Shown: positions 1 to 64,000 of the stretch, piece after piece
How the letters are laid out: every line of letters starts with the position of its first letter
Position numbering within the stretch: the stretch's first letter is position 1
Origin: Chitinophaga niabensis
GTDB taxonomy: Bacteria > Bacteroidota > Bacteroidia > Chitinophagales > Chitinophagaceae
Reading direction: 5' to 3'
NCBI GenBank assembly: GCA_017849435.1
Contig: JAFIGY010000009.1
Span: forward strand, 558,001 to 622,000
DNA length: 64,000 nucleotides
Position numbers and translations under genes: made by a program
The notes under the pieces: model-generated
Databases searched by the model: none
Seen by the model: the letters and a program-made list of their open reading frames with translations, nothing else
Told to the model about the DNA's origin: nothing

Positions 1-1
1 C

Positions 2-1375
2 TACGATTATCTGACCCCCTGCCTGCTGGAAGTCTATCCCGACCACGGCATTCACATCAACATAGCAACCGGTACAACTTTTAAATCCATCCGTACATAC
101 GAATTATTGCTGGATGGCTACGACCGGGAACGGAACGGCCTCGCGCAACGCGCCATGTACCGCACCATCGCTCCCTGGACCACGCAGAATCCCATCTTCA
201 TGCACCTCGTAGCCTCTTCGCCGGAGAAAGTAAGAACGGCTGTTGATCAATGCGCGGAAACCGGTTATGAAGGCGTGATCCTGAGCTTCGGCAGTGGATT
301 GAATATGGAAGATACCAGTGCAGCCAATATCCGGAAGTTCAAAGAACTGGCGGATTATGCGCATGCAAAGAAAATATTGCTGGGTGGTTATTCCCTGTTC
401 TCCAGCCGCCGTATCAGCGATGAAGACGATGTGATCGATCCGAAAACGGGGAAACCCGGCGGCGCCATGTTTGGTGGCCATGCGCCCTGCCTGGGCAGCA
501 AATGGGGCATCGCTTACCTGCAAAAGATCAAATCCTTCATCCGGCAGACAGGATTTGACATATTTGAGAACGATGGCCCTTATCCCGGCGACGTCTGCGC
601 CTCCACTACGCATCCCGGCCACAAGGGACTGGAAGATTCGCAATGGACACAGATGGAGCAGCAAAAGAAATTCTATCGCGATTTGAACGAAGAAGGCATT
701 TACATCAATGCGCCGGACTGGTATTTCCTCGATGGCACGCACAAGATCGCACTGGGTTATCGCGAAGTGAACTTCTCGCTTCCCCGCGAGCAACAAACGA
801 TCCTCAACCGTCAGAATATCTTTGACGGTACCTGGGAAAAAATACCATCCATGGGTTGGGGATTTGTACCGTTGACGCAGTATCATGGCGGTGGCGCTGC
901 TGCCACACTGGAACCGCTGAAAGACCATCTGCCTACGTACGAAAATCTCATGATGCAGTACTATGGCGGCGGCATTCAGGCCTGCTACCGCGGTCCCCGT
1001 TTGTACGACACAGATGAAACAAAAAACCTCGTCCGCAAAACCCTCAGCTGGTACAAAAAATACCGCAACATCGCGAATGCGGATGTCATCCACCTGCGCC
1101 GTGCCGATGGCCGCGACTGGGATGGTTTCCTGCATGCAGACCCGCACCAGCCTTATAAAGCCCTCGTGATGCTCTTCAACCCCCTCACCACAACGATCAC
1201 CCGTGAGATCACGCTGCCCCTGTACTATACCGGTCTCAGCAGATCCGCTTCCATCCGCGTGCAGGAAGGCCCCGCAAAACAATACACGCTTGACAGGGGC
1301 TATAACGCAAAGGTAAAAGTAGAGATCCCGGGGCAAGGGTATACTTGGCTGGTGGTGGAAGGTGCCGCAAAATAG
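2..1375 (+). CDS. Putative TIM-barrel glycoside hydrolase, 5' truncated by window edge
   Basis: The frame is open from base 2 to a TAG stop, so the first codons lie outside the window and 457 residues are visible. A TTG inside the frame near base 107 is not a believable start, because good coding sequence continues upstream of it. The protein resembles secreted sugar hydrolases with an (alpha/beta)8 barrel. A stretch ending FENDGPYPGD sits at the end of a predicted beta strand where clan GH-D-like enzymes carry an acidic catalytic residue, followed by CASTTHPGH and a later NAPDWYFLDG segment. The last 80 or so residues look like a beta-sandwich domain. I could not assign a GH family. The gene reads into a run of secreted carbohydrate enzymes in the same direction, which supports a carbohydrate role. 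The family is inference; the ORF is certain. Confidence 0.55.
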   Translation, partial: YDYLTPCLLEVYPDHGIHINIATGTTFKSIRTYELLLDGYDRERNGLAQRAMYRTIAPWTTQNPIFMHLVASSPEKVRTAVDQCAETGYEGVILSFGSGLNMEDTSAANIRKFKELADYAHAKKILLGGYSLFSSRRISDEDDVIDPKTGKPGGAMFGGHAPCLGSKWGIAYLQKIKSFIRQTGFDIFENDGPYPGDVCASTTHPGHKGLEDSQWTQMEQQKKFYRDLNEEGIYINAPDWYFLDGTHKIALGYREVNFSLPREQQTILNRQNIFDGTWEKIPSMGWGFVPLTQYHGGGAAATLEPLKDHLPTYENLMMQYYGGGIQACYRGPRLYDTDETKNLVRKTLSWYKKYRNIANADVIHLRRADGRDWDGFLHADPHQPYKALVMLFNPLTTTITREITLPLYYTGLSRSASIRVQEGPAKQYTLDRGYNAKVKVEIPGQGYTWLVVEGAAK

Positions 1376-1452
1376 TAGCAGCCCCGGCCAAAATGCTACA
1401 AGCCGGTATCAAAGGCGTATCCTAACTTGGGGCAATGCATAAAACCGATACA

Positions 1453-2829
1453 ATGAAACGTAACATTCTTTTGCTGGCACTGTCCACGTTGCTGGCCATC
1501 CAAACGTCTGCACAGGAAAAAAGACTCTTCTCTGAAACACCGGAGCAAAAAGAAAAACGGCTCGCCTGGTGGACGAACGACCGCTTCGGGATGTTTATCC
1601 ACTGGGGCCTCTACGCCCTGCCTGCCCGTCACGAATGGGTGAAGAACCGGGAACGGATCACAGATTCCGCTTATCAGAAGTATTTCGACAACTTCAATCC
1701 GGACCTCTACGATCCTAAGGAATGGGCTAAAATGGCGAAAGCGGCGGGCATGAAATATGCCGTGATCACCACCAAACACCACGAAGGTTTTTGTCTTTTC
1801 GATTCCAAATACACGGATTATAAAGCGACCAATACGCCTATCAGAAAAGACCTGATCAAAGAATGGGTGGATGCTTTCCACGCGGAAGGTCTGAAGATCG
1901 GATTTTACTATTCGCTGATCGACTGGCATCATCCTGATTTCACGATCGACGGTACGCACTCCGCCCGTCCGAATAACGATGCGGATTATGAACAGCTGAA
2001 CAAGAACCGCGATATGGCCAAATACCGCACCTATCTGCATAATCAGGTGCGCGAACTGCTGACCAATTACGGGAAGATAGATATCCTCTGGCTGGATTTC
2101 TCCTATCCCGGCAAACGCGGGAAAGATCATAACGACTGGAATTCCGTAGATCTTATTAAGATGGTGCGCAAGCTCCAGCCCGGTATCATCGTCAATGACC
2201 GGCTCGATCTGAAAGAATATGAAGATGGCGGCGACTTCGTAACGCCGGAGCAATACAAGGTAGCAGAGTGGCCCACGATCAACGGGAAAAGAGTTCCCTG
2301 GGAAACCTGCCAGACCTTCTCCGGTTCCTGGGGCTATTACCGCGATGAAACCAGCTGGAAAGACCTCAAACAATTGCTGGTACTGCTGATCGAATCCGTG
2401 AGCAAAGGAGGGAACCTGTTGCTGAATGTTGGTCCCACCGCCCGTGGTAAATTCGATGCCCGCGCGCAGAGCGCATTAAAAGGGATGGGCAGCTGGATGG
2501 AGTTGAACAGTCGCGCTATCTACGGCTGTACACAGGCGCCGGATAAGTACAAGCGCCCTGACAATACGCTGCTGACTTATAATCCCACCACCAAACGCCT
2601 GTATGTGCATCTCCTGGATTATCCCCTGCAGAACTTCACCCTGCCTGGTTACAAAGGCAGGATCAAATACGCGCAATTCCTGCATGACGGTTCGGAGATC
2701 CGTTTCAGTGCGCCTGCAGGGTATGGTCACAGAACCAATGGTTTGACCGAAAATGATCTCAACCTCAGCCTGCCCGTTATTAAACCCAATGTAGAGATAC
2801 CGGTAATAGAGCTGATGCTTGCAGATTGA
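1453..2829 (+). CDS. Secreted alpha-L-fucosidase, GH29
   Basis: A GH29 retaining alpha-L-fucosidase that releases terminal fucose. I chose the ATG at 1453 because it gives a clean signal peptide (MKRNILLLALSTLLAIQTSAQ); an in-frame ATG at 1435 only adds six residues ahead of it. GH29 signatures: RFGMFIHWGLYALPARHEW near the N-terminus, KHHEGFCLFDS, GFYYSLIDWHHPDF, and DILWLDFSYPG, whose second Asp (about residue 215 from this start) is the expected nucleophile. A region with WGYYRDE follows, then GGNLLLNVGP, the usual end of the barrel, and a short C-terminal beta domain. At 458 residues it is full length. It lies 77 bp after the preceding hydrolase and is followed by a palindromic terminator, so it may close a first transcription unit. 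A second, longer GH29 lies at 10140. Confidence 0.93.
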   Translation: MKRNILLLALSTLLAIQTSAQEKRLFSETPEQKEKRLAWWTNDRFGMFIHWGLYALPARHEWVKNRERITDSAYQKYFDNFNPDLYDPKEWAKMAKAAGMKYAVITTKHHEGFCLFDSKYTDYKATNTPIRKDLIKEWVDAFHAEGLKIGFYYSLIDWHHPDFTIDGTHSARPNNDADYEQLNKNRDMAKYRTYLHNQVRELLTNYGKIDILWLDFSYPGKRGKDHNDWNSVDLIKMVRKLQPGIIVNDRLDLKEYEDGGDFVTPEQYKVAEWPTINGKRVPWETCQTFSGSWGYYRDETSWKDLKQLLVLLIESVSKGGNLLLNVGPTARGKFDARAQSALKGMGSWMELNSRAIYGCTQAPDKYKRPDNTLLTYNPTTKRLYVHLLDYPLQNFTLPGYKGRIKYAQFLHDGSEIRFSAPAGYGHRTNGLTENDLNLSLPVIKPNVEIPVIELMLAD

Positions 2830-2850
2830 TGAATACATTGAAATTTTTAC

Positions 2851-2886
2851 AAAACACTACGTAGCTTTAAAGCACGTAGTGTTTTT
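2851..2886. terminator. Palindromic terminator between fucosidase and sulfatase
   Basis: AAAACACTACGT (2851-2862) pairs perfectly with ACGTAGTGTTTT (2874-2885), followed by more T. The 11-nt loop contains a second palindrome, GCTTTAAAGC (2864-2873), so almost the whole 35 nt can fold. The A and T tracts at the two ends would allow termination in either direction. Confidence 0.7.
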
Positions 2887-2898
2887 AATTTTAAGCAT

Positions 2899-4353
2899 AT
2901 GGTAAGGAAGATCCTCGCCGGGGGCCTGCTGCTGGCAGCCGCGGCAATTGTCTACAGTTTTATCCCGGCCAAAGCGCCGAAACCGAATGTGGTGATCATT
3001 TTTATGGATGACATGGGGTATGGGGATCCCAACTGCTACGGCGGTGGTCCTTATCATACTCCCAACCTGGACCGGATGGCCGCACAGGGCATCCGTTTCA
3101 CCCACTTCTATGCCGCACAGGCCGTATGTTCCGCATCCCGCGCAGGATTGCTGACGGGCTGCTATCCCAATCGCATCGGTATTCACGGGGCGCTCTGGCC
3201 TACGGCGCCCATTGCGTTGAATAATGAGGAAGAAACGATTGCAGAGATACTGAAAGATCAGGGCTACCGCACCGGTATGGTCGGGAAATGGCATCTGGGC
3301 AGCAGGCAGCCTTTCCTGCCTTTGCAGAACGGCTTTGATGAATATCTCGGTCTGCCGTATTCGAATGACATGTGGCCGGTGGATTACGATGGCAAACCCA
3401 TCACCGATACCAATAACAGCCGTATCCATTATCCGCCGCTGCCGTTGATCGAAGGCAATAACCCCATCCGCATTATCAAAACGCTGGACGATCAGGCAGA
3501 GCTTACATCGATGTACACGCAGCGTGCCTGCAAATTCATCCGCGAGAACAAGAACAAACCTTTCTTCCTTTATCTCGCGCACAGCATGCCGCATGTGCCC
3601 ATCGCGGTGTCGCCAAAATTCCGCAACAAAAGCGGCGCCGGGCTTTTCGGGGATCTGATGGAAGAGATCGATGCATCTGTGGGAGAAGTATTGCGCACGC
3701 TCGAAGAACAGGGTATCAGCAAGAACACCCTGGTGATCTTCACCAGCGACAACGGCCCCTGGCTGAATTTCGGGAATCATGCCGGCAATACCGGCGGGTT
3801 GCGGGAAGGGAAGGGTTGCAGTTTTGAAGGCGGACAAAGAGTGCCCTGTATCATGCGCTGGCCAGCGGAAATTCCCGCCGGCGTCACCAGCAACGAAGTA
3901 GCCTCCACTATTGACGTGCTGCCCACTGTAGCAGCCATTTGCGGCGCGAAACTGCCGAAGAAAAAGATCGATGGCCTGAACATTCTTCCCTTGCTGAAAC
4001 GCGAGAAGGGCGCCAATCCCCGTGACTATTTCGTGTATTACTACGGCGTGAACAACCTCGAAGCCATCCGCAAAGGGAAATACAAACTCGTTTTTCCGCA
4101 TAAAGGCCGCACCTACAAGAACAACCTTCCGGGATACGACGGCTACCCCGGCCCGCAACCCAATGTGGATGTACCGCTGGCACTATATGACCTCAGCCTG
4201 GATCCGGGAGAAACGCTGGATGTAAAAGCGAAATTCCCGGAAGTTGTAAAAGAACTTGATGCGCTCGCCGACCAGTACCGCAATACACTGGGCGACGATC
4301 TCCGGAAGATCAAAGGAACGGAAAGACGAGAGCCTGGCAAAGTGAAAAACTAA
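2899..4353 (+). CDS. Secreted sulfatase, formylglycine-dependent (S1 type)
   Basis: Hydrolyses sulfate esters, here presumably on a polysaccharide. A short N-terminal hydrophobic segment (residues 5-22) exports or anchors it. Sulfatase hallmarks are visible: NVVIIFMDDMGYGD (the DD pair at about 37-38 binds metal), then CSASRAGLLTG at 77-87, where Cys77 is the residue converted to formylglycine in a C-x-A-S-R motif. KWHLG and FTSDNGPW follow as further active-site segments. At 484 residues it has normal length. No formylglycine-generating or anaerobic maturase gene is in the window, so maturation must come from elsewhere. It sits between a GH29 and a GH144-like gene, so the likely target is a sulfated fucose-bearing glycan; that substrate is inference. 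Confidence 0.93.
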   Translation: MVRKILAGGLLLAAAAIVYSFIPAKAPKPNVVIIFMDDMGYGDPNCYGGGPYHTPNLDRMAAQGIRFTHFYAAQAVCSASRAGLLTGCYPNRIGIHGALWPTAPIALNNEEETIAEILKDQGYRTGMVGKWHLGSRQPFLPLQNGFDEYLGLPYSNDMWPVDYDGKPITDTNNSRIHYPPLPLIEGNNPIRIIKTLDDQAELTSMYTQRACKFIRENKNKPFFLYLAHSMPHVPIAVSPKFRNKSGAGLFGDLMEEIDASVGEVLRTLEEQGISKNTLVIFTSDNGPWLNFGNHAGNTGGLREGKGCSFEGGQRVPCIMRWPAEIPAGVTSNEVASTIDVLPTVAAICGAKLPKKKIDGLNILPLLKREKGANPRDYFVYYYGVNNLEAIRKGKYKLVFPHKGRTYKNNLPGYDGYPGPQPNVDVPLALYDLSLDPGETLDVKAKFPEVVKELDALADQYRNTLGDDLRKIKGTERREPGKVKN

Positions 4354-4362
4354 AATGTATCT

Positions 4363-4390
4363 TTATCGTGAACTAACTATATAACGATAA
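4363..4390 (+). promoter_or_regulatory. Inverted repeat just before the GH144-like gene
   Basis: TTATCGT (4363-4369) and ACGATAA (4384-4390) form a perfect 7-bp inverted repeat with a 14-nt spacer, ending on the first base of the start codon. TATCTTTA at 4359-4366 matches the -7 element TAnnTTTG at seven of eight positions, but no -33 TTTG is correctly spaced. It may be an operator or a translation-affecting hairpin; evidence is weak. Confidence 0.25.
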
Positions 4391-5712
4391 TGATGAAGCG
4401 CAGTCTGTTGCTGGTAATTTTCGCGGGCATACTGTTGCCTGCCATGGCTCAAAAGAAAAAAGAGAAGGAAAAAGAACCCGAACGTCCGCAGTTGAATGAT
4501 TCAGCATTGCTCACCCTTGTGCAGAAACGCACCTTTGAGTATTTCTGGTCCTTCGGGCACCCGGTATCCGGCCTTGCCCCTGAGCGCACCCGCACTCCCG
4601 AAGTGGTGACCACCGGTGGTTCCGGTTTCGGGGTGATGGCGATCCTTGTGGGAATTGAACGCGGGTTTATCACACGAGAGCAGGGACTGGAAAGATTGCT
4701 GAAGATCGTGAATTTCCTTTCCAAAGCCGAAAGCTATCATGGCATCTGGCCGCACTGGATGGATGGTGCCACTGGTAAAACCATCCCCTTCAGCCGGAAG
4801 GATGATGGAGCGGACCTTGTGGAAACGTCCTTTATGTTCCAGGGATTGCTCGCCGTTCGCCAGTATTTTAATAACGATGTGCCGAAGGAAAGAGAAATAA
4901 GAGGAAAGATCAACCGCCTCTGGAATGAAGCGGAATGGAACTGGTTCACCCGGGATGGACAGGATGTGCTCTACTGGCACTGGTCGCCGAACAACGGTTG
5001 GTCTATGAACCACCAGCTCCGCGGCTGGAATGAATGCCTGATCACCTACGTACTGGCAGCGTCTTCCACCAACTATGCTATTTCCCCGAGAGTGTATCAT
5101 CAGGGATATGCGGTGAACAGCGTTTTTAAGAACAACCGGGAATACTTCGGGATCAAACTTCCCCTCGGCAACGAATACGGCGGTCCGCTCTTTTTTACGC
5201 ATTACTCTTTCCTGGGGCTGGATCCGCGGGGACTGAAAGACAGGTACGCCGACTATTGGGAGCAGAACAGGAATCATACCCTCATCAACCGTCAATACTG
5301 TATTAATAATCCCAAACAATTCAAAGGCTATAGCGCGGATTGCTGGGGCCTCACTGCCAGCGATAATCACCAGGGCTACAGCGCGCATTCCCCCACCAAT
5401 GATCTCGGGGTGATCACGCCCACCGGTGCCTTGTCCGCTTTCCCCTACACCCCGGAATACTCCATGCAGGCGCTGAAGTATTTCTACAATAAAGTAGGGG
5501 ACCGGTTGTGGGGAGTATATGGTTTCTACGATGCGTTCAATGAAACCAAAGACTGGTTTGATAATCAATACCTCGCTATCGATGAGGGTCCGATCGTGGT
5601 GATGATCGAGAACTACCGCAGCGGATTGCTGTGGCGCCTGTTCATGAGCTGCCCGGAAATACAGGCGGGTCTCGGAAAACTGGGCTTTACAAGTCCTGCT
5701 ATCCCCCAATAA
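4390..5712 (+). CDS. Secreted glucoamylase-like protein, GH144 type
   Basis: Matches the glycoamylase-like domain family that includes GH144 endo-beta-1,2-glucanases, first characterised from Chitinophaga. Expected fold is an (alpha/alpha)6 barrel. A signal peptide occupies residues 1-20, followed by a lysine/glutamate-rich linker (KKKEKEKEPE). Conserved-looking stretches are LVQKRTFEYFWSFGHPVSGL, TTGGSGFGVMAILVG, GIWPHWMDG, DLVETSFMFQGLL, HWSPNNGWSMNHQLRGWNE and IDEGPIVVMIENYRSGLLW near the C-terminus; this is the family's core signature. Two adjacent ATG codons (4390, 4393) are possible starts. Activity on beta-1,2-glucan is one known outcome of the family, but several subfamilies have other substrates. 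Its place in a fucosidase/sulfatase cluster makes a different linkage possible. Confidence 0.85.
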   Translation: MMKRSLLLVIFAGILLPAMAQKKKEKEKEPERPQLNDSALLTLVQKRTFEYFWSFGHPVSGLAPERTRTPEVVTTGGSGFGVMAILVGIERGFITREQGLERLLKIVNFLSKAESYHGIWPHWMDGATGKTIPFSRKDDGADLVETSFMFQGLLAVRQYFNNDVPKEREIRGKINRLWNEAEWNWFTRDGQDVLYWHWSPNNGWSMNHQLRGWNECLITYVLAASSTNYAISPRVYHQGYAVNSVFKNNREYFGIKLPLGNEYGGPLFFTHYSFLGLDPRGLKDRYADYWEQNRNHTLINRQYCINNPKQFKGYSADCWGLTASDNHQGYSAHSPTNDLGVITPTGALSAFPYTPEYSMQALKYFYNKVGDRLWGVYGFYDAFNETKDWFDNQYLAIDEGPIVVMIENYRSGLLWRLFMSCPEIQAGLGKLGFTSPAIPQ

Positions 5713-5763
5713 TCCAAAAATGCGAATACACTACTAATAAAGGTGAAAATAATGTTTAATTTA

Positions 5764-5779
5764 ATGCAACCGATTGCAT
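5764..5779. promoter_or_regulatory. LacI-type operator, upstream copy
   Basis: ATGCAACCGATTGCAT: half-sites ATGCAA and TTGCAT are perfect inverted repeats around CCGA. The shape (16 bp, A/T-flanked GCAA half-sites, CG-containing centre) is that of LacI/GalR-family operators. Its centre lies 66 bp from that of the second copy, which could permit loop formation. No LacI-family gene is in the window. Confidence 0.5.
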
Positions 5780-5830
5780 AACTTGTGAATACAAGATCAG
5801 ACCTGTAAAAATAAGTGCCGACCCGAACAA

Positions 5831-5844
5831 TGCAAACGTTTGCA
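5831..5844. promoter_or_regulatory. LacI-type operator, promoter-overlapping copy
   Basis: TGCAAACGTTTGCA is a perfect 14-bp palindrome with the central CG typical of LacI/GalR-family operators (compare the E. coli PurR site core). It contains the TTTG that would serve as the -33 element of the adjacent promoter, so a bound repressor would block RNA polymerase. It is the better of the two copies. Confidence 0.55.
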
Positions 5845-5870
5845 AAACAGCTGTAGAATTTTTAACTTTT
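5839..5870 (+). promoter_or_regulatory. Candidate promoter for the beta-helix/GH95/GH29 operon
   Basis: TTTG (5839-5842), 20-bp spacer, TAACTTTT (5863-5870), which matches TAnnTTTG at seven of eight bases with the spacing usual for Bacteroidota. Transcription would start near 5877, giving a leader of about 140 nt before the ATG at 6018. The -33 element lies inside a LacI-type palindrome. Confidence 0.45.
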
Positions 5871-6017
5871 TGATATAATGTCCGCAGAGGGCACCACGTT
5901 ATGAAAATCACCACGTACTTTTCATTAAGATCATGCTTCTGCTGCAATTCACGGGCGGTGCGGTTTGTAGATGCCGTACTTCCTGTGGATAGCGGGAGCG
6001 AAAGGTAAACACGCTAC

Positions 6018-7613
6018 ATGAAGAACATTATCTCCCTGACTTTATTCCTGACTACAGCATACATGGCCCATGGCCAGGACGGGAAACTCATACAGCGTGG
6101 TAACGGAGGGAAACTGCAATACGGTACATATGCCAACGAAGGAGAACGGGACGCTGTGAACAGGGTACCGGACTTTTCCCATGCCGGTTATCATGGCGGA
6201 GGAGTACCCTTACCGTTCGTGCCGGTCAAAAAGATATTGTCCCCTCAACCCGGGGATAACCAGCCTGCCATACAGGCCGCTATCGCGGAGGTGGAACGGC
6301 TTTCTCCCGATGCCAACGGCATCCGGGGTGCAGTACTGCTGAAAGCAGGTACCTACGAGCTGAACGGCCTGCTGACGATCTCCCAAAGCGGCGTGGTATT
6401 GCGCGGCGAAGGACGGGCTACCGTACTGCGGGACCTGGTGCCGGGGCAACACAACTTCATCCGCATAAAAGGTGCAGGCACGGGACATGGCGAGGTACCA
6501 GGCAGCCGGCAACCGGTCACTACTGCTTACGTTCCCACGGGAACGGTTACACTGGAAGTAAATAATGCCGCAGGTTTTCGGCCGGGCGACAGCGTAGTGA
6601 TTGTGCGAAAGCCTAACCAGGCGTGGATAGACCTGCTGAATACAGCGCAATACGGATGGAAGGCGGAGTATTATGAAGTGGAATTTGAAAGAACGATTGT
6701 CAAAATAAATGGCAGCCAGCTCACCCTCAAAGAGCCAATTGTGGATCCTATAGAAGAGCGGTTTGGCGGAGGCTTTGTGTACAAGGCAAAACGCAGCGGG
6801 CGCATTCAACATTGCGGCGTGGAAAACATGGTACTGGAATCCGCCTACAAAACGGATACAAGCGAAGATCACGGTTGGAAAGCGGTGGCGTTGCAGCGTG
6901 TGGAGTATTGTTGGGTGAAGGGGGTAACGGCGAAATATTTCGGATATTCCTGTGTATCCATCGAACAGCAGTCGGTTTACAATACTATTGAAGATTGCGC
7001 CATGCTGGATCCCAAATCTGTCACCACCGGCGGTCGCAAATATTCTTTCGCGATAGAAGGCGGCTCTTCGTTCAACCTGTTCACCCGTTGTTTTACACGC
7101 GGCGGACGGCACGATCTGGTGACGGGGTCCAAAGTGCCGGGTCCGAATGTATTCCTGGACTGCTATTCCACGGATACTTATGCGGATATTGGTCCGCATC
7201 ACCGCTGGGCCACCGGTCTGCTTTTTGACAATGTGTATGGCGGGCAGATCCGTGTGCAGAACCGCGGTGCCATGGGTACAGGGCATGGCTGGGCAGGTGC
7301 GCAGGTGATGTTCTGGAACAGTTATTCTTATAAGAGCGATTTTATGATCAGCAATGCGCCCGGTTCCCGGAACTGGGGCATCGGCTGCGCCGGTCAGCAA
7401 CAGAGCGGGAACGGTTATTGGGAGAGCTGGGGACAAACAGTGCTGCCGCGTAGTTTGTATATACAGCAGTTGCAGGATCGTTTAGGCGTGGAGGCTGTAA
7501 AAAATGTGATCACCGCAGATCAGCAGAACGGCAATATCTGGAAGATATTGTCGGCATGGAAAGGAGAAGGACCTTTAACGGATCATAAAATGATAGTACA
7601 AAAGAATGGATAA
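6018..7613 (+). CDS. Secreted right-handed beta-helix protein, pectate-lyase superfamily
   Basis: Signal peptide at residues 1-19 ([20 protein letters not shown]). A pectate-lyase-3-like start follows: [17 protein letters not shown], then [29 protein letters not shown], the usual first coils of a beta-helix built on an N-terminal capping helix. Later coils carry the repeating hydrophobic patterns [44 protein letters not shown] and [28 protein letters not shown]. At 531 residues it could be a polysaccharide lyase or a glycoside hydrolase; I cannot assign a CAZy family or name catalytic residues. It heads a four-gene unit (beta-helix, GH95, GH29, alginate-lyase family), and the next ORF overlaps its stop by 8 bp. 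Confidence 0.75.
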
Positions 7614-10143
7614 GATGAAACGCATGACAATGCTGGTATTGCTGTGTGTACCGCTGTTCGTACAGGCGCAACAGGGAGATCCCCTGCTGCGGCTCTGGTA
7701 TCAGCAGCCCGCGGCAAACTGGAATGAAGCGTTACCGATCGGGAACGGGCGCATCGGTGCTATGGTGTTCGGTACTGTGGAGGAAGAAAAACTGCAGCTC
7801 AATGAAGCTTTCCTGTGGAGCGGTGGCCCGAAGGACGGGAGCAATCCCGGCGCCAAAGCAGTATTGCCGAAAGTGCGGGAAGCATTGTGGAAAGGGGAAT
7901 ATATGAAGGCGGATAGTCTGAGCCGCCTGATGCTCGGACCTTATTCCGCCCGCTACCTCACCCTCGGCGACCTGCTGATCCGCCAGAACTCCCCGGCCGG
8001 GAAAGCAACACAATATGAAAGAGAACTCGATCTGAATACTGCTGTCGCTAAAACAAGATACGTATCTAACGGTATCGAATATACGAGAGAGGCTTTTGTC
8101 AGCTACCCGGATCAGCTGTTAGTGATCCGCTGGCACAGCAGCCAGGCCGGCGCCCTGAATTTTCACGCGGGGTTCAACAATCCCATGCCTGTAAAGCTTT
8201 CTGCGAAAGGCAATAATTACCTCGTGATGAGCGGGCAATGTCCTTCGTATGTACCGCATCGCCCATACGAAAAACGCCAGATAGAATATGATCCGAAGAA
8301 CGGCATCCGGTATGAAGTGCATTTGCGGGTGCAGCTGAAGGACGGGAGCAGTCTGGCGGATGAGCGGGGATTGACGGTGAAGGGGGCTACGGAAGCGGTA
8401 CTGCTGGTATCCATCGGCACCAGCTACAACGGTCCGTTTAAAAATCCCGCTACAGAAGGGAAAGACGCTGCCGCTGCCGCCGCAAAATATCTCGCACCGC
8501 CGAAAAGCTACGCTGCCCTTCTGCAGCAACACCTGAAAGATTATACATCGCTTTTCAACCGCGTGCAGCTGGATCTGGGGAATGACTCCCCGGCCCCCGG
8601 GGCCACAGACATCCGGCTGCTGGAATATACCCGCGCAAAAGGGAACCGTGATCCGCAGCTGACCACACTGCTATACCAGTACGGCCGCTACCTCATGATC
8701 GCAGGTTCGCGCAAAGGCGGTCCGGCTATGAACCTGCAGGGGATATGGAACGACAAGATGCAGCCGCCCTGGGGCTCGAACTACACGACCAACATCAACA
8801 CAGAAATGAACTACTGGCCCGCTGAATCCGCGAATCTCAGCGAATGCGCGGCGCCGCTGTTCGAAATGATACAACAACTGGCCGAAAGCGGCCGTAAAAC
8901 AGCCGCCGTGAACTACGGCATGAAAGGCTGGACGGCGCACCATAACTCCGATGTCTGGGCGCTGACCGCCCCCTCCGGCGGCTTCGACTGGCGTGATCCC
9001 AAAGGCGACCCACGCTGGGGTATCTGGCCTATGGCCGGAGCCTGGCTCTGCCGGCATCTCTGGGAGCATTATGCGTATACAGGTGACCGTAGTTTCCTGG
9101 AGAACACCGCATATCCGCTGATGAAGGGCGCCGCGGATTTTATGCTGGACTGGCTGGTGAAGAATCCGCAGGGGCAATGGGTGACGAACCCTTCCACTTC
9201 CCCGGAAAATAATTTCTATGTGGCCGGCAAACGTAACGGCAGCGTAAGCATCGCCTCCACGATGGACCTTTCCATCATACAGGACCTGTTCAATAATACG
9301 ATACAGGCCGCCGCGGCGTTGAATAAGGATGCTGCGTACAGGAAGCGGCTGGAAGATGTATTATCGTGGTTATACCCCTTCCACGCCGGACGTTTCGGGC
9401 AATTGCAGGAATGGTACCTGGATTGGGACGATCCTAAGGACAGTCATCGTCACCTCTCACATTTATACGGACTATTCCCCGGTAATATCATCACCCCCAC
9501 CAGCCAGCCACAACTGGCTGCCGCCGCCAAACGCAGCCTCCAGTTGCGCGGCGATGGCGGAACGGGATGGTCCAAAGCCTGGAAGATCAACTGGTGGGCA
9601 CGTTTGCTGGACGGGGATCATGCATATACTATGCTGAACAAGCAACTCTTCCTGGCCACAGCGGATTCCGTGAGCGTGGCGGATAACAGCGGCGGCTCCT
9701 ACGCGAACCTCTTCGATGCGCATCCGCCTTTCCAGATAGACGGCAACTTCGGCGTCACTTCCGGGATTACGGAAATGTTGCTCCAAAGTCACAATGGCGC
9801 CCTGCAGCTGTTACCGGCATTGCCTTCCGCATGGCCAAACGGCAGCGTGAAAGGATTGAAAGCGCGCGGCGGGTTTGAAGTGGACATCACATGGAAGAAT
9901 GGCAAACTCACCAGTGCCACGATCCGCAGCACTATGAACAGCAATTGCAAAATTCGTACATACGTTGACGTTATAATTCCGACAACGGAAGGAAAGGGCG
10001 ACAACCCATTCTATCAGCAGCCGATCCCGGTAAAAGCCGTGATCAATGACCGGGAGAAGTTACCGGAGCTGCCCGTACAGCGGACATTTGAATATAATAT
10101 TCCTGTAAAAGCAGGCGGACAATACAAGATCGAAGCAAGATGA
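7606..10143 (+). CDS. Secreted alpha-L-fucosidase (or related), GH95
   Basis: GH95 inverting hydrolase of 845 residues, the normal full length (N-terminal beta-sandwich, (alpha/alpha)6 barrel, C-terminal beta domain). Signatures: [27 protein letters not shown] with [12 protein letters not shown] at the N-terminus, [20 protein letters not shown] and [16 protein letters not shown] in the barrel (the Asn residues here assist catalysis in the family), [20 protein letters not shown] and [15 protein letters not shown], then FQIDGNFG. The ATG at 7606 overlaps the upstream stop codon (ATGGATAA); ATG 7615 gives a tidier signal peptide ([19 protein letters not shown]) and is equally possible. GH95 enzymes mostly cut alpha-1,2-fucose, some alpha-galactose. 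Its stop overlaps the next start as ATGA, so translation of the two is probably coupled. Confidence 0.93.
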
Positions 10144-12020
10144 AGAAAGGGATCATAGCAGCAGGTATTTTAGCGCTCGGCCTCCAGGCGCATGCGCAGG
10201 TAAAAGGAGATGACGACGGCATTCTCATGCAGAAAGCCGCTGCGCGGGACAGCATCGCCATCGCTGATGCGGTGAACGGCTGGTGGACCGCATCCATGAA
10301 AGACCATGATAAAAGAATCGCCTGGTGGCGGGATGCGCGGTTCGGATGTTTCATCCACTGGGGCGTATACTCCGTGCCCGGCGGTGAATGGAAAGGGAAG
10401 AAAGTAGGCGGATATGCGGAACACCTGATGCGCAAGGAAACCATTCCCCGCGCGGAGTACGCGCAGCAGCTGATCAAACCTTTCAATCCCGTTGATTTCG
10501 ATGCGGATGCCTGGGTGAAACTGATCAGGGCAGCCGGTATGAAATACCTGATCATCACGGCCAAGCATCACGATGGTGTGGCCATGTACCCCACAGCCAT
10601 CGGTGATTTCAGTATCAAACAATCCAAATTCAGGCGCGATCCGATGATGGAGCTCAGCAATGCCTGCAAAAAATACGGCATCCGGTTCGGGTTTTATTAT
10701 TCCCATGCTTTCGACTGGGAACATCCTGATGCGCCGGGCAATGACTGGGATTATGACAATCCGGGTGGCGACAAGAACCTGCATGGTGGCGGAAACTGGT
10801 TCAACCAGCATCCGGAACTGCTGCCCAAAGCCGTGAAATATGTGGATGAAAAATCCATTCCGCAGATCGTGGAGTTGCTGAAAAAATATCATCCGGATAT
10901 TCTCTGGTTCGATACGCCGCACAAGCTGCCTTTGTCTGAGAACATCCGCATCCTCAAAGCGATCCGGGCTGTGGACAGGAATGTAGTGGTGAACGGACGC
11001 CTGGCGAGAAGCGCATCCATTTCCTTCGGAGATTATAAAAATACCGCGGACAGGCCCGCAGAATTCTATCCGGTAGACGGGGACTGGGAAGCTATTCCCA
11101 CCACCAACGAATCGTACGGCTATTCCCGTTATGACAACAGCCACAAACCTCCCGTTTTCTTTATTCAGCTGATGGCAAAAGCCGCTTCCCGCGGCGGGAA
11201 CCTGCTGATGAACATCGGTCCCATGGGCAACGGTCAGATCGACCCCAAAGACACCGCCATCCTGCACACCATCGGAGAATGGATGCAGCGGAACGGGGAA
11301 AGCATTTACGGCACGCACACCGCGCAAATGCCGTTGCAGAACTGGGGCGTAGTAACAGAAAAAGGGAAGAACAAATACCTGCATGTATTCAACTGGCCGA
11401 AAGACAGGCGGTTAATCGTGAACGGGACGGAAAAACTTCGCAATGCGCGCACATTAGTGGGAGGAAAGCCGCTGAAAGCAGAGAAGATCAGGGATCAGGA
11501 ATGGCTGATCACGCTGCCCGCGCAGCCGCTGGACCCCTACAACAGCGTGATCGTGGTGGAGAGCGACCATGTAGACCTTGCTTCGATGCCTCGGGTATTG
11601 GGCACAAAGGATTATCCCAACAGGTTGCTGGCGTTTGACGCGGAGTTGCACGGTAAAGGGTTTTCTTTTGGAGACGGGAAAGAAGGCAAATATTATGTGC
11701 AGAACTGGACGAAGATGGATCAGTGGTTAAGCTGGAAACTGCGGGTGGAGGAGCCGGCCGCTTTCCGCGTGAGGATCAGGTATGCGGTGGATCAGCAGAA
11801 AGCCGCCAATAAATACCGGATCACTATCGGAGAGTATACCATGGATGTGAATGTGAAAGAAGTGAATGGGAAAGGAGAAAAAACAGTGTGGGACGATATA
11901 CGGGGTATTTCCCTGCCCGCAGGGGATTACTCACTGGAAATTAAACCGCTCAACATCGCGGACGGTGAACTAATGAAACTGCTGGAAATATCATTAGTGC
12001 CCGTGAATAGTACTTTATAA
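10140..12020 (+). CDS. Secreted alpha-L-fucosidase, GH29, with C-terminal extension
   Basis: Starts with ATGA overlapping the GH95 stop. A signal peptide ([20 protein letters not shown]) is followed by about 35 residues before the GH29 barrel begins at [23 protein letters not shown]. Further GH29 signatures: [29 protein letters not shown], and [12 protein letters not shown] with the probable nucleophile Asp258. [16 protein letters not shown] ends the barrel. At 626 residues it is longer than the GH29 at 1453; the extra 150 C-terminal residues (after about 470) form what looks like a carbohydrate-binding or beta-sandwich domain including [17 protein letters not shown]. Two different GH29 enzymes plus a GH95 in one cluster suggest more than one fucose linkage in the target. 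Confidence 0.92.
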
Positions 12021-12048
12021 CATTTGTAACGTCTTCTGACAGCTGCTT

Positions 12049-13221
12049 ATGCGACAACGCTTGCTCATATTATGTTTCCTGCTGGCTGCGCAACTCGCGC
12101 ATGCCGGAGGAGAGGAATGGCTGAAAAAAGCGATCATAGCCCGCAAAGCGGATATACTCGCAAAAGCAGAATGGGCGCTTCAGCAGCAGCCGGTAACCGT
12201 GACAGCTTCATATTGCAACCGGAGCGCAGGCGGGCAGCATGATTTTTATTCCGAGGGGGATTACTGGTGGCCCAACCCCACACATCCCGATAGTCCTTAT
12301 ATCCAGCGGGACGGACAAACGAATCCAGAAAATTTTGTAGCGCACCGGCAGGCGATGGTACGTTTCAGCAGGGTAGTGGGAGACCTGACGGCGGCTTACG
12401 TGGCCAATGGTGACAAACGTTATCTGCAACATGCACTGAAACATATACATGCCTGGTTCGTTGATCCTGCTACCCGTATGAACCCGAACCTGCTATATGC
12501 CCAGGCTGTTAAAGGCCGCGCTACGGGACGGGGGATCGGTATCATCGATACGATCCATCTGCTGGAAGTGGCGCAGGCGTTGCGGATCATGGAAAAAACC
12601 GGCGCAATGCCCGCAGGAGAGCTGGCAGCCATCAAAGGATGGTTTACCGCTTACCTGAAATGGCTGACGGAGCACAAGTATGGTCAGGACGAAATGAAGG
12701 CCGCCAATAACCATGGTACTTGCTGGGTGATGCAGGTGGCCGCTTTTGCGAGCTTCCTGAAAGATCAGCATTGGCTGGATTTCTGTGTGAAACGTTATAA
12801 AGAAGTGTTGCTGCCCAATCAAATGGCTGAAGATGGCAGCTTCCCGCAGGAGCTGCGCAGAACGAAACCTTATGGTTACGCCCTCTTCAACCTGGACGCT
12901 ATGGCAACGGTTTGCCAGATACTCAGCACGCCTAAAGAGGACCTCTGGAAATTTACAGCGGCCGCAGGAAAGAATGTCGGCCACGGGATCACTTATATGT
13001 ATCCTTATGTGCAGGATAAGAACAAATGGCCTTTCGCGAAAGATGTGATGTATTGGGAGGAATGGCCAGTAGCGCATCCGTTCCTGTTGTTTGGCGCGGC
13101 GGCCTATGGTAACAGCAATTATTTTGAACTATGGAAGAAACTCCCGCATGATCCTCAGGTGGAAGAAGTACTGCGCAACCTGCCGGTACGGAACCCCGAG
13201 ATATGGATGGTGCAACTTTGA
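12049..13221 (+). CDS. Secreted alginate-lyase-family protein (PL38/PL5-like)
   Basis: An (alpha/alpha)-barrel protein of the alginate_lyase domain family, 390 residues, with a signal peptide MRQRLLILCFLLAAQLAHA. Characteristic pieces: DYWWPNPTHPDSPYIQRDGQ near the N-terminus, RMNPNLLYAQAVKGRATGRGIGIIDT, and KAANNHGTCWVMQVAAFA, where the Asn-His pair is the family's active-site segment. GSFPQELRRTKPYGYALFNLDAM then contributes Arg and Tyr residues likely to act in beta-elimination. Members include PL5 alginate lyases and PL38 glucuronan lyases; a uronic-acid-cutting role is likely, the exact substrate is not known. It follows the second GH29 by 28 bp and closes the operon, with a terminator downstream. 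Confidence 0.85.
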   Translation: MRQRLLILCFLLAAQLAHAGGEEWLKKAIIARKADILAKAEWALQQQPVTVTASYCNRSAGGQHDFYSEGDYWWPNPTHPDSPYIQRDGQTNPENFVAHRQAMVRFSRVVGDLTAAYVANGDKRYLQHALKHIHAWFVDPATRMNPNLLYAQAVKGRATGRGIGIIDTIHLLEVAQALRIMEKTGAMPAGELAAIKGWFTAYLKWLTEHKYGQDEMKAANNHGTCWVMQVAAFASFLKDQHWLDFCVKRYKEVLLPNQMAEDGSFPQELRRTKPYGYALFNLDAMATVCQILSTPKEDLWKFTAAAGKNVGHGITYMYPYVQDKNKWPFAKDVMYWEEWPVAHPFLLFGAAAYGNSNYFELWKKLPHDPQVEEVLRNLPVRNPEIWMVQL

Positions 13222-13285
13222 TCAGAACATAAAAAGATAATCATACAGCGTATTAACGATTACTGTAGACGTGGAATATGATAAC

Positions 13286-13317
13286 GCCGGTCTCGTCTGA
13301 GCCGGCATCTTTTTTTA
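13286..13317 (+). terminator. Terminator of the carbohydrate operon
   Basis: GCCGG (13286-13290) pairs with CCGGC (13302-13306); inside, CTC pairs with GAG around a GTCT loop. A run of T (13310-13316) follows. It separates the plus-strand carbohydrate genes from the convergent anti-sigma gene. Confidence 0.75.
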
Positions 13318-13324
13318 TAGCAGA

Positions 13325-14050
13325 TCATAATTCCTTCAACAGGTTCTGGGCTTTGTCATAATTCTGTGCATCTGTCGGGATCTTCATCAGCCAGTCACGA
13401 CATGGATCTTTCTTCTTTTCTTTCAGATAGCTCAGCGCGATATAAAAAGCGCTTTCATATTTGAACACGGATTCTCCGTTGAAGATCGCTTCCAGATCCG
13501 GGCGGGCTTCGGCGGGTTTGTCGTTCTCGAGATAGGAAAGGCCGCGGTAATAGCGGGCATATGCATCTGCGGAATCGCGTTCCAACACTTTGGAGAGCAG
13601 ACTGATAGCAGCAGTATATTGACGATGATTGAAATGATGTGCGGCTTGTTGCAGCAGGGAATCTGTAGTGGTACCACGTTCAGCCGGTGAAACCATTTCC
13701 TGCACGGCATATTGCTGATAAAGGTCCGGTTGCCAGGGCCCCCAGAAAAGCACGGCTGCAATAACCGCCGCCGCGGAAGCCGCTACCAGCATATATCGGC
13801 GGATAGGCGTTACTTTGGCGGGGGCTTTGTAGAAAACATGCCGGTGGCTTTGCAGCAGTTTTTCCAGTTCTTCCCTTTGCGGATCCGGTTGCAGAGAGCG
13901 ATGGAGGCTGCCGGTCACTTCCATCCAATCCTGCACAGCCTCCCGCAGTGCGGGTTCTATCTGCATCCGGCTTTCAAACAAGGCCCTTTCAGCAGGCTCC
14001 ATGTTCCCCGAAATATAGCGTTCTATTAATTCATGATCAATGTCGTTCAT
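13325..14050 (-). CDS. Membrane-anchored TPR protein, probable anti-sigma factor
   Basis: I chose the ATG at 14050 because it forms an ATGA overlap with the sigma factor stop; an in-frame ATG at 14062 adds only four residues. The N-terminal 80 residues (DHELIERYISGNMEPAERAL, then a helix-rich stretch) have the size and pattern of an anti-sigma domain, though without the Cys/His of a zinc anti-sigma. One membrane segment follows (about 86-107: YMLVAASAAAVIAAVLFW). The C-terminal, periplasmic part contains tetratricopeptide-like helices (AAHHFNHRQYTAAISLLSKVLERD, DAYARYYRGLSYLEND). This layout, paired with an ECF sigma, suggests it holds the sigma factor inactive and senses a periplasmic signal through the TPRs. 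That mechanism is inference from the arrangement. Confidence 0.75.
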   Translation of the reverse strand: MNDIDHELIERYISGNMEPAERALFESRMQIEPALREAVQDWMEVTGSLHRSLQPDPQREELEKLLQSHRHVFYKAPAKVTPIRRYMLVAASAAAVIAAVLFWGPWQPDLYQQYAVQEMVSPAERGTTTDSLLQQAAHHFNHRQYTAAISLLSKVLERDSADAYARYYRGLSYLENDKPAEARPDLEAIFNGESVFKYESAFYIALSYLKEKKKDPCRDWLMKIPTDAQNYDKAQNLLKEL

Positions 14051-14628
14051 GTCAGTCCCCATTTTGAAAGGTTATCTTTAATAGCGCTGATCAGTGTGGC
14101 CATGCATTCGGATTTTTTCTTCCGGAGATATCCGTATGTTACCCCCAGCCTGCCGGCAATTTCCTCCTGCGACGTATCCGTCATCGAAAGCCGGATGATC
14201 TCCTGGCAGCGCTCCCCCATCTGGTTAAGCATCGCAAGGAAGAGGCGGGCTTTTTCGTTGTCTGCCCAGGTTTTTTCTGCATCCCGGAAACTGTCTTCGC
14301 CAACATTAAATTGCTCATCGAGGTCTTTTGTTACCCCTTTGCGCCCTTTTTTCTTCAGTTCATTGAGCCATTTGCGTTTGCAAACCATGAATAGAAAAGC
14401 TTCAAATGGACAACTGAGCTGAAGCCCCTTGTATTTAGCCTGGTTGTAAATATCGACGAGGGATTCCTGGAAAATATCCGCCGCGTCATCCGGTGTGCCG
14501 TTGTTCTCACAAACATAACGTTTCACTCTCGGGGCAAAGCGCCTGTAGATTTCGTCCACTATAATAGCGTCATTGTGCAGGAGGGCGTGGACGTAACGCT
14601 GGTCCGCATGTATGATTTGGGTAGGCAT
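14047..14628 (-). CDS. ECF-type RNA polymerase sigma factor
   Basis: 193 residues with the two sigma-70 regions of an ECF factor: region 2 around VDEIYRRFAPRVKRYVCENNGTPDDAADIFQESLVDIYNQA (DIFQES is the usual D-x-x-Q-E motif), and region 4 at MGERCQEIIRLSMTDTSQEEIAGRLGVTYGYLRKKKSECM, a helix-turn-helix. The usual Bacteroidota start ATGCC... at 14628 fits the domain edge. The gene is translationally overlapped with the TPR anti-sigma gene downstream, and is divergent from the PKD/CHAT pair across a 123-bp region containing a large palindrome. Likely targets are itself and the divergent genes, but nothing in sequence proves this. Confidence 0.9.
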   Translation of the reverse strand: MPTQIIHADQRYVHALLHNDAIIVDEIYRRFAPRVKRYVCENNGTPDDAADIFQESLVDIYNQAKYKGLQLSCPFEAFLFMVCKRKWLNELKKKGRKGVTKDLDEQFNVGEDSFRDAEKTWADNEKARLFLAMLNQMGERCQEIIRLSMTDTSQEEIAGRLGVTYGYLRKKKSECMATLISAIKDNLSKWGLT

Positions 14629-14699
14629 ACGGTATTAAAGATATAAAATCCGGGGTAACAAACGAGGGCCTTTGTTTATCCTTAAAAAGAGATATATTC

Positions 14700-14733
14700 A
14701 CTTACTCTTGCGAAGCGCTTCGCGAGGGTAAGT
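14700..14733. promoter_or_regulatory. 34-bp palindrome in the sigma/PKD divergent region
   Basis: Starts ACTTAC and ends GTAAGT, with a perfect core GCGAAGCGCTTCGC at 14710-14723. Of 17 base pairs only two are mismatched as DNA, and both become G-U pairs in RNA. It could be an operator for a dimeric regulator or a very stable hairpin in a transcript. It lies between the two divergent genes, 18 bp from the PKD start codon at 14752. Confidence 0.55.
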
Positions 14734-14738
14734 CCTAA

Positions 14739-14746
14739 TACCTTTG
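14739..14746 (+). promoter_or_regulatory. -7 element next to the PKD gene start
   Basis: TACCTTTG matches TAnnTTTG exactly and ends five bases before the ATG at 14752. There is no TTTG at the -33 spacing; instead the large palindrome covers that place. If used, it would give a nearly leaderless message, and the missing -33 box would fit control by an activator or alternative sigma. Confidence 0.3.
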
Positions 14747-14751
14747 TGATC

Positions 14752-16734
14752 ATGTTGAAGCAACTACTGGCAGGCTGCCTGCTGTTCATGGCATTTATCA
14801 GGCCTGCTGCAGCGCAGCCGTTCCCCGCACACCCTGCTGAAGATTCCATCCACGCGGTCATAGATGTGATGCAGGACGAGAACAAGGCGGTATTGAAAGC
14901 GGGCTTGCGCCCGCTTCGGCAGATTGCCGGTGCACCTAATGCTTTTTACACTTACTTCTGGGAGTTCGGCGATGGCTCCTTCAGTTTCTCTTCACAGCCG
15001 GAGCACCGCTATCGTGATACCGGCACCTATGATATTCGTTTTTATGCTACCAACAATTATGATGACGGCAAAGCTCCTAAAGGCAAACCGCGCCGCATTA
15101 AGGTAAAGAAGACCATGTATGCTGCTGCGGACGGGCCGTCTAACTTCTTTCCCACATCTGATATGCTGGCCATGAAGATCAATCGTATGCCCCGGCCGGG
15201 AGAGGAAATGATCACGATCGTTGGTTACAGGCATCCGGGTGGCGTAAGTAACGTCAGTGGTTCGCTGCTGTTGTTCTATAATGAGAAACAATTTGCGAAA
15301 AAAAGTTTCGCATTGTCCGATGAACGGATGTATAACGGAGAAAGGAAATGCGGGATGGATTCCGTGTTGGCCTTTATTCAGAAAGAAGAGGGCTACCTCC
15401 CGCTGGCAGGCCCTTCCACAACAGCGGTTGCCGATCCTGTAAGGAAACATACTTTAACTGCCATGCTGGGGGAGAAAAAAGCCCTCTTCCGTGAGCAACA
15501 CGCCTGGCGTGTGGAAAACCTCCACCCCGGAGAAGAGAAGTTCCTTTTCCTCTCCCTCGAAACAACCCCGGAAATGATCCGGGATACCAATGCTGTAGTG
15601 ACGATCAGCGGCATGTTCATCCCCGATGATCCTGCATTGCCGGTAGCGCAATACAATCTGGATATGCAGATCGTGGCGTCCCATGACCCGAACCGGATGC
15701 AACTGAAGAACCGCCGGATGAACTACCGGCTCGTGAGCAAAAAGAAAGAACTCACCTACAAAGTACAATTCCAGAATACGGGTAAAGGTCCGGCCAGTAA
15801 GGTGGTCATCGGCGTTGGTGTGCCGCGTTCGCTGAACGGGCAAACGCTGGAGATACTGGATTACTCCCCCAAATGCGCCCTGTGCGAAGGCGCTTATACC
15901 GGGCAGAGCTGTCTTTCCAAACGCTATCTCGGTGTGGGTGACAGTATTTTTTTCGTGTTCAACAATATTTATCTCAAAGGCGTGCAGCAGGAAGGGGTGG
16001 AAGATCCGGACTCTACGAAAGGGTTTATCAAGTACAGGGTGAGGTTTGGAAAAGGGATGAAGAAGCTGCCTTTTAAAAGTCAGGCTGCGATCATATTCGA
16101 CAAGAACGAACCCGTTATCACCAATCATTCCAGCGGACGTTTCAAACCGGGATTGTCTCCGGGGCTGATATTGGGATATGGTAAAGGGTTGGGTGGCGAT
16201 GGTGTGCCACTGGGATCCATTGGCCTGAGCATTTCCGCGTTTTCACCTTATCGGCCTTATTTCCAGCCGGAAATTTATTTCAATGTGCACGAACGCAATA
16301 ATTCACTTGTATTCTTCTCCCGCGAACAGCTGAGAGATACCACCGTCAACGGCGCAAAGTACCTGGTGAAGAGCCGGGCACTATATAACGAAGTGAACCG
16401 GATGAGTATGGATATAGTGCCGCTGCATCTGCGGTACAATGTTAAAAACTGGTTGGGTGTGGGTGCGGGGATGATGATGAGTGTGGTGGCTGCTGACAAA
16501 CAGCAGGAACGGAAAGTGATCACCGTTTCACCCAGTCCGGATAACGGCACTACGCAGGATTTTGAACACCTCGCTGCCGTTGTGAAGAAAAGTTTCAGCG
16601 ATACGGACGTGGCTTTATTCGCGGATATCAATATCGGAAAAGTACGGGCCGGACCGGCGCTGGGCATCCGCTTCCTGCAGTATCTCAAAGATTCGCAGCA
16701 ACGGTTGTCCCTTTACGGCATCTGGAGATTTTAG
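14752..16734 (+). CDS. Secreted PKD-domain protein of unknown function
   Basis: I start at ATG 14752 (MLKQLLAGCLLFMAFIRPAAAQ, a signal peptide); a GTG at 14746 is possible but overlaps the -7 element. Residues about 60-120 are a PKD domain (YFWEFGDGSFSFSS...HRYRDTGTYDIRFYATNN). The middle, roughly 130-460, has a stretch reminiscent of DUF11-type repeats (LTYKVQFQNTGKGPASKVVIGVGVP). The last 180 residues look like beta strands of an outer-membrane barrel (PGLILGYGKGLGGDGVPLGSIGLSISAF ... VRAGPALGIRFLQYLKD). I cannot name a function. It is 33 bp ahead of the CHAT peptidase and probably co-transcribed, which makes it a candidate substrate, receptor or surface partner of that peptidase. Confidence 0.8.
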   Translation: MLKQLLAGCLLFMAFIRPAAAQPFPAHPAEDSIHAVIDVMQDENKAVLKAGLRPLRQIAGAPNAFYTYFWEFGDGSFSFSSQPEHRYRDTGTYDIRFYATNNYDDGKAPKGKPRRIKVKKTMYAAADGPSNFFPTSDMLAMKINRMPRPGEEMITIVGYRHPGGVSNVSGSLLLFYNEKQFAKKSFALSDERMYNGERKCGMDSVLAFIQKEEGYLPLAGPSTTAVADPVRKHTLTAMLGEKKALFREQHAWRVENLHPGEEKFLFLSLETTPEMIRDTNAVVTISGMFIPDDPALPVAQYNLDMQIVASHDPNRMQLKNRRMNYRLVSKKKELTYKVQFQNTGKGPASKVVIGVGVPRSLNGQTLEILDYSPKCALCEGAYTGQSCLSKRYLGVGDSIFFVFNNIYLKGVQQEGVEDPDSTKGFIKYRVRFGKGMKKLPFKSQAAIIFDKNEPVITNHSSGRFKPGLSPGLILGYGKGLGGDGVPLGSIGLSISAFSPYRPYFQPEIYFNVHERNNSLVFFSREQLRDTTVNGAKYLVKSRALYNEVNRMSMDIVPLHLRYNVKNWLGVGAGMMMSVVAADKQQERKVITVSPSPDNGTTQDFEHLAAVVKKSFSDTDVALFADINIGKVRAGPALGIRFLQYLKDSQQRLSLYGIWRF

Positions 16735-16743
16735 CTATCTTTA

Positions 16744-16762
16744 AGAAGGCATAACGCCTTCT
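16744..16762 (+). promoter_or_regulatory. Hairpin over the ribosome-binding region of the CHAT gene
   Basis: AGAAGGC (16744-16750) and GCCTTCT (16756-16762) form a perfect 7-bp stem with loop ATAAC, ending four bases before the ATG at 16767. It would cover the ribosome landing area in the PKD-CHAT message and could lower CHAT translation. No T-tract follows, so it is not a terminator. Confidence 0.4.
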
Positions 16763-16766
16763 CCGC

Positions 16767-19433
16767 ATGGTCCGATCCATCTACTTATGCTTCCTTCTCT
16801 TATACCTGCCGGTATTGCACAGCTATGCGCAACAGCTTCCAAAAGCATTGACGGAAAGATGCGCCGGATTACAACAGCAGGATAATCTTGAAGAATGGAT
16901 ATTTACAGGACTGGATTATGCGTCGGATAAACCGCTCGAGCGCCTGGACCTTCTGATGCAGATGCCCGCCCGCGCCTGGCGGCAGCCGAAAGATGAACAC
17001 GAACGGGCCGCCTGGCTGGATATGCTCACGTATCAGGGTTATTACCAGATGTTTGCCGGCAATATCCTTCCATCCATTACTGCATATGAAGCTGCTTACC
17101 GCTATTATAATTCGGCGCCTGTAACGGGAACGGATATACTGGAATATATCCTCAAACCACTGGGAAATAATTACACCCGCCTCGGTGATTACGAAAGAGC
17201 CACCTATATTCACACGAAAAGTCTTGCCATTGCCCGCAGTGAGGGGAACGCAAGGCAGATTGCAGCCGCCTGCAGCAACCTGGCGGTGGCGTACCAGATG
17301 CAGGAGCGGTACGACAGTGCGTTGTGGTATGCTTCCGAAGGATTGCGATCTGCACCACAAGGCAGCAGTATTGCCGGCCTGCTGTTCTCCACGCTGGCGG
17401 ATGTATACCTGAAAATGGGAAAAGCGGATACCGCTTCGGCCAACGCAGAACAGGCCGTGCGCCTGTTGAGGCGGCCATCGGTGTTGAAGGAGGAGAATGC
17501 CGGCTACTGGCTGGCTTCGACGTTGCAGGGCTCCGGCGATATTGCGTTTGCTCGTCACCGTTACCCCGATGCAGCCCGTTTTTTCGGAGAAGCATTGCAA
17601 ACCATGAACACCTTCTACCCCGGCGCCCGCAAAAGAGAGAAAGCCCGGCTTCTGGAGAAAAGCGGGCGGGTAGCATTGCAGTTGCAGCAACCGGCAGATG
17701 ATTTTGATAAGGCCCTCGCCCTCATGATCCCTCACCTCCCTTCCGGCTCCTGGCCCAAAGAAGAACAACTCTACGGCGAATTTACCCTCGCAGACGCCAT
17801 AGAAGGAAAGGCGGACGCTCTCGTGCGCGAAGGGCGACTGAAGGAAGCCTTGCAAGGCTATCAGCTCATCTTTTCCATCGAACGTTCCCTCCGCCGCGAA
17901 TTCTTCTCCCGCTCCACCCGCCTCCTCCACCAGAAACAAAACCGCCAGATGGCCGCAAAAGCCATGAACACGGCGTATGCTTTGTGGGAGCAGACGAGAG
18001 ATACCGCCTATGCAGCCGCCATGCTGGATGTGATGGAAAAGAGCAAAGCACAGGTACTGTTCGAAGAGCAACAGTTCAACATACAGAACAGCCGCCTGCA
18101 GATGAAGGACAGTTTGCTGGACCGGCAAAAGCAGCTGCAGCAGGCGATGGCGTATTACGACCGGGAACAGGCGCTGCGGGGCCGTACTGCAAAAGATCAG
18201 CGTGAAGCGCTGGCGTATGAATTATCCCAGGTACAACTGCAGCTGAAAAAAAAATACCCCCGCTTTTTTGAAACTACCTCCTCTGCCCCCGCATTCCTCC
18301 CCACCTGCCCGGGGAAAGACTTACCCGGCGGATTAACCGTAAAAGATTTTTTCTGGGGAGGGGATTATCTGTATGTCATCGATTTTGACCGGAAGGGGAT
18401 CACATCCGTCCGCCGCCTCCCGGACGCGGAAGAGAAACAGGCTTTCGTTCACGCATTTGTAGCGAAGTTTTTTCAGAAAGGTCCGCAGGCCATGCAAAAT
18501 GCGCCGCAGGAATATTACCGCGATGCGTACAAGATATTCCAATGGTTATGGAACGACAGCCTCACTGCAAAAAAATATCTGCTCATACCAGACGGGGAAC
18601 TTGGCTATATCCCCTTTGATGCGTTGCCTGTAAACCCGCGGTATCAGCGCGATGTGGGCAAATGGGCGTTTTTGGTCAAGGGGGCCGCAACAGGACTGGC
18701 TTATTCCATGCAAACATGGCTGCAACAGCAACAAGGGAATAAAGATACGCTGGCTGGTATGACGGGCTTCTTTATTTCCAAAGCAAAAGAAGGCGGAGAG
18801 TTGCCCGCCGTGCGGGAAGAGTACGAAGCGGTGAGCCGCCATGTACAAGGGCAATACTTCCGCAACGAAGCCGCCACCCTGACCGCTTTCCGCGAACAAC
18901 TCGGCAGCACCGGTGTGCTGCATCTCAGCACACATGCATCTTTGCAGGGAGATCAACAGTTACCCGCCATTCAATTGTCGGACGGACCTTTCTTTTTGTT
19001 TGAGCTGTATGCCAGGAGGTTCCGGCCAGGCCTGGTGATGTTGAGCGCCTGCCGGACGGGACAAGGGATGCTGGCGGAAGGAGAAGGGGTGATCAGCCTT
19101 GCCCGCGAGTTCGCCGCCACAGGCGCTACCGGCATCGTAGCAGGACTCTGGAACGTGCACGATGCCACCGCCGCCCGCCTCACAGGCGATTTCTACGAGC
19201 AGCTGCCCGCAGCGGAAAGTCCCATGGCGGCATTACATGATGCAAAAATAAAATGGCTCGGAGAGGCCGGGCAGCAATTGAAACTCCCTTACTACTGGGC
19301 CTCCCTTACTTACATCGGACATCATCATCCTGTGATATTGGAAAAACCGGCAAAGCCGGGATGGATGCGGTGGTATATCCTGGCAGGAATCGTGGCATTA
19401 CTGGCCGCGTTTGTCCGGATCCGCCGCAGATGA
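16767..19433 (+). CDS. Exported TPR-CHAT caspase-like peptidase
   Basis: 888 residues. Signal peptide MVRSIYLCFLLLYLPVLHSYAQ; TPR helices from about 95 to 480 (for example DYERATYIHTKSLAIARSEGNARQIAAACSNLAVAYQ); a coiled-coil-like stretch near 430-500; and a C-terminal CHAT domain. The catalytic pair is visible: His723 in GVLHLSTHASL and Cys762 in VMLSACRTGQGML, the standard CHAT H...C spacing. GATGIVAGLWNVHDATAARLTGDFYEQL is another CHAT hallmark. A single membrane helix (about 869-884) followed by RIRRR ends the protein, so the peptidase would be held to the inner membrane facing the periplasm. Most studied CHAT proteins are cytoplasmic, so export is notable. Its stop abuts the stop of the convergent MarR gene with no gap. 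Confidence 0.88.
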   Translation: MVRSIYLCFLLLYLPVLHSYAQQLPKALTERCAGLQQQDNLEEWIFTGLDYASDKPLERLDLLMQMPARAWRQPKDEHERAAWLDMLTYQGYYQMFAGNILPSITAYEAAYRYYNSAPVTGTDILEYILKPLGNNYTRLGDYERATYIHTKSLAIARSEGNARQIAAACSNLAVAYQMQERYDSALWYASEGLRSAPQGSSIAGLLFSTLADVYLKMGKADTASANAEQAVRLLRRPSVLKEENAGYWLASTLQGSGDIAFARHRYPDAARFFGEALQTMNTFYPGARKREKARLLEKSGRVALQLQQPADDFDKALALMIPHLPSGSWPKEEQLYGEFTLADAIEGKADALVREGRLKEALQGYQLIFSIERSLRREFFSRSTRLLHQKQNRQMAAKAMNTAYALWEQTRDTAYAAAMLDVMEKSKAQVLFEEQQFNIQNSRLQMKDSLLDRQKQLQQAMAYYDREQALRGRTAKDQREALAYELSQVQLQLKKKYPRFFETTSSAPAFLPTCPGKDLPGGLTVKDFFWGGDYLYVIDFDRKGITSVRRLPDAEEKQAFVHAFVAKFFQKGPQAMQNAPQEYYRDAYKIFQWLWNDSLTAKKYLLIPDGELGYIPFDALPVNPRYQRDVGKWAFLVKGAATGLAYSMQTWLQQQQGNKDTLAGMTGFFISKAKEGGELPAVREEYEAVSRHVQGQYFRNEAATLTAFREQLGSTGVLHLSTHASLQGDQQLPAIQLSDGPFFLFELYARRFRPGLVMLSACRTGQGMLAEGEGVISLAREFAATGATGIVAGLWNVHDATAARLTGDFYEQLPAAESPMAALHDAKIKWLGEAGQQLKLPYYWASLTYIGHHHPVILEKPAKPGWMRWYILAGIVALLAAFVRIRRR

Positions 19434-19925
19434 TCATTTCGCAGGCAGGCAGAGGCCGGGGTATATCGTTTCTACCAGCTTGAACAGGATATTCCGTAGT
19501 ATTTCCGTGTTCTCTTCTCCGATGATATCCGTATAAAATCCCTGTATCTCCCGCATGCAGCCGGAAACGTCTATCACCAGCTGTTTCCCCCTGTCGCTCA
19601 GGAAGATCACCGTTGCGCGGTTATCCGTTTCGTGTTTACGGGTATAGATATAGCCGTCTTTCTCCAGGCTCTTCACCACCTTGCTCATGGCCTGCTTGGT
19701 GATGCGCGCTTTCTTGGCAAGCTCATTATTAATGGTGCCTTCCTGGGGGATGTTGGCCAGCAGCGCCATATCTCCGATCTTGAATCCCTCGTAGCCCTTT
19801 TCCTGCAATTGCTCCGTTATCCGGGCGTCCAGGTCTTTTTTTATTATGCTTAGCATGCGGATCAAGGAACGATGTCTGTTCGCCATTACCTCTTCCAGCT
19901 TTTTATCTAAGGCAGCGTTCGTCAT
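19434..19925 (-). CDS. MarR-family transcriptional repressor
   Basis: 163-residue winged-helix protein. The central DNA-binding part reads LANIPQEGTINNELAKKARITKQAMSKVVKSLEKDGYIYTRKHETDNRATVIFLSDRGKQL, with the wing DNRAT typical of MarR (D-x-R pair). Flanking helices form the dimer interface. It is divergent from the three-gene efflux operon, the standard arrangement for EmrR/MarR control of multidrug pumps, with a candidate operator in the shared 160-bp region. Release by a small hydrophobic ligand is expected from the family, not seen here. Its stop codon lies directly beside the stop of the CHAT gene. Confidence 0.9.
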   Translation of the reverse strand: MTNAALDKKLEEVMANRHRSLIRMLSIIKKDLDARITEQLQEKGYEGFKIGDMALLANIPQEGTINNELAKKARITKQAMSKVVKSLEKDGYIYTRKHETDNRATVIFLSDRGKQLVIDVSGCMREIQGFYTDIIGEENTEILRNILFKLVETIYPGLCLPAK

Positions 19926-20015
19926 AAATAGGTCGTTTGTGTTGGTCGATGATCTCTAAAATAATAGTTCGTTTGTCATGCAAATTTAAATATTTTTCTT
20001 TTAAAGGTCAACTTA

Positions 20016-20047
20016 TTTGTCTATTTGGTAAGCTTGGTTTACCTTTG
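20016..20047 (+). promoter_or_regulatory. Promoter of the efflux operon
   Basis: TTTG (20016-20019), 20-bp spacer, TACCTTTG (20040-20047): an exact match to the Bacteroidota consensus in both elements and spacing. Transcription would begin near 20054, about 30 nt before the HlyD-type gene's ATG. Confidence 0.7.
20027..20043. promoter_or_regulatory. Candidate MarR operator
   Basis: GGTAA-N7-TTACC (20027-20031 and 20039-20043) is a 17-bp inverted repeat that covers the spacer and the first half of the -7 box of the efflux promoter. Size and position fit a MarR-family dimer site. A direct repeat TCGTTTGT at 19933 and 19968 lies nearer the marR start and is a second candidate. Confidence 0.45.
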
Positions 20048-20085
20048 CTTCCGTATTTACACAACACATACGAAAACACACTACA

Positions 20086-21129
20086 ATGGAAACAGCAAAT
20101 GCCAGTCCCAGAAAGGGAAAGCTCGTGGTACGGCTAATCTTCATCGTTATTCTCATTATAGCCGCCATTTTTGGCATCCGCAAATGGCTTTATGCCCGTA
20201 ACCATGAAACGACGGACAATGCCCAGGTGGAAGGCCATGCCGCTCCCGTGATCGCACGGGTAGCCGGCTATGTAAAAAGCCTGCATGTGCAGGATTACGG
20301 CAATGTGAAACAGTTGGATACCCTGTTAACGATCGATGACGAGGAATACCGTATCGCTTTGCAACAGGCCGAAGCGGATTACCAGCAGGCCGTGGCCGAC
20401 CTGGAATCTGCAAAGGCCGGCCAGACCAACGCAGGTGCGAATATCAAAGTGGCGGAAGCCAACGCGCAGGTGGCTCTTGTGCGGAAAGATAAAGCACTGG
20501 CTGATCTTCACCGCGATCAGAACCTCTTCAACGACCAGGCCATCACCAACCGCCAGCTGGATGACACCAAGGCGAACAGTCTCACTAACGACAAACAGTA
20601 TCAGGCTGCACAGGACAATATCACCCTGGCCCGTTCCACAGTACAGGTGGCCGCAGCCAAGGTTTCCCAGGCAGAAGCTCTGGTAGCCAGCAGAAAAGCC
20701 CAGGTGGAGCAAATGAAGCTCAAACTGGGATACACGACCATTACAGCCAACATCTCCGGCCGTATCGGTAAGAAAAATATTGAGTCCGGCCAGTTTGTAC
20801 AGGCAGGGCAGAGCCTTTTCACGATCGTAGATGAAGGAGGCTTTTATATTGTTGCGAATTTCAAGGAAACGCAATTATCGAATATTCACATGGGCCAGGA
20901 AGCTGAAATTTCTGTGGACGGATATGATGACATCCATCTGAAAGGAAAAGTAACGGCCATTTCCCGTGCAACGGGCGCTAAATCCTCCCTGCTGCCGCCA
21001 GACAACGCTACCGGTAACTTCGTGAAGATCGTGCAGCGTGTTCCTGTTAAAATATCCATTGATAATGTAGACCAATACCTCGACAAGCTCCGTGCAGGCC
21101 TGAGTGTAGAAGTGGCCTTAAAATACTAG
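20086..21129 (+). CDS. Membrane fusion protein, EmrA/HlyD type
   Basis: Periplasmic adaptor linking the inner-membrane pump to the outer-membrane channel. One N-terminal membrane helix (about 11-28: VVRLIFIVILIIAAIFGIRKW), then the biotinyl-lipoyl half GHAAPVIARVAGYVKSLHVQDYGNVKQLDTLLTIDD, a long alpha-helical hairpin (about 90-210, rich in A, Q, K), the second lipoyl half (GYTTITANISGRIGKKNIESGQFVQAGQSLFTIVD), and a beta-barrel domain. Length 347 is normal. It is first in the operon; the MFS gene begins 5 bp after its stop. Confidence 0.92.
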   Translation: METANASPRKGKLVVRLIFIVILIIAAIFGIRKWLYARNHETTDNAQVEGHAAPVIARVAGYVKSLHVQDYGNVKQLDTLLTIDDEEYRIALQQAEADYQQAVADLESAKAGQTNAGANIKVAEANAQVALVRKDKALADLHRDQNLFNDQAITNRQLDDTKANSLTNDKQYQAAQDNITLARSTVQVAAAKVSQAEALVASRKAQVEQMKLKLGYTTITANISGRIGKKNIESGQFVQAGQSLFTIVDEGGFYIVANFKETQLSNIHMGQEAEISVDGYDDIHLKGKVTAISRATGAKSSLLPPDNATGNFVKIVQRVPVKISIDNVDQYLDKLRAGLSVEVALKY

Positions 21130-21133
21130 TCAT

Positions 21134-22714
21134 ATGTCACCGAAACCGAAAGGATTCAAGAAGTGGATCATTGTGGCGACGGTCATTTCGGCTACCATGC
21201 TGGAGCTGATCGATACTACCATTGTGAATGTGGCCTTGTCACAGATCAGTGGTAACCTGGGTGCTACTATCGAGGATGCATCCTGGATCATCACCGCCTA
21301 TGCGATCGCAAATGTGATCGTGATCCCGATGACGGGCTTCCTCGCCTCATACTTCGGCCGGAAGAACTACTATCTTGGATCCATCATCCTTTTCACCTTC
21401 TCTTCTTACATGTGCGGCATCTCCGGCTCGCTCTGGGAGCTGGTGGCATGGCGCTTCGTGCAGGGTGTGGGCGGCGGTGCGCTGCTTTCCACTTCGCAAT
21501 CCATCCTCTTCGATACTTTTGAAATATCGGAAAGGCCCACTGCATCGGCGATCTTCGGGATGGGTGTAATCATCGGTCCCACCATCGGCCCTACCCTCGG
21601 TGGTATCATCGTGGATAACTTCCACTGGTCGCTCATCTTCGATATCAACGTACCGGTAGGCTTGATCGCAGCTTTCCTGGTATTCAATTATATCGATAAG
21701 CAGGAACATGAATACAATATCGACCGGAAAGCTATCAAGATCGATTATCTCGGCATTCTGTTGCTGATCATCTGGGTGGGCAGCCTGCAATACATATTGG
21801 AAAAAGGACAATCGGAAGACTGGTTTGCCGCGAAGCACATCGTGATATTGACCATTGCTGCCGTCGTCGCCTTTATTCTGTTTATATGGTGGGAATTGCG
21901 AACGGATGCGCCTGCAGTGAACCTGAGCGTGCTAAAGAACCGAACGTTGGCCATTACCACGCTGCTTACGTTCATCATGGGTTTGGGTATTTACTGTTCG
22001 ATGTTTGTATATCCTGTGTGGATGCAGCGTATCATGAACTTTACGCCTACACTCACCGGGGAATCCCTTTTCCCGGGCGCCCTCATTGCGGCTTTTATGA
22101 TGCCGCTCGTAGGTAAGGCCATTCAGCGCGGTGTTCCAACGAAGTACCTCATCACTACCGGCTTCATCCTTTTTGCATTCTTCTGTTTCTGGATGTCTAC
22201 CGCCAGTCCCGAAGCAGGCATAGCCTTCTTCTTCGTACCGCTGCTGATCAGAGGTATTGGCGCTTCCATGCTGAGCGTTCCGCTGACGAACCAGGCGGTT
22301 TCCGGTTTGAAGCCAATGGAAATGCCGCAGGGGATCGCCATCAACAACATGTTGCGCCAGCTCGGAGGTTCCTTCGGGATTGCATTCATGAACACGTATG
22401 TGGCCACGCAATACGCCACGCACCGTGTGCAACTGTTGAACTATGTGACCACGGATAACCCGATGGCCGTTGAACGCGTTCAACAAATGGCCGGCACGCT
22501 GGCGGCTAAAGGTATGAACGCCATGCAGGCGCAACAGGCCGGGTTAGGCATGCTGGACGGTGTTGTTACAAAACAGGCATACATACTTACATACCTGGAT
22601 GCATTCCGCATTGTAGGTATATTTTTCGTATGCGTGTTACCGTTAATGTTTTTTGTCAAGAAACGTAATATGAGCGCAGCGGCCATGAAAGAGGTGGCGG
22701 AAGGCGCACACTAA
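21134..22714 (+). CDS. Drug efflux MFS transporter, DHA2 (EmrB) type
   Basis: 526 residues with 14 predicted membrane helices, the DHA2 topology. The first loop carries LDTTIVNVALSQISGNL-like sequence (LIDTTIVNVALSQISG) and FGRKNYYL, a motif A remnant. Motif C of drug/proton antiporters is plain in helix 5: GMGVIIGPTIGPTLGGIIVD. It would export hydrophobic drugs in exchange for protons, working with the HlyD-type adaptor before it and the TolC-type channel after it. The next gene starts 18 bp downstream, so all three are probably one transcript under the MarR repressor. Confidence 0.92.
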   Translation: MSPKPKGFKKWIIVATVISATMLELIDTTIVNVALSQISGNLGATIEDASWIITAYAIANVIVIPMTGFLASYFGRKNYYLGSIILFTFSSYMCGISGSLWELVAWRFVQGVGGGALLSTSQSILFDTFEISERPTASAIFGMGVIIGPTIGPTLGGIIVDNFHWSLIFDINVPVGLIAAFLVFNYIDKQEHEYNIDRKAIKIDYLGILLLIIWVGSLQYILEKGQSEDWFAAKHIVILTIAAVVAFILFIWWELRTDAPAVNLSVLKNRTLAITTLLTFIMGLGIYCSMFVYPVWMQRIMNFTPTLTGESLFPGALIAAFMMPLVGKAIQRGVPTKYLITTGFILFAFFCFWMSTASPEAGIAFFFVPLLIRGIGASMLSVPLTNQAVSGLKPMEMPQGIAINNMLRQLGGSFGIAFMNTYVATQYATHRVQLLNYVTTDNPMAVERVQQMAGTLAAKGMNAMQAQQAGLGMLDGVVTKQAYILTYLDAFRIVGIFFVCVLPLMFFVKKRNMSAAAMKEVAEGAH

Positions 22715-22731
22715 TAAAATACAAATCGACA

Positions 22732-24009
22732 ATGAAAAAGATATTCCTCATCATATTTACCACCTCCGTACTCGGCGCATCGGCACAGGATGTTCCGGGT
22801 GACCTGAAAACGCTGGTGCAGCAGTCATTCGATCACTACGCAAAGATCAAGGCAATGGAAACCCAGCAACGTATTGCTGCAGACCAGACGCAACTGGCAA
22901 AGGCCAACCGCCTGCCTTCTGTGAATGGCAGCGCCAACTATACGCATATTTACCCCGTGCCGAAAATTCAGCTGCCCGGCAGCGACTTCGTATTTCAACC
23001 CGCGCCCAGCGAGAACCTGAATGCCGGCGTTACAGCGCGGCAATTGTTGCTGGATTTCGGGAAAAGCGGCAGCCAGATCAGGCAAAGTGAAGCGGAGGCG
23101 AAATTGCTGGGAGTGCAAACCAATGAAGCGCGGGAACAGCTGGCCTACCAGGTGGCGAACATTTATCTCAACATCGCTTTCCTGAACAATAACATCAACG
23201 TACAGGATGCCAACATCAAATTGTTGGAAGAAACGGAGAAAATGGTGGAGAACAAACTCAAGCACGGGGACGCTATTGATCTCGATCTCCTTAATACCCG
23301 CGTGAAACTGGAATCCTATCGCAACAAGAAAGTGGATTATGTGAACGCCCTGCAAAAGCAACTGGCTGCCTTAGGTTATTTCACCGGAGACACACTTAAA
23401 GATTCCATCCGCGCGGGATTCAACTGGCCCGCTACCGGTGTGCTGCAGGATACCGCATTCTCCGGTAATTCCGCCATGAAAACGGCACTGGAGAAAGAGA
23501 AAGTAGCCGAGCAGGGTGTGCAGTCCGCTAAAACACAATACAAGCCATCCCTTTTCCTCGATGCGGGTACCGGTTTCAAGAACGGTTACCTGCCCGATGT
23601 GACCATGCCAAAATTTAATTACAATGCCGGTGTGACCTTCAGTGTGCCGATCTATAACGGCAGGAAGCTGCGCACACAGGAGCATATAGCCGCTAAACAG
23701 GTAGAAATAGCCAAATGGAATACGCAGGATGTAAAAGATAATATCCGGAAGGAAGTAACGCAACAGCAGTCAGACGTTGCCGCGAGCCGGGAAAGGCTGC
23801 AAACGGCGGAAGTACTGCTGCAACAGGCGGAGCGCGCACTGCAGCTTGCGCAGAGCCGATATAAGAACGGGGTGATCACTTATTTGGATATGCAGAACGC
23901 GCAGACGTCCCTGCTGGAAGCGCAGTTATCTAAAATTCAATATCAATATCAGTTATCGATATCAAGTCTGGCCTTATTACAATTGAATGGCAACGAGTTC
24001 TGGAGATAG
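22732..24009 (+). CDS. TolC-family outer-membrane efflux channel
   Basis: 425 residues with signal peptide MKKIFLIIFTTSVLGASAQ and two outer-membrane efflux repeats: long helices with the pattern LVQQSFDHYAKIKAMETQQRIAADQTQLAKANRLPSV in the first and LQTAEVLLQQAERALQLAQSRYKNGVITYLDMQNAQTSLLEAQLSKIQYQYQ in the second, where RYKNGVITYLD is the usual TolC-family signature. Length is on the short side of normal. As last gene of the adaptor-pump-channel operon it completes a tripartite exporter. A strong terminator follows. Confidence 0.92.
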   Translation: MKKIFLIIFTTSVLGASAQDVPGDLKTLVQQSFDHYAKIKAMETQQRIAADQTQLAKANRLPSVNGSANYTHIYPVPKIQLPGSDFVFQPAPSENLNAGVTARQLLLDFGKSGSQIRQSEAEAKLLGVQTNEAREQLAYQVANIYLNIAFLNNNINVQDANIKLLEETEKMVENKLKHGDAIDLDLLNTRVKLESYRNKKVDYVNALQKQLAALGYFTGDTLKDSIRAGFNWPATGVLQDTAFSGNSAMKTALEKEKVAEQGVQSAKTQYKPSLFLDAGTGFKNGYLPDVTMPKFNYNAGVTFSVPIYNGRKLRTQEHIAAKQVEIAKWNTQDVKDNIRKEVTQQQSDVAASRERLQTAEVLLQQAERALQLAQSRYKNGVITYLDMQNAQTSLLEAQLSKIQYQYQLSISSLALLQLNGNEFWR

Positions 24010-24042
24010 GATTTGTTGTTTTCGTAGTGTGTGTTAAACGAA

Positions 24043-24074
24043 GCCCGGCACTTTTGCGCCGGGCTTATTTAATT
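24043..24074. terminator. Terminator between efflux operon and uxuA
   Basis: AAGCCCGGC (24043-24051) pairs perfectly with GCCGGGCTT (24060-24068) around an 8-nt loop, followed by ATTTAATT. It serves the plus-strand operon; on the minus strand the stem is also followed by T-rich sequence, so it may act both ways for the convergent uxuA unit. Confidence 0.75.
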
Positions 24075-24079
24075 ATCAG

Positions 24080-25240
24080 TTATTTCATTCCGCCTGCAAT
24101 ACCCATCTCGAGCCCCCTCAACTCCGCGAGCCCTCGCAACCGCCCGATGGCACTATACCCCGGGTTGGTCTTCTTATGAAGGTCGTCCAGCATCTGATGC
24201 CCGTGATCCGGGCGCATCGGGATAGAGATATTTCGTTTATTCATTACAGTTAGGATGTTCTTCACTACGCCGTACATGTCCACATCGCCTTCCAGGTGGT
24301 TGGCTTCGTAGAAATTCCCCTGTGCATCCCGTTTGGTGGCGCGGAGGTGGATGAAGTGGATGTGGTCTCCGAGACGTTCCACCATGCCCGGCAGGTCATT
24401 GTCTTCCCGCACACCATATGAGCCGGTGCAGAAGCAAAGGCCGTTAGCCGGGGAAGGCGCCGTGGCAAGGAGTTCTTTGGCGTCCTGCTCTGTGCTCACC
24501 ACGCGGGGAAGGCCCAGGATCGGGAACGGAGGATCATCCGGGTGGATGGCCAGTTTAATGCCTGTTTCCTCGGCTACAGGTACGATCTGCTGCAGGAAAT
24601 AGAACAGATGCAGCTTCAGCTTGATGGCATCCACGTCCTTATACTTATCGAGCGCAGCCTGGAACTGATCCAGCGTGAAACTTTCCTCGGATCCTGGCAA
24701 ACCTGCGATGATATTGCGTTGGAGAAGGGCTTTCTCCTCATCCGTCATACTGTCGAACTGCTCTTTGGCGCGGGATATCTCGGCCTCGGGATAATCATTT
24801 TCCGCACCGGGCCTTTGTAACATAAAAAGATCAAAGGCCATGAACTGTGCTTTATCGAACCGCAGCGCTTTGGAACCATCTTCCACGGTATAGGCGAGGT
24901 CCGTGCGGGTCCAGTCCAGCACCGGCATAAAATTATACGTGACCGTGTAAACGCCGCAGGCGGCGAGGTTACGGAGACTTTGCTGGTAATTTTTGATATA
25001 TTCCTTGAAGCGGCCGGTTTGTGTTTTGATATCCTCATGCACCGGCACGCTTTCCACCACGGACCAGGTAAGGCCGGCGGCTTCAATTTCCTGTTTACGC
25101 TTCAGAATCTCTTCTTTCGTCCAGATAACACCGTTGGGGATATGATGTAATGCAGTAACGATCCCCGTAGCGCCCGCCTGCCGGATGTCTGCCAGGCTTA
25201 CCGGGTCTTTGGGACCGAACCAGCGCCAGGTCTGTTCCAT
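24080..25240 (-). CDS. uxuA: Mannonate dehydratase
   Basis: Converts D-mannonate to 2-keto-3-deoxygluconate in glucuronate catabolism. Start at 25240 ([19 protein letters not shown]) matches the conserved family start; an in-frame ATG at 25255 adds MSMLR only. UxuA hallmarks: [52 protein letters not shown] (metal-binding His), [10 protein letters not shown] (Cys), [10 protein letters not shown] (His) and [12 protein letters not shown] (Asp, His). 386 residues, full length. It lies downstream of the glycerate kinase gene in the same direction with a 64-bp gap. No uxaC or uxuB/mannonate oxidoreductase is in the window. Confidence 0.93.
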
Positions 25241-25304
25241 TCTCAACATACTCAAGACTGTTTTTTAGTTTCTCAAAAATAGAATCTAAAGCGGGATATG
25301 CAAA

Positions 25305-26645
25305 TTATGAGCGGTAAATATCCAATCGATTGAAAAAAATAGTGGGCTTTTCGATTAACACAATAATAACATCCATCACATTCGTATGTGTAGGGCCGGT
25401 TTTGATCAGTGCGCCTGCTTTCTCAAAGAAATGATAGGCATCATTATTCTCCAGGAATGGCAGCGGATCCGGGCCTTTTCGCATAACCTCCGCGTTCACG
25501 AAAGCTCCCGCGGCATCTGTAGGTCCGTCAATCCCATCCGTTCCCGCAGCCAGCAAAGTGATGTGTGGCGCATCTTTCAGCAGTATCCCCGCGGCGAGGG
25601 CGAGTTCCTGGTTTCGTCCCCCCAACCCCGCGCCCCTCACCGTTACGGTGGTTTCTCCGCCCGATAACAGGCAGGCAGGATAAGGGCCGGACCAGCCCAA
25701 TGCGCGGCGGGCAAGGGATTGCCCGAGTTCGCGGGCTTCCCCGATGGCGGTGTTCGTTAGTATCTGCGTATGATAGCCAAGTGATTCCGCTTTTGTTCTC
25801 GCGGCTTCCAGGGCTGTCTGATTGTTGGCTGCGAGGGTGTAGTGCGTGTTGCGGAGGGAGGGGGCGTTGGGTTTAGGGGTTTCAGGGATCGCTCCCGCCA
25901 AACCCTGCTCCAGGTGATGTAACAAACCTTCCGGCAACTGTGGGAGGAGTGTGTATTTTTCAAGGACGGCCCATGCGTCCGCAAAAGTAGAGGCGTCCGC
26001 CACCGTAGGCCCGGAGCCGATCACCGCCGGATCGTTGCCGGGAACATCGGACAGGATGATGGTGTACAAAGCGGCCGGGAAAAATGCCGCAGCCAGCTGT
26101 CCGCCTTTGATGCCGGAAAGATGTTTGCGCACGGTATTCATTTCGCGGATATCGGCGCCGCTTTTCAGCAGCTTCTCAAAAAGCCGTTGCACCTCCTCTA
26201 ACGTAGAACCGGCTGGAACATCGGCCATCAGGGCAGAAGCGCCGCCGGACAGGAGGAAGATCACAATATCTTCTTCCCGCACTCCTTTTGCCATTTCCAG
26301 TAGTGTGGCGGATGCCAGCAGGCTGTTCGCATCCGGCACAGGATGCCCGGCTGTAATCTGTTGTATTTTCTGTAATGCTGCGGTACTATTGCGGGAAGTG
26401 ATAACGAATCCCGCAGTAAGCTGTTCACCCAGTATTTTTTCGGCGCCGAGGGCCATGTCAGCAGAAGCTTTCCCTGCGCCAATAACGTAAATGCGGGAGG
26501 TGCCGGGTATGAATCCGGCGACACGTCCGCCGATCACCAGTTCCCCGTTAACCCATGCCATCTGCTCGTTCATGAACCGGGATGGCTGCACGGCTGCCAC
26601 GGCTTCGTGAAAAAGCAGCATAGCCTGCTTCGCGGCGTTATCCAT
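25305..26645 (-). CDS. Glycerate 2-kinase, MOFRL family
   Basis: Phosphorylates D-glycerate to 2-phosphoglycerate. The N-terminal DUF4147 domain shows IYVIGAGKASADMALGAEKIL, ITAGHPVPDANSL, IVIFLLSGGASALMADVPAG and NTVRKHLSGIKGGQLAAA; the C-terminal MOFRL domain shows CLLSGGETTVTVRGAGLGGRNQELALA and TDGIDGPTDAAGAFVN. 446 residues is normal. The ATG overlaps the next gene's stop as ATGGATAA, so it is coupled to the Spy-like gene upstream. Together with UxuA it points to breakdown of uronic or aldaric acids, perhaps those released by the lyases at 6-13 kb; that link is inference. Confidence 0.9.
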   Translation of the reverse strand: MDNAAKQAMLLFHEAVAAVQPSRFMNEQMAWVNGELVIGGRVAGFIPGTSRIYVIGAGKASADMALGAEKILGEQLTAGFVITSRNSTAALQKIQQITAGHPVPDANSLLASATLLEMAKGVREEDIVIFLLSGGASALMADVPAGSTLEEVQRLFEKLLKSGADIREMNTVRKHLSGIKGGQLAAAFFPAALYTIILSDVPGNDPAVIGSGPTVADASTFADAWAVLEKYTLLPQLPEGLLHHLEQGLAGAIPETPKPNAPSLRNTHYTLAANNQTALEAARTKAESLGYHTQILTNTAIGEARELGQSLARRALGWSGPYPACLLSGGETTVTVRGAGLGGRNQELALAAGILLKDAPHITLLAAGTDGIDGPTDAAGAFVNAEVMRKGPDPLPFLENNDAYHFFEKAGALIKTGPTHTNVMDVIIVLIEKPTIFFNRLDIYRS

Positions 26646-27084
26646 CGTGACGGGCTTTGCGGGCCTGTTTACGCGCCTGCTTGCGATCCATTTTAGCTTC
26701 CAGATGTTCTTTCTTCTGCATTTGCCAGTCGTTCCACTTTTTGAACTGCGCAGGGGTCAACACATTTTTGAAACGATGGCTGCGCTCGGTGTCAAGGTTC
26801 TGTATGAGATGCATCCGCTGGCGTGCAGTGAGGCTGCTGTCCCGTCTCGCGACATCGCGGCGGCGGGCGATATCTTCATTGATGGAAAAGATCTGTTTAT
26901 TTTGCTCACGGGTAAGTCCCAGCTGTCGTCCCAGCTTGTCGCTCATCTTATCCGCTTTTTTGGAAGCGCCCCATTTTTCTTTCTTCACAACAGCGGGCTG
27001 TTCCTGTGCCGTTGTGGTCAATGTCATGAGCGTCAGTGCGATTGGGCATATCCATCCGTATAAGAACCGGGTCCTCATTTTCAT
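26638..27084 (-). CDS. Small secreted Spy-like protein
   Basis: 148 residues with signal peptide MKMRTRFLYGWICPIALTLMTLTTTAQ (start 27084 preferred over 27114, where a longer N-terminus MLQKHFNLTV precedes it). The mature part is highly basic and helical, with two copies of the Spy/CpxP type motif: LGLTREQNKQIFSIN and LTPAQFKKWNDWQ. Such proteins act as periplasmic chaperones or stress sensors; in Bacteroidota many relatives are uncharacterised. The tail RKQARKQARKARHDG is strongly positive. It overlaps the glycerate kinase start by 8 bp, an odd pairing without obvious functional link. Confidence 0.7.
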   Translation of the reverse strand: MKMRTRFLYGWICPIALTLMTLTTTAQEQPAVVKKEKWGASKKADKMSDKLGRQLGLTREQNKQIFSINEDIARRRDVARRDSSLTARQRMHLIQNLDTERSHRFKNVLTPAQFKKWNDWQMQKKEHLEAKMDRKQARKQARKARHDG

Positions 27085-27280
27085 AACAGTCAGATTAAAG
27101 TGTTTTTGCAGCAATGGTCATTTATACCGCTTATAAAATTTATACTAAAATAGTACCTGATGCGATCAATGATTTACTAAATTTAACACTTGTTGCTGTA
27201 ATACCGGCATATTCTGATGCTAAACCTGTTTGCCGGCAATATCCTTATCAGCCATCATCTAATGCTTAAAAAAACCAAAC

Positions 27281-30200
27281 ATGAAATCAAATCCGTTACC
27301 TGCCGGAGTTTTGCCGGTTAACGAGAGCAAGTACCGCTGTCTCTCCAGGATAACGCGTTTACGGTACAAAGCCGTATACGGAGTTATCGGGTGCATGTTG
27401 GCCGGCTTTACAGCCGTTGCCCAGGAAACCTATCCCGTGAATGGGGTGGCAGAGCCGAAGGAGGCCTGCTATGCGTTTACCCACGCTACTATCGTAAAAG
27501 ACGCTCAAACTACTCTGCAGGATGCCACACTGGTGATCCGCAACGGAAAGATCGTTGCAGCAGGAGCTTCAGCAGCTGTCCCCAAAGATGCTGTAGTGAT
27601 CGATTGTAAAGGGAAGTACATCTATCCTTCCTTCGTGGATATTTACAGCGATTATGGCATGCCTGCCATTCAGCGCCGGACGTTCGGTGGCTTCGGTGGC
27701 GGTACCGGGCCGCAGTTCATCTCTGCTACAAAAGGAGCGTATGGATGGAATCAGGCTGTCAAAAGCGAGGTAAATGCCGCGCAACTCTACAATGCGGATG
27801 AAGCAAAAGCGAAAGGTCTTCGTGAACAAGGCTTTGGCATTGTGCTGACTCACCAGAACGATGGCATCGCCCGCGGAACGGGTGCGCTGGTAAGCCTTGC
27901 TTCGGAAAAAGAAAATAAAACAATCATCACCGAAAAAGTATCGGCCAACTATTCTTTTGATAAAGGCTCCTCCACCCAGGATTATCCCAGTTCTCTCATG
28001 GGTGTGATCGCCCTGCTTCGCCAGCAATACCTGGATGCCCAGTGGTATAAAACGAAACCGGCTGCCGAAGGCATTAACCTGAGCCTTCAGGCATGGAATG
28101 ACAATCAGCCGCTGGTGCAGATTTTTGACGCGAATGATAAATGGAATGCTGTGCGGGCGGATAAGATCGGGGATGAGTTCGGGGTGCAGTACATCATCAA
28201 GGGCGGTGGTAATGAATACCAGCGCATTCCTGAAATGGTGGCCACAAAAGCAGCATTTATCCTCCCGTTGAACTTTCCGCAGGCAATGGATGTGGAAGAT
28301 CCGAACGACGCACGCTTTGTAGCGCTCGCCGATATGCAGAACTGGGAACTGGCCCCCTCGGAGCCAGGCGCCTTCGAAAAAGCCAATATCACTTTCGCCC
28401 TCACAACGGCGGACCTCCGGGATGTAAAATCCTTCCTGGCCAACGTGCGCAAGGCGATTGAATATGGACTGACGGAGCAGCGGGCTCTGGAAGCTCTCAC
28501 CAAAACTCCGGCTACACTGATTAAGTCGTACGACAAAATAGGCAGCCTGGACGCCGGCAAACTCGCCAACTTCCTCATCACATCCGGCCCCGTTTTCCAG
28601 GAGAACACCACTCTCCTCCAGAACTGGGTGCAGGGCAATAAATATGTGCTGAAGGAAGAAGGGTGGAATGATATTCGCGGTACGTATGCCCTGCAGTTAA
28701 AGGGCGCTACCTATCCGGTAGAGATCAAAGGTACGTCCGCTGCGCCTTCCCTGTCTTACCTCGGGAAAGATACCGTGGCCGGTAAAATAGAAGTGGACGG
28801 AAAATTGATCAAACTTTCTGTTCCCCTGACCAAAGACGGAAAACAACAACTCCGCCTCAGCGGCGTGATCGGCTCGGACAACAAATGGAGCGGCTCCGGT
28901 GTGGACGAGAAAGGGAATTATGGTAACTGGACGGCCTCACTCACCAAAGCTTTCACGCCGAAAGTTGATTCCGCAAAGAAGAAAGAACCGCTGCAGCTGG
29001 GCAAACTCTACTATCCGCTTTCAGGATATGGATTTGAAACCATGCCGAAACAGGAAGATATCCTGATCCGCAACGCTACAGTGTGGACGAACGAGAAAGA
29101 AGGCAAACTGGAAGGAACGGATGTACTGATCCGCAACGGGAAGATCATGCAGATCGGGAAAGGACTTGCTGCCGGAAACGCCCGCGTAGTGGATGGTACC
29201 GGCAAACATCTCACGCCGGGGATTCTGGATGAGCACTCGCATATCGCCATTTCCCGTGGTGTGAATGAAGGCACACAATCTGTTACTTCTGAAGTTCGTA
29301 TAGGCGATGTAGTGAATCCTGATGATGTGAATATTTACCGCCAGCTGAGTGGCGGGGTTACATCATCCCATCTCCTCCACGGTTCAGCCAACACGATCGG
29401 CGGTCAAAGCCAGCTGATCAAGCTGGGCTGGGGCGTTAATGCGGAAGATATGAAATTCAGGAACTGGGATGGTTTTATCAAATTCGCTTTGGGTGAGAAC
29501 GTGAAACAATCCAACTGGGGCGACCGGCAGCGTATACGCTTCCCGCAAACCCGTATGGGCGTGGAGCAGGTACTGGTGGATGCATTCACACGGGCGAAAG
29601 ATTATGAAAAGGCCGGTCCGGGTAAGCGCCGCGACCTGGAGCTGGATGCGCTCGTAGAAATCATGAACAAAAAACGTTTCATCACCTGTCACTCTTACGT
29701 ACAGAGCGAGATCAACATGTTGATGAAAGTGGCGGAACGCTTTGATTTCAGGATCAACACCTTTACGCACATCCTGGAGGGCTATAAAGTAGCGGATAAA
29801 ATGAAGGCCCATGGGGCGGGGGCGTCTACCTTCGCCGACTGGTGGGCATACAAGATGGAGGTGCAGGATGCCATTCCGCAGAACGCCACTATCATGCAGC
29901 GTGTAGGCCTTACCGTAGCCATCAATTCCGATGATGCTGAAATGGCCCGCCGTTTGAATCAGGAGGCAGCCAAGAGCGTGAAATACGGCGGTATGGCGGA
30001 AGAGGATGCATTGAAAATGGTGACCCTCAATCCCGCAAAGCTCCTGCATGTGTCTGACCGCATCGGCAGTATCAAAGCCGGTAAGGATGCAGACCTCGTG
30101 CTCTGGAGTGATAACCCGCTGAGCATCTACGCAAAAGCGGAGAAAACGATCGTGGACGGTATCGTGTATTTTGACCGGGAAAAAGATCTGGAGCTGCGCG

Positions 30201-30373
30201 CGCGTATTGCATCAGAACGCAATCGCCTGATCGGGAAGATGCTGGGTGAGAAAAAGAGAGGAATGCCCACGCAAAGACCGGTTCCCAGCCGTGAAGAGAT
30301 CTATCACTGTGAAGACCTGCAGGGTGGCCACCAGCATTCCGTGCTGGAAGATGCCCGCCAGGAAATAAAGTAA
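27281..30373 (+). CDS. Exported tandem amidohydrolase-family protein
   Basis: 1030 residues: a signal peptide with a long n-region (hydrophobic part 31-48, VYGVIGCMLAGFTAVAQ) and two amidohydrolase domains in one chain. The first (about 65-460) has the small beta-sandwich part ATLVIRNGKIVAAGASAAVP but reads YPSFVDIYSDYG where active enzymes have HxH (residues 120-124), so it is probably not catalytic. The second (about 610-1000) is intact: LTPGILDEHSHIAIS with His652 and His654, ITCHSYVQSE, TFTHILEG, and VAINSDDAEMARR with the final metal Asp, then the closing HVSDRIGSIKAGKDADLVLWSDNPL. Substrate unknown; imidazolonepropionase-like or peptidase-like roles are possible. The next gene, 18 bp on, encodes a third, also degenerate, domain. 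Confidence 0.85.
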   Translation: MKSNPLPAGVLPVNESKYRCLSRITRLRYKAVYGVIGCMLAGFTAVAQETYPVNGVAEPKEACYAFTHATIVKDAQTTLQDATLVIRNGKIVAAGASAAVPKDAVVIDCKGKYIYPSFVDIYSDYGMPAIQRRTFGGFGGGTGPQFISATKGAYGWNQAVKSEVNAAQLYNADEAKAKGLREQGFGIVLTHQNDGIARGTGALVSLASEKENKTIITEKVSANYSFDKGSSTQDYPSSLMGVIALLRQQYLDAQWYKTKPAAEGINLSLQAWNDNQPLVQIFDANDKWNAVRADKIGDEFGVQYIIKGGGNEYQRIPEMVATKAAFILPLNFPQAMDVEDPNDARFVALADMQNWELAPSEPGAFEKANITFALTTADLRDVKSFLANVRKAIEYGLTEQRALEALTKTPATLIKSYDKIGSLDAGKLANFLITSGPVFQENTTLLQNWVQGNKYVLKEEGWNDIRGTYALQLKGATYPVEIKGTSAAPSLSYLGKDTVAGKIEVDGKLIKLSVPLTKDGKQQLRLSGVIGSDNKWSGSGVDEKGNYGNWTASLTKAFTPKVDSAKKKEPLQLGKLYYPLSGYGFETMPKQEDILIRNATVWTNEKEGKLEGTDVLIRNGKIMQIGKGLAAGNARVVDGTGKHLTPGILDEHSHIAISRGVNEGTQSVTSEVRIGDVVNPDDVNIYRQLSGGVTSSHLLHGSANTIGGQSQLIKLGWGVNAEDMKFRNWDGFIKFALGENVKQSNWGDRQRIRFPQTRMGVEQVLVDAFTRAKDYEKAGPGKRRDLELDALVEIMNKKRFITCHSYVQSEINMLMKVAERFDFRINTFTHILEGYKVADKMKAHGAGASTFADWWAYKMEVQDAIPQNATIMQRVGLTVAINSDDAEMARRLNQEAAKSVKYGGMAEEDALKMVTLNPAKLLHVSDRIGSIKAGKDADLVLWSDNPLSIYAKAEKTIVDGIVYFDREKDLELRARIASERNRLIGKMLGEKKRGMPTQRPVPSREEIYHCEDLQGGHQHSVLEDARQEIK

Positions 30374-30391
30374 CCTGTAAATCACGTTCAA

Positions 30392-31693
30392 ATGAAAAGA
30401 ATATTCAGCTATATACTTGGATTGACCGCCTGTGCCACGCAGCTGCATGCGCAGGAAACAGTATATCCTGCCAAGCCGCAGAAGGGCCTGATCTACCTGA
30501 AGAACGCCACCATTCACGTGGGAAATGGTCAGGTGATCAGCAATGGCACTATCGGTTTCAACAACGGGAAGATCATTGCCGTTGGAAATAACGTCGCCAT
30601 CCCGGCGGATGATGTAAAGGTATTTGATGTTCAGGGGCAGCATGTCTATCCCGGCCTCATTGCGCCTGACAGTGATCTCGGTCTTACAGAAGTGGAAAGC
30701 GTTCGCGCTACGAACGATTATTCGGAAGTAGGGGAGATCAATCCTTCCGTACGTTCCATCATTTCTTACAATACAGATTCCAAAGTGATCGGCACTTTGC
30801 GCACCAATGGGATACTGCTGGCACAGGTGGTGCCGCAGGGCGGCCTCCTGAGCGGCAGCTCTTCCGTAGTGCAGCTGGATGCCTGGAACTGGGAAGATGC
30901 CGCTTACAAAGCAGATAACGGAATTCATTTCTATATGCCCCGCCTGATGCCCCGTGGTAATCCCTTTGGAGCGCCGTCCGCCGGTCCGGCTACGGATGCT
31001 GTAAAAGTCGCCATGGCACAGATCGAAGGTGTGAGAACGTTTTTCCGGGAAGCCAAAGGATACCTGCAGGAAACCAAGCATACTGCCACTAACCTGAAGT
31101 ACGAGGCGATAAAAGGGCTGTTCGATCGCAGTCAGAAACTGTTCATTCACTGCGATCTGGTGAAAGAGCTGGTAGTAGCCACAGACATTGCGAAAGAATT
31201 CAATTTCGACGTCGTGATCGTAGGCGGAACGGATGCCTGGCTGATCACGGATGTACTGAAACAACAGAACATTCCCGTGATCCTTAACCAGCCGCACAGC
31301 CTTCCCGTTATGCAGGATGATGATGTGGATCAACCCTATAAAACTGCGGCACAGCTGCAGAAAGCGGGCATCCTCTTCTGTATCAGCAACGATGGTTTCT
31401 GGCAGCAGCGTAATGTGCCCTTTAATGCTGGAACTGCTGCGGCTTATGGTCTTGGAAAGGAAGAAGCGTTAAGCGCCATTACCCTGAATGCAGCTAAAAT
31501 ACTGGGGGTCGGGGACAAGACCGGTTCACTGGAAGTAGGGAAGGATGCCAACATTGTGGTGAGCACCGGGGATATCCTGGATATGAAATCCAGCGTGATC
31601 ACCCGCGCTTACATACAAGGGCGTGAAGTGAGCCTGGAGGATAAACACAAACAGTTGTACGAACGGTACAAGTACAAATACGGTTTGAACTGA
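30392..31693 (+). CDS. Exported amidohydrolase-like protein lacking HxH
   Basis: 433 residues with signal peptide MKRIFSYILGLTACATQLHAQ. Amidohydrolase fold features are clear: IYLKNATIHVGNGQVISNGTIGFNNGKIIAVG, YPGLIAPDSDLGL, and the C-terminal ITLNAAKILGVGDKTGSLEVGKDANIVVS. At the metal site, however, residues 93-95 read DSD in place of HxH, and later metal ligands are also changed (LFIHCDLV keeps a His, ISNDGFW replaces the usual SD motif). It is probably a catalytically inactive or altered partner of the upstream tandem protein. The two genes are 18 bp apart and share a terminator. Confidence 0.85.
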   Translation: MKRIFSYILGLTACATQLHAQETVYPAKPQKGLIYLKNATIHVGNGQVISNGTIGFNNGKIIAVGNNVAIPADDVKVFDVQGQHVYPGLIAPDSDLGLTEVESVRATNDYSEVGEINPSVRSIISYNTDSKVIGTLRTNGILLAQVVPQGGLLSGSSSVVQLDAWNWEDAAYKADNGIHFYMPRLMPRGNPFGAPSAGPATDAVKVAMAQIEGVRTFFREAKGYLQETKHTATNLKYEAIKGLFDRSQKLFIHCDLVKELVVATDIAKEFNFDVVIVGGTDAWLITDVLKQQNIPVILNQPHSLPVMQDDDVDQPYKTAAQLQKAGILFCISNDGFWQQRNVPFNAGTAAAYGLGKEEALSAITLNAAKILGVGDKTGSLEVGKDANIVVSTGDILDMKSSVITRAYIQGREVSLEDKHKQLYERYKYKYGLN

Positions 31694-31711
31694 TGATGTT
31701 CTGCTGATGCG

Positions 31712-31748
31712 AGAGGCGGTTTTCTGATCGGAAACCGCCTCTTGTTAT
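31712..31748 (+). terminator. Terminator of the amidohydrolase operon
   Basis: AGAGGCGGTTT (31712-31722) pairs perfectly with AAACCGCCTCT (31732-31742) around a 9-nt loop; TTGTTATT follows. Confidence 0.75.
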
Positions 31749-31755
31749 TGGATGC

Positions 31756-32049
31756 CTAAGCCTGTGCTTTATAATGCTGAAGGTTTAATTTTTCCACCTT
31801 CGGCCTTAGTTGTTCAAGATCATAAGCTATCTGGAGGTTCATCCATATTTCGGCGGATCCGCCGAAAACCTTACTGATCCGGAGGCTCATTTCGGGGGAA
31901 ATATCGGCATGCCCGTTCAGGACATTGGATAGTGCCGGGCGCGTTACTTTCAGCAGTGCTGCTGCTTCTGTAACGGTTAATCCATGCTCTTTGATCACGT
32001 CATCACGGAATATCAGACCGGGATGTGTGAGGGTCATTTTGCGCCTCAT
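31756..32049 (-). CDS. higA: HigA-type antitoxin
   Basis: 97 residues, XRE helix-turn-helix of the HigA/VapI subfamily: HPGLIFRDDVIKEHGLTVTEAAALLKVTRPALSNVLNGHADISPEMSLRISKVFGGSAEIWMNLQIAYDLEQ. The HPG start and the W-x-N-L-Q-x-x-Y-D-L end are subfamily marks. Start may be 32049 (MRRK) or 32037 (MTLTHPG); a GAGG eight bases before the second gives it some support. It would bind and silence the toxin encoded just upstream and repress their shared promoter. Toxin-first order is normal for higBA. Confidence 0.92.
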   Translation of the reverse strand: MRRKMTLTHPGLIFRDDVIKEHGLTVTEAAALLKVTRPALSNVLNGHADISPEMSLRISKVFGGSAEIWMNLQIAYDLEQLRPKVEKLNLQHYKAQA

Positions 32050-32073
32050 GTGGTGTGGGTTTATATAAAAAAT

Positions 32074-32358
32074 TTAATGATAATCAACGTAGTTAACATC
32101 AAATACATGGCCATTCTCGAACCGGAATACGATCCTCCGGTTGCCGGAGACCGTCAGGCTCCAGTAGCCATTCAGCATCCCTTTTAATGGATGGAGTTTC
32201 CATCCCATGAATACTGCAAGATCTTCAGGTACTTTATTGACCTGGTCCAATACAGCCAACATATGCCTGATCTTGTTGAGTGATTCTGCAGGGAGTTTAC
32301 TGCTGTCATTGTCTTGCCAAAGTAATTTCAGCGGCTTGCTTCTGAACCCTTTTATCAT
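32074..32358 (-). CDS. higB: HigB/RelE-type toxin
   Basis: 94 residues, RelE-fold mRNA interferase of the HigB branch: IKGFRSKPLKLLWQDNDSSKLPAESLNKIRHMLAVLDQV, then MGWKLHPLKGMLNGYWSLTVSGNRRIVFRFENGHVFDVNYVDYH. The segments LHPLKG, YWSLTVSGNRRIVFRF and VDYH are the typical HigB core, with Arg and His residues that contact ribosome-bound mRNA. First gene of a two-gene toxin-antitoxin unit; 24 bp separate it from higA. It appears intact. Confidence 0.93.
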   Translation of the reverse strand: MIKGFRSKPLKLLWQDNDSSKLPAESLNKIRHMLAVLDQVNKVPEDLAVFMGWKLHPLKGMLNGYWSLTVSGNRRIVFRFENGHVFDVNYVDYH

Positions 32359-32550
32359 ACGCTTGTACTTTTAGGGCCGCCTTATTGCTTGTATTGTGTA
32401 AAGTTACGGGTTACAAACTGGACGACCAAATTTTTAATTTATTTTTCAATCCTTACATGAAAGAGTTAAAACCTGCATAAAAAGGTGAACGGATATTATT
32501 CCTCCTGACATACCCTTGTCACACTCCGCCCGCACATTTGTACTAAAAAG

Positions 32551-32922
32551 ATGCAAATGAAGATCACCACCACCCGCCTGTTCGGTCTTCCGGAAATCAC
32601 GCCGGAAGAGGTGTACCATCTCCTCGGCCGCCCGAACTTCCACACATTCGACAATAACAGCACCCGCAGCTATATGAAGCACCACCTGCCAGGCGCCATC
32701 CATCTGGATCCCGGGGACTATTCCGCCGGCGATCTGCCGAACGACAAACAGGCCACACTGGTGTTCTATTGTTCCGATCCCTTATGCGGGGCCGGTCCTT
32801 ATGCCGCAAAAAGAGCCAGGAATATGGGTTTTGAGCAAGTGTTCGTGATGCCCTGCGGCATTACAGGATGGCTGAAAAAAGGGTTTCCGGTGGAGCAGGA
32901 AATAAAGAACGGCGCAGCCTGA
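32551..32922 (+). CDS. Rhodanese-like domain protein
   Basis: Single-domain rhodanese, 123 residues (start may be ATG 32557, MKITTTRL, two codons later). The fold is recognisable from ITPEEVYHLLGRPNFHTFDNNSTRSYMKHHLPGAIHLDPGDY and VMPCGITGWLKKGFPVE. The active-site loop reads FYCSDPLCGAGPYAAKRA, with the first Cys in the catalytic place. No signal peptide, so cytoplasmic. It may handle persulfide sulfur or act as a binding domain; it stands alone between higBA and tyrS. Its last codons are part of a hairpin used as terminator by the convergent tyrS. Confidence 0.88.
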   Translation: MQMKITTTRLFGLPEITPEEVYHLLGRPNFHTFDNNSTRSYMKHHLPGAIHLDPGDYSAGDLPNDKQATLVFYCSDPLCGAGPYAAKRARNMGFEQVFVMPCGITGWLKKGFPVEQEIKNGAA

Positions 32923-32949
32923 GGATCGAAAGCCTGCAGCTGCGCCGTT
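32908..32949 (-). terminator. Terminator of tyrS overlapping the rhodanese end
   Basis: AACGGCGCAGC (32908-32918) pairs perfectly over 11 bp with GCTGCGCCGTT (32939-32949). On the minus strand the stem is followed by CTTTATTTCC, on the plus strand by no T-tract, so it is better read as the tyrS terminator. Its distal arm encodes the final residues of the rhodanese. Confidence 0.55.
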
Positions 32950-32970
32950 GTATGGAAATGAAAGAGGGTG

Positions 32971-34254
32971 TTACACCACCTTCACGAGGATATAATTTTT
33001 CTTCCCTTTCTGGAAGAGGATATTCTTACCAATGATCAATGCGGCCTGATCTACCTTCTGGTCTATGCTGGTGATTTTAGCGCCGTTCATGCTTACGCCG
33101 CCGCCCTGTATGGTTTTGCGGGCCTCACCCTTACTGGGGAAAACACCGGTATCCGCGAGGAAGCTGACCACGTCTTTGCCTGCGGAGAGCTCTGTTTCCG
33201 CTACTTCAAACTGTGGTACCCCGGCCATAACTTTCAGGAGCTGATCTTCGGAAAGCGACCGCAGCACATCGATGGAGGCGTTGCCGAAGAGGATCTGGGA
33301 AGTCTTGATCGCAAATTCGTATTCTTCCGCGCCGTGAATGAAAGTGGTGACTTCCTGCGCCAGCTTTTTCTGCAACACGCGCCTGCCCGGATCCTGACGA
33401 TGTTCTGTGATGAGGGCGTCAATGGTGGTTTCATCGAGGAAGGTGAAGATGCGGGTATAACTTTCGGCGTCTTCATCGCTCGCGTTCAGCCAGAATTGAT
33501 AGAATTCGTAGGGGGTGGTCTTTTTAGGATCCAGCCAGATGTTGCCCTTCTCGGATTTACCGAATTTGGTGCCGTCTGCTTTTTTGATAAGCGGACAGGT
33601 GAAAGCGAAAGCCTCGCCGCCGCTCATTCTGCGCACCAGCTCCGTGCCGGTCACAATATTCCCCCATTGGTCCGAGCCGCCCATCTGCAGTTTGCACTGC
33701 TTGTGATGATAAAGATGATAGAAATCGTATCCCTGTATCATCTGGTAGGAAAACTCCGTGAAGGAGATGCCACTATCACCTTCCAGTCTTTTCTTCACAG
33801 AATCCTTGGCCATCATATAATTCACGGTGATGTGCTTTCCTACATCCCGTATGAAATTCAAAAAGCTGATCCCTTTGAACCAGTCGTAATTGTTCACCAT
33901 TTCCGCTGCATTCGGCTTTGCGGGATCAAAATCCAGGAACCGCTCCAGCTGTACCTTGATGCAGCGCTGGTTATGCAGCAGCGTTTCTTCATCCAGCATT
34001 TTCCGTTCTTCCGCTTTGAACGACGGATCGCCAACCATGCCCGTAGCGCCGCCCACAAGGGCCAGGGGCTTATGCCCTGCCTTTTGCAGATGCACCAGCA
34101 GCATGATGGGTACAAGATTCCCTACATGCAGGGAGTCCGCCGTAGGGTCAAAACCCACATAACCGGTGGTCATTTCCTTTTGCAGCTGTTCTTCCGTGCC
34201 CGGCTTGATATCCTGCACCATGCCCCGCCATCTTAATTCCTTGATCAGATCCAT
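32971..34254 (-). CDS. tyrS: Tyrosyl-tRNA synthetase
   Basis: Charges tRNA-Tyr. Start at 34254 ([16 protein letters not shown]) fits the family; an upstream in-frame ATG at 34278 adds an unlikely MHKIFHHF. Class I motifs: [18 protein letters not shown] (the HIGH-type signature HVGN), [33 protein letters not shown], and [13 protein letters not shown] (KMSKS-type KFGKS). The C-terminal 60 residues are an S4 RNA-binding domain ([23 protein letters not shown]). 427 residues, full length. Confidence 0.97.
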
Positions 34255-34323
34255 GAAATGATGAAAAATTTTGTGCAAACCTACAATTTTCCGCGAATAT
34301 CAGGGAACCGCGGCGTTCTACGC

Positions 34324-34884
34324 CTACATACGCGGTTTCCAGGGGATTTCCTCCACCTGCAGCTGATGTGCTGTGTATCTTGCCAATACGAATAAATAAT
34401 CACTGAGGCGGTTCAGGTATTGTAACACCAACGGCTCTACGAACATCTCCTGCTCCTGCATGCCCACGCACAGCCGCTCCGCGCGGCGACACACGCAGCG
34501 GGCGATGTGGCATTGCGATACCAGTGGATGTCCGCCGGGAAGGATGAAATGTTTCATTTCCGGCAGTACTTCGTTCATGGCGTCAATCTTGTCTTCCAGC
34601 AATTTGATATCAGCGGAGCGGAGATCGGGGATCTTCATTTTACTGTCTTTGTCCGGGTCAGTAGCCAGCGATGCACCCACGGTGAAAAGCCGGTCCTGTA
34701 TCTCCCTGATCAGCGTTCTCACCTCCGGCACCGTTATCTGGTCGTTCACAAGCCCCAGCCAGGAGTTCAGTTCGTCTACCGTGCCGTAAGTTTCGATCCG
34801 GAGATGATTTTTGGATACCTTGGTGCCGCCAATGAGGGACGTTTTGCCTTTATCGCCGGTCCTGGTATATATCTTGAGTGCCAT
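34324..34884 (-). CDS. Cob(I)alamin adenosyltransferase, PduO type
   Basis: Transfers adenosyl from ATP to cobalamin. Start at 34884 (MALKIYTRTGDKGKTSLIGG), which is the conserved N-terminal motif; the frame's longer extension to 34962 runs through the neighbouring terminator and is not coding. Further marks: RIETYGTVDELNSWLGL, FILPGGHPLVSQCHIARCVCRRAERL and LQYLNRLSDYLFVLARY. 186 residues, normal for the five-helix-bundle trimer. It sits 69 bp after tyrS's start side in the same direction; the unit upstream ends at a strong terminator, so it probably has its own promoter. Confidence 0.95.
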   Translation of the reverse strand: MALKIYTRTGDKGKTSLIGGTKVSKNHLRIETYGTVDELNSWLGLVNDQITVPEVRTLIREIQDRLFTVGASLATDPDKDSKMKIPDLRSADIKLLEDKIDAMNEVLPEMKHFILPGGHPLVSQCHIARCVCRRAERLCVGMQEQEMFVEPLVLQYLNRLSDYLFVLARYTAHQLQVEEIPWKPRM

Positions 34885-34910
34885 AATGCAGGTTTTTACG
34901 AAGGTAAATA

Positions 34911-34944
34911 AAAGAAAAAAGGTAACAGTACGACTGTTACCTTT
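34911..34944 (-). terminator. Terminator after the ABC ATPase gene
   Basis: On the minus strand AAAGGTAACAGT pairs with ACTGTTACCTTT (plus coordinates 34933-34944 and 34918-34929), a perfect 12-bp stem with a 3-nt loop. TTTTTTCTTTT follows. It ends the gatC-ABC transcript. Confidence 0.9.
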
Positions 34945-34967
34945 CTCAAGAGTCAGTATCAATATGC

Positions 34968-35678
34968 TTAGTGCGTCAGCACACCGGCTTTTTCGTTCTT
35001 ACGATCGGATTCGATCAGGCCGTCACGCAGGCGGATAATACGTTTGGCATGATCCGCGATATCTTCTTCGTGTGTCACGAGTACAACGGTGTTCCCGGAG
35101 GCGTGGATATTGCCGAAGATATCCATGATCTCAATGGAGGTTTTGGTATCAAGGTTACCTGTCGGCTCATCGGCCAGGATGAGGGACGGATCGTTCACCA
35201 GGGCGCGGGCAATGGCCACACGCTGGCACTGGCCACCGGAAAGCTCGTTGGGTCTGTGTTTGTACCGGTCTCCCAGTCCTACCTTTTCCAGCATTGCCAT
35301 TGCCTTTTCTTCCCGTTCTTTTTTGCCGATACCGCCGTAAATGAGGGGAACGGCCACATTTTCCAGTGCGGAAAGGCGGGGCATGAGGTTGAACTGCTGG
35401 AATACGAAACCGATCTCCTGGTTCCGGATACGGGCCAGCTCATTGTCTGCCATCCTGCTCACGTCATGCCCACTCAGCACATATTTGCCGCTGGTAGGCG
35501 TATCGAGGCAGCCGAGGATGTTCATCAGGGTGGATTTCCCCGAGCCGGAAGGGCCCATAAGGGCTACATATTCATTCCGGTGGATATCCAGGGTAACACC
35601 TTTCAGCACCGGCAGTTCGTTTTTGCCGATGAAATAGCTTTTACGGATAGAGTCCAGGTGGATAACAGACTGAGACAT
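34968..35678 (-). CDS. ABC transporter ATPase, LolD/MacB type
   Basis: 236 residues with all nucleotide-binding motifs: Walker [11 protein letters not shown]-loop [21 protein letters not shown], signature [15 protein letters not shown], Walker [13 protein letters not shown] and the switch His in [10 protein letters not shown]. The short insert and DEPTGNLD are typical of the LolD/MacB/FtsE group that powers lipoprotein release or mechanotransmission across the periplasm. No permease gene is adjacent, so its partner must be elsewhere. Its ATG follows the gatC stop by 2 bp, so the two are co-transcribed. Confidence 0.93.
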
Positions 35679-35680
35679 AA

Positions 35681-35971
35681 TTATTTCTTGATTACTTTAG
35701 GGACACTGAAATAAGTTGCGGTATGGGCAGGAGCATTCTGTAATCCTTCTTCCCGGCTGATTCCGGGGAGCGCTTCATCATTCCGCAGTACGTTGGCATC
35801 TTTGGTCATATGCAGCAATGGTTTCACATGGGTGGTATCCAGTTCTCCCAACTTTTCTACAAAGGTGATCATCCGCTGCAGATCCTGCCGGATGCCTTCC
35901 CGCTCATCGTCGTTGAATTCCAGTCTGGACAGGGTTTCCAGCTGCCGGATCAATGCATCGTTCACTTCCAT
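35681..35971 (-). CDS. gatC: Asp/Glu-tRNA amidotransferase subunit C
   Basis: Small subunit of GatCAB, which converts Glu-tRNA-Gln (and Asp-tRNA-Asn) to the amidated forms. 96 residues: [49 protein letters not shown], then [35 protein letters not shown]; the R-x-D-x-A and FSVPKVI pieces are standard for GatC. gatA and gatB are not in the window, which is common in Bacteroidota. It leads the ABC ATPase gene. Confidence 0.95.
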
Positions 35972-36118
35972 GAGTTCAAATTAACGAATTAAAGCTAATA
36001 AATTGTATCCATATGGATGATAATTGTGACTGACAGGCAAAATTAGGGATAAAAGGAAGGATTCCGGTGGTTGAAATACCGTGTCCCCAAACTTAAATTT
36101 CTTAAATTGCGCCCCGAT

Positions 36119-37123
36119 ATGGCTAAGGAAAAAGAAATTGTAGTGAGCGGCATCCGCTCTACCGGTATTTTACATCTTGGTAATTATTTTGGTGCCATCC
36201 GCAATTACATCCGGATGCAGGAAGAATATAACTGCTACTTCTTTGTGGCAGACTGGCATTCTCTTACCACGCACCCCGATCCGAAAGATCTTCGCGGGAA
36301 TGTGTACCGGGTATTGGCGGAGAACATCGCTTCCGGCCTGGACCCGGAAAAGGTGACCCTCTATGTACAGAGCGATATTCCGGAGATCGCGGAGCTGTAT
36401 CTTCTGCTTAACATGATGGCTTACAAAGGAGAGCTGGAGAAAGTGCCTACGTTCAAAGACAAAGTGCGTCAGAACCCCGATAACGTGAATGCCGGCCTGT
36501 TGACCTATCCTGTGCTGATGTCTGCGGACATTCTGATACAGCGGGCCGTGAAAGTGCCTGTGGGCAAGGATCAGGAGCAACACCTGGAAATGAGCCGCAA
36601 CTTCGCGCAGCGTTTTAATAACCGCTACGGGTATCTTTTCCCTGAGCCGGTCGCTTTTAACTACGGTAGCGAACTGGTGCGGATCATGAGCCTGGACGGG
36701 AACGGGAAGATGAGTAAGAGCGAAAACGAAAACGCCACCCTTTACCTGAACGATTCCGATGATGCCATCCGGAACAAGGTCAGAAAAGCCAAAACAGACA
36801 GTGGTCCACAGGAACCCAACACGCCGAAACCTGATTATATCCAGAATCTTTTTACGCTCATGCGGCTGGTGTCTACACCGGATACCGTGCAGGCCTTTGA
36901 AGATGCTTATAATGGTTGCAGTATACGGTACGGCGATATGAAAAAGCAGCTGGCCGAGGATATGGTGGCATTCATCGCCCCTATCCGGGAGAATGCGGAA
37001 AGTATCCGGAACGATCAGGCTTACCTGAACCGGATTATGCGGACGGGTGCGGAAAAAGCGCGGGAAACTGCGGCACAGACTTTGCAGGAAGCCCGTAAAC
37101 TGATGGGTATTAATTTTTATTGA
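36119..37123 (+). CDS. trpS: Tryptophanyl-tRNA synthetase
   Basis: Charges tRNA-Trp. ATG 36119 (MAKEKEIVVSGIRSTG) is the family start; the frame is open further back only through a TTG with no conserved residues. Class I signatures: STGILHLGNYFGAIRNYI (HIGH-type HLGN), PVLMSADILIQRAVKVPVGKDQEQHLEMSRNFA, and LDGNGKMSKSENENATLYL (KMSKS). 334 residues, full length. Thirty-three bases after its stop begins a deoxynucleoside kinase; both end at the same terminator. Confidence 0.97.
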   Translation: MAKEKEIVVSGIRSTGILHLGNYFGAIRNYIRMQEEYNCYFFVADWHSLTTHPDPKDLRGNVYRVLAENIASGLDPEKVTLYVQSDIPEIAELYLLLNMMAYKGELEKVPTFKDKVRQNPDNVNAGLLTYPVLMSADILIQRAVKVPVGKDQEQHLEMSRNFAQRFNNRYGYLFPEPVAFNYGSELVRIMSLDGNGKMSKSENENATLYLNDSDDAIRNKVRKAKTDSGPQEPNTPKPDYIQNLFTLMRLVSTPDTVQAFEDAYNGCSIRYGDMKKQLAEDMVAFIAPIRENAESIRNDQAYLNRIMRTGAEKARETAAQTLQEARKLMGINFY

Positions 37124-37155
37124 TTTTCTTATCTTGTTACATTATCCCCTCTTGC

Positions 37156-37788
37156 ATGGCAAAAAATAAGATCAGGCACGTTGCAATAGCCGGCAATATT
37201 GGCGCAGGAAAAACTACGCTTACGGCCATGCTGGCCAAACATTACAAATGGACGGCCGAATTCGAGGATGTGGAACACAATCCTTACCTGAGCGATTTCT
37301 ATGACGACATGCCCCGCTGGTCCTTCAACCTGCAGATCTACTTCCTGCACAGTCGCCTCAAGCAGCTCGTAGATATCCAGAACGGGAAGGAAACCGTGAT
37401 ACAGGACCGTACCATCTACGAAGACGCGCACATCTTCGCACCCAACCTGTACGAAATGGGATTGATGACCAAGCGGGATTTCGATAATTATTTCAACTTC
37501 TTCGAAACCCTCAAATCCATGGTAAAGCCACCGGACCTGTTGATCTACCTGCAGGCTTCCGTGCCTACGCTCGTGGCGCAGATACAGAAACGGGGAAGAG
37601 AGTACGAAGAAAATATTCGTTTGGACTATCTCAAACGGCTAAACGAATTCTATAATTCCTGGATCGAAAAATACAAGGACGGGCCCCTGCTCATCATTGA
37701 TGTGGACAAGAATAAATTCCCGGACAGGGAAGAGGATCTGGGCGAAATTATTTCGCGGGTGGATTCCGAATTGTACGGATTGTTCTAA
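37156..37788 (+). CDS. Deoxynucleoside kinase
   Basis: 210 residues, start ATG 37156 (MAKNKIRHVAIAGNIGAGKTTL). Walker A is GNIGAGKTT; ERS-type motif appears as VIQDRTIYEDAHIFA; the LID region is QIQKRGREYEENIRLDYLKRLNEFYNSWI, matching the deoxyadenosine/deoxyguanosine kinase group. It phosphorylates deoxynucleosides for nucleotide salvage in the cytoplasm. Exact base preference cannot be read from sequence. Probably in an operon with trpS. Confidence 0.93.
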   Translation: MAKNKIRHVAIAGNIGAGKTTLTAMLAKHYKWTAEFEDVEHNPYLSDFYDDMPRWSFNLQIYFLHSRLKQLVDIQNGKETVIQDRTIYEDAHIFAPNLYEMGLMTKRDFDNYFNFFETLKSMVKPPDLLIYLQASVPTLVAQIQKRGREYEENIRLDYLKRLNEFYNSWIEKYKDGPLLIIDVDKNKFPDREEDLGEIISRVDSELYGLF

Positions 37789-37805
37789 GACATTTTTTAT
37801 AAGTG

Positions 37806-37857
37806 ATATCTCCGGATTACATGATCAGATGTTCATAATCCGGAGATATTTTTTTTG
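37806..37857 (+). terminator. Terminator of trpS-dNK
   Basis: ATATCTCCGGATTA (37806-37819) pairs perfectly over 14 bp with TAATCCGGAGATAT (37836-37849), followed by eight T (37849-37856). Confidence 0.9.
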
Positions 37858-37908
37858 GTGCGGATATGAATGCCGGATAATTTCGCACCGTTGTTTGTTC
37901 ACCACAAT

Positions 37909-38670
37909 ATGAAGTACATGTTCTTAATTGTTTGTTGCCTGTGTGCACAATCGTTATCCGCGCAGTTTCCCCGTTTCCCGCTGGCAGAAGGTATTTCGGG
38001 TGTTTTCTCTGCTTTTACCCATCCGGCGCTTATGGCAGACCTGAAGCATCCGGCGGCAGGCATTTACACTGAACGGCGTTTTATGCTCCGGGAGCTGAGT
38101 GTTTTCGCACTCGGTGCGGGCATACCGTTTTCAAAGGGCGTCTTAGGCGTAAAATACTGGCAGACCGGTTACCGGGTCTTTCGGGAGCAGCTTATTGGTT
38201 TGGGATATTCGTTACCGTTAGGCGATCGCCTTAGAGCTGCTGTTTACCTGGATCACCAAAGCGCGCGGGCGCAGGGTTTCAGCCGGCGCGCGATGATCGG
38301 TGAGGCCGGGGTTTCGTGGCGGTTGACAGGGCGTTTCGGGGTGAGGGTGCACATCTTCAATCCCGCCGGCAGCGGAAATGGACGACCTCCTTTATGTTAC
38401 AGCGCAGGCCTGCATTATTCCCTCTCGCCGCAATTCCTGGTGGATGCTGTCTGGGTGAAAGAAGAGGGAAAACCGGTATCCATTCAGGTCAGCGGACTTT
38501 ACCGGCCTTTGAAGGATTGCTGGCTGCAGGGCGGCTTCGCATCACAACCCGTATGTCAATTTGCCGGCCTGGGTTTCAGGACGGGCGATATACGTATAGG
38601 TGTTTCCGGTAGTTACCATTTGAACCTCGGGATCACTCCCGGTATTGCAGTGGTATGGGGCAGAGAGTAA
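37909..38670 (+). CDS. Putative outer-membrane beta-barrel protein
   Basis: 253 residues with signal peptide MKYMFLIVCCLCAQSLSAQ (start 37909; the frame extends back to 37870 without support). The mature part opens with AEGISGVFSAFTHPALMADLKHPAAGIYTERRFMLRELS, which recalls the beginning of PorV/PorQ and FadL-like barrels, and continues as alternating amphipathic strands (GVLGVKYWQTGYRVFREQLIGLGYSLPLG, RFGVRVHIFNPAG, CWLQGGFASQPVCQFAGLGFRTGDIRIGVSGSY). I do not recognise a named family. The gene overlaps the HhH/beta-barrel gene by 16 bp, so the two products probably act together in the outer membrane. TAATTTCG, near the -7 consensus, lies about 25 bp upstream of the start. Confidence 0.65.
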   Translation: MKYMFLIVCCLCAQSLSAQFPRFPLAEGISGVFSAFTHPALMADLKHPAAGIYTERRFMLRELSVFALGAGIPFSKGVLGVKYWQTGYRVFREQLIGLGYSLPLGDRLRAAVYLDHQSARAQGFSRRAMIGEAGVSWRLTGRFGVRVHIFNPAGSGNGRPPLCYSAGLHYSLSPQFLVDAVWVKEEGKPVSIQVSGLYRPLKDCWLQGGFASQPVCQFAGLGFRTGDIRIGVSGSYHLNLGITPGIAVVWGRE

Positions 38671-40649
38671 GCTATGTTCTTCTGTTGCTGTTTCCGTATA
38701 GCCTATATGCACAGGAAGAAGTACCGGCAGAGCAGGCTGCGCAGCTGGAGCAGATGTCTGAACAAGACCAGCCTGCGCTGGAGAATGACGAGTCGTTCCA
38801 GCAGCTGGAAATCTTTACCCGCAGGAAACTAAACCTGAACACAGCGGATGCTGCCTCTCTTCAATCCCTCGGCCTGTTAGATCCGCTGCGTATCGCACAA
38901 TTGCTGGCTTACCGGCGAACGCTGGGGGCTTTGATCAGCATTTATGAACTGCAGGCGGTTCCGGGGTTTGATCTGCCGCTTATCCGGTCGCTGCTGCCCT
39001 TTGTAGACGCAGGAAACGCGCTGGAGCCATATTATACCTGGAAAGACTATCTCCGCAAAGGTCACCATACGCTGCTATTGCGCATGTCTCGCCCCATGGA
39101 AACGGCAAAAGGTTATTTGACGGATGATAGCGGAAGGGTGCATTATAATGGAAGTCCGGATAAAACCCTGCTCCGGTATCGCTACCGGTTCGGACGTTAT
39201 GCCAGCTGGGGGCTGGTGATGGGAAAGGATGCAGGGGAAAAAGGATTTGATCACTATGCCATGCATTTGTTCCTGCAATTCCGTGGAAGGATCAGAACGC
39301 TTGCGCTTGGAGATTATACCGTGAATATGGGACAGGGGCTCATTCAGTGGCATGGGCTGGCGTTCGGGAAAGGAGGTGCGGTGATGCAGGTGAAGCGGGA
39401 GGGGGATGTGTTGAAGCCGTATGCCTCCGCAGGGGAATTTTATTTTTACCGGGGAGCAGGGGTTACCGGGGTGAGGGGGCGAACGGCGCTGACGGCATTC
39501 GTTTCCTGCCGCGCGCTGGATGCACGTGCGCCCGCAAAAGGAACAGATAGCCTGGAGCAGGGATCGCTTGTTACCACAGGGTATCACCGGACAGCGGCGG
39601 AGCTGGCCCTGCGCCACAACATCCTGCAATACTCCGCAGGAGCCGTTCTGAAACAACGGTTCACTGCCGGGCATATTGCCCTCAATATGATCGGGCACCG
39701 GTTTTCGGGATCGTTGCAGAAAGGAACCGCCCTATATCAAAGATATGCCTGGGAAGGCGATCGGCTTTTCAATGCCAGCGTTGATCATGCCTGGGGATGG
39801 CGCAACTTTCATTTCTTTGGAGAAACGGCTGTAGACCAGCAAGGAAAAATAGCGCTGGTGCAAGGTGTGTTGGCATCTCTGGCCGAGGGGGCGGATGTTG
39901 CATTGGTGTATCGCCGGCAGGATGCCGCCTATCAGGCATTGTACGGTAATGCTTTTGGAGAACGCAGCACTCCGGGCAATGAATCCGGAATGTATACCGC
40001 ATTGTACCTCCGGTGGGGATCGCGCTGGCAGCTATCCGCTTACGCGGACGTGTTCCGCTTCCCCTGGCTGAAGTACCGGGTGAGTGCGCCTTCCGGCGGC
40101 CATGACCTGCTGCTGGCGCTCACCTGGCAACCGGATAAGGCCACTGAGTTGCATCTGCGGTATCATACGGAAAGTAAGCCGCAGGATGTTTCAGTATATC
40201 CTGCTCCGGAGCGGTACCCTGTTGCTGAGAAGCGGCAACAGCTGCGTTGCCAGTTAACATTACCGCTTTCCGGAGCCGTCAGCTGGAGGTGTCGGATGCA
40301 GTTCGCGGAGCAGGGTGGCCGGGAGGCCTGGCTGGCGCAGCAGCAGTGGCGGGCGAAGTGGCGACAGTGGCGGATTGTGGCGGGGTATACGAGGTTCGAG
40401 GTGGCGGAGGGGGATGTTTTTTATTTGTCGGGCGAGGGGTTTCCGGGAGACAATACATTGGCGCGATACGCGGGGAAGGGCTGGTCAACACAGGTTCAGG
40501 TACAATACCAGTTCTTTCGCTCCCTGACCCTGTGGTGCCGCTGGCAATTCACCATTTCGCCCGGCCGGGAAGGGATAGGCTCCGGATGGGAGGCTATTCA
40601 GGGGAACAAGAAGAATATAATACAGTTACAGCTGCAATGGATGTATTGA
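38655..40649 (+). CDS. Helix-hairpin-helix domain fused to an outer-membrane barrel
   Basis: 664 residues. Signal peptide MGQRVSYVLLLLFPYSLYAQ; an acidic linker (about 21-50); two helix-hairpin-helix units at about 57-117 (KLNLNTADAASLQSLGLLDPLRIAQLLAYRRTLGAL and ISIYELQAVPGFDLPLIRSLLPFVD) of the ComEA type, normally DNA-binding; then about 530 residues of amphipathic beta strands ending in an aromatic residue (QLQLQWMY), as outer-membrane barrels do. Proteins of this architecture occur in Bacteroidota, but I know of no established function. The HhH part would lie in the periplasm. It starts inside the previous gene, and there is no obvious terminator after it. DNA uptake, envelope nucleic-acid binding or a protein-only use of HhH are possibilities. 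Confidence 0.8.
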   Translation: MGQRVSYVLLLLFPYSLYAQEEVPAEQAAQLEQMSEQDQPALENDESFQQLEIFTRRKLNLNTADAASLQSLGLLDPLRIAQLLAYRRTLGALISIYELQAVPGFDLPLIRSLLPFVDAGNALEPYYTWKDYLRKGHHTLLLRMSRPMETAKGYLTDDSGRVHYNGSPDKTLLRYRYRFGRYASWGLVMGKDAGEKGFDHYAMHLFLQFRGRIRTLALGDYTVNMGQGLIQWHGLAFGKGGAVMQVKREGDVLKPYASAGEFYFYRGAGVTGVRGRTALTAFVSCRALDARAPAKGTDSLEQGSLVTTGYHRTAAELALRHNILQYSAGAVLKQRFTAGHIALNMIGHRFSGSLQKGTALYQRYAWEGDRLFNASVDHAWGWRNFHFFGETAVDQQGKIALVQGVLASLAEGADVALVYRRQDAAYQALYGNAFGERSTPGNESGMYTALYLRWGSRWQLSAYADVFRFPWLKYRVSAPSGGHDLLLALTWQPDKATELHLRYHTESKPQDVSVYPAPERYPVAEKRQQLRCQLTLPLSGAVSWRCRMQFAEQGGREAWLAQQQWRAKWRQWRIVAGYTRFEVAEGDVFYLSGEGFPGDNTLARYAGKGWSTQVQVQYQFFRSLTLWCRWQFTISPGREGIGSGWEAIQGNKKNIIQLQLQWMY

Positions 40650-41195
40650 TTTCATGATAAGTTTAATGTATTTGAGCCTCTGTATAAGTACCTGTTTAAA
40701 GGGCTGGCAAGCGTGGGATTGGGTAGAAATTAACTAGATAACTTTATTAACAAAAATTTTTTCGGACACCCATTTGAAGTTATCTAGTTGAAATTCATTC
40801 CATTATGAAATTGTCAAGTATCTGTTTTAACAGAAATTTAACGGACAAATTTTTGTGAAGTAAAAAAAATCTTAAATTACACGCATCATCCAAAATCAGA
40901 GGTAAAATCGCTATTCTCTTACCCATGATGAACCAGGTCAGTAAATTTTTATAATGCAGTGTATTCAGTAACCTATGTAACTGGTAGTTTATGTAGTAAA
41001 AGAGGTAAAAAATTTTTACCCGGAGATCAATCGTAATCCGGAGAAATTTTGATCTGACTATGTGCTGTACAGTGTACATAAAATTCAACTTCTAAATCAA
41101 AATCTACATCCAATATGACCTGACAACAAAACTAAATCATCATTCCGCCAATTTTTAGAATTTAAAGTTCATCATCCAAAATCTGAATCTTTTTT
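40650..41195 (+). other. 546-bp AT-rich leader before susC, no gene
   Basis: No convincing gene. It holds a 13-bp inverted repeat with 32-nt spacer (40732-40789), a 17-nt palindrome GGTAAAAAATTTTTACC (41004-41020), a short repeat TGTAC-AGT-GTACA (41066-41078), and a 14-bp direct repeat CATCATCCAAAATC at 40884 and 41170, the second close to the susC start. TAAATTTT (40942-40949) is a near match to a -7 box without a -33 partner. Such long leaders before SusC/SusD genes often carry regulator sites or small RNAs. A 97-codon minus-strand frame (40795-41088) is low-complexity and not called. Confidence 0.6.
40732..40789. repeat. 13-bp inverted repeat, 32-nt spacer
   Basis: AACTAGATAACTT (40732-40744) and AAGTTATCTAGTT (40777-40789) are exact reverse complements. 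No T-tract follows, so a terminator is unlikely. The spacer is far shorter than in known invertible promoters of Bacteroidota. A regulatory binding site or an RNA hairpin are the simplest readings. Confidence 0.7.
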
Positions 41196-44100
41196 ATGAA
41201 ACAAGCTTTGCTGTTTTTCATCATGCTTATGGTGAGCGTCAGTCTGGCATTTGCACAACAACGCCGGGTGACAGGTAAAGTGACGGGAGACGATGGGTCT
41301 CCAATCGCCTTCGCCACTATCCAGATCAAAGGCACTACTTCGGGCACTACTGCCGACCAACAAGGGAACTTCTCCCTTTCCGTATCTGGAAATAATGTGA
41401 TCCTCATCGTAAGAAGCGTGGGTTTCCAGGCAAAGGAAATTCCGCTCGGAAGCCAATCCAGTGTGGGTGTAACACTGGTTTCCGATTCCAAGAGCCTGCA
41501 GGAAGTGGTTGTAACTGCGTTAGGCGTGAACAGAACGAGAAAATCCCTCGGATACTCTGTACAGGAGATCAAATCAGACAAGATCACACAAACGAAGCAG
41601 GTGGACCTGAATACGGCCATCGCAGGTAAAGTGGCTGGCGTGCAGCTGCGCGGTGGTTCCGGTGCCAAATTCGGTACCACTTCCATCCGTTTGCGTGGTG
41701 TGAACAACCTTACCGGTGGTAACCCCATCTATGTGGTGGACGGTGTGATCACATCACCTACTACCATTAACCCTGATGACGTGGCTTCGCTCACCGTGCT
41801 GAAAGGCCCTTCCGCTACGGCTTTGTATGGCCAACGCGCTTCTGAAGGCGCCGTGGTGATCACGTCTAAGAAAAGCAATGGGTCGGGCATCGGTGTAGTA
41901 CTGAATCACAGCACTACTTTCGAAAGAGTATACGTGCTGCCTAAATACCAGAATGAATATGGCGGCGGTAGCTCACAGACGTGGAATGTTTTTAATTTTG
42001 ATCCCGCCCGTCACGACCCCGCACTGCAGGTACTGAACGGCGCCAAATATTACAACTACGAAGTGGATGAAAGCTGGGGCCCGCGTATGGATGGAACATT
42101 ATATGCTCCCTGGTATGCGTGGGATAAAACGATCGGAACAGATGACTTCGGCAAGCTGAAACCCTTTGTACCACAAACGAATAACGTACGGGACTTCTTT
42201 GAAACAGGTATCGCCAACAATACCACCGTATCTTTCTCAAAGAACGGTGAAGGATACAGCAACCGCTTCTCCTTTACCAATCTCACCCGCAGCGGTGTGA
42301 TCCCGAACTCCAAGCAACAGAAGAATTTCCTGAGCTATAATGGCGCAGTGGATCTTACACAGCAATTGACGTTCTCTACGAACATCAACTACGTGTACGA
42401 ATATCTCTATAACGTGCCTCGTGAAGGATATAGCACCCAAACCACCGGCTCCTTCAACCAATGGTTCCACCGCGACCTTGAAATAGGAAAGCTGAAGCAA
42501 TACTACAAACGCGCGGATGGTAGTTTCCGGAGCTGGAACATCGCCGGTCCTACCAACCCGACCGTGAAATATTGGGATAACCCGTATACGGAAGCATATG
42601 AGAACGTCCGGAATACTTATATCCAGACGGTGTATGGTAACATGACGCTGTCTTATAAGTTCCTCAATGGTTTCAAGGCTTCCGCAATCGGCCGTGCTAC
42701 CTATTCCAATTCCAACGCGGACAGCCGCGTAGCTTCCTATACGCTGAACCCGCCTTCTTTCAGCACGAACGAAGACAAGAACACGGAAGTGAGCTATGTG
42801 GGAAGTCTGGAATACGACAGAACATTCAATGATTTCTCCTTCAAAGCCGGTGTATTTGGCGAGATTAACAAGCGGAAACGTTACCTGGTAACAGCTGCTA
42901 CCGCCGGAGGTTTCATTGTTCCAAACGTGTATAACGTGAGCAATTCCCTCAACGAAAAAGTTGCTACCAACTTTATCTCTAACAGGCAAACGAACAGCCT
43001 GTATGGTTATGCAACGATCGGTTACCGGAATATGTTGTTCCTCGACGGATCTATCCGCAACGACATTTCCTCTACACTGCCTAAGAAGAATAACTCTTAT
43101 ATATACGGTAGCTTGTCCGGTGCATTTGTGTTCACCGAACTGTTCCAGAACAAGGATATCCTGAACTTCGGTAAGATACGCGCTTCCGTAGCACGACTGG
43201 GTACAGATGTGGATCCTTACAACGTGTTTGAGACCTTTGCATTGGGAACCAACTACACCAAACCTGTGGGCAGCGGAAACGTTATCTATTCCCGTCAGAC
43301 CGTGCCGGACACCCGTCCGAACGATAATCTGCGCCCCGCATTGTCTACCAACTATGAGATCGGTACAGAATTGCAGTTCCTGAACAACCGCGCAAGGTTG
43401 GATGTGAACTATTTCTACCGCAGGAATATAGACCAGATCATCCCGATCACCATTCCAAGTTCTTCCGGTTACTCCGCTCAGCTGATCAACGCGGGTGAAA
43501 TGACCAACAAGGGCTGGGAATTCACGGTTGGCGCAACACCGGTGAGAACAAAAGACTTCACCTGGGATATCGACTTCAACCTGGCTTTCATGCGCAACAA
43601 GGTAGTATCGCTCTACGGCGATCTTGACAACCAGCAGGTAAGCCTCGATGGTTCCAACCTTTCTTTCGGATTTGTGGGATCACCACGTGTTTCTCTGAAC
43701 GCCAAGAGAGGACAATCTTACGGATTGATCCTTGGTGGCGGTTTTCAGCGGGATTCCGCATCCGGCAAGATTCTGGTGGATGACGACGGATACCCGCTCA
43801 TGAAGAACCAGGTGGAACTGGGGTATGTAACACCTGACTGGACAGGCGGTGTTTCCTCCGGTTTGACTTACAAGAACTGGACCCTGAATTTCTCCCTGGA
43901 CTTCCAGAAAGGCGGCCGTTTCGTATCCATCACCAAGATGTTCAATGCCGGTTCCGGTCTCGGTCTTGAAACAGTAGGCAATAATGATAAAGGCAAGCCG
44001 GTACGCGACCCGGTTGCCTCAGGTGGCGGCATCAAGCTGGATGCTTTGAATGCTACTACCCGCAAGCCGAACGAAGCTTATGCAGACACAAAAGATTTGT

Positions 44101-44375
44101 ATGAGTCCTATCTCTTCTCCCTCTGGGAAAACTGGGTCTACGATGCGTCTTATGTAAAACTGCGTGAAGTAGCGATCGGTTACACATTGCCGCCTGCCAT
44201 CTTCAAGAGAACACCCATCAAAGGTTTGAGTGTTTCCGTGATCGGTCAGAACCTCTGGCTGATACACAGCAAGGTGAAAGGGATCGATCCGTCAGAGCTG
44301 GAGTCCTCCTGGATCGAAGGTGGTCAGCTGCCCGGAACAAGATCTATCGGCTTTAATGTAAAAGTGAATTTCTAA
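41196..44375 (+). CDS. SusC/RagA-type TonB-dependent transporter
   Basis: 1059 residues. Signal peptide MKQALLFFIMLMVSVSLAFAQ; a CarboxypepD-regulatory-like domain (about 24-105: RVTGKVTGDDGSPIAFATIQIKG ... VGFQAKEIPLG); the SusC linker SKSLQEVVVTALGVNRTRKSLGYSVQEI; a plug domain (about 125-225, with VAGVQLRGGSGAKFGTTSIRLRGVNNLTGGNPIYVVDGVI and LKGPSATALYGQRASEGAVVITSK); then a 22-strand barrel ending in VKVNF. It imports a TonB-energised substrate captured by the SusD-like lipoprotein encoded 19 bp downstream. The substrate is unknown because no degrading enzymes lie beside the pair. Confidence 0.96.
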   Translation: MKQALLFFIMLMVSVSLAFAQQRRVTGKVTGDDGSPIAFATIQIKGTTSGTTADQQGNFSLSVSGNNVILIVRSVGFQAKEIPLGSQSSVGVTLVSDSKSLQEVVVTALGVNRTRKSLGYSVQEIKSDKITQTKQVDLNTAIAGKVAGVQLRGGSGAKFGTTSIRLRGVNNLTGGNPIYVVDGVITSPTTINPDDVASLTVLKGPSATALYGQRASEGAVVITSKKSNGSGIGVVLNHSTTFERVYVLPKYQNEYGGGSSQTWNVFNFDPARHDPALQVLNGAKYYNYEVDESWGPRMDGTLYAPWYAWDKTIGTDDFGKLKPFVPQTNNVRDFFETGIANNTTVSFSKNGEGYSNRFSFTNLTRSGVIPNSKQQKNFLSYNGAVDLTQQLTFSTNINYVYEYLYNVPREGYSTQTTGSFNQWFHRDLEIGKLKQYYKRADGSFRSWNIAGPTNPTVKYWDNPYTEAYENVRNTYIQTVYGNMTLSYKFLNGFKASAIGRATYSNSNADSRVASYTLNPPSFSTNEDKNTEVSYVGSLEYDRTFNDFSFKAGVFGEINKRKRYLVTAATAGGFIVPNVYNVSNSLNEKVATNFISNRQTNSLYGYATIGYRNMLFLDGSIRNDISSTLPKKNNSYIYGSLSGAFVFTELFQNKDILNFGKIRASVARLGTDVDPYNVFETFALGTNYTKPVGSGNVIYSRQTVPDTRPNDNLRPALSTNYEIGTELQFLNNRARLDVNYFYRRNIDQIIPITIPSSSGYSAQLINAGEMTNKGWEFTVGATPVRTKDFTWDIDFNLAFMRNKVVSLYGDLDNQQVSLDGSNLSFGFVGSPRVSLNAKRGQSYGLILGGGFQRDSASGKILVDDDGYPLMKNQVELGYVTPDWTGGVSSGLTYKNWTLNFSLDFQKGGRFVSITKMFNAGSGLGLETVGNNDKGKPVRDPVASGGGIKLDALNATTRKPNEAYADTKDLYESYLFSLWENWVYDASYVKLREVAIGYTLPPAIFKRTPIKGLSVSVIGQNLWLIHSKVKGIDPSELESSWIEGGQLPGTRSIGFNVKVNF

Positions 44376-44394
44376 CAGCTAAACCGAAGAAGAC

Positions 44395-45873
44395 ATGAAA
44401 CGCATCAAAATATATTTAACATCGGCGGTGATGCTGGGGATTGTACTCACTTCAGCCGTCTCCTGTAAAAAAGATTTCGGGAATATGAACGTCAATCCCA
44501 ATACACCGAGTGTTCCCAGCACCAAGTTCCTTTTCGGCAGCGCGGTGATCACTTCCGGTGGGATTGTGAATGGCGCGGGCGGCCTGCTGTACGTGCAGCA
44601 TATGTCCGAGTTCATTTATACGAACGAATCCCGTTATTTCAACCGGGAATACAGCTATAATGGTATCTATATCGGCCCGTTGATGGACCTCCAACGTATC
44701 ATCCAGATGAATACGGACCCGGCCACCAAGGATACGAAGGCGGTAACGGATAATAGCCCGAATGCCAACCAGATCGGCCATACGCGGATATTGCGCGCGT
44801 TCCTGATGTTGGATATGACGGACAGGTGGGGAGATATTCCTTATACGCAGTCGTTGAAAGGAACCGATAATGTAAAACCCAAATTCGATCCACAGAAATC
44901 CATCTATGCCGATCTGTTGAAAGAGCTGAAAGAAGCACCGGCACAGATTACCCAGGCTATGCCAAATGATCCGTTGTTTGACGGGAACTGGCAACGCTGG
45001 AAGAGATGGGGTAACTCACTGCGTGCCATCGTAGCATTACGGATGGTAAAAACAGAAGATGCCGCTACCGCGCAGGCTGCTTTCCAGGAAGCCGTTGCGG
45101 CCGGTCTGATGCAAAGCAGTGACGACGACGCTACTTACAGCTACCTCGCACAACAGGCTTTCGAGAGTCCCTGGTATACTAACTACAGAAGCCGTTATGA
45201 CTACGGGATCAGTAATACGATGGTGGACAAATTGCAGTCTATCAGCGATCCCCGTCTCCGGATCTTCGCCCGTTCCCCGAAGAACTTCCCCGGTACATAC
45301 AGGGGGCTGCCTTATGGAAGGAACGTACAATATGTAACGGATGATTACAGTCTGCTGGGTACTACGCCGGCAGCGCAAAACTTCCCGATACTGTTCACCA
45401 CATATGCCCAGATGTGCTTCACCATGGCCGAAGCGGCGATGAGAGGCTGGATTCCGGGTGGGGATGCTACGATGATCAGCTGGTATAATGAAGGGGTGAA
45501 GGCTTCCATCAAAAAATGGAATACACTGGCCAAAACAACGGTGGCGGCTGCGGATACTACCACTTATCTGGCTGGTACAGGCGTAGCTTTGCTTGCCACG
45601 CAAACGCAGGCGCAGAAGCTGGAGCTTATCCAGACGCAAAAATGGATCAACTTCTTTATGGGCAACGGTTACGAAGCCTGGGCTGAATGGCGCAGAACCG
45701 GTTACCCGGTATTGACGCCGGCCAGGGATGCCGTGAACGTTGGTGGTCAGATACCGCGGAGGCAATGCTATATCAGCACAGAAAGAGACCTGAATACTGA
45801 TAACTATAAAGCGGCAGTTGCCGCACAAGGGCCCGATGAGCTGTCAACGCGCATCTGGTGGGATAAGCCTTAA
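44395..45873 (+). CDS. SusD/RagB-family nutrient-binding lipoprotein
   Basis: 492 residues. Lipoprotein signal: MKRIKIYLTSAVMLGIVLTSAVSC, with Cys24 as lipid site, followed by KKDFGNMNVNPNTPS, the typical SusD-like start. The TPR-rich core includes NQIGHTRILRAFLMLDMTDRWGDIPYTQSL and ILFTTYAQMCFTMAEAAMRGW; the protein ends with ELSTRIWWDKP. The order of motifs fits the SusD-like subfamily common beside peptide or small-glycan importers. It forms a lid over the SusC pore on the cell surface. Terminator 55 bp downstream. Confidence 0.94.
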   Translation: MKRIKIYLTSAVMLGIVLTSAVSCKKDFGNMNVNPNTPSVPSTKFLFGSAVITSGGIVNGAGGLLYVQHMSEFIYTNESRYFNREYSYNGIYIGPLMDLQRIIQMNTDPATKDTKAVTDNSPNANQIGHTRILRAFLMLDMTDRWGDIPYTQSLKGTDNVKPKFDPQKSIYADLLKELKEAPAQITQAMPNDPLFDGNWQRWKRWGNSLRAIVALRMVKTEDAATAQAAFQEAVAAGLMQSSDDDATYSYLAQQAFESPWYTNYRSRYDYGISNTMVDKLQSISDPRLRIFARSPKNFPGTYRGLPYGRNVQYVTDDYSLLGTTPAAQNFPILFTTYAQMCFTMAEAAMRGWIPGGDATMISWYNEGVKASIKKWNTLAKTTVAAADTTTYLAGTGVALLATQTQAQKLELIQTQKWINFFMGNGYEAWAEWRRTGYPVLTPARDAVNVGGQIPRRQCYISTERDLNTDNYKAAVAAQGPDELSTRIWWDKP

Positions 45874-45928
45874 TATGAAATCTTCGATGATTTAGATTTT
45901 GATTGATACTGTACGAAGTATCGTCACC

Positions 45929-45960
45929 GGCCAGTCTCTTTTGGGACTGGCCTGCTTTTT
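45929..45960 (+). terminator. Terminator of susCD
   Basis: GGCCAGTC (45929-45936) pairs with GACTGGCC (45945-45952), loop of 8 nt; TGCTTTTT follows. Confidence 0.8.
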
Positions 45961-45996
45961 AATCGTTGTCAACAAATAAGATTCTATTGCCATGTA

Positions 45997-46030
45997 AAAA
46001 AACAGCCTTCAAATGCGGAGGCTGTTTTTT
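45997..46030. terminator. Second hairpin with A and T tracts, terminator-like
   Basis: AAAAAACAGCC (45997-46007) pairs perfectly with GGCTGTTTTTT (46020-46030), 12-nt loop. The tracts on both sides make it able to stop transcription in either direction. Its last base is also the first base of an exact -7 box, so terminator and next promoter are fused. Confidence 0.7.
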
Positions 46031-46037
46031 ATTTTTG
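46030..46037 (+). promoter_or_regulatory. -7 element before the DUF3467 gene
   Basis: TATTTTTG matches TAnnTTTG exactly, 20 bp before the ATG at 46058. No TTTG is present at the -33 distance, which falls in the hairpin loop. Confidence 0.4.
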
Positions 46038-46057
46038 TACCCAGCAAACCACATATA

Positions 46058-46369
46058 ATGGAAAATCAAAATGAGCAACAGCAGCTGAATATTGAGCTGA
46101 GCGAAGAGATTGCAGACGGTACTTATGCCAATCTTGCCATTATTACCCACTCTCCGTCGGAGTTTGTGGTGGATTTTATCAATGTAATGCCCGGCATACC
46201 CAAAGCCCGGGTAAAATCAAGGATTATACTTACTCCACAGCACGCCAAACGCCTGATGAAGGCCCTGGTGGACAACATAAAGAAATACGAATCCGCACAC
46301 GGTACCATCCAGGATCAGGAGCCGGTGACCATCCCGATGAACTTCGGCGGGCCTACCGCACAGGCTTAA
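46058..46369 (+). CDS. DUF3467 protein
   Basis: 103 residues, start ATG 46058 (MENQNEQQQLNIELSEE); the open frame back to 46013 runs through the upstream hairpin and is not coding. The DUF3467 pattern is clear: ELSEEIADGTYANLAIITHSPSEFVVDFINVMPGIPKARVKSRIILTPQHAKRLMKALVDNIKKYE. The family is widespread in Bacteroidota, cytoplasmic, and of unknown function. It ends 9 bp before the Ldh_2 gene and may share its transcript. Confidence 0.92.
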   Translation: MENQNEQQQLNIELSEEIADGTYANLAIITHSPSEFVVDFINVMPGIPKARVKSRIILTPQHAKRLMKALVDNIKKYESAHGTIQDQEPVTIPMNFGGPTAQA

Positions 46370-46378
46370 TTTTTTGTA

Positions 46379-47455
46379 ATGGAGCAAGTTTTTTCCTACA
46401 ATCATCTGCATGCATTCACGCAGGATGTTTTTATAAAGATCGGTTGTACGCCTGACCAGGCCAGCCTGGCAACCACTGTTCTACTGTCTGCAGACCTTCG
46501 CGGCATCGATTCTCACGGTGTGGCAAGGCTTTCCGGGTATATTCGCCTTTGGGAAGCCGGAAGGATCAATACAAAACCGGATATCCGCATCGTCCATGAA
46601 ACGCTGAGTACGGCTGTGGTGGACGGTGACAGCGGTTTGGGGCTTGTTGTAGCGCCTTTTGCCATGCAGGTGGCAATCGATAAGGCAAAGCAGGCCGGCA
46701 CAGGCTGGGTAAGCGTACGGCATTCCAATCACTTCGGCATTGCCGGTTATCACGCTATGATGGCTTTGCAACAGGATATGATCGGTATGGCGATGACCAA
46801 TGCAAGTCCGCTTGTAGCGCCTACCTTTGCGACTGAGCGCATGTTAGGCACAAATCCAATCGCCGTAGCCATTCCGGCTGCAACGCAACCGCCGTTTGTA
46901 GCGGATTTTGCCACCACTACTGCTGCCAATGGCAAACTCGAGATACTGCAGCGGAAGCAGCAGGAAGCGCCGTTGGGCTGGATACAGGATAAGGACGGAG
47001 TTCCCAGTTCCAACCCTAACGAACTGAAGAACGGCGGGGCTTTGCTGCCTTTGGGCGGGGACCGCGAACATGGAAGTCATAAAGGGTATTGCCTGGGTGC
47101 AATAGTTGATATATTTTCGGCCGTGCTTTCCGGCGCCAATTATGGTCCCTGGGCGCCGCCTTTCGTGAGTTTCCTCCCGCTGCCGGCGGATCCCGTGGGA
47201 AAAGGGCTGGGCCATTTCTTCGGCGCTATGCGGGTGGATGCATTCCGGCCGGCGGACGAGTTCAAAACGCATATGGATACCTGGATCGGACGTTTCCGGA
47301 ACGCCACGCCGGCAGAGGGACAGGAAAAAGTGCTGATACCGGGTGATCCTGAACGGGAAATGGAAGCGGCCCGGCGAAAAGAAGGTATTCCACTGCTGGA
47401 GCCGGTGGTAAAAGACCTCGAGTCCATAGCGATGAAATTTAAAATTGATTTTTAA
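46379..47455 (+). CDS. Ldh_2-family malate/lactate-type dehydrogenase
   Basis: 358 residues, NAD(P)-dependent 2-hydroxyacid dehydrogenase of the malate/L-sulfolactate/ureidoglycolate group, unrelated in fold to classical LDH. Signatures: LLSADLRGIDSHGVARLSGYI (catalytic His in SHG), VRHSNHFGIAGYHAMMAL, MTNASPLVAPTFATERMLGTNPIAVAIPA and GSHKGYCLGAIVDIFSAVLSGA. Substrate cannot be told from sequence. It lies between the DUF3467 gene and aspartokinase, with a 15-bp gap to the latter. Confidence 0.92.
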   Translation: MEQVFSYNHLHAFTQDVFIKIGCTPDQASLATTVLLSADLRGIDSHGVARLSGYIRLWEAGRINTKPDIRIVHETLSTAVVDGDSGLGLVVAPFAMQVAIDKAKQAGTGWVSVRHSNHFGIAGYHAMMALQQDMIGMAMTNASPLVAPTFATERMLGTNPIAVAIPAATQPPFVADFATTTAANGKLEILQRKQQEAPLGWIQDKDGVPSSNPNELKNGGALLPLGGDREHGSHKGYCLGAIVDIFSAVLSGANYGPWAPPFVSFLPLPADPVGKGLGHFFGAMRVDAFRPADEFKTHMDTWIGRFRNATPAEGQEKVLIPGDPEREMEAARRKEGIPLLEPVVKDLESIAMKFKIDF

Positions 47456-47470
47456 GCAATATAAATACGA

Positions 47471-48793
47471 ATGAAAGTCTTGAAATTTGGCGGGACCTCG
47501 GTTGGAAAACCGGAGCGTATGCATGCCGTAGCGAAGTTGATAACCGCGGATAACGATGCCAAGATTGTGGTATTGTCCGCTTTATCGGGCACCACCAATT
47601 CCCTGGTGGAGATCAGCCAGTCCCTTTCTGAAGGGAAAAAGGTACAGGCGAAGCAGCAGATCGACAAGCTGGAGGAGCATTACCGCGCTTTCTGCAAGGA
47701 GCTGGTGAAAGGAGCGGAGGGGCAGAAGAAAGCGTCTGCCATTGTAGATGAACATTTCGAGTTTCTGAACATCATCCTGAAGATATCTTTCAACGAAGCG
47801 CTGAATAAAGACATCCTCGCACAGGGCGAACTGCTCTCTACCAAACTCTTCTGCGCCTACCTGGAAGATGCAGGTATCAGGGCGGTGCTGTTATCTGCGC
47901 TGGATTTCATGAGCATAGACGAGTTTGAGGAGCCGGAGATACCGCGGATGAAAGTAAAACTGGGCGGTTTGATCGAACAGCAAAAAGGAGAAACGCTTTT
48001 TATCACGCAAGGATATATTTGCCGTAATGCCCGTGGAGAGATCGACAATCTGAAACGTGGGGGCAGTGACTATTCCGCATCTCTCATCGGCGCTGCGATC
48101 CGTGCGGAAGAAGTACAGATATGGACGGACATCGACGGAATGCATAATAACGATCCCCGGGTTGTAAAGAAAACGTTCCCGATCGAGCAGCTGTCTTTTG
48201 ACGAAGCCGCGGAGCTGGCTTATTTCGGCGCCAAGATACTTCACCCGGCTTCTATCTGGCCTGCGCAACATTTCAATATCCCTGTGAAGCTGCTGAATAC
48301 GATGCAGCCTGAGGCAAAGGGGACGATCATCACGGAAATGCCGAATGGTAACGGGGCGAAAGCAATTGCCGCCAAGGACGGTATCATCGCGATCAAAATC
48401 AAATCCAGCCGTATGCTGCTGGCTTATGGTTTCCTGCGGAAGATATTCGAGGTCTTCGAGAAATACCGCACACCGATCGATATGATCACTACTTCCGAAG
48501 TAGCAGTTTCCCTGACGATTGATGATCAGAAGAACCTGGATCAGATCCTGAAAGAATTGCAACCCTTTGGTACAGTAGAGCTGGATCACCACCAGACGAT
48601 CGTTTCCATTGTAGGGAATGAAGTGGCGGCAACGCCTTCCATCCTGAAAAAACTGTTCGATGCCCTGAACGAAGTGCCTTTGCGGATGATCTCCTACGGT
48701 GGCAGCCGTCATAATATTTCCATCCTGGTGAACGGGCAGTATAAGGAAAAAACACTGCAGTTGCTGAACAAGGGATTGTTCGGGCTGGAATAG
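47471..48793 (+). CDS. Aspartokinase
   Basis: First step of the aspartate family of amino acids (lysine, threonine, methionine, diaminopimelate). 440 residues, monofunctional. Kinase motif MKVLKFGGTSVGKPERM at the N-terminus, FITQGYICRNARGEIDNLKRGGSDYSASLIGAAI for nucleotide and aspartate binding, and two ACT domains in the last 140 residues (IIAIKIKSSRMLLAYGFLRKIFEVF; TVELDHHQTIVSIVGNEVA) for feedback control. Its terminator lies inside the 3' end of the convergent dnaE gene, only 7 bp separating the two stops. Confidence 0.95.
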   Translation: MKVLKFGGTSVGKPERMHAVAKLITADNDAKIVVLSALSGTTNSLVEISQSLSEGKKVQAKQQIDKLEEHYRAFCKELVKGAEGQKKASAIVDEHFEFLNIILKISFNEALNKDILAQGELLSTKLFCAYLEDAGIRAVLLSALDFMSIDEFEEPEIPRMKVKLGGLIEQQKGETLFITQGYICRNARGEIDNLKRGGSDYSASLIGAAIRAEEVQIWTDIDGMHNNDPRVVKKTFPIEQLSFDEAAELAYFGAKILHPASIWPAQHFNIPVKLLNTMQPEAKGTIITEMPNGNGAKAIAAKDGIIAIKIKSSRMLLAYGFLRKIFEVFEKYRTPIDMITTSEVAVSLTIDDQKNLDQILKELQPFGTVELDHHQTIVSIVGNEVAATPSILKKLFDALNEVPLRMISYGGSRHNISILVNGQYKEKTLQLLNKGLFGLE

Positions 48794-48800
48794 AACGATA

Positions 48801-51800
48801 CTATCTTTTTGAAAGGGCTGGAGCTTTCGGGGCTTCAGCCTTTTTTATTTCCGGGGCCTCCCCGTCCTCAAAATACCCGATCTTACGCATATTGTATACA
48901 TCCACTGAGCAGACCTTGAACTCCTCTGTCACTTTGCCTTCCATGATGTAGAAGCCGCCTTTCTGGAACGGGTACTGCCGCAGGCTGTCCGGGAAATGCA
49001 CGGTATCCATGAACTCGCCGTTCTTGTCGAGGAAACACCCGAAACACATCGGTTCTCTTTTAACGGTGTACACATGTTTGAGACAAACGAAATAGCCGAT
49101 GGTACGGATCGTTTTACCGAGGTGATCTTTGAAATCGGCTGCAGGCACATATGGGGCCAGATCATGCCGGAGCACTTCGAAAGGGGAATGGAGCGGGAAG
49201 CCGAGCAACTCGATCTCGTCAAACGCATCTTCATGCTGGTGATAGGTGAGGTGCGGGAGAGTCCAGTTCCGGGAGGGCTCGCGGAACAGCCGAGGAATGA
49301 GCTCTTCGGGAGATACGCCACGTAGCAGCGCCGGGCCCTTCCAAAGCAGTTCTTTTTTTGTATGGCCGGTGAAGTTAAACGCCCCGATGCGGATGAGTAT
49401 CTCCAGTTGTTCCGGCGCCGGGCCTGCACGGTCTATAAAATCCTCCAATCCTCCAAAGGGCCCGTTTACACGGCGTTCTTCCAGTGTCCGCTTTATCCAG
49501 GCTTCTTCCAGTCTTTCTACATGAATGAATCCGGTGAATACATCGTTCCCTTTAATATTCGTATAGTAGTCACTGTTATTCATGCAGGGCGGGAAAAGTT
49601 GTACCCCGGTTTTTTGTAATTCCCGGAAATACAATTCACGGTTATAAAATCCGCCGAAGTTATTGATCACCGCCACCATGAACTCCGCCGGGAAATAGGT
49701 TTTGAGATAAAGGCTCTGATAGCTTTCCACTGCAAAGCTGGCGGAGTGGGCCTTTGAGAAGGAGAAATTGGCGAAACTGGCAATTTGTCGCCATACCTCC
49801 CTGCTAACGGCTTCCGGCCGCCCGAGCCGGGCACAGTTGCTGAAAAAAAGTTCCTGTATCTCTTCAAACTTTCCCTGTCCACGATATTTACCGGCCATTG
49901 CCCGGCGCAGGATATCCGCATCCGCCAGATCCATATCGGCGTAATGATGCGCTACCTTGATCACATCTTCCTGGTAGACCATCACCCCGAATGTTTCGCT
50001 GAGCAGGGATTCCATGATGGGATGAAGGTATTTTACTTCTTCCTGGTGATTAAAATTATACACGTATTGCCGCATCATGCCTGCCTGCGCCACTCCGGGC
50101 CGGATGATAGAGCTGGCAGCTACCAGCGTGATATAGTCCTCGCATTTCAGTTTCTTCAACAGCTGGCGCATCGCAGGGGATTCGATATAAAAGCAGCCGA
50201 TCGTGTTGACATTTTTAAGTGCGCTGCGCACTTTTTCGTCTTCCATGAATTTTTTCACATCGTGGATATCGATCGTCTCGCCTTTGTTCTCACGGATGAG
50301 GTCCATGGAGTCCCGGATATGTCCGAGGCCGCGCTGGCTGAGGATGTCAAACTTGTGCAGCGAGATGGATTCCGCCATGTGCATGTCCAACTGGGTGGTA
50401 GAGAACCCTTTGGGCGGCATGTGCGTAGCGCAATACTGGTGGATGGGTGCTTCGCTGATCAGGATCCCGCCGGCGTGGATGCTGAGATGATTGGGGAAAG
50501 GCGTGCCCTCTTTGGAGAGGATACTGCCGAAGTGGAGGATCTGCTGATGGATGCTGTCATTTCCCAGCCTGATATCATACGGATGTTCCAGTATCTTGTC
50601 GATCTCCTGTTTGGGCAGGCCATATACCTTGCCCAGCTCACGCACCACGGCATTGGTCTGAAATGTGGTGACGGTGCCCAGCAGCGCCGTATGTTTTTCA
50701 GTGTATTTATCAAAGATGTATTTCGTGATCTCATCCCTGTTCTGCCAGGAAAAATCGATATCGAAATCCGGCGGTGACTGGCGATAGGGGTTGAGGAAAC
50801 GCTCGAAGTAGAGGTCCAGTGCTATCGGGTCCACATTTGTGATCTGCAGGCAATAGGCCACAATGGAATTGGCGCCGCTTCCCCGCCCGACGTGAAAGAA
50901 TCCCTGTTGCATGCTGTGACGGATAATATCCCAGGTGATCAGGAAATAAGCCATGAAATCCTGATCCTCTATGATCTGCAATTCCTTTTCGATCCGTTCC
51001 AGCGCTTCCCGGTTATTGTTGCCGTAGCGGTATTCCATTCCTTTCAGCGTTTCCTGCCGCAGCAGCGCCCGGTCTTCTGCAGCGCTGCCGGTAAACCATC
51101 GTTTGTTCCGGGATTTCTGCGGCCCCATTTTTATTTCGCAGGCTTCCATCACCTGCAGCGTATTTTTCACGATATGGGGATGTTCCCTGAAACATTCCAG
51201 CAGCGCGTGTGGAGGAATAAAACATTCGTCCACGCCCGCCACCTCATGTTCCGGCAGCTGGCTGATCAGTACGTTATTGTCCACTGCCCGCAATACCCTG
51301 TGCAGGGCCTGGTTTTCCGCGTCCTGGAAACTCAGGGGCTGTAATATCACCAGCTTATGCGCCCAATGCTTCGTGTCCAGCCGGAACAGTTTGTTGATCT
51401 CCCTCGGCCGCACGCCCATCAGCTCATGCTGCGCGAGCGCTGCCAACGGACGGCTCCCCCAGGCATAGATCACAAATGTCCGCGGAAGGTACGGGGCCGT
51501 TTCCGGGAAAGGTGCATCGCTGTGCAGATGCCGGGATAAGAAATGATGGATATGCAGCAGACCTTCAAGATCCTGCGCCAGCAGTACGTAACAGAAGCGG
51601 GAACCATTACGGCATTCCAGTCCCGCTATGGGCTTAATATCCGCCTCCCCGCAGGCTTTCACGAACTCCCATATATCCGTAGTGGCATTGATGTTGGTCA
51701 ATGCGAGGGAGGTGATCCCGTGATATGCGGCCGTCTTTACCAGCTCCCTCGTGGGAATGGTGCCGTAGCGCAGACTGAACCAGGTTTTACAATTCAAATA

Positions 51801-51803
51801 CAT
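48801..51803 (-). CDS. DNA polymerase III alpha-like, probable error-prone DnaE
   Basis: 1000 residues, shorter than replicative DnaE (about 1160-1250). The catalytic palm is intact: VGRGSGANSIVAYCLQITNVDPIALDLYFERFLNP and SPPDFDIDFSWQNRDEITKYI, whose Asp residues bind metal. The N-terminal PHP domain is degenerate: it begins MYLNCKTWFSLRYGTIPT where PHP domains have an HxH metal motif. A C-terminal OB-like region (about 890-960) is followed by a short K/A/P tail. Co-transcription with dinB, 11 bp upstream, points to a translesion (DnaE2/ImuC-like) role rather than the main replicase. No imuA or imuB is present. Two CTAA-N5-TTAG repeats upstream of dinB probably control it. Confidence 0.9.
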   Translation of the reverse strand: MYLNCKTWFSLRYGTIPTRELVKTAAYHGITSLALTNINATTDIWEFVKACGEADIKPIAGLECRNGSRFCYVLLAQDLEGLLHIHHFLSRHLHSDAPFPETAPYLPRTFVIYAWGSRPLAALAQHELMGVRPREINKLFRLDTKHWAHKLVILQPLSFQDAENQALHRVLRAVDNNVLISQLPEHEVAGVDECFIPPHALLECFREHPHIVKNTLQVMEACEIKMGPQKSRNKRWFTGSAAEDRALLRQETLKGMEYRYGNNNREALERIEKELQIIEDQDFMAYFLITWDIIRHSMQQGFFHVGRGSGANSIVAYCLQITNVDPIALDLYFERFLNPYRQSPPDFDIDFSWQNRDEITKYIFDKYTEKHTALLGTVTTFQTNAVVRELGKVYGLPKQEIDKILEHPYDIRLGNDSIHQQILHFGSILSKEGTPFPNHLSIHAGGILISEAPIHQYCATHMPPKGFSTTQLDMHMAESISLHKFDILSQRGLGHIRDSMDLIRENKGETIDIHDVKKFMEDEKVRSALKNVNTIGCFYIESPAMRQLLKKLKCEDYITLVAASSIIRPGVAQAGMMRQYVYNFNHQEEVKYLHPIMESLLSETFGVMVYQEDVIKVAHHYADMDLADADILRRAMAGKYRGQGKFEEIQELFFSNCARLGRPEAVSREVWRQIASFANFSFSKAHSASFAVESYQSLYLKTYFPAEFMVAVINNFGGFYNRELYFRELQKTGVQLFPPCMNNSDYYTNIKGNDVFTGFIHVERLEEAWIKRTLEERRVNGPFGGLEDFIDRAGPAPEQLEILIRIGAFNFTGHTKKELLWKGPALLRGVSPEELIPRLFREPSRNWTLPHLTYHQHEDAFDEIELLGFPLHSPFEVLRHDLAPYVPAADFKDHLGKTIRTIGYFVCLKHVYTVKREPMCFGCFLDKNGEFMDTVHFPDSLRQYPFQKGGFYIMEGKVTEEFKVCSVDVYNMRKIGYFEDGEAPEIKKAEAPKAPALSKR
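48816..48849 (+). terminator. Terminator of aspartokinase, within the dnaE 3' end
   Basis: GGCTGGAGC (48816-48824) pairs with GCTTCAGCC (48832-48840) with one G-T pair, followed by seven T and ATTT. The same bases encode the C-terminal lysine/alanine-rich tail of the dnaE product on the other strand. Confidence 0.75.
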
Positions 51804-51814
51804 CGTTACAAAAA

Positions 51815-53077
51815 TTATCTCCAGCCCGGATACCTCCGCCGAAGGATCATCGTTTTCCCGTCCGCCTCCTTCTCCACCGGTTTCTTCTCTTTCTGGAACG
51901 GGTTCAGTCGCTCTTCATACCGGTTGCCGCTGCTGCTGCCCCGCATGAGGTATTGCCAGCCGAACTGGCTTTTAATGCTGTCGATCGCCTGGTAGAGCGA
52001 GATCATTTCCTGCGTGTCATCGAAGAGGCTGATCTGGTAATTGCCGGATACGAGGTGACTGAAGCGCACGCCTATCAGTCGTATGAGCAGCCGGCGATCA
52101 TACAGTTTGTTAAAAAGCTCTTTCACTTTCTCCAGCAGCACATGATCGCTGGACGTATAGGAAATGCTCATCTGTTTGGTGACGGTTTCAAAATCGGAGT
52201 AGCGGATCTTCACGGTCACGCATCCTGTCAAACGGTTCTGCTGTCGCAGCTCAAATCCGATCCGCTCGGTCATCCGTACCAGCTCGCTGTTGATAAATTG
52301 CAGGTCAATCGTATCGGCGCCGAAGGTGTTCTCGGTGGAAATGGACTTTTGTTCATGATAAGGGATCACCGGGGTTTCATCGATCCCGTTTGCTTTGTTC
52401 CATAATGCGATGCCGTTTTTACCCATCCAGGCTTCCAGCAAACCTACCGGCACTTCGCTCAGCGTGCGCACGGTTTCCACGCCGCGCCGCCGCAGCTGTG
52501 CAGCGGTTTCTTTGCCTACCATCGGGATCTTTTCAATGGGCATGGGTGCGAGGAAAACTTTCTCCTGCCCGAAGGGCACGGACAGCTGTCCATTTGGCTT
52601 GGCCTCATTGGTGGCCACTTTGGAGATCATTTTGTTGGAGGCCATCCCCAGGGAAACAGGCAGATGCGTTTCGCGGATGATTTTCTGCCGCAATTCGCTG
52701 GTCCATTTCATTGATCCGAAATATTTGTCCATTCCAGTCAGGTCCAGATAAAACTCATCGATGGATGATTTTTCGTATAGAGGGGCAGATTCGGAGATGA
52801 TACCGGTAACGATCCGAGAAAATTTGCTGTATTCTTCCATATCGCCACTGCGGATGATCGCATGCGGACAAAGCCGCAATGCCATTTTCATCGGCATGGC
52901 GGAATGAATACCGAAAACGCGGGCTTCATAACTGCAGGCAGCTACCACGCCACGGTCGCTATACCCGCCCACGAGCAGCGGTTTGCCTTTCAGCCGGCTG
53001 TCCTTCAAACATTCCACAGATACAAAAAAACAATCCATATCGAAGTGCGCGATCGTTCGCTGTCCATTCAGCAGCAT
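51815..53077 (-). CDS. dinB: Y-family DNA polymerase IV
   Basis: Translesion polymerase, 420 residues. Catalytic motifs: IAHFDMDCFFVSVE and SSIDEFYLDLTG carry the metal-binding Asp and Glu; VSLGMASNKMISKVATNEAKPNG is the palm signature; IPMVGKETAAQLRRRGVETVRTL is the thumb helix-hairpin-helix. The little-finger domain follows, and YQISLFDDTQ near residue 355 contains a classical beta-clamp motif (QISLF), so this enzyme, unlike ImuB, looks catalytically active and clamp-binding. It leads the dinB-dnaE operon. Its start is 23 bp from the first of two CTAA-N5-TTAG repeats. Confidence 0.95.
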   Translation of the reverse strand: MLLNGQRTIAHFDMDCFFVSVECLKDSRLKGKPLLVGGYSDRGVVAACSYEARVFGIHSAMPMKMALRLCPHAIIRSGDMEEYSKFSRIVTGIISESAPLYEKSSIDEFYLDLTGMDKYFGSMKWTSELRQKIIRETHLPVSLGMASNKMISKVATNEAKPNGQLSVPFGQEKVFLAPMPIEKIPMVGKETAAQLRRRGVETVRTLSEVPVGLLEAWMGKNGIALWNKANGIDETPVIPYHEQKSISTENTFGADTIDLQFINSELVRMTERIGFELRQQNRLTGCVTVKIRYSDFETVTKQMSISYTSSDHVLLEKVKELFNKLYDRRLLIRLIGVRFSHLVSGNYQISLFDDTQEMISLYQAIDSIKSQFGWQYLMRGSSSGNRYEERLNPFQKEKKPVEKEADGKTMILRRRYPGWR

Positions 53078-53100
53078 ATACCTTTCTATTTATCTAAAAT

Positions 53101-53117
53101 TACTAAATATTTTAGTA
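53101..53117. promoter_or_regulatory. SOS-like operator, dinB copy 1
   Basis: TACTAAATATTTTAGTA: perfect inverted repeat TACTAA-N5-TTAGTA. Core CTAA-N5-TTAG at 53103-53115. TAATTTTA on the minus strand (53102-53095) is a near -7 box for dinB directly beside it. Confidence 0.65.
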
Positions 53118-53136
53118 TTACTAATGTTGTTAGTAA
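53118..53136. promoter_or_regulatory. SOS-like operator, dinB copy 2
   Basis: TTACTAATGTTGTTAGTAA: perfect 7-bp half-sites with a 5-bp spacer. Core CTAA-N5-TTAG at 53121-53133; its centre is 18 bp from the centre of copy 1. It lies between dinB and the divergent SdpI gene and could affect both. Confidence 0.65.
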
Positions 53137-53200
53137 AAATTTTTAAACTTATCTGGCCCGATAACTGTAGTAATATATAGGTACACTAATCCTTTTGACG

Positions 53201-53926
53201 ATGAAAACGGAGCCGTTTTATCTTGCCGATGACGCAATAAAATCCGGAGAGAAGAAGCAGACGGATTATGTGAAGGAAGTGCTCTTACTCGCACTCCTGA
53301 TTGCGCCCATGGCTTATCTGGGTATTATCTGGAATCGTTTGCCCGAGATTATTCCTACGAATTTCCATTTGAACGGGGTGGCGGACCGGGTGGGGGACAA
53401 GCGGGAGTTCCTGTTGCTGATGATCTTCCTTTTCTTCACCAATGCATTGCTGTATTTCCTGTTCCGGTATATTCCCAAGCCGGTGGAGGAGAATGAGCCG
53501 CCGAAGGAGAATGCGGAGCATATACGGGCTTATTACCGTATCCGTTTCAGGATACATATCTATCTCGCTGTGTTTACGACGATTATTATCTATCTCGTGA
53601 GTGCGGGGAAGGAGATCTTCCTGGAAAAATGGGTATTCATCGGGGTGGGAATGCTGATCTCCGGCATTGGTCTTTTCCTGTGGCATCTGAAGCCCAACAA
53701 CTTTGTGGGGGTGCGTACGCCCTGGACGTTGCAGGATGACAGGATATGGAAGGAAACACATGATATGGCCGGAAAATTGTGGCTGTTTGCCGGTATCGGG
53801 ATCATTATTGCAGGCATGTTCCTGACCGTGCTCAGCGGGGTTTTCCTGTTCATGTTTGCTGCCGGGTTGCTGGCGGCGCTGCCCTACGTTTATTCATACA
53901 GATTATTCTATAAAACACGGGGTTAA
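53201..53926 (+). CDS. SdpI-family membrane protein with DUF1648 region
   Basis: 241 residues, start ATG 53201 (MKTEPFYLADDAIKSG); a TTG at 53195 is less likely. Six membrane helices are visible. The first part is DUF1648-like (LAYLGIIWNRLPEIIPTNFHLNGVADR has the P-x-H-x-N-x-x-G core), and the second carries the SdpI signature NNFVGVRTPWTLQDDRIWKETHDMAGKLW. SdpI of Bacillus gives immunity to a secreted killing peptide and acts as a signal receptor; in Bacteroidota the role is unproven. It is divergent from dinB across a region with two SOS-like operators, so it might be damage-responsive. Confidence 0.85.
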   Translation: MKTEPFYLADDAIKSGEKKQTDYVKEVLLLALLIAPMAYLGIIWNRLPEIIPTNFHLNGVADRVGDKREFLLLMIFLFFTNALLYFLFRYIPKPVEENEPPKENAEHIRAYYRIRFRIHIYLAVFTTIIIYLVSAGKEIFLEKWVFIGVGMLISGIGLFLWHLKPNNFVGVRTPWTLQDDRIWKETHDMAGKLWLFAGIGIIIAGMFLTVLSGVFLFMFAAGLLAALPYVYSYRLFYKTRG

Positions 53927-53953
53927 ATAAAAGGCAGGCTATCCGATAGAAAG

Positions 53954-53983
53954 AAAAAGGACAGGTTGGACCTGTCCTTTTTT
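53954..53983. terminator. Bidirectional terminator
   Basis: AAAAAGGACAGGT (53954-53966) pairs perfectly over 13 bp with ACCTGTCCTTTTT (53970-53982), 3-nt loop. A and T tracts make it work for the SdpI gene and for the convergent 4-TM gene. Confidence 0.9.
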
Positions 53984-54002
53984 ATATCCGGAGTAAAACA
54001 GA

Positions 54003-54455
54003 TCAGAACCATTTTCTGCCCAGTACTTCCCGGAAAGGCCAGGGAATGAGGAGCAGGATCAGCAGCAGGGCCAGGCCGAAGAAGATCAGCGCCAGCTTGT
54101 GTTTTTTTGCGTCTTCCGTTGTTTTTTTGATGCGGGCGCGACCGATATGCACCAGCGCGATCGCGAGGATGGCCATGGTAGTATGTTCAATGGTGAAGAA
54201 CCGCAACGGCGTAACTTTCATGGCTGCGCCCATATCGCCGAGGGCTGTTTTAACGAGCGGACTGATAAAGAACAGGATCAGGCCCAGCAGGAACTGGATA
54301 TCCAGGAAGATCATGAAGAACAATCCGGCTTTTGTGTCGGCGGAAGAATAGGGGGATTTGCTGCTAACGCCCTGCCATGCACGAATAAAAGCCCAGATGC
54401 CGGTCAGCAGGATCAGCCACCTTACCAATGAGTGAAGAAGCAACAATGTATTCAT
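54003..54455 (-). CDS. Four-helix membrane protein, cytochrome b-like
   Basis: 150 residues starting at ATG 54455 (MNTLLLLHSLVRWLILLTGIW); the longer frame to 54737 is antisense to the S24 regulator and not coding. Four membrane helices: about 5-22, 45-63, 88-105 and 118-137. His8, His86 and His99 (IEHTTMAILAIALVHIG) lie in or next to helices, so haem binding is imaginable; similar small proteins are often labelled cytochrome B without proof. The end LIPWPFREVLGRKW is characteristic of this small family. It is divergent from the S24 regulator; the regulator's operators are 67 bp or more from its start. Confidence 0.6.
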   Translation of the reverse strand: MNTLLLLHSLVRWLILLTGIWAFIRAWQGVSSKSPYSSADTKAGLFFMIFLDIQFLLGLILFFISPLVKTALGDMGAAMKVTPLRFFTIEHTTMAILAIALVHIGRARIKKTTEDAKKHKLALIFFGLALLLILLLIPWPFREVLGRKWF

Positions 54456-54499
54456 AGTATAATTGAGTTTTGTCCGGGGCAAAGATATGTGAAGATATA

Positions 54500-54532
54500 T
54501 TTGGTAAATACAAAAAATATTTGCTAATTTTG
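54500..54532 (+). promoter_or_regulatory. Promoter of the XRE-S24 regulator
   Basis: TTTG (54500-54503), 21-bp spacer, TAATTTTG (54525-54532), both exact matches to the Bacteroidota consensus. Start of transcription would be near 54539. The -7 box lies inside operator copy 3, so the regulator should repress itself. Confidence 0.65.
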
Positions 54533-54538
54533 TTAGCA
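54522..54538. promoter_or_regulatory. SOS-like operator, regulator copy 3
   Basis: TGCTAATTTTGTTAGCA: perfect 6-bp half-sites with N5. Core CTAA-N5-TTAG at 54524-54536, the same core and spacing as the two sites before dinB, and it contains the promoter's -7 element. Confidence 0.7.
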
Positions 54539-54546
54539 TTGTTGTA

Positions 54547-54559
54547 CTAAATAATTTAG
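54547..54559. promoter_or_regulatory. SOS-like operator, regulator copy 4
   Basis: CTAAATAATTTAG: palindrome with core CTAA-N5-TTAG, ending two bases before the ATG at 54562. Centre 23 bp from that of copy 3. Confidence 0.6.
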
Positions 54560-54561
54560 GG

Positions 54562-55317
54562 ATGTCAACTGTTTGCCGTAACCTGAAGTATCTGCGTAAG
54601 CAAAAGGGCTGGACGCAGCAGGAATTTGCCGACCGTTTGAATATTAAGCGTTCTCTACTGGGAGCGTATGAAGAAGAACGGGCGGAGCCGCGCACGGAAG
54701 TACTGGAACAGGTCAGTGATATGTTTCGTGTATCCATTGACGATCTGTTGCGCCGTGATCTGAGTTCACAGAAGGAAAGTTTTCTCGAACGGCGGCGTCA
54801 GCAGAAGCTGGGAAGCAGCTCCCGTCAGAATGTGGTGTTCGTTCCGGTGAAAGCGGCGGCCGGTTATCTGGCGGGATTCAATGATGAGGAGTTCATCGAA
54901 GAGCTGAACGCCTTCACCCTGCCGATGCTGGGAGCCGGTAGTTACAGGGCTTTCGAGATCGCCGGAGACTCTATGCTGCCAACACCTTCGGGTTCCGTGG
55001 TGGTTTGCCACAAGGTGGATGGCTGGGACGATATCCGTAATAATGAAGCCTACATTGTAGTGACCAACCGGGAAGGTATCGTGTACAAACGCGTGCTGAA
55101 AAGCAACCGTTCCAAAAGCAAGGTTACCCTGGTATCCGATAATCCGCAATATGAACCTTATCCGGTGAGTATGGATGATGTGCTGGAGATCTGGCAGGCC
55201 GATGCAGTGATCCAGAAAATGGGCCAGCAACATCGCCTGAGCGTCAATCACCTGGCGGGTATGGTGAATCAGCTGCAGGAGCAGGTGAGCATGCTGAAAA
55301 AACAAATGAAGAACTGA
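54562..55317 (+). CDS. XRE-S24 self-cleaving repressor, LexA-like
   Basis: 251 residues. XRE helix-turn-helix at about 6-62 (RNLKYLRKQKGWTQQEFADRLNIKRSLLGAYEEERAEPRTEVL), a linker, then a LexA/UmuD-type S24 peptidase. Catalytic Ser137 is in AFEIAGDSMLP and Lys176 in GIVYKRVLK; the expected Ala-Gly cleavage bond is at 100-101 in VKAAAGYLAG. The last 30 residues form a coiled coil (LAGMVNQLQEQVSMLKKQM). It should bind DNA as a dimer and cut itself when RecA filaments form, releasing its targets. Four matching inverted repeats, two in its own promoter and two before dinB-dnaE, make it the likely SOS regulator for this locus. Related prophage repressors share the layout, but no phage genes are nearby. 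Confidence 0.9.
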   Translation: MSTVCRNLKYLRKQKGWTQQEFADRLNIKRSLLGAYEEERAEPRTEVLEQVSDMFRVSIDDLLRRDLSSQKESFLERRRQQKLGSSSRQNVVFVPVKAAAGYLAGFNDEEFIEELNAFTLPMLGAGSYRAFEIAGDSMLPTPSGSVVVCHKVDGWDDIRNNEAYIVVTNREGIVYKRVLKSNRSKSKVTLVSDNPQYEPYPVSMDDVLEIWQADAVIQKMGQQHRLSVNHLAGMVNQLQEQVSMLKKQMKN

Positions 55318-55724
55318 TCTTCTTTCCCATCTTATTATTTCGATCCTCTGTTGACCCGGTGCATTTGCCATAGCAGATGCAGATTCACTGTTGTTTGTAC
55401 CCCGGATGCGTCATGATGGACGGGCATTGTTGAGAAGATGTCCGGATCATCGTACCGCGAATTCATTGCTTGTTTATCCCTGTACGTCCGGCGTGCAGCT
55501 TTCCTGCACTGCTGTTCTCCATTGTGGAGCCCCATACGTTCACAATACACGCGCATTCTCCCGCGTTATTGCAACGTAGCTTTCATCATTGTTTGTGTTT
55601 GTAACCAGGAATATTGGCATAGGTTGATTCAAACGTATGTCATATGCAAGGGAACAATTCATTGTTGAGCCCCCAGGTTAACCATTGATCACGCCGGGAG
55701 TTTTTGCTCCCGGTTTTTTTGTGT
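55318..55724 (+). ncRNA. Candidate structured RNA or long 3' leader after the S24 gene
   Basis: No coding sequence that I believe; frames here are short and featureless. The stretch ends at a strong terminator (55694-55720) nearly 400 nt after the S24 stop. It contains several hairpins: GTGCAG-CTTTC-CTGCAC (55493-55509), CTCCA-TTG-TGGAG (55518-55530), and GCATTTGC with GCAGATGC around 55361-55380. A motif CATTGTTGAG recurs at 55425 and 55660, with a variant CATTGTGGAG at 55520; the last two are followed by CCCC. It does not look like tmRNA, RNase P RNA or SRP RNA. It may be a trans-acting RNA, or simply an unusually long 3' untranslated part. Confidence 0.3.
55694..55720 (+). terminator. Terminator after the non-coding stretch
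   Basis: CCGGGAG (55694-55700) pairs perfectly with CTCCCGG (55707-55713), loop TTTTTG, followed by seven T. It faces the end of the convergent pdeM gene. Confidence 0.9.
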
Positions 55725-56381
55725 TTAGACTTTCAACACCCTCGTTCCGGCAATCACAAACACCACCGACGAAGGCTCGGGGTCCAGGGAGAATAATCCT
55801 GTGAACCGGCTGAATGCCGGCAATACCGCCGCCTCTTCCCCGAAATAAAAACAAGGCAGCTGCAGGCGCTGCCGCCCTAACCCCACCATCCGCACCCCGG
55901 GATGGATATGCCCGGAGAATATGTAGTGATCCGGGGGCAGGGAGGCCTTGTCTGCCGCATCATGCACAAAGTGGATGTTACGCAGATCAAGCGATGGGTA
56001 CAGGTTGATCTGCAGGTCAGCATAGTGCGCAGGGCGCAGGATATCGTGGTTACCGATGATGAGCTCGAAGCGGATGTGAGGGAACTGCTGCCGCCACAGC
56101 TTGAAATACTGCACGTCATTGTTGGCGGAACTATGGAACATGTCTCCTACAACAATGATCTGCTGCGGATGATACCGGGTGATCAGCTGCTGCAATACAA
56201 AAAGGTCTTCCTGCACAATATTTGCCGGAACTGCAATGCCGGATTTCCGGAAGTGTGCGGACTTCCCCACATGGAGGTCTGCTACAATCAAAGCCTGCTC
56301 TTCCTCCCAATAGATCGCTCTTCCGGCGGACAATCGCCAGTGTTGTTCCCTGAAATGAAATGATATATCCTCCAAAGTCAA
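55725..56381 (-). CDS. pdeM: Ligase-associated DNA repair nuclease PdeM
   Basis: 218-residue calcineurin-type metallophosphoesterase. Metal motifs in order: ALIVADLHVGKSAHFRK (D-x-H), IIVVGDMFHSSANN (GD), ELIIGNHD (GNHD) and YIFSGHIHPGVRM (GHxHP). This matches the ligase-associated DNA damage response endonuclease family. It is the last gene of the minus-strand repair block: the Lhr-like helicase gene precedes it by 27 bp and the ligase and exonuclease genes are further upstream. Likely end-processing of broken DNA in the cytoplasm. Confidence 0.92.
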   Translation of the reverse strand: MTLEDISFHFREQHWRLSAGRAIYWEEEQALIVADLHVGKSAHFRKSGIAVPANIVQEDLFVLQQLITRYHPQQIIVVGDMFHSSANNDVQYFKLWRQQFPHIRFELIIGNHDILRPAHYADLQINLYPSLDLRNIHFVHDAADKASLPPDHYIFSGHIHPGVRMVGLGRQRLQLPCFYFGEEAAVLPAFSRFTGLFSLDPEPSSVVFVIAGTRVLKV

Positions 56382-56408
56382 TTGCGAATTTTAAATTATA
56401 CAAACTCC

Positions 56409-58850
56409 TCACCGCTCCAGGATCATCTTTTTAATCCGGTCTTCCAGCTTCTCACTGGTGAGCTGCTCACGCAAACTGTCCACTTTGATCGGGAAGCAGA
56501 ATGGCGTCAGCCGCTGCGGGAAAGTGATCACGATCCGGTTGTTGTAAATGCGCTCCATCGTTTCACGAAGGCGCGCTTCTTCCATCTGGTAAAAGAATGC
56601 TTCATTGAACGCCTGCCGCAGCAGGATGTTTTGCGGATCGTAATCGTGAAATACATTGAACAGTAAGGATGCCGACGACTGCAAATGCTTGTTGGCCTTG
56701 CTCTTCCCGGGGTATCCCTGGAAAATAAGTCCCGCTATCACCGCAATATCCCTGAATTTCCGCCGGGCCATTTCGGTGGCATTCACGCTGCTTTGCAGAT
56801 CAATGGTAAGGTTTTCCGTGGAAAAGAGTTCCTGTACATTGGTATCATCCACCGGAATGGGTTGGTCGGAGAGCAGTTCGAAGCCATAATCATTCATGGC
56901 GATGGAGAAAGTAATGGGATGCCGCTGACTGATACGCCAGGCCAGTAATGCGGCCATCACTTCGTGAACCAGCCTTCCCTCGAACGGATATACGAAAAGA
57001 TGAAACCCGTCGTCTGTCTGGATCTGTTCGATGAGCAGTTCATTTTCCTGCGGGATGTGAGACAGCAATTGCTGCAGCTCAAATAAAGGTTGCAGTACGA
57101 TGATCTCCTCTTCCTGTGCGGTGCCGGCCATCGCTTCGTGAAATTTGCGCCGCAGCATTTTCCCGAGATTGGCGGAAAGCGGCATCCTGCCTCCGGCCCA
57201 GCTTGGTACGATGCTCTTCTTCGATTTGGATCTGCGCACTATCACGGTCATATCTTTGATCATCACAAATTCCAGCTGTTGCCCGCCCAAACTGAAGACG
57301 TCGCCGGGAGAAAGGCGGGAAATGAAATATTCTTCGATTACACCCACATATCCGCCGCTCATGAATCGTACTTTGAGCATGGCTTCACTCACGATGGTAC
57401 CGATGTGTAAACGGTGCCGCATGGCCTGCTGCCGGCTCACGCAATGATAATGGTCGCCCACGAGATGCAGCTTCCGGAATTCATCATAGCTATGCAGCGC
57501 CTCTCCGCCGGTGGTAAGGAAAGCCAGCATCCACTGCCATTCTTCGGGAGTAAGGTCTTTATAACAGAAAGTCTTTGTCACTTCCTCCCATATCTCTTCC
57601 GCGTGGAACCCGTCTGATACCCCCAATGTCATAAGGTATTGCAGCAACACATCATACGCCAGCACCACGGGCATGCGGCTTTCTATCAAACCTTCTGCCA
57701 TGGCGTCTTTCAACGCTGCTGCTTCCACCAGCTCAAGGGAATGGGTGGGAAGGAACCAGATGTTGCTCACGGCATCCGGGCGGTGACCGCTACGTCCCGC
57801 CCGTTGCAGGAACCGCGCAACGCCTTTGGGACTGCCCACCTGGATGACGGTATCAACGGGCCGGAAGTCCACACCGAGGTCAAGACTGGAGGTACATACA
57901 ACGAGCTTCAACACGCCGGTATGCAGCGCTTCTTCCACCCAGATGCGTAATTCTGCATCTATGGAACCGTGATGCAGGGCGATAGCCCCGGCCAGTTCCG
58001 GCTCCGCTTTCAGTATCTGCTGGTACCATATTTCGGATTGCCCGCGGGTATTGGTGAAGAGGAGTGTAGTGTTACTGGCTTGTACAACGGGCAGTACTTT
58101 GTGCAGCAACCGCAGGCCCATATGTCCCGCCCAAGGGTATTTTTCGATCTCATCCGGCAACACGCAATGCACCGCTATCTTTTTCTGCACATCGGCTCTT
58201 ACGATCACGGATTCCCGGGAAGTTGTGCCCGTCAATACTTCCAACGCTTCTTCAAGATTGCCGATGGTAGCGGAGATACCCCAGGTCTGCAAATGCGGAT
58301 GCATACCGCGCAGGCGGCTCAGGGCCAGTTCTACCATCACTCCGCGTTTACTGCCGATGAGTTCATGCCATTCATCTATGACAACGGTATGGAGGCCTGC
58401 AAAACGTAAAGGATATTCTTTTTGGGCGAACAGGATGTGGATGGATTCGGGTGTGATGATGAGGATCTCCGGCATCTGCCGCTTTTGTTGCTCACGAACG
58501 CTGAGGCTGGTATCTCCGCTGCGGATCCCTACTTTCCAGGGCACCTGCAATTCCCGTAACGCTTCCTCCATAGCGCGGCCAATATCTTTAGCCAGTGCGC
58601 GCAGCGGCGTGACCCATAACAATTTCAACCCGTTGCCGGATCGCTTCCGGTAATCCGGCTGTTCGTTCATCCACCGTATCACCACACCAAGGAAAAGCGA
58701 AAATGTTTTCCCGAAACCGGTAGGGGCATTCACCAGGCCGGAACGGCCTTTGAGATAATGCTCCCAGGCCTCTTCCTGGAATGCGAACGGCTGCAATCCT
58801 TTGTCCGCCAGCCATTGCGCTACTGCTTGCCAGCCTCTTGTCTCTTTCAT
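56409..58850 (-). CDS. Ligase-associated DEXH helicase, Lhr-like
   Basis: 813 residues, superfamily 2 helicase of the Lhr-core type. Q-motif region GLQPFAFQEEAWEHYLKGRSG; Walker A NAPTGFGKTFSLFLG; LLWVTPLRALAKDI (motif Ia); DEXH box VVIDEWHELIGSKRG; motif III WGISATIGNLEEA; domain 2 with LLFTNTRGQSEIWYQ and the ARGININE-finger motif FLQRAGRSGHRP. The winged-helix and Lhr-specific C-terminal domains follow. It unwinds DNA or RNA-DNA hybrids and belongs to the four-gene ligase-associated repair module, here 27 bp ahead of pdeM. Confidence 0.94.
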   Translation of the reverse strand: MKETRGWQAVAQWLADKGLQPFAFQEEAWEHYLKGRSGLVNAPTGFGKTFSLFLGVVIRWMNEQPDYRKRSGNGLKLLWVTPLRALAKDIGRAMEEALRELQVPWKVGIRSGDTSLSVREQQKRQMPEILIITPESIHILFAQKEYPLRFAGLHTVVIDEWHELIGSKRGVMVELALSRLRGMHPHLQTWGISATIGNLEEALEVLTGTTSRESVIVRADVQKKIAVHCVLPDEIEKYPWAGHMGLRLLHKVLPVVQASNTTLLFTNTRGQSEIWYQQILKAEPELAGAIALHHGSIDAELRIWVEEALHTGVLKLVVCTSSLDLGVDFRPVDTVIQVGSPKGVARFLQRAGRSGHRPDAVSNIWFLPTHSLELVEAAALKDAMAEGLIESRMPVVLAYDVLLQYLMTLGVSDGFHAEEIWEEVTKTFCYKDLTPEEWQWMLAFLTTGGEALHSYDEFRKLHLVGDHYHCVSRQQAMRHRLHIGTIVSEAMLKVRFMSGGYVGVIEEYFISRLSPGDVFSLGGQQLEFVMIKDMTVIVRRSKSKKSIVPSWAGGRMPLSANLGKMLRRKFHEAMAGTAQEEEIIVLQPLFELQQLLSHIPQENELLIEQIQTDDGFHLFVYPFEGRLVHEVMAALLAWRISQRHPITFSIAMNDYGFELLSDQPIPVDDTNVQELFSTENLTIDLQSSVNATEMARRKFRDIAVIAGLIFQGYPGKSKANKHLQSSASLLFNVFHDYDPQNILLRQAFNEAFFYQMEEARLRETMERIYNNRIVITFPQRLTPFCFPIKVDSLREQLTSEKLEDRIKKMILER

Positions 58851-58925
58851 GCTGCATGAAATTAGGAAAATTTACCGCATGCACGAAAGATGTGCTGAAA
58901 GCCTGTACAGGAAGATGTAAGAAGA

Positions 58926-59744
58926 TTATTTCGCGAGGATCAGGCGTACGCCAACGATCAGCAAAGCTCCCGCCAGTGCGAGGATGATGCCTTTGGGTTT
59001 CACCCTGCTGGATAAACCCGCACCCAGCTGCGCACCCATTACTACGCCGATGCCGATGGACAAAGCGATCTGCCATCCTTCCCAGAAACTGCCCTGGATC
59101 ATATGCACAATCGTACCGGCGAGCGCCATCACGGCGAGGATAAAGTGCGAGGTGGCGGTAGCGATGTGGATCGGGAAGTTCAGCAGGCTGATCAGCGCCG
59201 GTACATGAATGATCCCGCCGCCGATACCGAGCAGACTGCTCACAAAGCCGACAAGGAAACTGATCAGGATGCCCGTGCGAATGTTGAATGAAAAATGATG
59301 TTCTTCACCGTTGCTCTCCGTTACGCAACGGTCCACACTGCGGCCGTTCAGTTTGCGGGAAGCATAAGCGCCCTGCTGCGGTTTAAGCATGAGGAAAACA
59401 GATACAACGATCAACAGTACGCCGAGGATAATATTGAAGATATGCCGGGAGATCACAGACGTCATCAATGCACCAATTACAGCGCCGGGAAGTGTGGCGA
59501 GCGCAAAGATCCACGCGGACTTAAAATCGATCCGTTTTTTGCGGGCATAAGCCACGGAACCGGAAGATGCATTCAGAAATACAACAGCCAGTGAAATACT
59601 GGTGAGCACATCCGGAGGCATATTCGGATACATCAGCAGCAGGAGCGGCATCAATATAAAGCCTCCGCCCGCTCCGATGAGGGTCCCAAACGTCCCGATA
59701 AAAAATCCCAGTCCAACTAATAACAATGCAGACAGCAGGTCCAT
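58926..59744 (-). CDS. TauE/SafE-family permease
   Basis: 272 residues with eight membrane helices and the two family repeats: FGTLIGAGGGFILMPLLLLMYPNMPPDVLTSISLAVVFLNASSGSVAYARKKRIDFKSA and VSSLLGIGGGIIHVPALISLLNFPIHIATATSHFILAVMALAG. The family exports or imports sulfite, sulfoacetate, taurine-derived or other small organic anions; substrate unknown here. It stands between the helicase and ligase genes of the repair module, same strand, with 75 bp to the helicase and 232 bp to the ligase, and appears unrelated to them. Confidence 0.92.
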   Translation of the reverse strand: MDLLSALLLVGLGFFIGTFGTLIGAGGGFILMPLLLLMYPNMPPDVLTSISLAVVFLNASSGSVAYARKKRIDFKSAWIFALATLPGAVIGALMTSVISRHIFNIILGVLLIVVSVFLMLKPQQGAYASRKLNGRSVDRCVTESNGEEHHFSFNIRTGILISFLVGFVSSLLGIGGGIIHVPALISLLNFPIHIATATSHFILAVMALAGTIVHMIQGSFWEGWQIALSIGIGVVMGAQLGAGLSSRVKPKGIILALAGALLIVGVRLILAK

Positions 59745-59976
59745 GATCCTTGCGTATGATTTTCTCGTGAAATAGTCTGTTTATACACTTCCTCAATGCC
59801 TTCCGGTGGGAAGGGGAAAAGAATTAGGACGATTTTTTTTAATGTTGGTCGCTAATGATTGGTTTCTTTTCCTTAATCGTTCTTCCGGTATCAAGGATGT
59901 TTTGGTGGCCGGAGAGGCGTTTTTCCTGCCCGGTCAGGGTAAAGGTAGGGGGTTTCTTCAACACTAAATTTATAGA
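59745..59976. other. 232-bp gap between permease and ligase genes
   Basis: No gene seen. CCTTCC-GGTG-GGAAGG (near 59801-59816) is a short perfect hairpin close to the permease start. I found no clear terminator for the ligase transcript and no CTAA-N5-TTAG site, so the ligase pair may read through into the permease gene. Confidence 0.4.
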
Positions 59977-61578
59977 CTAAGAGGGGGTTGTTCCGAGCAG
60001 TTTTTTCAGGTCATCCAGGGTGTTGATCTCGCTCACCGGCTTGTCTCTCCGCCAACGGTGAATCCTCGGGAAACGCAGTGCGATGCCGGATTTATGTCTC
60101 CCGGAAGCCGCAATTCCTTCAAAAGCGATCTCGAAAACGAGCTCGGGTTTTACCGTACGCACCGGCCCGAATTTTTCCAGCGCATTCTTTTTCACCCAGC
60201 TGTCCACCTCCGCGATCTCCTTGTCTGTAAGCCCGGAATAGGCCTTGGCAAAGGGTACCAGCTGGTCACCGTTCCATACGGCAAAAGTGTAATCTGTATA
60301 AAGATTGGAGCGGCGTCCATGACCTTTTTGCGCGTAGATCATCACAGCGTCTACAGTATAGGGGTCAATCTTCCATTTCCACCAGTCGCCCCGCCGCCGG
60401 CCCACCTGATAAGCAGAGCTGCATCTTTTCAAGATGATGCCTTCACTGCCGTTGTTCCGGGATTGTTCACGGAGGATGGCGAGCTGGTCCCATGCAGGGA
60501 ATGGGATGATGGGCGAGAGTTTCAGGGCGGGTTGATGGATTTGTGCCACGAGGGATTCCAGCAAGCGGCGGCGTTCCTGCAGAGGCCATCCGCGAATGTC
60601 CTGCCCCTGCCACTCCAGCAGATCGTAACTGTGAAAGATTACGGGTGCTTCCTGTAATTGTTTTTTGGTGATTGTCTTTCTGCCGATGCGGGTCTGGAGC
60701 GCCTGGAACGGCAGGGGACGGTCCTGCTGCTGATCGTAGGCCAGTATTTCCCCGTCGATGGCGGTACCGTCCGGCAGGGCATGCAGCAGGGCGGTGAGTT
60801 CGGGGAACTTCTCCGTGATGAGCTCTTCTCCCCGCGACCAGATGAACAGCTGGCCGTTCCGTCGGATCATTTGTCCGCGTATGCCATCCCATTTCCATTC
60901 CGCCTGCCACTCTTCCGGCGCTCCCAGTCCGGCCGGCGGCGCTTCCAGCGCATAGGCGAGGAAGAAAGGATAAGGTTTTGAATCGTCTGTATTACTGTTC
61001 TCCTCATTCAGCAAGGCCTCCATTGTAGTCTGCCGCGGATCCCAGTTTCCGCTGATCATATGCGAAACCGTGGCGGGCGCTATCTGATAAGTTTTTGCGA
61101 GTGCGTTAACGATCATGCTCTGCGATACCCCGATGCGAAATCCTCCGGTGATCAGTTTGTTGAACACAAAACGTTCTGTGTGTTCCATCTGGTCCCAGGC
61201 ACTGCGAATGAAGGTTTCCTTTTCCGCCTCCGTAGCTTTTTCAAGCCGGAGCAGGGATTCCAGCCAGTGATGCAAAGGTTGCGGCTGCGCTTTCGTTTCC
61301 GGCGGCGGCAGTAACAACGCAATGGTTTCGGCGAGATCACCCACGGTATGATAACATTCTTCGAACAACCATTCGGGTAGTTCCGCCATGGCGATGCTCC
61401 ATTGTTTCAGTTGCGTGGAGTTCACCACCCGTTTGGGCCGGCGGCCGGTGAAGAGCGCGAGTACCCAGGGCCTGTCCTGCTCATTTGCCGTGGCGAAATA
61501 ACGGCCGAGTGCATCCAGCTTTTCGTTGGTTTTGGTGCTTTGCGCCAGGGTGAATATGAGCCGGGAGAATTGTTGCAT
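59977..61578 (-). CDS. ATP-dependent DNA ligase, ligase-associated repair module
   Basis: 533 residues. N-terminal DNA-binding domain (about 1-200), adenylation domain with the nucleotide-accepting Lys in EWKWDGIRGQMIRR (K-x-DG motif), DGEILAYDQQQDRPLPFQALQTRIGR (motif III region), SEGIILKRCSSAYQVGRRRGDWWKWKID (motifs IV-V), and a C-terminal OB domain ending KSGIALRFPRIHRWRRDKP. This is the archaeal/bacterial LigB-like form found with Lhr-like helicase, exonuclease and PdeM. It begins one base after the exonuclease stop, so the two are co-translated. NAD-dependent ligase, needed for replication, is expected elsewhere. Confidence 0.94.
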   Translation of the reverse strand: MQQFSRLIFTLAQSTKTNEKLDALGRYFATANEQDRPWVLALFTGRRPKRVVNSTQLKQWSIAMAELPEWLFEECYHTVGDLAETIALLLPPPETKAQPQPLHHWLESLLRLEKATEAEKETFIRSAWDQMEHTERFVFNKLITGGFRIGVSQSMIVNALAKTYQIAPATVSHMISGNWDPRQTTMEALLNEENSNTDDSKPYPFFLAYALEAPPAGLGAPEEWQAEWKWDGIRGQMIRRNGQLFIWSRGEELITEKFPELTALLHALPDGTAIDGEILAYDQQQDRPLPFQALQTRIGRKTITKKQLQEAPVIFHSYDLLEWQGQDIRGWPLQERRRLLESLVAQIHQPALKLSPIIPFPAWDQLAILREQSRNNGSEGIILKRCSSAYQVGRRRGDWWKWKIDPYTVDAVMIYAQKGHGRRSNLYTDYTFAVWNGDQLVPFAKAYSGLTDKEIAEVDSWVKKNALEKFGPVRTVKPELVFEIAFEGIAASGRHKSGIALRFPRIHRWRRDKPVSEINTLDDLKKLLGTTPS

Positions 61579-61579
61579 G

Positions 61580-62584
61580 TTACGCTGTTGTTTCTTCTTC
61601 TTCGTTACCGAAAGCAGTTTTCACCTCCTCCGCCTGCAGGCCGTTCTCCTGCAGATAGCGGGCCAGCACACTGCTGAAGCCATGTGTTACAAATACCTTT
61701 TCCGCGCCGGTATACCGGATAGTTTGCAGCAATCCCCGCCAGTCCGCATGATCCGATATCGCGAACCCTGCGTCTGCGTTATACCGGCGGGCATTCCCGC
61801 GTACCTGCATCCAGCCGCTGCATACACCGAGTGAATAGGGGGAGAAGCGCCGCATCCAGGCGGAATCCGCTGTGGAAGGTGGGGCAATAATGAGGCTTCC
61901 CCTGAAATGTTCCTTTGGCGTATCCGGTGTAATCAGTTCTACCGGCGGCAGCGGCCAGTTTTGCCGGAGGAGCACTTCGTGGGCGTTGTAGATGGCGCCG
62001 TGGACAAGGAACCGGGGCACAGCGTTGCGGAGGTTGTAGAGCAGCCTTTGGGCTTTACCCAGACTGTACGCTACTAATATGCTGTTCTTGCCGGATTGCT
62101 CATTTTCGTGTATCCATAACCGTATGTCATCCATGATCGCTGCCTGTGGTTTCCAGTGGTAGATGGGGAGGCCGAAAGTAGATTCGGTGATGAAGACCTG
62201 GCATTTCAGCGGCTCAAAAGCTCCGGAGATCCCGTCGTTCTCTGTTTTGTAATCCCCGCTCACCACCCATGTTTGACCCTGGTGCATAATCTTCACCTGT
62301 GCCGAGCCGATCATGTGGCCGGCGGGATGGAAGGAAACGGTGACGCCGTTGAAATGAAGGGTTTCGCCGTAAGGCAATCCCTGTGCACTAATGTCTTTCC
62401 CCAGCCGGAGCTGTAGCAGCGGCACACTGTCTTTCGTGCAGAGATAGTGCTGGTTGCCCCAGCGGGCGTGATCGGAATGGGCATGGGTGATCACTGCGCG
62501 GGGTACCGGTTTCCAGGGGTCGATATAAAAATCTCCGGCCGGGCAGTAAATGCCTCTTTCTGTGAAGGTGAGCACTGATTCCAT
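61580..62584 (-). CDS. Ligase-associated DNA repair exonuclease (MBL/beta-CASP)
   Basis: 334 residues, metallo-beta-lactamase fold with beta-CASP features. Metal motif AVITHAHSDHARWG (HxHxDH); HPAGHMIGSAQV; VVSGDYKTE; ITESTFGLPIY; and the later FAISDHADWRGLLQTI and VFVTHG. Matches the ligase-associated exonuclease family. It is the first gene of the minus-strand repair block, starting 38 bp from the divergent sigma factor gene, so the two share a control region. It likely trims DNA ends before ligation. Confidence 0.93.
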   Translation of the reverse strand: MESVLTFTERGIYCPAGDFYIDPWKPVPRAVITHAHSDHARWGNQHYLCTKDSVPLLQLRLGKDISAQGLPYGETLHFNGVTVSFHPAGHMIGSAQVKIMHQGQTWVVSGDYKTENDGISGAFEPLKCQVFITESTFGLPIYHWKPQAAIMDDIRLWIHENEQSGKNSILVAYSLGKAQRLLYNLRNAVPRFLVHGAIYNAHEVLLRQNWPLPPVELITPDTPKEHFRGSLIIAPPSTADSAWMRRFSPYSLGVCSGWMQVRGNARRYNADAGFAISDHADWRGLLQTIRYTGAEKVFVTHGFSSVLARYLQENGLQAEEVKTAFGNEEEETTA

Positions 62585-62610
62585 GGCATATTAAAAATAG
62601 GATAAAACTC

Positions 62611-62618
62611 TATATTTG
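62611..62618 (+). promoter_or_regulatory. -7 element at the FecI-type sigma gene start
   Basis: TATATTTG matches TAnnTTTG exactly and lies 4 bp before the ATG at 62623. No -33 TTTG is at the proper distance. The arrangement matches that of the PKD gene at 14739 and predicts a leaderless or very short-leader message. Confidence 0.35.
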
Positions 62619-62622
62619 TGTC

Positions 62623-63186
62623 ATGAAGCGTTCCTCGTCAGATGCTTACGATCTAACGAACAGGCGGGATGATCATGAGTTTGTTTTCAGAACGTACTAT
62701 GCAAGGCTTTGCTACTATGCCGAGAAATTTTTGCCTGGCAAAGCGGAGGCGGAGGATGTGGTGCAGGATACTTTTGTGAAGATATTTTCCGCATCCAGAA
62801 GTTTCGGGCAGGAATCTGACAGAAAGCGCTATTTATATGCGATGGTCCGGAATGCCTGTCTCAACTATCTCCGACATAACAAAGTAGCGCAAAAGTTCGT
62901 TGCACATCAATCTCCCGGTGAAGCGGATCATGAGCACATCCTGCAATACATCATTGATGCAGAGGTAACGGCCGCCTTGTACAGCGCGGTAGCTGCCCTG
63001 CCGGAAGGGTGCCGGACGGTATTTGAGCTGGGGTACCTGGAGGGACTGTCTAACCAGGAGATCGCAGACCAGTTACAGGTTTCCATTAATACTGTTAAAA
63101 CCCAAAAAGCGCGCGCACTACAGCTGCTGCGTCTTAAACTTACAGACCGGCTTTGGCTGGCACTTCTTTTCATCCTGGCCAGATAA
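62623..63186 (+). CDS. ECF sigma factor, FecI-like
   Basis: 187 residues. Region 2: HEFVFRTYYARLCYYAEKFLPGKAEAEDVVQDTFVKIF; region 4: LPEGCRTVFELGYLEGLSNQEIADQLQVSINTVKTQKARALQLLR. The sequence fits the FecI-like group of Bacteroidota that controls SusC/SusD operons. A FecR-type anti-sigma gene follows 92 bp later. A TonB-dependent transporter that signals to this pair probably lies beyond the right edge. Confidence 0.93.
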   Translation: MKRSSSDAYDLTNRRDDHEFVFRTYYARLCYYAEKFLPGKAEAEDVVQDTFVKIFSASRSFGQESDRKRYLYAMVRNACLNYLRHNKVAQKFVAHQSPGEADHEHILQYIIDAEVTAALYSAVAALPEGCRTVFELGYLEGLSNQEIADQLQVSINTVKTQKARALQLLRLKLTDRLWLALLFILAR

Positions 63187-63277
63187 GGCCTTTTTTCTTC
63201 TCCAGCGGCATTAGACTTTTTTTTCGATCCTTTTCACCCGTTTCTTCATGGAAGGTGTTATAGGGATAAGTGCATAC

Positions 63278-64000
63278 ATGGAACAACCGGATTTCATAAC
63301 AGGGATTATTCTCCGTCATTTGCAGGGAGAACAGCAGGAGGGCGATCAGGAAGCCCTGCAGGCCTGGCTGGACGAAGACGTCCGGAACAGGGTGCTTTTG
63401 GATGAGCTGATGAATGAAGAGCAGCGCCTCCGGCGGCTAAATGCCTACCATGCCTATGAACAGGCCATCCCGGCTGCCTGGGAAATCGTAGCGTCCCGCA
63501 GTGGTCATCGTAACCGGAGCATGTTCTGGTGGGCGGCGGCAGCTGTTTTCGTGTTGGCATCGGCTACCGCTGTTCTGTTGATCCGGAAAGAGCATCGTAC
63601 GCAACAGTCTGTACAGGAAGCATCCCTTGCGACTGTGCAACCGGGTACAGCCCGCGCGCAGCTGACACTGGCAAACGGGAAGGTGGTCACGCTGGACCCC
63701 TCCGCCCCGGACACCCTCCGGGAAACCGACGGCACCCCCATCCGGAACGCATCCGGAAGCCTTCATTACCAGCAACAGCACAGAACTGGTCCATCCAATG
63801 AGATCCTCTACAACACACTCACCACTCCCCGCGGAGGAACCTATGAGGTGCTGTTGCAGGACGGTAGTCGCGTTTGGCTCAATGCCGCATCTGCCCTGCG
63901 TTATCCGCTGCACTTTTCAGGGAAGGACCGCACCGTTTACCTCAGCGGAGAAGCTTATTTCCAGATCAATAAAGATGCAGAACATCCTTTCCACGTAGCG
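63278..64000 (+). CDS. FecR-type anti-sigma factor, 3' truncated by window edge
   Basis: The frame from ATG 63278 is open to the last base, 241 residues. It begins MEQPDFITGIILRHLQGEQQ, with a cytoplasmic helical domain of about 80 residues that binds sigma; a membrane helix at about 82-101 (MFWWAAAAVFVLASATAVLLI); then the periplasmic FecR part, in which LTLANGKVVTLDPS, LYNTLTTPRGGTYEVLLQDGSRVWLNAASALRYPLHFSGKDRTVYLSGEAYF and the closing HPFHVA are the standard signature. It transmits a signal from a TonB-dependent receptor to the sigma factor encoded just before it. About 100 more residues are expected beyond the window. Confidence 0.93.
   Translation, partial: MEQPDFITGIILRHLQGEQQEGDQEALQAWLDEDVRNRVLLDELMNEEQRLRRLNAYHAYEQAIPAAWEIVASRSGHRNRSMFWWAAAAVFVLASATAVLLIRKEHRTQQSVQEASLATVQPGTARAQLTLANGKVVTLDPSAPDTLRETDGTPIRNASGSLHYQQQHRTGPSNEILYNTLTTPRGGTYEVLLQDGSRVWLNAASALRYPLHFSGKDRTVYLSGEAYFQINKDAEHPFHVA

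What the first reader, a model, noticed from the sequence alone, without database searches (positions are those of the whole stretch)
53101..54559. Four CTAA-N5-TTAG inverted repeats define a compact SOS-like mutasome regulon
Two perfect sites lie upstream of dinB-dnaE (53101-53117, 53118-53136) and two upstream of the XRE-S24 regulator (54522-54538, 54547-54559). All share CTAA-N5-TTAG; by eye I found no other copy in the window. The regulator has an intact Ser137/Lys176 pair and an Ala-Gly cleavage bond, so it looks like a LexA substitute controlling translesion polymerases and itself. The motif differs from the E. coli and Bacillus LexA boxes. Sites and active-site residues are seen; regulation is inferred.
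Basis: partly seen in the sequence, partly recalled or inferred. Interest (0 to 1): 0.82.

Follow-up and report, generated by a model that had tools for sequence, protein, structure and literature searches.

The report
Known Bacteroidota SOS switch in Chitinophaga
The four repeated DNA signals are binding sites of a DNA-damage repressor already described in this bacterial phylum; the new points are a fixed paired layout of the sites and a probable extra gene under the same control.

Summary
In detail: four perfect CTAA-N5-TTAG sites lie in the window, two before dinB-dnaE and two before an XRE-S24 repressor, and nowhere else in it. The main interpretation is right but already published. PMC8565304 (2021) defined this motif, this HTH_3+S24 "non-canonical LexA" family and its SOS network in the Bacteroidetes, Chitinophagaceae included, with EMSA and RT-qPCR in other species. 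"Compact mutasome regulon" is too narrow: in this genome perfect sites also precede recA, an splB-like gene, radC, a parE-like gene and a 2H phosphoesterase. Two points go beyond that paper's main text. (1) The repressor's own promoter carries an operator pair: 90 of 91 spacings within 80 bp of the start are 20 or 22-24 bp (157 distinct promoters), and single-site promoters keep a near-perfect partner at 22-24 bp (22 of 35, against 1 of 280 control offset groups). (2) The 2H phosphoesterase carries the site in 27 of 30 family loci examined. Against wide generality, 11 of 19 regulator loci from other families show no such site. Regulation in this organism is inferred.

The parts
53103..53115 (.). 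operator 1 of dinB-dnaE (CTAA-N5-TTAG)
   Evidence: two sites 18-19 bp apart before dinB in 9 of 9 of the loci L213-L222 that have dinB beside the regulator
53121..53133 (.). operator 2 of dinB-dnaE, 18 bp from operator 1
51815..53077 (-). dinB, Y-family DNA polymerase IV; HFDMD and SSIDE motifs present by eye
   Evidence: sequence; IMS PF00817 E 3.4e-47; NCBIfam PRK02406 above its cut-off
48801..51803 (-). dnaE-type DNA polymerase III alpha paralogue (1000 aa), downstream of dinB on the same strand
   Evidence: a second dnaE-like open frame of 1232 aa, 30-40% identical in two segments, is on contig C1
54524..54536 (.). distal operator of the regulator; contains a TAnnTTTG -7-like element
54547..54559 (.). 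proximal operator of the regulator, 23 bp from the distal one, ending 2 bp before the ATG
54562..55317 (+). non-canonical LexA: HTH_3 + linker + S24 peptidase (Ala100-Gly101, Ser137, Lys176) + C-terminal helix
   Evidence: only match in the genome at E <= 0.001
53195..53926 (+). SdpI/DUF1648 membrane protein between dinB and the regulator; a neighbour, probably not a target

Best explanation
This is a Chitinophaga-type copy of the published Bacteroidetes SOS system. A CI-like HTH_3/S24 repressor (non-canonical LexA) binds CTAA-N5-TTAG operators at its own promoter and at dinB-dnaE, recA, an splB-like gene, radC, a parE-like gene and a 2H phosphoesterase. On DNA damage the RecA filament triggers self-cleavage at Ala100-Gly101 by the Ser137/Lys176 dyad, and the promoters are released. 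At its own promoter two dimers sit 23 bp apart over a -7-like element and the start of the message, probably binding cooperatively as lambda CI does. Shown here: sites, their conservation and spacing, protein domains and catalytic residues. Shown by others in other species: binding and mitomycin induction. Inferred: binding, cleavage, cooperativity and induction in this organism.
For: Four perfect sites in two promoters. Ten of the genome's 24 core sites fall at seven SOS-type promoters; 7 of the 8 sites that also match A/T flanks are among them. 86 of 90 family regulator promoters examined carry a perfect site within 300 bp. Among 300-bp upstream regions of 249 ORFs similar to the query genes (134 of them regulators, 13 the SdpI neighbour), 174 carry CTAA-N5-TTAG, against 1-8 for each of 11 rearranged palindromes. 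Domain set and invariant S24 residues; lambda-type repressors, then LexA, are the top fold matches (TM-scores by query length 0.34-0.43, so domains only). Same motif, family and taxon in PMC8565304. In L219 (C. costaii) no dinB was found in the 3 kb flank; the SdpI gene is kept, no site is left before it, and the regulator pair remains.
Against: Fourteen of 24 core sites in the genome have no SOS gene that I could recognise, and the core is not enriched genome-wide. Only 12 of the 30 best dinB loci in the family carry a perfect site within 300 bp, 9 of 27 without the own genus. Of 19 regulator loci from other families, 11 have neither a perfect site within 300 bp nor a 7-of-8 site within about 100 bp, so motif or orthology changes with distance. 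Across the phylum sample only 53 of 296 genomes have a regulator match at E <= 1e-30. No experiment exists for this organism.
Confidence: 0.92

Rival explanations
1. The regulator is a prophage-type or private repressor that controls only itself and the neighbouring dinB-dnaE; the recA, radC and other sites are chance.
For: The XRE-S24 layout is shared with phage repressors. A dinB hit in the flank occurs in 9 of the 10 loci L213-L222 and in none of the other 70 (flanks up to 3 kb, several cut by contig ends).
Against: Sites at recA, radC, splB-like and parE-like promoters match the published regulon; the regulator and its operators are kept across the family with other neighbours. Phage genes around the locus were not systematically searched.
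Confidence: 0.05
2. The paired sites serve the divergent neighbours (SdpI-like gene; small membrane protein or surE-like gene) rather than dinB and the regulator.
For: Both pairs lie in divergent intergenic regions.
Against: In L219 the SdpI gene remains, dinB was not found and the pair there is gone (one case). The gene divergent from the regulator differs between lineages (membrane protein, surE-like, others, named by eye) while the operators stay (listing).
Confidence: 0.04
3. Two operators simply raise occupancy; the 22-24 bp spacing reflects promoter geometry, not contact between repressor dimers.
For: Positions relative to the start codon are also conserved (distal typically -36 to -44, proximal -14 to -20); spacing differs by promoter (18-19 bp at dinB of Chitinophaga; 20 bp at the regulator in L213-L222).
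Against: In 7 of 7 fetched loci of another family (f3) a perfect site has a 7-of-8 partner exactly 23 bp away although the proximal site varies from -27 to -44, which favours a protein-set distance.
Confidence: 0.4

Closest known systems
Non-canonical LexA of the Bacteroidetes, CTAA-N5-TTAG group (PMC8565304; Pontibacter actiniarum WP_025606010.1)
   Same: Identical motif; HTH_3 + S24 with Ala-Gly and Ser-Lys; autoregulation; targets recA, dinB, splB, topoisomerase IV, radC; extra C-terminal helix; Chitinophagaceae listed as having large regulons
   Different: Here dinB-dnaE lies near the regulator; the operator pair spacing and the 2H phosphoesterase were not found in the main text. The supplements were not read.
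Elizabethkingia anophelis SOS regulator beside an error-prone polymerase (PMC8565304, Fig. 8 legend and text)
   Same: Regulator and error-prone polymerase genes close together, both mitomycin-induced there
   Different: That regulator binds TTAC-N5-GTAA; here the standard CTAA-N5-TTAG
Phage lambda CI at OR
   Same: CI-like HTH with S24 domain (lambda-type chains are the top three fold matches); paired operators about 23 bp apart (lambda spacing is recalled, not sourced)
   Different: A chromosomal gene at the head of an SOS regulon; 13-bp operator core with fixed spacer
Deinococcus RDR regulon with cinA-ligT-recA under DdrO (PMC5552922)
   Same: A LigT-type 2H phosphoesterase under a damage-responsive repressor (passages)
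   Different: DdrO is cleaved by the separate protease IrrE (abstract start); absence of an S24 domain and the other motif are recalled

Membership tests
Bacteroidetes non-canonical LexA (CTAA-N5-TTAG group) | HTH_3 plus S24 peptidase domain | tested here: met
   PF01381 E 1.1e-13, PF00717 E 3.2e-10
Bacteroidetes non-canonical LexA (CTAA-N5-TTAG group) | Ala-Gly scissile bond and Ser-Lys dyad | tested here: met
   Ala100-Gly101, Ser137, Lys176 invariant in 13 of 13
Bacteroidetes non-canonical LexA (CTAA-N5-TTAG group) | Motif in its own promoter | tested here: met
   Two perfect sites; 86 of 90 family promoters
Bacteroidetes non-canonical LexA (CTAA-N5-TTAG group) | Motif at core SOS genes | tested here: met
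   recA, dinB, splB-like, radC, parE-like
Bacteroidetes non-canonical LexA (CTAA-N5-TTAG group) | Clades with the characterised P. actiniarum protein in a tree | not tested
   No Pontibacter sequence was obtained: one search kept the best 80 of 564 relatives, and no record title among them names Pontibacter. No tree was built.
Bacteroidetes non-canonical LexA (CTAA-N5-TTAG group) | Binding and damage induction | not testable with these tools
   Needs EMSA and RT-qPCR
ImuA-ImuB-DnaE2 mutasome | imuA and catalytically dead ImuB with DnaE2 | tested here: not met
   dinB shows HFDMD and SSIDE by eye, and no ORF lies between dinB and dnaE. imuA was not searched for elsewhere in the genome.
Canonical LexA | Winged-helix LexA DNA-binding domain | tested here: not met
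   Pfam gives HTH_3-type models and no LexA DNA-binding model at E <= 0.001; the model's N-terminal domain is all-helical

The most novel reading that the evidence does not exclude
The Bacteroidota SOS repressor keeps a phage-type cooperative switch: a conserved operator pair about 23 bp apart, in Chitinophaga with a -7-like element built into the distal operator. Its regulon also holds a 2H (LigT-like) phosphoesterase, often paired with the splB-like repair enzyme: an RNA- or nucleotide-repair output of SOS that arose separately from the Deinococcus ligT-recA case.
Probability: 0.45. Interest if true: 0.55.

Novelty: new member of a known kind. Interest (0 to 1): 0.33.

Why it matters
It shows that a reader without tools recovered a real, published SOS system from raw sequence, and it places this genome in it. 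The operator pair suggests the host repressor may work through CI-like cooperativity, which would give the response a sharp threshold and fits the phage origin proposed in PMC8565304. The 2H phosphoesterase is a concrete, testable addition to the regulon and recalls the LigT protein in the Deinococcus radiation response.

Tried and rejected
Genome-wide count of the core motif as evidence: rejected, because 24 places against 56 for the reversed control is no enrichment. Of 60 places with one mismatch to the flanked pattern (68 less 8 perfect, listing truncated), 12 were fetched and read by eye; none lies before a repair gene that I recognised, and no family search was made on them. A UmuD query in the own genome found nothing; one query only, so weak evidence of absence. 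Control rate from other ORFs: 80 of 375 ORFs not similar to the query genes have a perfect site within 300 bp, against 0-5 for the rearranged palindromes. The 60 of them printed are largely divergent neighbours of the same operators or come from loci fetched because they hold a site, so this is not a clean background; it is also a result that does not separate target from neighbour. In the same call splB-like ORFs had a site within 300 bp in only 1 of 16 and umuC in 7 of 25, as expected for second genes of operons but not proof of it. TAnnTTTG near -53 in the family is a minority signal. Lambda operator spacing could not be sourced and is recalled.

Rows dropped: regulator promoters were taken for the 30 loci plus 60 more matches from its list; lower-ranking matches and at least two near contig starts (G029, G008; seen later as L187 and L191) were left out. 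The 90 and the 80 loci overlap (170 loci, 157 distinct upstreams). The 30 2H loci are those returned for the best matches; 82 of 147 genomes had a match and the rest were not examined. Six of the 30 had no tblastn hit to the own protein and were recovered with queries taken from other loci. Papers: PMC8565304, abstract, sections 12-17 and searched passages; PMC7366714, PMC5552922 and PMC3025348, passages only; others, search listings only.

Full report
Observation. The four perfect CTAA-N5-TTAG sites exist, with cores at 53103-53115, 53121-53133, 54524-54536 and 54547-54559, and there is no fifth in the window. Shuffled sequence gives 0.50 on average and 1 of 100 shuffles reaches four. The first pair lies between dinB (51815-53077, minus) and an SdpI-like gene (53195-53926, plus); the second lies directly before the XRE-S24 gene (54562-55317, plus), the proximal site ending two bases before the ATG.

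The protein. It has HTH_3 (E 1.1e-13) and Peptidase_S24 (E 3.2e-10) domains. Ser137, Lys176 and Ala100-Gly101 are invariant among 13 aligned homologues from this family and other families of the class. The AlphaFold2 model (mean pLDDT 74, pTM 0.47, so domains only) shows a helical N-terminal domain, a low-confidence stretch at 70-88, a beta-rich C-terminal domain and a long C-terminal helix at 228-250. Lambda-type repressors are the top three fold matches and LexA chains follow. The genome holds one match at E <= 0.001.

What is already known. PMC8565304 (abstract, Results sections 12-16 and Discussion section 17 read; supplements not read) describes this motif by the same formula, the HTH_3+S24 family as non-canonical LexA, autoregulation, an SOS network with umuDC, recA, recN, dinB, ruvB, splB and topoisomerase IV, EMSA and RT-qPCR in Pontibacter actiniarum, a regulator beside an error-prone polymerase in Elizabethkingia anophelis, and large regulons in the Chitinophagaceae. 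The finding is therefore a new instance of a published system. A search for Chitinophaga with SOS response and LexA returned only that paper.

The regulon in this genome. The core occurs 24 times in 5.0 Mb, fewer than the reversed control pattern (56), so number alone says nothing. Place does: ten of the 24 lie at seven SOS-type promoters, namely dinB-dnaE (2), the regulator (2), an splB-like radical SAM gene (2), recA, radC, a parE/gyrB-like gene and a 2'-5' RNA ligase-type 2H phosphoesterase. The parE-like site was flagged as inside an ORF because the listed ORF began at an upstream TTG; it lies before the likely ATG (translation). For the other 14 sites I recognised no SOS gene by eye. Of eight sites that also have A/T flanks, seven are at these genes and one is near a lipoprotein-like gene. 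The regulon is thus not a compact mutasome pair. DinB keeps its catalytic motifs by eye and no imuA-like ORF is next to it, so it is not the ImuA-ImuB-DnaE2 cassette.

Conservation. A regulator match at E <= 0.001 occurs in 138 of 147 family genomes sampled (weaker matches include distant paralogues). Of 90 regulator promoters examined, 86 have a perfect site within 300 bp, 52 of them two and 34 one. In the 80 loci, which overlap with the 90, the figures are 48 with two, 28 with one and 4 with none. The genus is most likely Chitinophaga: L213-L222, all titled Chitinophaga, match at 79-84% identity; two MAGs titled C. pinensis (L242, L270) match at only 59 and 64% and are counted with the other 70. 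In nine of L213-L222 dinB lies beside the regulator, and all nine have two perfect sites before dinB, 18-19 bp apart. The tenth (L219, C. costaii) has no dinB hit in the 3 kb flank, keeps the SdpI-like gene, has no site before it and keeps the regulator pair, which points to dinB as the target. Family-wide the dinB sites are weaker: 12 of the 30 best dinB loci have one within 300 bp, 9 of 27 without the own genus. Outside the family the picture is mixed: of 19 regulator loci, 8 have a perfect site within 300 bp and 11 have neither that nor a 7-of-8 site near the start; in a phylum sample 53 of 296 genomes have a match at E <= 1e-30.

Beyond the main text of the paper, first point. The regulator's own promoter has a conserved pair geometry. 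Over 157 distinct 80-bp upstream regions (merged), 91 have two or more perfect sites, 59 one and 7 none; spacings are 20 (10), 22 (15), 23 (53), 24 (12) and 29 (1) bp. The 20-bp spacing is that of L213-L222; the window and L036 have 23. In the 35 promoters of the 90 with one close perfect site, a partner with at least 7 of 8 core letters sits 22-24 bp away in 22, against 1 of 280 control offset groups. All seven fetched loci of another family of the class (L194-L197, L199-L201) show a perfect site with a 7-of-8 partner exactly 23 bp away although their distance to the start codon varies. This favours two dimers held at a set distance, as at lambda OR (about 23-24 bp, recalled), but pairs at dinB are 18-19 bp apart, so one geometry does not serve every promoter. 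In Chitinophaga the distal operator contains TAnnTTTG, the -7 consensus of the Bacteroides primary sigma factor (one passage, PMC7366714), in 13 of 13 loci (L016, L036, L037, L213-L222; not de-duplicated, L037 and L213 may be one species), against 2 of 105 distal sites elsewhere and 0 of 142 proximal sites. The paper's main text has no occurrence of 'cooperativ' and mentions multiple instances only in general.

Second point. The 2H phosphoesterase is a probable regulon member not named in the paper's main text: 'COG1514', 'phosphoesterase', 'phosphodiesterase' and 'ligase' each occur 0 times. Among the 30 family loci returned for the best matches, 27 have a perfect site within 450 bp before the 2H gene or a small gene preceding it; 20 loci also hold an splB-like gene and 17 a UmuD-like gene; ten have the site with no UmuD in view in the fetched stretch. 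Where UmuD is divergent the site may serve UmuD alone, so those ten, the own genome among them with a tpiA-like gene upstream, carry the argument. Three of 30 (L158, L168, L169) have no site. The own protein and the seven others scanned match PF13563, including two from siteless loci. A LigT-type protein is in the Deinococcus damage regulon as cinA-ligT-recA (passages, PMC5552922; also mentioned in PMC3025348). Searches for 2H phosphoesterase with SOS response (1 paper listed), RNA ligase with LexA, regulon and spore photoproduct lyase (0) and LigT with LexA and SOS (7 listed) showed no title reporting this for Bacteroidetes; only two of those eight papers were opened, for passages.

Verdict. 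A well-supported member of a known regulatory kind. The finding is correct, its main interpretation is published, and its regulon claim is too narrow. The pair geometry and the 2H phosphoesterase are modest extensions that can be tested.

Noticed in passing
window 55725-62584, minus strand: Ligase-associated DNA damage response cluster next to the regulator: PdeM endonuclease (TIGR04123), DEXH helicase (TIGR04121) and ATP-dependent DNA ligase (TIGR04120), then an exonuclease-like ORF at 61580-62584 named by eye; no perfect operator there.
   Followed up: partly
loci L155-L184: Recurrent module in the family: umuD (17 of 30 loci, often with umuC) divergent from a 2H phosphoesterase and an splB-like gene (20 of 30) with the operator between; five loci have two 2H genes and four have a small ORF of about 115 aa before the 2H gene (two of these scanned, no Pfam match).
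   Followed up: partly
window 53195-53926 (+): SdpI/DUF1648 membrane protein conserved between dinB's place and the regulator in 10 of 10 of L213-L222; no role found.
   Followed up: partly
window 54003-54455 (-): Small membrane protein divergent from the regulator, no Pfam or NCBIfam match; in many other loci a surE-like gene, named by eye, stands there (listing).
   Followed up: no
L039, L042: Two regulators of one genus (g30) have their operator pair about 400-500 bp upstream, spaced 31-33 bp, roughly one helical turn more than usual.
   Followed up: no
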